IMG/VR virus record: IMGVR_UViG_3300001460_003769
Coordinates: 8,630 to 31,021 of that record
DNA: 22,392 bases
From: a virus
Strand: one strand, 5' to 3'
Shown: positions 1 through 22,392 of the stretch, one piece after another
Position numbering within the stretch: position 1 is the first letter of the stretch
How the letters are laid out: each line of letters opens with the position of its first letter
The notes under the pieces: model-generated
The model's database searches: none
Seen by the model: only the letters and a program-made list of their open reading frames with translations
Told to the model about the DNA's origin: nothing
Program-made: the position numbers and the translations under genes

Positions 1-285
1 AAACCTGACGTTCTGTTTATTCCTGCCACACTTAAATTAGCTGGAGATAAATTTAGAGAATTAGAAGCAGAACACCATGCTTTACATGAAGTTAGAGATA
101 GGTTAATTGTCGAGAGAGACTCTTTAACAGACCTCGGAGATAGAGCAGAGAAACAATCTGAAGTATTAGACAACCTTTATGAAATAATAGAACAAAAAAT
201 TCCACTAGGGTTGGCTGCGACAGAATGGCATTTAATTAACAATTATTGGACTGGCACTTACGGATATATTAATACTTACAAGTAA
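1..285 (+). CDS. C-terminal part of an unrecognised protein, probable coiled coil
   Basis: The window opens inside this gene in frame 1, so only the last 94 residues are visible, ending at TAA 283-285. The visible part is rich in charged residues and leucine with few glycines from about residue 14 to 70 (for example FRELEAEHHALHEV), which suggests long helices or a coiled coil. It ends in an aromatic tail (NNYWTGTYGYINTYK). I do not recognise a family. The stop lies 9 bases before the next start, so it is probably co-transcribed with the deoxyribonucleotidase. The open frame and even codon use support a real gene; the function is unknown. Confidence 0.75.
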   Translation, partial: KPDVLFIPATLKLAGDKFRELEAEHHALHEVRDRLIVERDSLTDLGDRAEKQSEVLDNLYEIIEQKIPLGLAATEWHLINNYWTGTYGYINTYK

Positions 286-294
286 AGGACAGCC

Positions 295-921
295 GTGGAA
301 AAAATACTTTACGTAGACTTGGATGGAGTTTTGGTTAACTTTATCGAAGGCTGGATGGATCATTATTCCATTCAAGACAGAAAGACGGTAACGAAGTGGA
401 ACTTTGGAGAAGATTATGGGCTAGACAGAAAAGACTTCTATAGGTCTATTACTTCATTACCTATAAGTTTCTGGAGTAACTTGACCCCAACGTCTTGGGC
501 TTTTGATTTAATCGAGCGTTTAACCGAAGGTTTTGATTTTTTAAATGTTGAAAGAATTATGTTTTTGTCTCATTCTGTATCCGAAGACTGTCGAGTGGGT
601 AAACAGTTGTGGGTTAACAAACATTTCCCTGAACTTGGCGATTCTTTGATTACCGTTTCTGACAGCAAGTTAAAAAGTAAGTTCGCCAACGTAAACTGTG
701 CTCTAATTGACGACAAGTTTCAAAATTGCGTGGATTTTCATAAAGCTGGAGGAAAGTCCTTTCTGTTTGCCAGACCTTGGAATCGAGTTTTGCCTTGCGA
801 TACAGAAAATACAATTCATTTCTCTTTCAGTAAAATGGGCGAAGCTGTACTAGAACCTGTAAAATTTGCACAAAAAGTCAATTTAATTGATGCCATATTA
901 AACGGAGAAATTAATGAATAA
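295..921 (+). CDS. 5'(3')-deoxyribonucleotidase, HAD superfamily (NT5C type)
   Basis: This protein probably removes the phosphate from deoxyribonucleoside monophosphates in the cytoplasm and helps balance the dNTP pool. The 208 residues carry HAD motif I as DLDGV (nucleophile D8, acid D10), a motif II serine in FLSHS (S92), a candidate motif III lysine in SKLKSKF (about K129) and motif IV acidic residues in LIDD (D139, D140). The late segment FLFARPWN is typical of the phage and bacterial NT5C group. The start is GTG at 295, preceded by an AAAGGA ribosome site at 284-289. The end overlaps the next gene by 8 bases. The fold assignment is secure; the exact substrate is inferred from the family. 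Confidence 0.85.
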   Translation: MEKILYVDLDGVLVNFIEGWMDHYSIQDRKTVTKWNFGEDYGLDRKDFYRSITSLPISFWSNLTPTSWAFDLIERLTEGFDFLNVERIMFLSHSVSEDCRVGKQLWVNKHFPELGDSLITVSDSKLKSKFANVNCALIDDKFQNCVDFHKAGGKSFLFARPWNRVLPCDTENTIHFSFSKMGEAVLEPVKFAQKVNLIDAILNGEINE

Positions 922-1153
922 TTGGTGGAGAGGTGGTCAAAAGCAAACACCAAAAAACGAGCCTGTATCTACGGGTTTTGTTGATAACTTCGTTGATGAC
1001 ATTCTTAATCGTTACGGTATCACAGAGGAAGCTGTTAAGGGTGTAACTGAAATCATCAACAGTGTTGTAAAAAATGTCTCAGTCAAAGAAATCGGAGATG
1101 AAACATTTATCACGATTCACATTAAAGATATACACTTCAAATTTAAGAAATAG
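914..1153 (+). CDS. Small hypothetical protein (79 aa)
   Basis: I do not recognise this protein. It begins with a polar stretch rich in Trp, Gly and Gln (NNWWRGGQKQTP), followed by a predicted helical part (VDNFVDDILNRYGI) and a C-terminal segment that alternates hydrophobic and charged residues like beta strands (FITIHIKDIHFKFKK). No membrane segment or cysteine pair is visible. The ATG at 914 lies inside the end of the nucleotidase gene (8-base overlap), so translational coupling is likely. The gene ends 4 bases before the structural gene, which suggests a single transcript. Confidence 0.6.
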   Translation: MNNWWRGGQKQTPKNEPVSTGFVDNFVDDILNRYGITEEAVKGVTEIINSVVKNVSVKEIGDETFITIHIKDIHFKFKK

Positions 1154-1157
1154 AATT

Positions 1158-2396
1158 ATGTTTAACGATATTAATAATAGAGTTTTTTACGCCTGTATGG
1201 GCGTTATCTTTAAAGGTAGAAATATTAACTTTGACAGCGACTCCCCAGTCGATGGAGAGTTTTTGACGGGCGTTCAAAATATTGGACTAGATGGAGACTT
1301 ACCGTCTGTGTCACTTCCTGACATTGGTAGATTTCAAAGAAAGTTTCACTACTATTCCCCACAATCTTTCTCTGTCACTATAGACAGAGTTATTGATCAA
1401 AGCAGTAACTTCTTTTATCACGTTCTTGACACGAAATATCTAACGTATGAATCTTCTCACATTCTAGCACCTCACAACATAGGAATGACTGGAACGTCAG
1501 ACGGTGACGATAAATCTTTAAGAAATTACGATATAACAATATTGGTAGGATCAGACCAATTCAAGCACTTAGGTTCTGGCTCAGGGGGTGATGCCGATAA
1601 GGTTTTGGCTGCAACTCTAAAACAATGCTTGGTAACATCTATAAATTATTCAATATCAGCAGACAGAGTAACCGAGTCAATAACTTTAACATCTAAAGAA
1701 CTTGAATATAACGCATCTTATTCGCTTGAAGACTTTGTTGACGATGCTAACCTACCTCAAAGTGCTAATATACTAAAGAGGGAGGACTTTGACTTACTGA
1801 ATACCTCTAGAGATTCTGTACTTCCCTACGAAGTCGAGCAAATGTTTAACGCAAAAAATAGTGCAGGTCAAGAGTCCGCTGAAAGAAACCAAAGGATACT
1901 AGGTTTGCAATCTATAGACATTCAAGCAACTATTGACTATTCGAATTTGTATGACTCCGACTTTGATTACAAAGACGGGGATTCAAACACTGTTTACAAA
2001 AAGTACAGAAATATATGGACTAGCGTTGTTTTACCTGTTCAGGTAACGTGCTCGTTCACAGGCAACGCTCGACAACTTTATCCATTCTCGATACTAAATA
2101 ATGATATAAGATTTTCCCAAGCTGAGGGAGACGGAACAAGGGTTGCCACAGATTGGAATAAAGTCGATAGAGAAATTAGACTTGTCGCCAAAAAGTTTCC
2201 ATCACCTCCAAGTACTCAACACTTTATTTGGGATTTGGGCAAAAGCAACTACCTGACTGCAATATCGCAATCAGGAGGCGATACAGACGGAGGCTTGGTA
2301 GAATACACTTTGTCTTATCAAAATGATGCTAGTGATTTCGTGCCAGTCAAGGATACTCAAGTGAGGGATTTTGATAAACCAACATCACCATTTTAA
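1158..2396 (+). CDS. Probable phage virion structural protein (412 aa)
   Basis: This is probably a structural protein, perhaps of the tail, judged only by composition. The protein is rich in Ser, Asp, Asn, Tyr and beta-forming residues and has almost no Cys. It also has repeated short polar strands (for example ITILVGSDQFKHL and CLVTSINYSISADRV) and Gly/Ser linkers (LGSGSGGDAD). I see no enzyme motif, signal peptide or membrane helix. I chose ATG 1158 because it lies 4 bases after the upstream stop; extending upstream to 1074 would overlap that gene by 80 bases with an unlikely basic N-terminus. It is the only likely structural gene among nucleotide-metabolism and replication genes. It could instead be a non-structural beta-rich protein. 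Confidence 0.55.
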   Translation: MFNDINNRVFYACMGVIFKGRNINFDSDSPVDGEFLTGVQNIGLDGDLPSVSLPDIGRFQRKFHYYSPQSFSVTIDRVIDQSSNFFYHVLDTKYLTYESSHILAPHNIGMTGTSDGDDKSLRNYDITILVGSDQFKHLGSGSGGDADKVLAATLKQCLVTSINYSISADRVTESITLTSKELEYNASYSLEDFVDDANLPQSANILKREDFDLLNTSRDSVLPYEVEQMFNAKNSAGQESAERNQRILGLQSIDIQATIDYSNLYDSDFDYKDGDSNTVYKKYRNIWTSVVLPVQVTCSFTGNARQLYPFSILNNDIRFSQAEGDGTRVATDWNKVDREIRLVAKKFPSPPSTQHFIWDLGKSNYLTAISQSGGDTDGGLVEYTLSYQNDASDFVPVKDTQVRDFDKPTSPF

Positions 2397-2408
2397 CGGA
2401 GACTGAAA

Positions 2409-3089
2409 TTGTCTAAACGAAAACATAAACAACGTAAACAAAACATTAGACCACAAAGGAAAAAACTACAACCCAAAAGCGAAAACCAGTCAGATTATAT
2501 TGAGTCAATGATAGAATGTGATGTTACATTTTGCTCTGGGCCAGCAGGGTCAGGCAAAACAGCTTGCTCCGTGGGGCTTGCTTGTGACTGGTTGCTGAAT
2601 AACAAGATAAATAACGTGGTTGTTGCTAGACCCGCAATTGAAGCGGGGAGAGGACTGGGGCATCTTCCGGGAGGACTAAACGAAAAAGTCCACCCCTACA
2701 TGATTCCAGTGCTAGAAGAAATGAAAAAGTATTTAGGTTTAGATACTTACAATTCTATGAGAGCAACAAAAACAATTGAGATTTGCCCACTAGAATTTAT
2801 GAGGGGACGCACGTTCGATGACTCCTTTACAATTTTGGACGAGGCACAAAATGCTACTTACGAACAGATCATTATGTTTATTACGCGACTGGGTATGCAC
2901 TCTACTGCGGTTATCAATGGAGACCCAGACCAAACAGACCTTAAAGGTCGAGAAGCTGGTGCGTTTTACCAATTGATGGACGAACTAGAAGACTTAGAGG
3001 GCGTAGGCATTTGTGAGCTTGAGGCTTGCGATATTGTTAGAAATCCTATCATTGGCAGAATTATGGCAAGGACAGGTGGAAGAGGTTAG
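2409..3089 (+). CDS. phoH: PhoH-like P-loop ATPase
   Basis: This is a cytoplasmic PhoH-family NTPase. The family is very common in marine phages; its role is unsettled, with links to phosphate starvation and RNA metabolism. Walker A is GPAGSGKT (residues 44-51) and Walker B is ILDEAQN (142-148). The family segments VVARPAIEAG, LGHLPGG and INGDPDQTD are all present. The N-terminal 25 residues are strongly basic (KRKHKQRKQ) and could bind nucleic acid. The start is TTG at 2409, preceded by GGAGA at about 2399-2403; no in-frame ATG lies before the core domain. The 226 residues match the short, single-domain phage form. The family call is very sure; the role is not. Confidence 0.93.
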   Translation: MSKRKHKQRKQNIRPQRKKLQPKSENQSDYIESMIECDVTFCSGPAGSGKTACSVGLACDWLLNNKINNVVVARPAIEAGRGLGHLPGGLNEKVHPYMIPVLEEMKKYLGLDTYNSMRATKTIEICPLEFMRGRTFDDSFTILDEAQNATYEQIIMFITRLGMHSTAVINGDPDQTDLKGREAGAFYQLMDELEDLEGVGICELEACDIVRNPIIGRIMARTGGRG

Positions 3090-3105
3090 TGACGATAAAT
3101 GGGTA

Positions 3106-3130
3106 GGCTTCTTGCGTTTTGTGGGAAGCC
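3106..3130 (+). other. RNA hairpin after phoH
   Basis: The transcript can fold into a stem of about 10 pairs: GGCTTC pairs with GAAGCC, followed by three G-U wobbles and a closing C-G pair around a GTTTT loop. It lies in the 87-base gap between the phoH stop and the next strong ribosome site. No run of T follows, so it is not a classical intrinsic terminator. It could slow decay of the phoH transcript or dampen read-through. The shape is read directly from the sequence; any role is inference. Confidence 0.4.
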
Positions 3131-3160
3131 GCCCCTATTCATCGGGTTGATACGGTCAAT

Positions 3161-3167
3161 AAAAGGA
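3161..3167 (+). promoter_or_regulatory. Ribosome binding site deciding the 3177 start
   Basis: AAAAGGAG lies about 9 bases upstream of ATG 3177. It is one of the strongest Shine-Dalgarno matches in the window. It favours this start over the in-frame ATG at 3099, which lacks a comparable site and would run through the hairpin. Confidence 0.6.
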
Positions 3168-3176
3168 GCGAGCTTT

Positions 3177-3302
3177 ATGTTAAACTTCATTAGATGGATC
3201 AAAAGGCTTTTTGCGAAAATAAAACCCTTAAATGACAAAGCTCTAGCTAGAATAGAGTTTGTTAAAAAACAGAAAGATTTGCGTAAAAGGTTGTCTGAAT
3301 AA
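3177..3302 (+). CDS. Small basic protein (41 aa), unknown
   Basis: I do not recognise this protein. It has 41 residues and is strongly basic: an amphipathic, possibly membrane-surface helix at the N-terminus (MLNFIRWIKRLFAKIK) is followed by a charged helix rich in Lys and Arg. It could bind nucleic acid, a membrane face or a host protein, as many tiny phage proteins do. The start at 3177 rests on the strong AAAAGGAG site; a 67-residue version from ATG 3099 is possible but less likely. It stands alone between the phoH gap and the promoter-like leader that follows. Confidence 0.5.
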   Translation: MLNFIRWIKRLFAKIKPLNDKALARIEFVKKQKDLRKRLSE

Positions 3303-3316
3303 TAAATTTGAATTAA

Positions 3317-3347
3317 TTGTGCTAAACATACGTCTTTGATATATAAT
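3317..3347 (+). promoter_or_regulatory. Promoter-like element, sigma-70 type
   Basis: A perfect TATAAT hexamer lies at 3342-3347. A weak -35-like TTGTGC lies at 3317-3322, with a 19-base spacer, which is longer than the ideal 17. The element lies in the only sizeable non-coding stretch (3303-3409), 63 bases before a start codon, where the gene run from 3410 could begin transcription. AT-rich phage DNA produces TATAAT by chance, so confidence is moderate. Confidence 0.4.
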
Positions 3348-3367
3348 ACAATAGCTACATTTGATTA

Positions 3368-3386
3368 GGTGACAACTCTTGTTGCC
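3368..3386 (+). other. Leader hairpin in 5' untranslated region
   Basis: GGTGACAA (3368-3375) can pair with TTGTTGCC (3379-3386) through 8 pairs, two of them G-U wobbles, around a CTC loop. It falls between the promoter-like element and the GGAG site at 3401. It would sit in the 5' end of the transcript and could stabilise the mRNA or influence translation of the next gene. No T-run follows, so a terminator is unlikely. Confidence 0.4.
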
Positions 3387-3409
3387 AAACTTTAAACTAC
3401 GGAGTAAAT

Positions 3410-3748
3410 ATGCCACTTTATGATTTTGAATGTGAGCCTTGTGCTTTTTACACGGAGATAAGGCAGGGTATTAACGACCCCGCAATACTAGAATGTCCCC
3501 ACTGCAATAAGCCCACACTTAAAAAAGTTTTTATTACAGCACCGTATATAGCTGTTAGAGGCGAGCCAGAAACAGTAAAACATCTAGCTGAAAGAAACAC
3601 CCAGAACATGGGGACTTATGAACTTCAAAGCAAGATGAAGGAAGACAAGATCGAGGAAAGAAACGCAAAAAAAGAAAAGGTTAAACTAAATAATAAAATA
3701 AATAGCATGACACCTCAAGAAAAAATAAAATGGATTGAAAATGGATAG
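3410..3748 (+). CDS. FmdB-family zinc-ribbon protein
   Basis: The first 40 residues match the FmdB-type zinc ribbon: the opening MPLYDFEC, then Cys pairs C8/C11 and C29/C32 (ECPHC) likely to hold one Zn2+. The family was named as a putative regulator, but its biochemical role is not established; phages often carry it. The remaining part (about residues 60-112) is a highly charged, lysine-rich helical tail (KMKEDKIEERNAKKEK). The start has GGAG 9 bases upstream and begins the gene run after the leader. The end overlaps the next gene by 8 bases. Confidence 0.8.
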   Translation: MPLYDFECEPCAFYTEIRQGINDPAILECPHCNKPTLKKVFITAPYIAVRGEPETVKHLAERNTQNMGTYELQSKMKEDKIEERNAKKEKVKLNNKINSMTPQEKIKWIENG

Positions 3749-3968
3749 TAAGACTAATTGTAGAGACCATCCCCATCACGCTACTATAACTTTCAAAGTA
3801 GACATAAGAAAAATAAACGAAGATGGAACTTTAGATTATATGCCTATGGGGAATAAGTTACTTAGGAAGTACGGAATGTCGGAAAAGGCTCAGTTATTGA
3901 TTAGCGGAATTGATGAAGCCGACTGCATAAACAAAGTAAAAGAAAGGCTAGATAGATTAAATGGATGA
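3741..3968 (+). CDS. Small hypothetical protein (75 aa)
   Basis: I do not recognise this protein. It opens with a Cys/His-rich stretch (NCRDHPHHATITF), which could bind a metal, followed by a predicted strand and helices (LLRKYGMSEKAQLLI, DEADCINKVKERL). I chose ATG 3741, which overlaps the previous stop by 8 bases; the in-frame TTG at 3735 adds only two residues. The end overlaps the next ATG by 8 bases, so it belongs to a tightly coupled set of small genes whose joint role is unknown. Confidence 0.6.
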   Translation: MDSKTNCRDHPHHATITFKVDIRKINEDGTLDYMPMGNKLLRKYGMSEKAQLLISGIDEADCINKVKERLDRLNG

Positions 3969-4377
3969 AAACACTTTTGATGGTCAAGAATATCAAAAAC
4001 AAAACAAGCAGATGTACGCTCACTATATTGAGCTTGACAGCAAAAACAAGTCTGCTTCTTGGGATGTTGTTTTTTCAATGAACGACTACTCAATGAAGTC
4101 AATACTGAAAAAAACTTCAAGGACAACTTTCGCTATTAGCTCTTGGTTGAAGGACGACGAGGGTAATAAAGGTAGCGAAAAGTACTGGGTTCTTTTTGGG
4201 GGTTCCGGCTTGGTAGACCCTTTTAACATGAGTCCCAGTGCAAGAGACCAAAGGCTAAAAACCTTAAAATTTAGAAAGGTTGACGAAAACACTTTCAGTA
4301 ATTTCTCTAAATACCTTGAAACTAGAAACACTTTATATTTTACTAAAGCAAGAAGAACAGCAATGGAGTCAGCATGA
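3961..4377 (+). CDS. Hypothetical protein (138 aa)
   Basis: I do not recognise this protein. It is soluble and basic to neutral, with no cysteine and no membrane segment. Tyr, Trp and Phe are spread along it (SASWDVVFSMND, GSEKYWVLFGGSGLVDPF) and a charged C-terminal helix ends it. The middle looks like a compact alpha/beta domain. It overlaps its upstream neighbour by 8 bases and its downstream neighbour by the ATGA arrangement at 4374-4377, which supports one coupled transcript leading towards the recombination genes. Confidence 0.6.
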   Translation: MDENTFDGQEYQKQNKQMYAHYIELDSKNKSASWDVVFSMNDYSMKSILKKTSRTTFAISSWLKDDEGNKGSEKYWVLFGGSGLVDPFNMSPSARDQRLKTLKFRKVDENTFSNFSKYLETRNTLYFTKARRTAMESA

Positions 4378-4781
4378 AAAATAAAAAACTGAAAAAAATT
4401 AAAAAAGGGCCACTGTCTAATTCTGAAAAGTCAGATATCTTAAACTGCATGAGCAAAGAAGAAGATATTTCGGCTATCGCAACACGGCTAAATCGTTCAC
4501 CGGACATCATTAAAAAGTTTGTTGACGCGAACTCTGTAGCCAAAGATAAGTTTACCGTGACCGAAACAGATGAAGCAGACACAGCAGAACCCCAAGAAGA
4601 AACTGCTACTAGAACTAGAACTTCTGAGTTATTTGCTAGGAACGAAAAGTACGGAGTGACCGTAATGACCGCACAAGCGTCTGAAGCAGGCGACGACAGC
4701 AGAAAACAAAGAGTTAAGGATGCTAGTACTCATAGGTATAGCGACTGTACAACGACTATTAGAAAGGCCAAAAATGATTGA
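4374..4781 (+). CDS. Possible helix-turn-helix protein (135 aa)
   Basis: The N-terminal 15 residues are strongly basic (KNKKLKKIKKG). Residues about 17-53 read as three helices with a helix-turn-helix pattern (SNSEKSDILNCMS, then DISAIATRLNRSPDIIKKFV), similar in shape to homeodomain-like or sigma region 4 folds. An acidic Thr/Glu linker follows, and then a C-terminal piece with ELFARNEKYGVTVMT. DNA binding is therefore a reasonable inference, and it could be a phage transcription regulator. It lies early in the run that starts at the leader promoter. It could also be a small scaffold or nucleoid-type protein. Confidence 0.5.
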   Translation: MKNKKLKKIKKGPLSNSEKSDILNCMSKEEDISAIATRLNRSPDIIKKFVDANSVAKDKFTVTETDEADTAEPQEETATRTRTSELFARNEKYGVTVMTAQASEAGDDSRKQRVKDASTHRYSDCTTTIRKAKND

Positions 4782-5313
4782 GCCGTTAAGTGCTCCTGAT
4801 CCGCATTTTAAGGATTATGTAAATAATAAGGTTAACATGTCTTGGAAGGTCACTCTCACAGAAAGTGAAGACCCAGAAGTTTTCAAAGTTGTTTATGGAG
4901 ACTATGAAAGACCCGACGCAATGAATCCTTGGCTTAGATTAAAAGAATACTGTAAAAAACACAATGTTCTTCCTGCCAAAATTCAATTACAAATGCTTGG
5001 TGCTCAAGAAAAAGTTTTTTTCGAGGACGAAAACGGTTTAGATGGCGTTTGTATTATGAGGGGTGCGGCTAAAGATCAGTTAATGGATGGGTCAACCTCT
5101 ACGCTTTATCAGTCATTAACAGTTCTTTTACTAAAGGACGACTGTTCAGGTATAAAGGTTTCAAAGTATCTTTGGCCTCACAACAGTTTTGAGACTGGCG
5201 AGTCTGAAAGGGATTTGTCTGTGGACAATTTAAAGGACATGATTTTTGCTAACGGATCAGAAAAGTTAAAAAATGAAGAATTATCAAAGTATATCTACGG
5301 GGGAGCCTTGTAA
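4774..5313 (+). CDS. Hypothetical protein (179 aa)
   Basis: I do not recognise this protein. It is a soluble acidic alpha/beta protein with long ordered segments (NPWLRLKEYCKKHNVLPAKI, then an acidic FFEDENGLDG patch) and no clear catalytic motif. I chose ATG 4774, which overlaps the upstream stop by 8 bases and has AGAAAGG about 7 bases ahead; ATG 4720 would add 18 hydrophobic residues inside the previous gene. It overlaps the next gene by 41 bases, which suggests tight coupling with the genes leading into recA. A role in replication or recombination is only guilt by association. Confidence 0.6.
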   Translation: MIEPLSAPDPHFKDYVNNKVNMSWKVTLTESEDPEVFKVVYGDYERPDAMNPWLRLKEYCKKHNVLPAKIQLQMLGAQEKVFFEDENGLDGVCIMRGAAKDQLMDGSTSTLYQSLTVLLLKDDCSGIKVSKYLWPHNSFETGESERDLSVDNLKDMIFANGSEKLKNEELSKYIYGGAL

Positions 5314-5737
5314 TGCCGCACAATTTGTAGCGGAGATAGTTTGTATCAGGAAACGCGAAAGAGAGAATAAAGGTAGCCTAGAATATAAATTCTGGAGTAA
5401 ATCACACCAAGATCAATACCAAACTCAGATCAAAGTAGCGTGGAAACTGATAAAAAAATTCAACGAACAGGCACTCGTTAGATATATAAATAGCCCCAAA
5501 GGTAAAAATATTTACTCTTTGGGGTTTCTTCATAAAAGCGGGAAGTATGTATTGCCTCTTTATTTTGTGCAAGATGGAGTCTCTAAGTGCTATGATGTAC
5601 TACAGAAAGAGGCTTTGGAAGAAAAGCCAGAGATTGAATTTCACGATAATAAAGAATTCAAGCCCAGAAAAGGTAGTTACAAAAAGAATAGATTTTCAAA
5701 GATAAGGGAAATAGATGACAACGAAAACAAAGAGTAA
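5273..5737 (+). CDS. Hypothetical protein upstream of recA (154 aa)
   Basis: I do not recognise a named family. The core begins at GEPCNAAQFVAEIVC, followed by charged helices (RKRERENKG, QIKVAWKLIKKFNEQALVRYI), a basic segment and a lysine/arginine-rich tail (FKPRKGSYKKNRF) that could contact nucleic acid. The start at 5273 is the only in-frame ATG before the core and overlaps the upstream gene by 41 bases. The end overlaps recA by 23 bases. The fixed position just before recA and the basic tail hint at a recombination accessory role, but this is inference. Confidence 0.6.
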   Translation: MKNYQSISTGEPCNAAQFVAEIVCIRKRERENKGSLEYKFWSKSHQDQYQTQIKVAWKLIKKFNEQALVRYINSPKGKNIYSLGFLHKSGKYVLPLYFVQDGVSKCYDVLQKEALEEKPEIEFHDNKEFKPRKGSYKKNRFSKIREIDDNENKE

Positions 5738-6809
5738 AAAAGTTCCAGACTACCTCAAGGACACCGTAAAGAAGTACGGAGAAATAATCAAGAAGGGTAA
5801 CAAAGTCCTTGAAGAAAAAGGAGACTATGGAATTATCTCAATTAGTCCCGCTCTGGACGTTGGCTTGGGTGGTGGAGTAAGGGAGGGTTGCTGGCTAACC
5901 TTGACAGGAGACCCGAAATCCGGCAAGACTACGACCGCAATGCAAATAGCGGCTAACTGCATAGAAGAAGGCAGAAAAGTTATTTACATTGACGCTGAGG
6001 GTAGATTAAAAGATTTGAATTTTCAAGTAGTAGGACTCGACCCTTCAGACATGGACATTATAGCCCCTGTGGACAAGCCTCTGTCTGCCGAGCTACTGCT
6101 TGAAACGGCCTATAAAATGCTTTGCGATCCAGATTATCACCGAGCTATATTGATCATAGATTCTATATCTTCATTGATTTCAGAAAAAGAGTTGGATGGG
6201 GATTTTTCTCCAAGAAGAGCGGGTCTACCTAAGATACTTTCTGTTTTCACAAAAAAGGTTGGTCAGTTGCTTCCTAGTCAAAGGGGTTTGATTATTGCGA
6301 TTACGCACTATATCTCTAACACTTCTGGTTTTGGAAAGTCTAAAATGTCAGACGGTGGAGTTAAGATTCAATACCAAGCTGACACGAGGTTGGAGATTGC
6401 ACATGGCGGCGAAGGCAACCCTGCCGTAAAAGCCGTAGTGGATGACAATGGTAATCAAGTGGGTCAAAAAATTAATTGGCGTGTAGTTTGCTCTTCTATG
6501 GGGCCGCCGGGAGGAAATATTCAAAGCCATATTCGCTACGGTCACGGAATTGACAAAACTCAGGAAGTTCTCGATCTATGTTTAGACTTGGGGCTAATTG
6601 AACAAAGAGGTGCTTGGTTTAACTGCTTGTTTATGGCAGACATGAAAAAGGTTGCCAAAGAGATAAAGCCAGAAGTAGACCTTGATAATGCTGAAGAGTT
6701 TGAAAAAAGTTTTAAATATCAAGGAATGAGAAATTTGAGGACTTTGTTTGATGAAAACCCAAAGTTAGTTAAAAGTTTAGAAAAGCTAATTAAAGAGAGT
6801 TTACTTTAA
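5715..6809 (+). CDS. recA: RecA/UvsX-like recombinase
   Basis: This is an ATP-dependent strand-exchange protein for recombination-dependent replication and repair. The 364 residues carry Walker A GDPKSGKT (65-72), a beta strand with catalytic-type glutamate in YIDAEG (91-96), Walker B ILIID (145-149) and a late strand LIIAITHYIS in the position where RecA proteins carry a conserved Gln/His region. A lysine-rich N-terminus precedes the core. The start ATG 5715 overlaps the upstream gene; the stop shares one base with the next ATG (TAATG). It is closer to phage RecA/UvsX forms than to host RecA in its divergence. The family call is secure. Confidence 0.9.
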   Translation: MTTKTKSKKVPDYLKDTVKKYGEIIKKGNKVLEEKGDYGIISISPALDVGLGGGVREGCWLTLTGDPKSGKTTTAMQIAANCIEEGRKVIYIDAEGRLKDLNFQVVGLDPSDMDIIAPVDKPLSAELLLETAYKMLCDPDYHRAILIIDSISSLISEKELDGDFSPRRAGLPKILSVFTKKVGQLLPSQRGLIIAITHYISNTSGFGKSKMSDGGVKIQYQADTRLEIAHGGEGNPAVKAVVDDNGNQVGQKINWRVVCSSMGPPGGNIQSHIRYGHGIDKTQEVLDLCLDLGLIEQRGAWFNCLFMADMKKVAKEIKPEVDLDNAEEFEKSFKYQGMRNLRTLFDENPKLVKSLEKLIKESLL

Positions 6810-7207
6810 TGAAAGTGCTGGGACTTGACGATAAGTACTATAACTGGAATCCAAAGTCAAACAAAGGCAAGCGATCAAAACTTCACAATAAAGTTAGAAA
6901 ATTCCTTGACAAGTGTTTCCCGCATGATAGAATACTGGAAGAAGTAACTCTGGCTGGTACTAAAAAGCCCTCGTCCTTCGGGGGTCTTCTTCGTGCTGAC
7001 TTTTGGTTGCCACTAAGGTCTATAATAGTTGAAGCTAATGGAGAGCAGCACTTTAAATTTAACTCTTTTCACTTTAAAAGAAAGTTAGATTTTTTTCGTG
7101 CTCAAGCCAGAGACAGAGACAAGGCGTATTGGTGTGAGATAAACGATATAAAGTTAGTTAATTTGAACTTTAACGAAACCGAAGAAGAGTGGAGAGAAAA
7201 AATATGA
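6809..7207 (+). CDS. VSR/DUF559-like nuclease (PD-(D/E)XK fold)
   Basis: This is probably a small endonuclease of the restriction-endonuclease fold. The key signature is LRADFWLP (D64), followed by a strand ending IIVEANGEQHF (E75, then G78, Q80, H81), and later WCEINDIKLVNL. The D...E..G.QH layout is typical of VSR-like and DUF559 proteins. A basic N-terminal region (NKGKRSKLHNKVRKFL) could bind DNA. Located directly after recA by a TAATG overlap, it may process recombination or mismatch intermediates or degrade host DNA. The fold is fairly sure; the substrate is unknown. Confidence 0.65.
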   Translation: MKVLGLDDKYYNWNPKSNKGKRSKLHNKVRKFLDKCFPHDRILEEVTLAGTKKPSSFGGLLRADFWLPLRSIIVEANGEQHFKFNSFHFKRKLDFFRAQARDRDKAYWCEINDIKLVNLNFNETEEEWREKI

Positions 7208-7671
7208 GTAGAGGAGAAGAAATTTTATCAGAATTTTTAGAGAATATTGATAGGTACACTAAATCACTTCACTTGAGCGAGGTAAAAGAAAACCAAAATA
7301 TTTCAGATTTGTTAAATTTCCAATTTTCTGACTTTGAAAAGCTGACGGCTGTGGAGTGCAGTTCTGCCGCCTATCAACTTTATGCTTACGCTGAGTACAT
7401 TGAGACTGAAAAAGCCAAACAAAAAAACATTTTAGACTGGGCAGAGTCGTCTATTTGGTTTATAATTAGTGGAACCTTAGATCAGTATGGGGACAAGTTC
7501 ACCAAGTGGCAAGTTAAATACTACCCTGCCATAAAAGAAAATCCCTTAGCTAGTGAGATACTAAAAATAAAAAACTATGCTGAATCAAAGGTTAAAATAC
7601 TAGAAGGAAAATGTGAAAGAGTAATGAGAATGGCAGACGTTTTGAGCAACTTATCAAGGAAAAAATACTAA
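7204..7671 (+). CDS. Helical protein, candidate UvsY-like recombination mediator
   Basis: The 155 residues look almost wholly helical. Layout: a polar N-terminus, a segment SSAAYQLYAYAEYIETEKAKQ, a WAES turn, and a long C-terminal helix that ends in RVMRMADVLSNLSRKKY. T4 UvsY, the loader of UvsX onto gp32-coated ssDNA, has similar length and a similar order (a Tyr-rich helix with YSKWLN, then charged helices, then a long tail helix). Sequence identity is too low for me to claim homology by eye. The position two genes after the RecA homologue supports a mediator role. ATG 7204 overlaps the previous stop (ATGA). It could simply be an unrelated helical protein. Confidence 0.45.
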   Translation: MSRGEEILSEFLENIDRYTKSLHLSEVKENQNISDLLNFQFSDFEKLTAVECSSAAYQLYAYAEYIETEKAKQKNILDWAESSIWFIISGTLDQYGDKFTKWQVKYYPAIKENPLASEILKIKNYAESKVKILEGKCERVMRMADVLSNLSRKKY

Positions 7672-8126
7672 TGAACAATAAGGACAGAAACGTAATAGAG
7701 TCTTTGACAAGCGTAATGATGGATATTAAAAAGGCCATCGAGTTAATAGACCAAAAAATTGATAAACTAAATAACGCCACAGAATTCCTCAACGCCACTG
7801 AAGCTGTTGTTGCGAGTGAAGCGGCACTCGACCCACCAACAAAACGTAATATTGATTACAATGATTGGGGTGGCTCTCAAGAAGAAGATGAGTCAGTTGA
7901 AGAAGTTCACAAAATGATCAAAGGGAATAAGTTTGTTGATGACGGAAGTCTATTTCAAGAGGAAGATGACAGGACACCATCTGTCAAGCCGTCCCCAAGA
8001 AAACGTCAAGATTGGGAATCAAATTTAATTGAGAGAACTTGCTCCAAGTGCAGCAAGGCAGAAAGAGTAAATAAAATACACGCAACGGGGTCAATGTACA
8101 CTTGCCGGAGGTGCTCAAGAAGATGA
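7671..8126 (+). CDS. Coiled-coil and zinc-ribbon protein preceding the helicase
   Basis: I do not recognise a named family. The first 45 residues predict a coiled coil (MDIKKAIELIDQKIDKLNNA), followed by a disordered acidic middle (QEEDESVEE, FQEEDDR) and a C-terminal zinc ribbon with C124/C127 and C145/C148, followed by Arg residues. The layout (oligomerisation helix, flexible linker, metal-binding nucleic-acid finger) suits an adapter protein. It overlaps the helicase gene by ATGA, so coupled synthesis is likely; a helicase or ssDNA adapter role is inference. A transcription or RNA-binding role is equally possible. Confidence 0.55.
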   Translation: MNNKDRNVIESLTSVMMDIKKAIELIDQKIDKLNNATEFLNATEAVVASEAALDPPTKRNIDYNDWGGSQEEDESVEEVHKMIKGNKFVDDGSLFQEEDDRTPSVKPSPRKRQDWESNLIERTCSKCSKAERVNKIHATGSMYTCRRCSRR

Positions 8127-9565
8127 TAAAAGATTTAGCAGCAGAAAGAGCAGTCTTGTCTGCGTTGGTACAATTTGGCTTAGATGTTTACATGGAATTA
8201 GATTTTTTGACTGCTGACTGCTTTGTTGACAGTCAGAATCAGTTTTTGTTTGACTGTATATCTAGTATACTTTCAGAAGGTAGAGAGGTTGAGGTTTCGT
8301 CAATTTTATCTGAGGCCAACAACCTTGGCAACGCAATAGATAAGAACGAAATGGCGTTTATTCGCTCGTTAATTAATTTCCCTATCTCGAAAAGCAATGT
8401 GCCATCTCACGCTGCAAAACTTGCTAAACTAGCAACCATTAGAACTTTAGACTCCACTCTGACTATTTGCAAGAATGATTTAAAAAAGTTAAATGGCTCA
8501 GAGGATTTAGCGGACATTATATCTAAAGTTGAAGAACCTATTCTAGATGTAACGGGAGAGGCTTTCTCTGGAAGTTCAAATCAAACGGAAGTTCTTGGTG
8601 CGGACGTTTTTGATTATATAGAGTACCTTTCTGAAAACGTAAGGGAGACTTTAGGTGTACCAACAGGATTCTCGGAGTGGGACAACGCCATCGGTGGAGG
8701 TCTCAGGAAGGGCTGCGTTGACTTAATTGGAGCTAGACCAAAAACTGGAAAGTCTATGCTTGGTGATTCTGTGGGTATCAATATTGCAAGACAGGGCGTT
8801 CCCGTTTTAATGCTAGACACCGAGATGTCCAAGGAAGATCATTACAATAGAATATTGGCTAGTTTATCAAATATAAAAACCAAAGAAATAGAAACTGGAT
8901 TATTTGCAAAAACACCTTCTAAGTCACACGCTGTAGGAGAGGCCGCGAAGGAGTTACATGAATTGCCTTACCACTATCTTAGTATTGCTGGTCAGTCGTT
9001 CGATTCAATATTATCTCAAATGAGAAAGTGGATTTATCAGCACGTTGGGTTTGACGAAGACGGAAAAACCAAAGACTGTGTTATTATCTATGACTATTTA
9101 AAGCTGATGGACGGTGACAGTATTTCTTCTTCTATGCAAGAGTATCAAGTTCTTGGGTTTCAGATTACTAAGCTGCACAACTTTATGGTTAAGTACGCTT
9201 GTCCGTGTCTGGCATTTGTACAGTTGAACAGGGACGGAGTAACGAAAGAGTCGTCTGATGTTATTAGTGGCTCTGACAGGCTCGTTTGGCTTTGTACCAG
9301 CTTGAGTTTGTTTAAATTAAAGTCTCCTGAAGAACTGGCTGAAGACAATCAGGTTGATGGAGATCAGGGAAATACAAAATTAGTGCCTCTACACGCTAGG
9401 CATGGTGGGCTTATGGATCAAGGCGATTATGTGAGTTTAAAAGTTGATGGTGAGTATGGTAGAGTTGTACAGAAGATGACAAGAAATCAGATTTACTATA
9501 AAGGTAAAGAAGATCAGGAAGGTTTCAAATCAAATGAAGAGTCTAACACAGAAACAAATTTCTAA
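8123..9565 (+). CDS. dnaB: DnaB-like replicative helicase
   Basis: This protein is the probable hexameric 5'-3' helicase of the phage replication fork. Residues 1-110 resemble the DnaB N-terminal domain (ERAVLSALV, FLTADCF, QNQFLFDCI). The RecA-like motor has GVPTGFSEWDNAIGGG, Walker A GARPKTGKS (203-211), VLMLDTEMS (about 229-236) and Walker B VIIYDYLKL. The strand FVQLNRDG and the segment SGSDRLVWL are in the expected order. I chose ATG 8123 because GGAGG lies about 10 bases upstream and ATGA couples it to the previous stop; TTG 8102 would lie inside the zinc ribbon. The 480 residues match the DnaB family. The family call is secure. Confidence 0.92.
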   Translation: MIKDLAAERAVLSALVQFGLDVYMELDFLTADCFVDSQNQFLFDCISSILSEGREVEVSSILSEANNLGNAIDKNEMAFIRSLINFPISKSNVPSHAAKLAKLATIRTLDSTLTICKNDLKKLNGSEDLADIISKVEEPILDVTGEAFSGSSNQTEVLGADVFDYIEYLSENVRETLGVPTGFSEWDNAIGGGLRKGCVDLIGARPKTGKSMLGDSVGINIARQGVPVLMLDTEMSKEDHYNRILASLSNIKTKEIETGLFAKTPSKSHAVGEAAKELHELPYHYLSIAGQSFDSILSQMRKWIYQHVGFDEDGKTKDCVIIYDYLKLMDGDSISSSMQEYQVLGFQITKLHNFMVKYACPCLAFVQLNRDGVTKESSDVISGSDRLVWLCTSLSLFKLKSPEELAEDNQVDGDQGNTKLVPLHARHGGLMDQGDYVSLKVDGEYGRVVQKMTRNQIYYKGKEDQEGFKSNEESNTETNF

Positions 9566-10658
9566 AATTTGCGAAGAATTACTAGAGCAGCTACCTGAGT
9601 TTTTGACTCACATGGATATTGATTTTATTGAGTACCCTAATAGAATTGCATTTCCTTGTCCAGTTCATGGGGGTGACAATCCAGAGGCTTGTTGCATATT
9701 TACGGATGGCAATTCAGCTAAGGGAAATTGGCATTGCTGGACTAGGCACTGCGAAGAAGAGTTTTCAGGCTCTTTGATTGGCCTTGTTCGTGGATGGATG
9801 GAGAGAAACGGGTGCGAAGAAAATTCGTTCCATAAGGCTCTTAAATTTTGTTGCGATTTTCTAAAAATGGATGTGGCAAAAGTAGAAGAATCTAACTATG
9901 ACAAGGGTAGAGTTAATCAAGTGTTTAAAATATTTAACGAAGAAAGTTTAACTGACTCGACCCCTACTATATCTAGAGATTTGATCAGGGGAAAACTTGA
10001 AATTCCTTCAGTGTACTACCTAAACAACAAAGACGAACGTAAAAGGTTTTCGGCTGAAGCATTGGACACTTTTGATATTGGTGACTGCAAGGATTCTAAA
10101 CAGTCAATGTTTGGGCGGGTGGTAGTTCCAATATACGATGAACATTGTAATTACTCTGGTTGCGTTGGCAGGACTAAAACTGAAGTTTCGAAGTCAAACC
10201 CAAAATGGAGAAACAGTAAAGGCTTTTCTAAGTCCGCTAATCTATACGGGTTTAACATTGCATCAGAGTATATATTAAGCTCTGGAACAGTTATATTGGT
10301 TGAAGGCCAATCAGACGTTTGGAGGCTTTACGAGTCTGGGCTTGCTATGTCTGTAGGGATTTTTGGAAGCTCTTTGTCGGACAAGCAGCTAATAGTACTA
10401 GAAAAATCAGGAGCTTTCAACGTTGTGATATTGACTGACTACGATGAAGCTGGTGATACAGCCTACAAAGATATAGTCAATAAATGCGGAAGAAGATTTA
10501 ACTATATTAGACCAAACTTAAAAGACTGGTTTAAGTCTACAGGGCTACCCCAGAGCGAGTGGGATGTGGGCAGCATGACAGTTCAAGAAATTAAAAATGA
10601 AATTTATCCATCACTAAAAGGAATAATCAATGACGAACATTATAGCGTTTGCGGGTAA
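9534..10658 (+). CDS. dnaG: DnaG-like primase (zinc finger plus Toprim)
   Basis: This enzyme makes RNA primers for DNA synthesis. The N-terminal zinc finger appears as CPVHGG (C42, H45) and NWHCWTRHC (C68, C73). The Toprim catalytic core appears as ILVEGQSD (E257) and LTDYDEAG (D302, D304). At 374 residues it is much shorter than bacterial DnaG (about 580), lacking the helicase-binding C-terminal region of the host form, as is common in phages. ATG 9534 overlaps the helicase by 32 bases; GGAAGG lies about 12 bases upstream. The adjacency of helicase and primase genes supports a shared primosome. The family call is secure. Confidence 0.88.
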   Translation: MKSLTQKQISKICEELLEQLPEFLTHMDIDFIEYPNRIAFPCPVHGGDNPEACCIFTDGNSAKGNWHCWTRHCEEEFSGSLIGLVRGWMERNGCEENSFHKALKFCCDFLKMDVAKVEESNYDKGRVNQVFKIFNEESLTDSTPTISRDLIRGKLEIPSVYYLNNKDERKRFSAEALDTFDIGDCKDSKQSMFGRVVVPIYDEHCNYSGCVGRTKTEVSKSNPKWRNSKGFSKSANLYGFNIASEYILSSGTVILVEGQSDVWRLYESGLAMSVGIFGSSLSDKQLIVLEKSGAFNVVILTDYDEAGDTAYKDIVNKCGRRFNYIRPNLKDWFKSTGLPQSEWDVGSMTVQEIKNEIYPSLKGIINDEHYSVCG

Positions 10659-11436
10659 GAAGCAGTCTGGTAAAAGCACATGTGCGAACTTCCTACACGG
10701 ATACCAGATGAGAGCACAAGGAATCATTAGCGATTTTGGGTTGAGCAAAGAAGGAAAGCTGCTCGTTCAAACAGAGGACATGAAAAGTGAAAAAGAAATA
10801 GAGCAAAAACTTGCCATGATCGACGTTAATCGAAAGGACTACGAATTTGCGGAATGGGCAGCTTATAGCATGTGGCCCTTTATCAAGAATTATTCTTTTG
10901 CTGAACCTCTCAAGCAATTGGTTCTTAATCTTTTTAACGTACCCGAAGAGTGTTTGTACGGGACTGGCGAACAGAAAAAACAAAAACAAGAACATTTGCG
11001 GTGGGAGAACATGCCAAAATCAAAAACTAAATTCGGCAAGAAAAAGGGGTTAATGACCGCCCGCGAGTTTTTACAGTTTTTGGGCACAGACATCATGCGT
11101 AACATGTACAAAGATATCTGGACTAAATACTGCATTGACAGCATTGAGTCTGAAGAATCTCTAATCGCAACAATTGACGACGTTCGATTTTTAAATGAAC
11201 TAGAAGCCATTCAAAAGGTTGGGGGAAAAGTTATTTACTTAAATCGAAATGAAGGCTCTAAGGACAGCCATTCTTCGGAAAATGAGTTGGGTAATCATCT
11301 GGATAAATTTGACGCAGTTATTGATAATTCGGGCTTGTCAATTCTAGACACGAGCATGGAAGTTATGAAGTTCATTGAGAAATGGGGATGGCTTGAGGAA
11401 AATGTATCCATAACAGCAAACCAAGAAAGCAAATAA
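10630..11436 (+). CDS. Deoxynucleoside monophosphate kinase, T4 gp1-like
   Basis: This enzyme probably phosphorylates dNMPs to dNDPs, feeding DNA synthesis. The start MTNIIAFAGKKQSGKST gives Walker A GKKQSGKST (9-17). Family landmarks visible are AEPLKQLV, the REFLQFLGTDIMR segment, IATIDDVRFLNE and VIYLNRN in order, as in T4 gp1-type kinases. The 268 residues fit the family. ATG 10630 overlaps the primase by 29 bases with AAAAGGA about 8 bases upstream. The opposed deoxyribonucleotidase at 295 suggests the phage tunes its nucleotide pools in both directions. The exact dNMP specificity cannot be read from the sequence. Confidence 0.8.
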   Translation: MTNIIAFAGKKQSGKSTCANFLHGYQMRAQGIISDFGLSKEGKLLVQTEDMKSEKEIEQKLAMIDVNRKDYEFAEWAAYSMWPFIKNYSFAEPLKQLVLNLFNVPEECLYGTGEQKKQKQEHLRWENMPKSKTKFGKKKGLMTAREFLQFLGTDIMRNMYKDIWTKYCIDSIESEESLIATIDDVRFLNELEAIQKVGGKVIYLNRNEGSKDSHSSENELGNHLDKFDAVIDNSGLSILDTSMEVMKFIEKWGWLEENVSITANQESK

Positions 11437-12476
11437 TGATAGTAACATACATCAGAAGTTCGTCGTATAATAATTACGACTTTTGCCAAATGCAGTATTT
11501 TCTAACCTATGTTTTAGGTTGGCGATCCAATAGCGGCAAGAAAGCAGATATGGGAACTATGGCTCATAAGGTTATGGAAATTTTGGCTGGCCTAAAAAAA
11601 TTCCAACAAGATAACCCAAGAAAGAAATATCTAGTTGTAAATGACGACAAGTGTGGTAAAATAAGAGAACATAAAGACAAGCTCCATACGGGTGAGCTAG
11701 TTGATAAGTTGACAGAAAAGGCTATAGGTGATTACGCAAAGGGTTCGCGACATAAATTTTACCGCAAGGAAAGAGCAGAAATTAGGCAGACCGTAGAAAC
11801 TTTTTTAACTTGGAATGATGGTCAGTTTGACCCAAGATTGAGAAATATTTATTACCCAGAGCCTCACTTTGATATACCAATCGAAGAAGAATGGGCTAAG
11901 TTTGATTTTATTGACGCACAAGGCACTCAACAGAAGGGACAACTGGCGATTAAGGGCACTATTGACCTTGTAACGTTAGTTAACAAAGATACAATCGAAG
12001 TTGTTGACTGGAAAAGTGGTCGTCGTTTAGACTGGGCGACAGGAGAAGAAAAGACGTATGAAAAGATGCAGAATGACCCACAGTTATTGCTTTACTTTTA
12101 CGCGATGTCTAAAATGTTTCCAGACTTTAAATACAGAATTATGAGCATCTTCTTTTACAAGGACACAGAAGGCAACCCAGACCCAGTACCTTACAGTTTT
12201 TGCTTTGATGAAAGTGACGAAGAAAGGTTTTTAAACATGCTCAAAAACAGAGTGGGGGAAATTAAAGATAACCTTTCTCCAAAGCCTGTTGACCCTACTC
12301 GGAGAGACCCAAAATGTAAGTACTTGTGTCATTTTTATAAAAATAAGTTTGAAGGTGAAAGCTCTTGCATGTGCAAGTCTGTAGAGCAATCACTTAAAGA
12401 AGATGGAATGGATGTTGTTTTAGAAAAATATACTGCACCTGATTTCAATATTGGTTTTTACGAGGCTCCCGGATAA
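11436..12476 (+). CDS. Cas4/AddB-like PD-(D/E)XK nuclease with probable Fe-S cluster
   Basis: This protein is probably an exonuclease acting in recombination-linked DNA processing. The RecB-type nuclease core shows H44 (GTMAHKVME), D177 (KGTIDLV), D191 and K193 (EVVDWKSG) and Q216 with Y220 (QLLLYFYAM), the classic order for the RecB/Cas4 family. Cysteines bracket this core: C17 in YDFCQMQY and C294, C298, C311, C313 near the C-terminus, the arrangement that holds a [4Fe-4S] cluster in Cas4 and AddB. The TAATG overlap couples it to the kinase. No cas1, cas2 or CRISPR is near, so a CRISPR role is unlikely. The nuclease family is sure; the cluster is inferred. Confidence 0.82.
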   Translation: MIVTYIRSSSYNNYDFCQMQYFLTYVLGWRSNSGKKADMGTMAHKVMEILAGLKKFQQDNPRKKYLVVNDDKCGKIREHKDKLHTGELVDKLTEKAIGDYAKGSRHKFYRKERAEIRQTVETFLTWNDGQFDPRLRNIYYPEPHFDIPIEEEWAKFDFIDAQGTQQKGQLAIKGTIDLVTLVNKDTIEVVDWKSGRRLDWATGEEKTYEKMQNDPQLLLYFYAMSKMFPDFKYRIMSIFFYKDTEGNPDPVPYSFCFDESDEERFLNMLKNRVGEIKDNLSPKPVDPTRRDPKCKYLCHFYKNKFEGESSCMCKSVEQSLKEDGMDVVLEKYTAPDFNIGFYEAPG

Positions 12477-12490
12477 TATTAAGGTAGAAA

Positions 12491-14125
12491 ATGAGCGAAT
12501 ATACTCCACTAAATGTCAAAACTGACTACAGCATCCAGAAAGGATTTTGTCAATGCGACAATATTGCAAAGAGATGCAAGGAAAATGGCTATCAAGCATG
12601 TGCAATTAACGATATCGAGAACGTGTCGGGCGTGCCAGCTTTTCACAAGGCTTGCAAGGACAACGGAATCAAGCCAATAATTGGTTGCGATTTCAATGAC
12701 TTCTCTTTGTTTGCTAAAAACAAGCAGGGTTATTTTGAGTTGATTCAGTTTACTTCAGATTTTCAATCAGAAAATTTTAAAAAGCTAGACAGCTTAAAGA
12801 TTATGGCATCCAAAAACAATATTGCGTGTGTGGTTTTTAGAGACTGTCAGTCTGATAAACCCAAGGACAATCTGTCAAACGTTTTAAGTAAGATGTTTAA
12901 AAGCAACTTTCATGAAATCGTAGAGACTGGAACATACTATGTTGACGAAACTGATGCGGAAGCTCACAGAGTTATGATTCTTTCTGGGATGAAAACTAAC
13001 TTTAAAAAGATGAGATCAATCAACAAGGAAAGATGGGAAGAGTCTAACAATCAAAGGTTTTTTGATTCTAGTAATTTTTACTTAGGGGCAAATACACAGG
13101 AAGATCAGTTTAGTAAAATATCTAAAATTGTTGAATCCTGCGAAGACTATGAAATCACAGCAAAGCCCATGCTTCCAGAATTTAAATGTCCAGACGGAAT
13201 GTCTCAGGATGATTACCTTAAACAATTATGCAGAGAAGGCTGGGCATCTAAGTTGACTCCTGATGTTTTAAGCACAGAAAAAATCAAGCGGGCTTATCTT
13301 GATAGAGTACAGTCAGAAATGAGTGTTATATTTAACGCTGAACTGTCAGGTTATTTTTTAATCGTTCAAGATATTGTTAGATACGTTAGGGAAAGAGGTT
13401 GGATTGTTGGCCCCGGAAGGGGTTCTGCTGCGGGTTCGCTAGTATCATACCTTATAGGAATTACTAATGTAGACCCAATCAAGAACGATCTTTTGTTTGA
13501 AAGATTCTATAACGAGGGTAGAAACACCAAAGATAATATTTCCTTGCCAGATATTGACTTGGACGTTCCTCCTTCTCACAGGGATGAAGTTATTGATTAC
13601 ATCAAGAGCCTGTTTGGGGAAGATAAAGTGGCACAGGTGATTACTTTTGGTAGACTTCAGGGAAAGTCAGCACTAAAAGAATCTCTGCGTGTGTGTGGCT
13701 CTGTGGGTTTCTCAGAGATGAATGAAATCACAGATCAGATTCCAGAAACTCAAGAAATTTCAGACAAGATTTCTGCTTCTGGAGAAAGCTCAGTTATTAT
13801 GTGGGCTTTAAAAAACAACCCAGACAATTTAAAGTCTTGGTGTTTTATTAACAGCGATGACGAACTTCAAGGTGGTTTGTCTCACGAGTTTGATTTAGCG
13901 ATTAAGCTAGAGGGGGCGATCAAGAGTAAAAGCACCCACGCTTGTGGTGTCGTTATATCAAAAAACAAACTGAGTGATATATGTCCGGTAATTGATAATA
14001 AATCTGGTGATCCAGTGGCGGCATTTGAAATGCAAGATTTAGAAAGCCAAGGGCATGTTAAGTTTGATATTCTAGGTTTAAATGTTTTAACTAAAATTAT
14101 GGAGATTTGCGATGAAAGTTATTAG
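12491..14125 (+). CDS. dnaE: DNA polymerase III alpha subunit, N-terminal half
   Basis: This gene encodes the first half of a C-family replicative polymerase. Residues 1-70 match the start of the PHP domain (TDYSI, GIKPIIGCDF) but the metal-binding His-x-His is lost (NVKTDYS). The palm follows: GPGRGSAAGS (about 308-317), LPDIDLD with D354 and D356, and VKFDILGL with D526. These three acids correspond to E. coli D401, D403 and D555. The protein stops 18 residues after D526, where full-length proteins continue directly to the fingers. The rest of the enzyme is encoded at 15045. The start has AAGGT 7 bases ahead. No intein motif is present at the end. Confidence 0.92.
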   Translation: MSEYTPLNVKTDYSIQKGFCQCDNIAKRCKENGYQACAINDIENVSGVPAFHKACKDNGIKPIIGCDFNDFSLFAKNKQGYFELIQFTSDFQSENFKKLDSLKIMASKNNIACVVFRDCQSDKPKDNLSNVLSKMFKSNFHEIVETGTYYVDETDAEAHRVMILSGMKTNFKKMRSINKERWEESNNQRFFDSSNFYLGANTQEDQFSKISKIVESCEDYEITAKPMLPEFKCPDGMSQDDYLKQLCREGWASKLTPDVLSTEKIKRAYLDRVQSEMSVIFNAELSGYFLIVQDIVRYVRERGWIVGPGRGSAAGSLVSYLIGITNVDPIKNDLLFERFYNEGRNTKDNISLPDIDLDVPPSHRDEVIDYIKSLFGEDKVAQVITFGRLQGKSALKESLRVCGSVGFSEMNEITDQIPETQEISDKISASGESSVIMWALKNNPDNLKSWCFINSDDELQGGLSHEFDLAIKLEGAIKSKSTHACGVVISKNKLSDICPVIDNKSGDPVAAFEMQDLESQGHVKFDILGLNVLTKIMEICDESY

Positions 14126-14342
14126 CGGCAAAGAAGACATTATGTCTGTTGTTTATCACGGGTATTCCGTTGTCAATAGAAAGGGTGCATCTATATGCAA
14201 CTTGGAGGATGTTATAATGGGGAATTACACTCCCAAGGGTAAATACCAAGTTTGGTGTGAAAAAGAAAAGGTTTACGAATTGTTCCAAGACTTAGGTGAT
14301 GCTACAGATTTATTTATAAAAATTTCAAAAAAGGGTGGCTAA
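14112..14342 (+). CDS. Unknown 76-aa protein inside the split polymerase locus
   Basis: I do not recognise this protein. It has a beta-rich first half (SVVYHGYSVVNRKG, GNYTPKGKYQVWC), a short helix (EKEKVYELFQDLG) and a lysine-rich end. No enzyme motif is visible, and it does not resemble an intein or homing endonuclease. ATG 14112 overlaps the end of the polymerase N-half by 14 bases in another frame, so re-initiation after that stop is likely. The exonuclease start follows its stop by one base. Its position between polymerase half and proofreader suggests a holoenzyme accessory, but that is guesswork. Its length equals that of E. coli theta, but the sequence does not match. Confidence 0.6.
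   Translation: MKVISGKEDIMSVVYHGYSVVNRKGASICNLEDVIMGNYTPKGKYQVWCEKEKVYELFQDLGDATDLFIKISKKGG
14331..14338 (+). promoter_or_regulatory. Ribosome binding site for the exonuclease ATG 14344
   Basis: AAGGGTGG lies about 6-10 bases upstream of ATG 14344. It supports that ATG over the in-frame GTG at 14335, which would place the ribosome site inside the coding region and add only three residues. Confidence 0.5.
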
Positions 14343-14343
14343 T

Positions 14344-15036
14344 ATGAATTATCGTGATATAATTGTTTTTGACTTTGAGACCACAGGAAGAAACGCAGAA
14401 AAGTGTCAACCCACTCAAATTGCTGCCGTAGCTATCCATGCAAGAAAGCTCAAGATTCAGCCTAACGGCATTTTCGAAAGTACCATGAGGTGCATAACTA
14501 ATGATGATAAAGCTATTGCCGCTGGTTTTGACCCAATCGAGGAAGGTGCTCTAGAAGTAACAAAAAGAACTAGAGCTAGTCTTGCTAAAGGGCCAATGCC
14601 AAAGACTGTGTGGAAAAACTTCGCTAAGTTTTGCGATCAGTTTAACTTCAAGAAAACTCCTTGGTATGCACCAATAGCTGCGGGTTACAATATTAATGGG
14701 TTCGATATGAAGATCGTAGACAGGCTTTGTCAAGAGTACGGCCCAACAAGCGATAAAAATGGGGAGCAAAAAATATTCCACCCAATTCACAAAATCGACT
14801 TGATGCAGCATATTTACTGCTGGTTTGAAAATCACGCCGAAGTAAATAAGTATAACATGGATTATCTAAGAGAGTACTTTGGTATGCCTAACGAAAACGC
14901 ACATGATGCGTTGCAAGACGTAAAAGATACTGCGAATATTCTAATTAGATTTTTAAAGCTCCAAAGAAATATTATTGACAACAATAAGGTTCAATTCAAG
15001 AACGCATTTGCTAACGGAAATTTTGATATAACTTAG
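14344..15036 (+). CDS. dnaQ: DEDDh 3'-5' exonuclease (DnaQ/epsilon-like)
   Basis: This is the probable proofreading subunit. Exo I is FDFETTG (D10, E12), Exo II is in GYNINGFDMKI (D121) and Exo III is HDALQDVKDT (H187, D192), giving the DEDDh set. The 230 residues match the epsilon subunit in length. I chose ATG 14344 because a good ribosome site precedes it. The gene lies between the two polymerase halves, which in most bacteria are one protein with epsilon encoded elsewhere. A dedicated beta-clamp motif is not obvious to me. An RNase T-type or other DEDDh role is possible, but the context argues for proofreading. Confidence 0.88.
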   Translation: MNYRDIIVFDFETTGRNAEKCQPTQIAAVAIHARKLKIQPNGIFESTMRCITNDDKAIAAGFDPIEEGALEVTKRTRASLAKGPMPKTVWKNFAKFCDQFNFKKTPWYAPIAAGYNINGFDMKIVDRLCQEYGPTSDKNGEQKIFHPIHKIDLMQHIYCWFENHAEVNKYNMDYLREYFGMPNENAHDALQDVKDTANILIRFLKLQRNIIDNNKVQFKNAFANGNFDIT

Positions 15037-15040
15037 AGGT
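15035..15040 (+). promoter_or_regulatory. Ribosome binding site for the polymerase C-half
   Basis: AGAGGT lies 4 bases before the GTG at 15045. It shows that the second polymerase half has its own translation start rather than being reached by frameshift or read-through from the first half. Confidence 0.6.
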
Positions 15041-15044
15041 TAAC

Positions 15045-16673
15045 GTGAACGATTTTAATATTAATGATTTTGATGACAAATTAACTTGGGATTTAATCAG
15101 CGAAGGAAGAACCAAGGGCGTATTTCAACTTGAAAGTCAGCTTGGTTCCAGTTGGGCTAAAAAGGTTAAACCTAGAAGTATTACAGAGTTATCGGCTTTG
15201 ATTTCCTTGATTAGACCGGGATGCTTGAAGGCTATCATGGATGGCAAGTCTATGACTCAAACCTATGTTGACAGAAAGTCAGGCAAGGAACCCTCTAAGT
15301 ACCATCATCCGTCCTTGGAGTCTACCCTTTCAGAGACTTATGGTGTTTTGGTTTACCAAGAACAGTCCATGATGATAGCCAAGGTTTTATCTGGCTTCGA
15401 CTTGAAAGAAGCTGACAACCTAAGAAAAGCGATTGGTAAAAAGAAAGCCAAGTTGATGCTTGAAGTTAAAGAAAGGTTTATCTCTGGTGCTGGAGAGCAA
15501 GGCATTGTCTCGGAAGAAATAGCTGAAGAAATTTTTTCTTGGATTGAAAAATCAAGTAGATACGCATTTAATAAATCTCATGGCATTGCTTACGCTGTTA
15601 ATACATACCAAAGTGCTTACTGCAAGGCTCATAGGCCGTTGAAATTTTTTGAGGTTTATTTAAATCACGCAAAAGATAGCGATGACGTAAAAGAATTTGT
15701 TATGGATGCTAAGAATCACAGTATTGAAGTTTATCCCCCTTCGCTTTCAAGGTTGTTCCCTGACTTTACTATGGATAAGGATAAGAGTGTTATTTATTTT
15801 GGTATTTCTAACGCTAAAAATGTTTCTGCGGTAGATGTGCAGGTCATAGAAAAGCTAGGTAAAACAAAAGATATTCCTTCTTTTACTTGGCTTGACTGTT
15901 TATTTACGTTTGGCGGGGTTAAACAAGGTGAAAAGCTAGGCAAAAGAACTATTGAGTCACTGATTTCAATTGGTGCGTTTAATGGCAAAAACAATAAAAC
16001 GCAAAGAAATAAAATGCTTTATGAATACGGGGTGTGGAACTCTTTATCTGCATCAATCAAAAAGCACATTGCTAATTTGTACAAACATTACTCTGGGGCG
16101 TTTGATGATTTACACGCTTGGATTTCATTAGCACTAGAATATAAATACGTTTCTATCAAAGATTCGTCAGAATATCAATACATAGCAAAAGAATGTGATG
16201 GGGGCAGGATAATCGTTCAACCCAAAAAGGTTTCAGAATTACTTGATTTAGTCGAGTCTTTGAAAAACCCCCCTTACTCGACAGAGGATCACGCTTGGAC
16301 TATAGCGAACTTAGAAAATAGAATAATTGGATGCTCTTTAACTTGCAGTGTGGTAGATGGTTCAATAAAATCAAATTTAGCAAAAAATATGTGCAAAGAT
16401 GTACATAATAGTACTATAATTGGTAAAACTTCTATTGCTGTTTCTATAGCCTCAGTAAGAGAGTATGAAACAAAAAAGGGTAAAAATGCCGGAAGCATTA
16501 TGGCGTTTTTGTCAGTTGAAGACAGCAGTGGGTCTTTAGATGTTACTGCCTTCCCAGAGGATTATAGCAAGAACAAAAACTTGCTGACTGAAGGAAACAC
16601 GGTTCTTATAAACGGAACAGTGTCCAGTAGAGATGGTAACTCCCTTATATTGAATAAAGTTTCACAAATTTGA
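15045..16673 (+). CDS. dnaE: DNA polymerase III alpha subunit, C-terminal half
   Basis: The protein continues the polymerase where the N-half ends: DKLTWDLISEGRTKGVFQLES matches the segment that follows the FDFLGL strand in DnaE. Further landmarks are LSALISLIRPG, YGVLVYQEQ, LRKAIGKKK and SSRYAFNKSHGIAYA of the fingers, a helix-hairpin-helix region (LGKRTIESLISIGAFNG) and a terminal OB fold (about residues 462-542). The tau-binding C-terminal domain of E. coli DnaE is absent. The 542 residues plus 544 of the N-half add to about the size of a normal DnaE (1,160 in E. coli). The YAFNKSH site used by cyanobacterial split inteins is uninterrupted here. Start GTG 15045. Confidence 0.92.
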   Translation: MNDFNINDFDDKLTWDLISEGRTKGVFQLESQLGSSWAKKVKPRSITELSALISLIRPGCLKAIMDGKSMTQTYVDRKSGKEPSKYHHPSLESTLSETYGVLVYQEQSMMIAKVLSGFDLKEADNLRKAIGKKKAKLMLEVKERFISGAGEQGIVSEEIAEEIFSWIEKSSRYAFNKSHGIAYAVNTYQSAYCKAHRPLKFFEVYLNHAKDSDDVKEFVMDAKNHSIEVYPPSLSRLFPDFTMDKDKSVIYFGISNAKNVSAVDVQVIEKLGKTKDIPSFTWLDCLFTFGGVKQGEKLGKRTIESLISIGAFNGKNNKTQRNKMLYEYGVWNSLSASIKKHIANLYKHYSGAFDDLHAWISLALEYKYVSIKDSSEYQYIAKECDGGRIIVQPKKVSELLDLVESLKNPPYSTEDHAWTIANLENRIIGCSLTCSVVDGSIKSNLAKNMCKDVHNSTIIGKTSIAVSIASVREYETKKGKNAGSIMAFLSVEDSSGSLDVTAFPEDYSKNKNLLTEGNTVLINGTVSSRDGNSLILNKVSQI

Positions 16674-16682
16674 AAGGTTTTT

Positions 16683-17000
16683 ATGAATAATTGTAGTTTT
16701 TTGGGTTTGGTTTCGAACGAAATCGACCTACATGAAGAAAATGGTGTCCCAGTCGTAAACTTCGAGCTAGAAATAGAAGAGTTTAGAAGGTCGTCTGGTG
16801 GAGAGAAAAAGAGAAATGTAACCTATGTAGAGCTTGAGGCTTGGGATTCTGCTGCCCTTGCTATTCAAAAATATGCAAAAGCGGGAACTTTGATGGCCGT
16901 AGAGTCTGTTGCACGCAACGACCACGTTCAATTACATGGCAATGGAGAAGAGTCGCCAGTGACATACTTCCGAGTTACAAGTTTCAAAATAATTCACTAG
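16683..17000 (+). CDS. ssb: Single-stranded DNA-binding protein, OB fold
   Basis: This protein probably coats ssDNA at the fork. The 105 residues follow the SSB pattern: an opening strand NCSFLGLVSNEIDL, then VVNFELEIEEFRR, a basic hairpin (GGEKKRNVTYVELEAW), AALAIQKYAKAGTLMAVE and a last strand TYFRVTSFKIIH. It lacks the disordered linker and acidic tip (DDDIPF type) that most bacterial SSBs use to dock partner proteins. GAAAGG lies upstream of ATG 16683. It closes the replication module. A PriB-like role is possible, but the context favours SSB. Confidence 0.75.
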   Translation: MNNCSFLGLVSNEIDLHEENGVPVVNFELEIEEFRRSSGGEKKRNVTYVELEAWDSAALAIQKYAKAGTLMAVESVARNDHVQLHGNGEESPVTYFRVTSFKIIH

Positions 17001-17008
17001 GATCAGCC

Positions 17009-18658
17009 ATGAGAAAAACCAAGATATTATTCGTTACAGAGTTTAGCGAGTTAAGCACAGGGTATTCCGTTTACACAAAAAATGTACTTGGCTACTTGTC
17101 TAAAGTCCCTCACTTTGAAGTGGCCGAATTATCCTGCTACGTAGACAGAAACAATCAAGCGATCAAGAACGTGCCGTGGAAAGTATATCCCAACAAGCCG
17201 TTAAAAGAGGACGCTGAATTTGCTGCTTACTCTGGGAATCCAGCATCTCAGTTTGGCGATCAGACTTTCAATGCTGTTTTGCTAGATTTTCAGCCAGATG
17301 TAGTCATGGATATTCGAGATTGGTGGATGTTCGAATTTGAGCAAAGGTCTCCATTTAGAGACTTTTTCCACTGGTCTATCATGCCAACGGTTGACGCTCA
17401 ACCTCAAGACCCTCAATGGGTAAACACTTACGCTTCTGCTGATTCAGTTTTTACATATTCTGAATTTGGTAGAGACGTACTGCAAAGCCAGTGTGACGAT
17501 ATTAAGTTTATTGATATAGCATCTCCATCGGCAGACCCCGAAATTTTCAAGCCGCTAAATAAGCACGAGCATAAAGAATCCCTTGGTATGTCTGGGGATT
17601 CTTTTATAATCGGCACAGTTATGAGGAACCAGAAAAGAAAGCTATACCCAGATTTATTTGCGTCATTTAGAAAAATACTAGACAAAACGCACAGAGATGA
17701 TGTATTTCTGTATTGCCATACATACTACCCAGATATCGGATGGGATATCCCAAGTTTGTTAAATGATTACAATCTGTCAAGTAGAGTGCTGTTTACATAC
17801 AAATGTAAAACCTGTGGTGCAATTACTACTGACTTTTTTAACGATGGCGTTCAAGTCTGCAAAAAGTGTGGAAACTTTACCAATCAACTCGCTGGCATCT
17901 CAAATAGCATAGACTCCAATCAGTTGGCTGGAATCTATAACCTATTTGACGTTTACGTTCAGTACGCAAACAGCGAAGGTTTTGGTATGCCTCAACTAGA
18001 AGCTGCGTATTGTGGACTACCTGTTGTTTCGATTAACTATTCGGCAATGGAGTCTGTCATTAAAAACATTGACGGAATTCCAATTCAGCCTTTATCGTTT
18101 TACAAGGAATGTGAAACTGGTTGTGATAGGGCGATACCAGACAACGAACAGTTTATTGAAGTTATGACAAACTTGATTAGACTAGGCAAGCAGGGTAATG
18201 CAAAGCGTGGACTTGAGATTAGAGGAAACGCTTTGAAAGTGTATAGCTGGAAGGAAACAGCAGAAAAGTGGAAGTCTCACTTTGAAAAAATACAGCTAAC
18301 ACCAATAGAAAGCACTTGGCTATCTCCACCGAAAATCTTTCAGCCTGCTAGACAGATACCGGAAAACATAGTATCTGTTTTAGATAAGGTTAACTTTTTG
18401 TTTACTGACGTTCTTCACAAGCCGGAATGGATAGGAAGTTTCTTTTGGAGAAAAGTTATAAAGGATTGCACGTTTGGATATAAATGCCAAAATCTCAGCA
18501 AAGACTTTTACTTTAATGAGTCACACAACAAAAGTCACGGAAGTATGCAGCCGTTTTCAATTGATCAAGCACTAGAAGAAATGATTAACTTTAGGAATCA
18601 GTTAAATGGCTGGGAGTCAGCCAGACACCAATCAAACCAAAGGAAGTTCTCACAATGA
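17009..18658 (+). CDS. GT-B glycosyltransferase (GT4-like) with inserted zinc ribbon
   Basis: This is a probable sugar transferase using a nucleotide-activated donor. The start resembles a Rossmann domain (KILFVTEFSELSTGYSVYTKN). The C-terminal domain carries the GT4 EX7E motif, E323 and E331 in SEGFGMPQLEAAYCGLPVVS. Between the two is a four-cysteine zinc ribbon, C266/C269 and C284/C287 (YKCKTCG, VCKKCGN), which GT4 enzymes do not normally have. An extra region of about 150 residues follows the core (residues 400-549). I chose ATG 17009 because an earlier start at 16841 would run through ssb in another frame. The family is secure; donor and acceptor are unknown. Confidence 0.85.
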   Translation: MRKTKILFVTEFSELSTGYSVYTKNVLGYLSKVPHFEVAELSCYVDRNNQAIKNVPWKVYPNKPLKEDAEFAAYSGNPASQFGDQTFNAVLLDFQPDVVMDIRDWWMFEFEQRSPFRDFFHWSIMPTVDAQPQDPQWVNTYASADSVFTYSEFGRDVLQSQCDDIKFIDIASPSADPEIFKPLNKHEHKESLGMSGDSFIIGTVMRNQKRKLYPDLFASFRKILDKTHRDDVFLYCHTYYPDIGWDIPSLLNDYNLSSRVLFTYKCKTCGAITTDFFNDGVQVCKKCGNFTNQLAGISNSIDSNQLAGIYNLFDVYVQYANSEGFGMPQLEAAYCGLPVVSINYSAMESVIKNIDGIPIQPLSFYKECETGCDRAIPDNEQFIEVMTNLIRLGKQGNAKRGLEIRGNALKVYSWKETAEKWKSHFEKIQLTPIESTWLSPPKIFQPARQIPENIVSVLDKVNFLFTDVLHKPEWIGSFFWRKVIKDCTFGYKCQNLSKDFYFNESHNKSHGSMQPFSIDQALEEMINFRNQLNGWESARHQSNQRKFSQ

Positions 18659-19755
18659 AAGTTTTGTATATAGGAAATTACAATGACGGCACTGGCTGGG
18701 GAAACGCAGCAAGGGCCAATATTCTATCCTTATCAATGGCAGACGGAGTTAAGGTTTACCCTAAAGGCATAACATTCAACGGTAGCTACGAAACTAAAAA
18801 CGAGGCTTTGCTTCTGCTACAAGCCAAAAATGGTAAACTTGACGGCTCTCCAGATGTTTGTATTCAACACACGCTTCCGAATCTTTATAGCTATGATAGT
18901 AGATATAAAAATATTGGAGTGTTTTATTTTGAGGCCAACTCTGTTCCAATCGAGTGGATCAAACAGCTAAATATGATGGACGAGCTTTGGGTTGCTACGA
19001 ACAAAAACCGTAGAGATGCAATCGCCAGCGGCGTAACTACACCCATCAAGGTTGTCCCAATACCTCTTGACGCAGACAAAATATTGTACCTATCTGGAAT
19101 GGGTGGAAAAATAGATAGAATGGTTGATCGTTTTAACTTCGGGTTCGTAGGTGAGTTTGTAGAAAGAAAAAATTTAAAAGCACTTTTAAGAGCCTTTCAT
19201 GCAGAGTTTGACCCAAGCGAGCCTGTTAACTTATTTATAAAAACATCTGGCGTAGATATAGATACCTTGAAGCAGTACGCAAATCAAATCAAAGCGGGCT
19301 TAAAAATTAGAAACCGCTACATTGAAGAAATTTTCGTAGCAGGCATGATGGAAGAAAAAGATTACTATGGCGTTTTATCTCAGTGTAATTGCTTGGTAGT
19401 TCCAAGTAGAGCAGAAGGATGGTGCATCCCAGCTTGGGAGGCTATGGCTTTAAATATCCCTGTTATATCAGCAGAGGGAACAGAGTTAATACCTCACGAA
19501 AACGAACTAATGAAGTTTGTTCCGTCAAGGGTCGAGCCTTGTTTTGGTGCGTTGGACACTATGCCGTTTTTGCAGACAGCACATCAAACTTGGAATGAAA
19601 TCGACGTTACAGAACTGAGAAAAGCTATGAGAGAACGGTACGAAACCCCAATAGAAAAAGCGGATTCTAGCTGGCACGCCCTACTTAGCTTACAATCTGT
19701 GGGCAATGCAATGAAAGAAAACATTGAAAACTTACTAAAGGGAAAAAATGTATAA
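18655..19755 (+). CDS. GT-B glycosyltransferase, GT4-like
   Basis: A 366-residue sugar transferase. The N-terminal domain opens with VLYIGNYNDGTGWGNAAR, a glycine-rich nucleotide or acceptor loop. The strand FNFGFVGEFVERKNLKALL is typical of the linker into the donor domain, and the EX7E motif is present as E254 and E262 in RAEGWCIPAWEAMALNIPVIS. ATG 18655 overlaps the previous stop (ATGA), so the two enzymes are translationally coupled and may act in sequence. Substrates cannot be read from the sequence. Confidence 0.85.
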   Translation: MKVLYIGNYNDGTGWGNAARANILSLSMADGVKVYPKGITFNGSYETKNEALLLLQAKNGKLDGSPDVCIQHTLPNLYSYDSRYKNIGVFYFEANSVPIEWIKQLNMMDELWVATNKNRRDAIASGVTTPIKVVPIPLDADKILYLSGMGGKIDRMVDRFNFGFVGEFVERKNLKALLRAFHAEFDPSEPVNLFIKTSGVDIDTLKQYANQIKAGLKIRNRYIEEIFVAGMMEEKDYYGVLSQCNCLVVPSRAEGWCIPAWEAMALNIPVISAEGTELIPHENELMKFVPSRVEPCFGALDTMPFLQTAHQTWNEIDVTELRKAMRERYETPIEKADSSWHALLSLQSVGNAMKENIENLLKGKNV

Positions 19756-20728
19756 CGCAACACATGAAACAATTAGCTCTTACATGTTTCGCAAAGATTT
19801 GAGCGAGTTGAATATTTTGACATTCGCTACTCACGAGCGATATGAGCAAGGACTTTGTAAAACTGGTCACAATTTTTACTCCTTGGATATAGGCGGTAAA
19901 ACTTGGGATACTGAATACGGGGAAGTTCCTAGTAACTACCATCAAATTAAAATGATTCCCAACACTCTAAAGATTGATTTGATTTTAGCTCAACACCAAA
20001 GCCATATGCCTGCCGCTATGGAAATATCTAAAAACTTTGGAGCACCCGTAATTCTTTTAACGCATATTTTACCACAGCCAAATTCGAATGAAAACTTGGA
20101 AATGTTTAAATGGCCTAATTCAAATGTTTTTATATCAAATTACAGCAAGAACGAATGGGGTGTTGATCCCTTTGCTAAAGTTATCGAGCATGGAATTGAT
20201 GTAGGGTTTTGGGGCGAGGAAGTTGGTGCGGCCAAAAAACCTCACTGTATTTCAGTGGTAAACGAATTTCCTACAAGAGATTGGTGTTGTGGTTTTAATT
20301 TGTGGCGTGCGATTAGCGAGAGCGTGCCGTGTGGGGTTGTTGGAAAATGCACATCTCACCCCAACTTCTCAAGTGCCGCTGAATCTAAAGGGCATCTAAG
20401 ATTTCTGTACCAAGAAGCGTCTCTTTACCTGAACACCTCTTTAGTCTCGCCCGTTCCAACTTCAATGCTAGAGGCTATGGCGTGCGGGCTACCGATTGTT
20501 TCAACCAACAACTGCATGATCCCAGAGATTATCGAACATGGCGTAAATGGATATCTAAGCAACGATCCAAATGAGCTAATATCTTTTTGTGCAGAGTTAT
20601 TGCAAGATGAAGACAAAGCTCAACAGATGGGCTTAAAAGCGAAGGAAACGGTAAATAAATGCTTCAACATGGAGAGATTTGTAAGCGATTGGAATTTACA
20701 CTTTAAAGAAATTGTCACCAAAAACTAA
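19748..20728 (+). CDS. GT-B glycosyltransferase, GT4-like, with altered EX7E
   Basis: This is a third GT-B protein, of 326 residues, slightly short for the family. The C-terminal domain has LVSPVPTSMLEAMACGLPIVST and PEIIEHGVNGYL, the classic GT4 end. The first Glu of EX7E is replaced by Ser while the second Glu is kept, which occurs in some GT4 members. The strand KIDLILAQHQSHMPAAMEI suggests an acceptor-side domain. It overlaps the previous gene by 8 bases. It is probably active, but with the altered motif a non-catalytic partner role for one of the neighbours remains possible. Confidence 0.8.
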   Translation: MYNATHETISSYMFRKDLSELNILTFATHERYEQGLCKTGHNFYSLDIGGKTWDTEYGEVPSNYHQIKMIPNTLKIDLILAQHQSHMPAAMEISKNFGAPVILLTHILPQPNSNENLEMFKWPNSNVFISNYSKNEWGVDPFAKVIEHGIDVGFWGEEVGAAKKPHCISVVNEFPTRDWCCGFNLWRAISESVPCGVVGKCTSHPNFSSAAESKGHLRFLYQEASLYLNTSLVSPVPTSMLEAMACGLPIVSTNNCMIPEIIEHGVNGYLSNDPNELISFCAELLQDEDKAQQMGLKAKETVNKCFNMERFVSDWNLHFKEIVTKN

Positions 20729-20741
20729 CGAGGAATACATA

Positions 20742-21224
20742 ATGAGAATTACTATTACCCCATATAATTTACAAACTGCGGAACTTCGGAAGGTCACGGA
20801 GAAGGTAGTTCACAGCCTTGCAGAACTAGACATGGAGTGCGAGCCTTCAGAATGTAGGCTTTTAGTCTGCGACAATTTTTTCTCGGCCTGCAAGCCCGAA
20901 CACTTCAGAGATTTACTTGCTCACCTTGTGTCTAAAATAAGATTAGGTGGAATACTGCAAATCAACACATTTGATATTCCTAGACTTTCTAGGGAGATGA
21001 CAAAAGGCAATATCACCTTAAACGACTTTAATAATTTTATATTTTCAGATATTCAACAGTGTCGCTCCTTTGGCATTGATTACGAGACACTTTTGTCTTA
21101 CATCGAGTCAATTGAAAACCAATTAGGTGTACGGCTTGAAAAGCAAGTCAATTTTAGCACTGAACCTATTGTTCAAGTAACTATGCAAAGAGTTTCAGGT
21201 CTATCTCAGTCGGGAGGAAACTAA
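20742..21224 (+). CDS. Methyltransferase-like fragment (160 aa)
   Basis: The middle (LRDLLAHLVSKIRLGGILQI-type segment, with LVSKIRLGGILQINTFD) resembles the post-Rossmann part of class I SAM-dependent methyltransferases. The rest (SREMTKGNITLNDFNNFIF) resembles helices found in small phage methyltransferase-like proteins. The glycine-rich SAM-binding loop at the N-terminus is not visible, so binding of SAM is doubtful. I chose ATG 20742, preceded by a GAGG site; a start at 20712 lies inside the previous gene. The place in a glycosylation run suggests a glycan-modifying or degenerate partner protein. Confidence in the fold is low. Confidence 0.5.
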   Translation: MRITITPYNLQTAELRKVTEKVVHSLAELDMECEPSECRLLVCDNFFSACKPEHFRDLLAHLVSKIRLGGILQINTFDIPRLSREMTKGNITLNDFNNFIFSDIQQCRSFGIDYETLLSYIESIENQLGVRLEKQVNFSTEPIVQVTMQRVSGLSQSGGN

Positions 21225-22042
21225 TGAGCGAACCAGAAAATAAAACAACTCAGGAATTACAAGTCCACTCAAGTTGCGATGGCTGCGTATTTGCAGTCCT
21301 AGATGAAAATGAAGTTCAAGCGGGATGTGAGCTAAACAGGGCTGAAAAACTAGGAATCCAAGAAAAAAAAGATTGGTTCAAACTAGAAAGATTTTGCACA
21401 ACCTATAGGCCGCAAGACTGGCTAGATGAAATAGATGACTATCAAGACCCTAAATCTCACGTACTAGAAGAAATACATCCTCGCGTTGGATTTTTTCTAA
21501 AGTTTAATGCAGAATCCGAAAATCCCATTGTGGACTTAGAAAAAACAGTTCAAGATATCGCAAATCAAGAAGAAGTGCCAGCAAGATATATCGCCGTAAT
21601 TAACGACAGAGTTGAATACAACGAAGAAATTTTTGGCGTTCTAACATCCAATTTTACTTGGGACATTACAGAGTTTCACATAGTGCAAATGGAAGCTAAG
21701 TTTGTAAATGTTGATAGAGTTGTGGACGAAGCATTTACTCATGCTAAAAACGGATGGCTTTACGTGACTACTTCTGGCGAGCCTGTAGCTAGAGACTTGA
21801 TCAAAAGGGTTCATAATCGGGTAAACATAGAACTTAAAAGATTGTCGCTTGTTGAGCCTTACAGCGAGTCAGATGGCATGTTGTTTCACACTCCCCTGTT
21901 TAAGTTTCTGAACGGAAATAAAACAAAGGTTTTTAACGACGAATATTCTGACAGTAGACCGTTCGTCGAAAAGGTTAGAGATGCCGCAAGTAGAAGCAAT
22001 GAAGAGTGTCTTCTCACATGGGAGAAATTCAACAATGAATAA
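21224..22042 (+). CDS. Four-cysteine N-terminal module with GT-A-like remainder
   Basis: The 272 residues start with a cysteine module C18-x2-C21-x13-C35-x22-C58 ending in TTYRPQDW, suited to bind Zn2+ or an Fe-S cluster. The rest begins RVGFFLKFNAESENPIVDLE and has PARYIAVINDR, a layout like the opening of a GT-A sugar transferase, but I see no DXD motif at the expected place. It may therefore be an inactive or adapter version. The TAATG overlap couples it to the previous gene, and it overlaps the next, which is a true GT2 enzyme. I do not recognise a named family. Confidence 0.5.
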   Translation: MSEPENKTTQELQVHSSCDGCVFAVLDENEVQAGCELNRAEKLGIQEKKDWFKLERFCTTYRPQDWLDEIDDYQDPKSHVLEEIHPRVGFFLKFNAESENPIVDLEKTVQDIANQEEVPARYIAVINDRVEYNEEIFGVLTSNFTWDITEFHIVQMEAKFVNVDRVVDEAFTHAKNGWLYVTTSGEPVARDLIKRVHNRVNIELKRLSLVEPYSESDGMLFHTPLFKFLNGNKTKVFNDEYSDSRPFVEKVRDAASRSNEECLLTWEKFNNE

Positions 22043-22392
22043 TTTACCTAAAGTTGCTATTATTTGTGCTAATTATAACTATAGTGACTATATTATTGAG
22101 GCTATGGAAAGCATTGCAAGCCAAACATACAAAGGTGAGCTTCGCCTGTATGTCGTAGATGATGGTTCAACCGACGATTCTTGGGAGAAGATACGAAATT
22201 TTAATACTGACAAAATTGAAGTCGAAATCTTAAATATAGAAAACTCTGGTGCTAGTGTCGCCCGTAATGTGGCGATTAGAATGTGTTGGGACTGGGCTGA
22301 TATTATTGGCGTACTAGATGCTGATGATGGCTATCGCCCAGAAAAAGTAGAAAAATTGGTAGCCAAACTTGTCGCTCACGATGAGGTCGGAG
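22035..22392 (+). CDS. GT-A glycosyltransferase (GT2 family), 5' part
   Basis: This gene starts at ATG 22035, overlaps the previous one by 8 bases and runs off the end of the window; 119 residues are visible. The start has the GT2 pattern: VAIICANYNYSDYIIEAMES, then VVDDGSTDDSW (D42, D43 binding the nucleotide sugar) and GVLDADDGYRP with the DXD-like acidic set D95/D97/D98 that holds the metal ion. The segment ENSGASVARNVAI is also typical. Family call is secure; donor, acceptor and full length are unknown. Confidence 0.9.
   Translation, partial: MNNLPKVAIICANYNYSDYIIEAMESIASQTYKGELRLYVVDDGSTDDSWEKIRNFNTDKIEVEILNIENSGASVARNVAIRMCWDWADIIGVLDADDGYRPEKVEKLVAKLVAHDEVG

Follow-up and report, generated by a model that had tools for sequence, protein, structure and literature searches.

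The catalytic core of a replicative DNA polymerase is usually a single chain. In the E. coli Pol III core, the epsilon subunit docks on the PHP domain of alpha and not at the palm-fingers junction. In cyanobacterial DnaE (Ssp/Npu), the break lies in the fingers, at Y^CFN, and a split intein ligates the two parts. A different arrangement has been described for the group 2.2 jumbo phages, in which a minimal PolIII alpha catalytic core is distributed over two proteins, from which the enzyme is proposed to be reassembled (Iyer et al. 2021, PMC7824862). Those phages encode the two parts at distant loci, divided so that NTP binding falls to one protein and Mg2+/template binding to the other; their PolIII lacks PHP and its other domains, and a PolB is present (PMC7824862). 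Fractured genes with split inteins are also known (Dassa et al. 2009, as cited in PMC10448857).

The phage genome fragment analyzed here, henceforth referred to as the window, comprises 22,392 nucleotides (bases 8630-31021 of a 31-kb virus record) and encodes a PolIII alpha in two genes. The locus very probably represents a clade of uncultured tailed phages whose C-family replicase is built from two non-covalently assembled chains together with a DEDDh proofreader from the same operon.

Results

All open reading frames of the original prediction were found in the window at the positions it had given, with a 76-aa protein and a DEDDh exonuclease lying between the two polymerase halves. The N half (12491..14125, + strand; 544 aa) begins with ATG at 12491, ends at 14125 and contains a PHP domain that has lost its metal ligands, followed by the palm/thumb (PF02811, PF07733). 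Its end overlaps by 14 nt with the gene for the conserved 76-aa protein, X76 (14112..14342, + strand). The DEDDh 3'-5' exonuclease, a proofreader of 230 aa (14344..15036, + strand; PF00929, phrog_192 ‘DNA polymerase exonuclease subunit’), begins with ATG at 14344. The C half (15045..16673, + strand; 542 aa), which contains fingers, HhH and OB domains (PF17657, HHH_6, PF01336), begins with GTG at 15045, ends at 16673 and is read in a different frame from the N half. Two flanking genes are co-conserved in order, a PD-(D/E)XK (Cas4-like) exonuclease upstream (11436..12476, + strand; PF12705) and SSB as the next gene downstream (16683..17000, + strand; PF00436). The ribosome site originally assigned to the C half is present in the window as a Shine-Dalgarno-like AGAGG (15035..15039, + strand) located 5 nt upstream of the GTG, but a stretch of this kind is obvious in only 45 of 102 relatives; among the others, C overlaps the upstream gene in some. 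Three glycosyltransferase-like genes in a row (17009-20728; phrog_2170) lie directly 3' of the replication module, and a small ORF matching homing-endonuclease PHROGs (559, 9084) adjoins the RecA gene at 6809-7207.

The N half aligns to residues 5-565 of E. coli DnaE in the PDB alignment. It carries the PHP and Pol3 palm of a C-family DNA polymerase, and its D354, D356 and D526 correspond to E. coli D401, D403 and D555. D526 is the third catalytic aspartate, as first proposed, and the chain stops 18 residues further on. The equivalents of all three residues are invariant in 97 of 97 aligned homologues, and the GPGRGS loop is kept in 96-97 of the 97. L059 and most members of the L005 clade retain intact PHP metal ligands, whereas those of the remaining clades, and of the window with them, are degenerate. 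Since the ligands are lost in most lineages and the DEDDh residues are conserved throughout, proofreading is most likely performed by the separate exonuclease.

The C half, aligned to solved structures, covers E. coli DnaE residues 590-889 plus the OB fold and so picks up where the N half leaves off, in agreement with the original prediction. The fingers, HhH and OB domains of a C-family polymerase are therefore all present on a separate chain, and the motifs of the C half are invariant. An AF2 model of the C half (pLDDT 88, pTM 0.80) matches DnaE structures over its full length (Foldseek prob 1.00, E 5e-22), and the chain is predicted to fold on its own as DnaE fingers-HhH-OB. No tau-binding C-terminal domain was detected in the C half of the window.

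The two halves are complementary on DnaE without overlap (N = 5-565, C = 590 onward), so the palm and fingers are separated by the cut, which corresponds to a position between ~565 and 590 in E. coli numbering. The linker at this position is variable in single-chain relatives, E. coli included, and the cut falls inside it: the N stop lies ~10-30 residues past the palm and the C start directly before the fingers. A single polypeptide is the usual, if not strictly defining, form of a DnaE-type PolIII alpha, and among these relatives it was found in one fused lineage as opposed to 102 split loci. Neither half in the window gave a match to an intein family. The break carries no IntN or IntC of the cyanobacterial type and does not lie at Y^CFNKSH; the corresponding YAFNKSH is intact at residue 173 of the C half. 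The absence of an intein from the window, with this motif whole, had been correctly noted, and the observation is refined here by the presence of a split intein in some relatives.

In L056, L058, L059, L060, L062 and L082, the C half is broken by a split intein at FN(K/R)^SH (e.g. L058 4094-5440), four residues past the cyanobacterial DnaE site. A free-standing endonuclease lies between IntN and IntC, with NUMOD3+DUF559 in the two tested. These polymerases consist of three ORFs, except in L059/L060, where N continues in frame into the first part of C; in the three-ORF polymerases one junction is probably spliced and the other not. L145 carries an in-frame HNH intein in its C half at RPG^C (10322-12679; Intein_splicing PF14890 + HNH_2).

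Relatives were collected from IMG/VR scans, and loci were counted after duplicate removal. The original prediction had proposed a search for the same gene order, and that order, N-(X76)-exo-C, proved to be shared by 102 distinct loci in which N and C are always separate ORFs. Because the set of other genes between the halves varies from locus to locus, the N-C gap spans 681-2311 nt, and in seven of the 102 loci the N end overlaps the start of the exonuclease gene. An independent assembly, the 152-kb GenBank contig L194 from a SAR202 MAG, has the order N-exo-HNH-C-SSB. Overall identity is ~50%, and the catalytic residues do not vary. The pairwise distances measured for N track those for C (r = 0.89), as expected of any co-inherited neighbours. 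The arrangement was absent from the cultured-phage places inspected, where the best matches were ~30% identical and were mostly single-chain polymerases. MAG contigs give weak hints that SAR202 and Flavobacteriales are hosts. A tail sheath was not found, and in a search for a T4-type portal none of the controls gave a signal. In the deep-clade locus L005, a cytidylyltransferase-like gene (12544-12969; PF01467) lies between exo and C.

The exonuclease gene lies between N and C in 102/102 split loci, and DEDDh residues are kept in 98-100% of 103 homologues, which identifies the protein as DnaQ/epsilon-type. Its position between the halves is not strict, as it is found upstream of the fused polymerase in L059. 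A C-terminal KFxxAF-type tail (~14985-15010 in the window) is conserved in all clades and is a candidate docking motif for the polymerase or a clamp. A similarity search of cultured phages with the exonuclease returned only six distant matches. Bacteroides phage DAC19, whose exonuclease is 28% alike, was considered as a carrier of a split polymerase and rejected, the neighbours of its exonuclease being terminase, ligase and helicase.

X76 was represented in an alignment of 54 sequences and was predicted by AF2 to fold as a-b-b-b-b-a (pLDDT 78). It had no Pfam/PHROG match, and a search for fold relatives gave no convincing PDB or BFVD match. The protein is present only in the main clade and in L059/L158 and is missing from the L005, L052 and L140 split clades. 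X76 is accessory and not required for splitting; a role as an obligatory bridge was rejected on account of the three split clades that lack it. A relationship to E. coli theta, which is also 76 aa, was likewise rejected: theta is all-helical, and X76 is predicted alpha/beta with no fold match.

A tree of concatenated N + C was rooted on E. coli and Acinetobacter DnaE. All loci cut at the palm/fingers site grouped together (UFBoot 99). Nested within this split clade (UFBoot 92-100) are L059 and L060, one sequence on two contigs, with the order X76-exo-[N+C in one frame]. N and C are joined there exactly at the site where the others are cut, with the junction ILSKIDKIAKYANIDLDNWEDVETWRLL in place of LLSKIMEIC..stop / M.FDINNF.D..VWDLI. 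Constraining L059 outside the split clade cost 45.7 log units and was rejected (p-AU 0.017). Given the nesting and the rejection of an outside placement, L059/L060 is read as a natural re-fusion, and one split followed by one re-fusion looks like the simplest account of the tree. By segment, both C parts of L059 were placed with the main clade (0.93-0.94) and its PHP above the L005 clade (0.89); the palm, at 0.44, gave weak support for nesting. The PHP of L059 is intact and longer, in contrast to that of its tree neighbours (L140 and the main clades), which is short and degenerate. Because L059 keeps what these neighbours have lost, its N part could derive partly from recombination, or the PHP could have decayed several times. 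L158 is a partial relative of L059 with the same X76-exo-N order. In L157 (4271-6264), another relative of L059, the break in the N half falls within the palm (profile ~405-411), at the split site of Cbastvirus and Jayan.

Other replication genes in the window specify a DnaB-type helicase, a Toprim primase-like protein, SSB and RecA, and the polymerase genes stay with this module across the clade. Searches run with positive controls detected no PolA or PolB in 14 related records (79-158 kb), which may be incomplete. As no other such polymerase appeared in these large relatives, the split enzyme is probably the replicase of these phages. The beta clamp and the delta-prime/clamp-loader families were also not found in the 14 records, and processivity factors are probably borrowed from the host or unrecognised.

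Discussion

The original proposal of a split PolIII alpha with no intein joining its parts is upheld. The halves very likely constitute one enzyme, given the conserved gene order, intact motifs, complementary domains, lack of another detected polymerase and the natural fusion; that they do so non-covalently, along with physical assembly, polymerase activity, exonuclease docking and the role of X76, is what we infer. The N chain would bring the degenerate PHP and the complete catalytic palm/thumb, and the C chain would bring the fingers, HhH and OB. The two may bind each other by the palm-fingers and domain contacts that DnaE uses natively, giving one active polymerase, and the same-operon exonuclease would proofread, probably docked on the PHP-containing N chain by analogy with epsilon.

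It is very improbable that the halves are instead joined covalently by an unrecognised trans-splicing intron, unusual intein or recoding event. The same gene does host mobile splicing elements, namely the split inteins and the HNH intein of L145, but there is no room for an intein half between the palm end and the fingers start, no Rfam intron was found in the window or in 7 relatives, C begins at a start codon of its own and the intervening DNA, 681 to 2311 nt, is coding. An assembly error or a decaying pseudogene has practically no probability. The source is a metagenomic contig and nothing more specific points in that direction, whereas the break is common to 102 distinct loci and to the independent assembly L194, and the invariant catalytic residues are not those of a decaying gene; the relatives refute an assembly error outright. 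A one-chain relative, which the original prediction had regarded as a possible sign of such an error, does occur once, but it is secondary by the tree and so supports a joint function of the halves.

It is improbable that N and C depend on the exonuclease, alone or together with X76, as a structural bridge between them, a role of the exonuclease that the original prediction had raised. The constant location of its gene between the halves and the conserved KFxxAF tail are consistent with bridging, as is the conservation of X76 in the main clade. Epsilon in E. coli, however, binds the PHP region and not the palm-fingers junction, the split clades without X76 show that this protein is dispensable, and the exonuclease is retained beside the fused L059 polymerase, so that proofreading alone explains its presence. 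There is also little likelihood that the split protein is an accessory polymerase of a phage relying on the host replicase. The lack of a detected phage clamp or clamp-loader family, which may be host-derived or unrecognised, would fit such dependence, but the window carries a dedicated module of helicase, primase-like protein, SSB and RecA, and the polymerase genes are kept with that module across the clade.

Beyond the two-chain replicase itself, we consider it fairly probable that this form is ancestral, an obligate heterodimer (or heterotrimer with the exonuclease) since the origin of the clade that has been re-fused at least once. If true, nature would have split a replicase and rejoined it, an experiment carried out without splicing. 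The comparison with other phages shows that phage PolIII alpha was divided on at least two occasions, each at a different site in the chain, and suggests that such splitting is reversible. With palm and fingers on different chains across a diverse phage clade, independent assembly and cycling of these modules can be tested directly, and a natural split DNA polymerase that needs no intein may serve engineering.

The locus resembles the E. coli Pol III core in domain order, catalytic residues and a separate DEDDh proofreader; the E. coli core differs in having one alpha chain, a tau-binding C-terminal domain and theta. Single-chain phage DnaE (Moorella MTATph1, Gordonia RedWattleHog) is likewise similar in domain order and catalytic residues but has one alpha chain. 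Like the cyanobacterial enzyme, this is a replicative DnaE in two genes; the window is cut ~170 residues further upstream and has no intein. The IntN / free-standing endonuclease / IntC arrangement inside the C half of some relatives resembles the fractured genes of Dassa et al. 2009, as cited in PMC10448857; that FN(K/R)^SH break is independent of the palm/fingers cut, and the window is without it. Unlike the jumbo-phage minimal PolIII (Iyer et al. 2021), the window keeps PHP, is cut between palm and fingers with all three aspartates on N, and has adjacent genes in one operon with the proofreader between them and no PolB found. Cbastvirus (Cellulophaga phi13:1, Tenacibaculum Larrie) and Bacillus phage Jayan are alike in having two neighbouring ORFs annotated as polymerase III alpha. 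Their cut lies inside the palm before PDxDxD (profile position ~405-409), as in all known phage splits that could be mapped here, with no exonuclease gene between the ORFs, and they stand on separate tree branches from the palm/fingers-split clade. The palm/fingers cut, the proofreader between the halves, the clade-wide fixation and the re-fusion were not encountered in the literature searched, which left most subscription journals outside. Splitting of phage PolIII alpha is already known; this site, gene order and fixation appear to be new.
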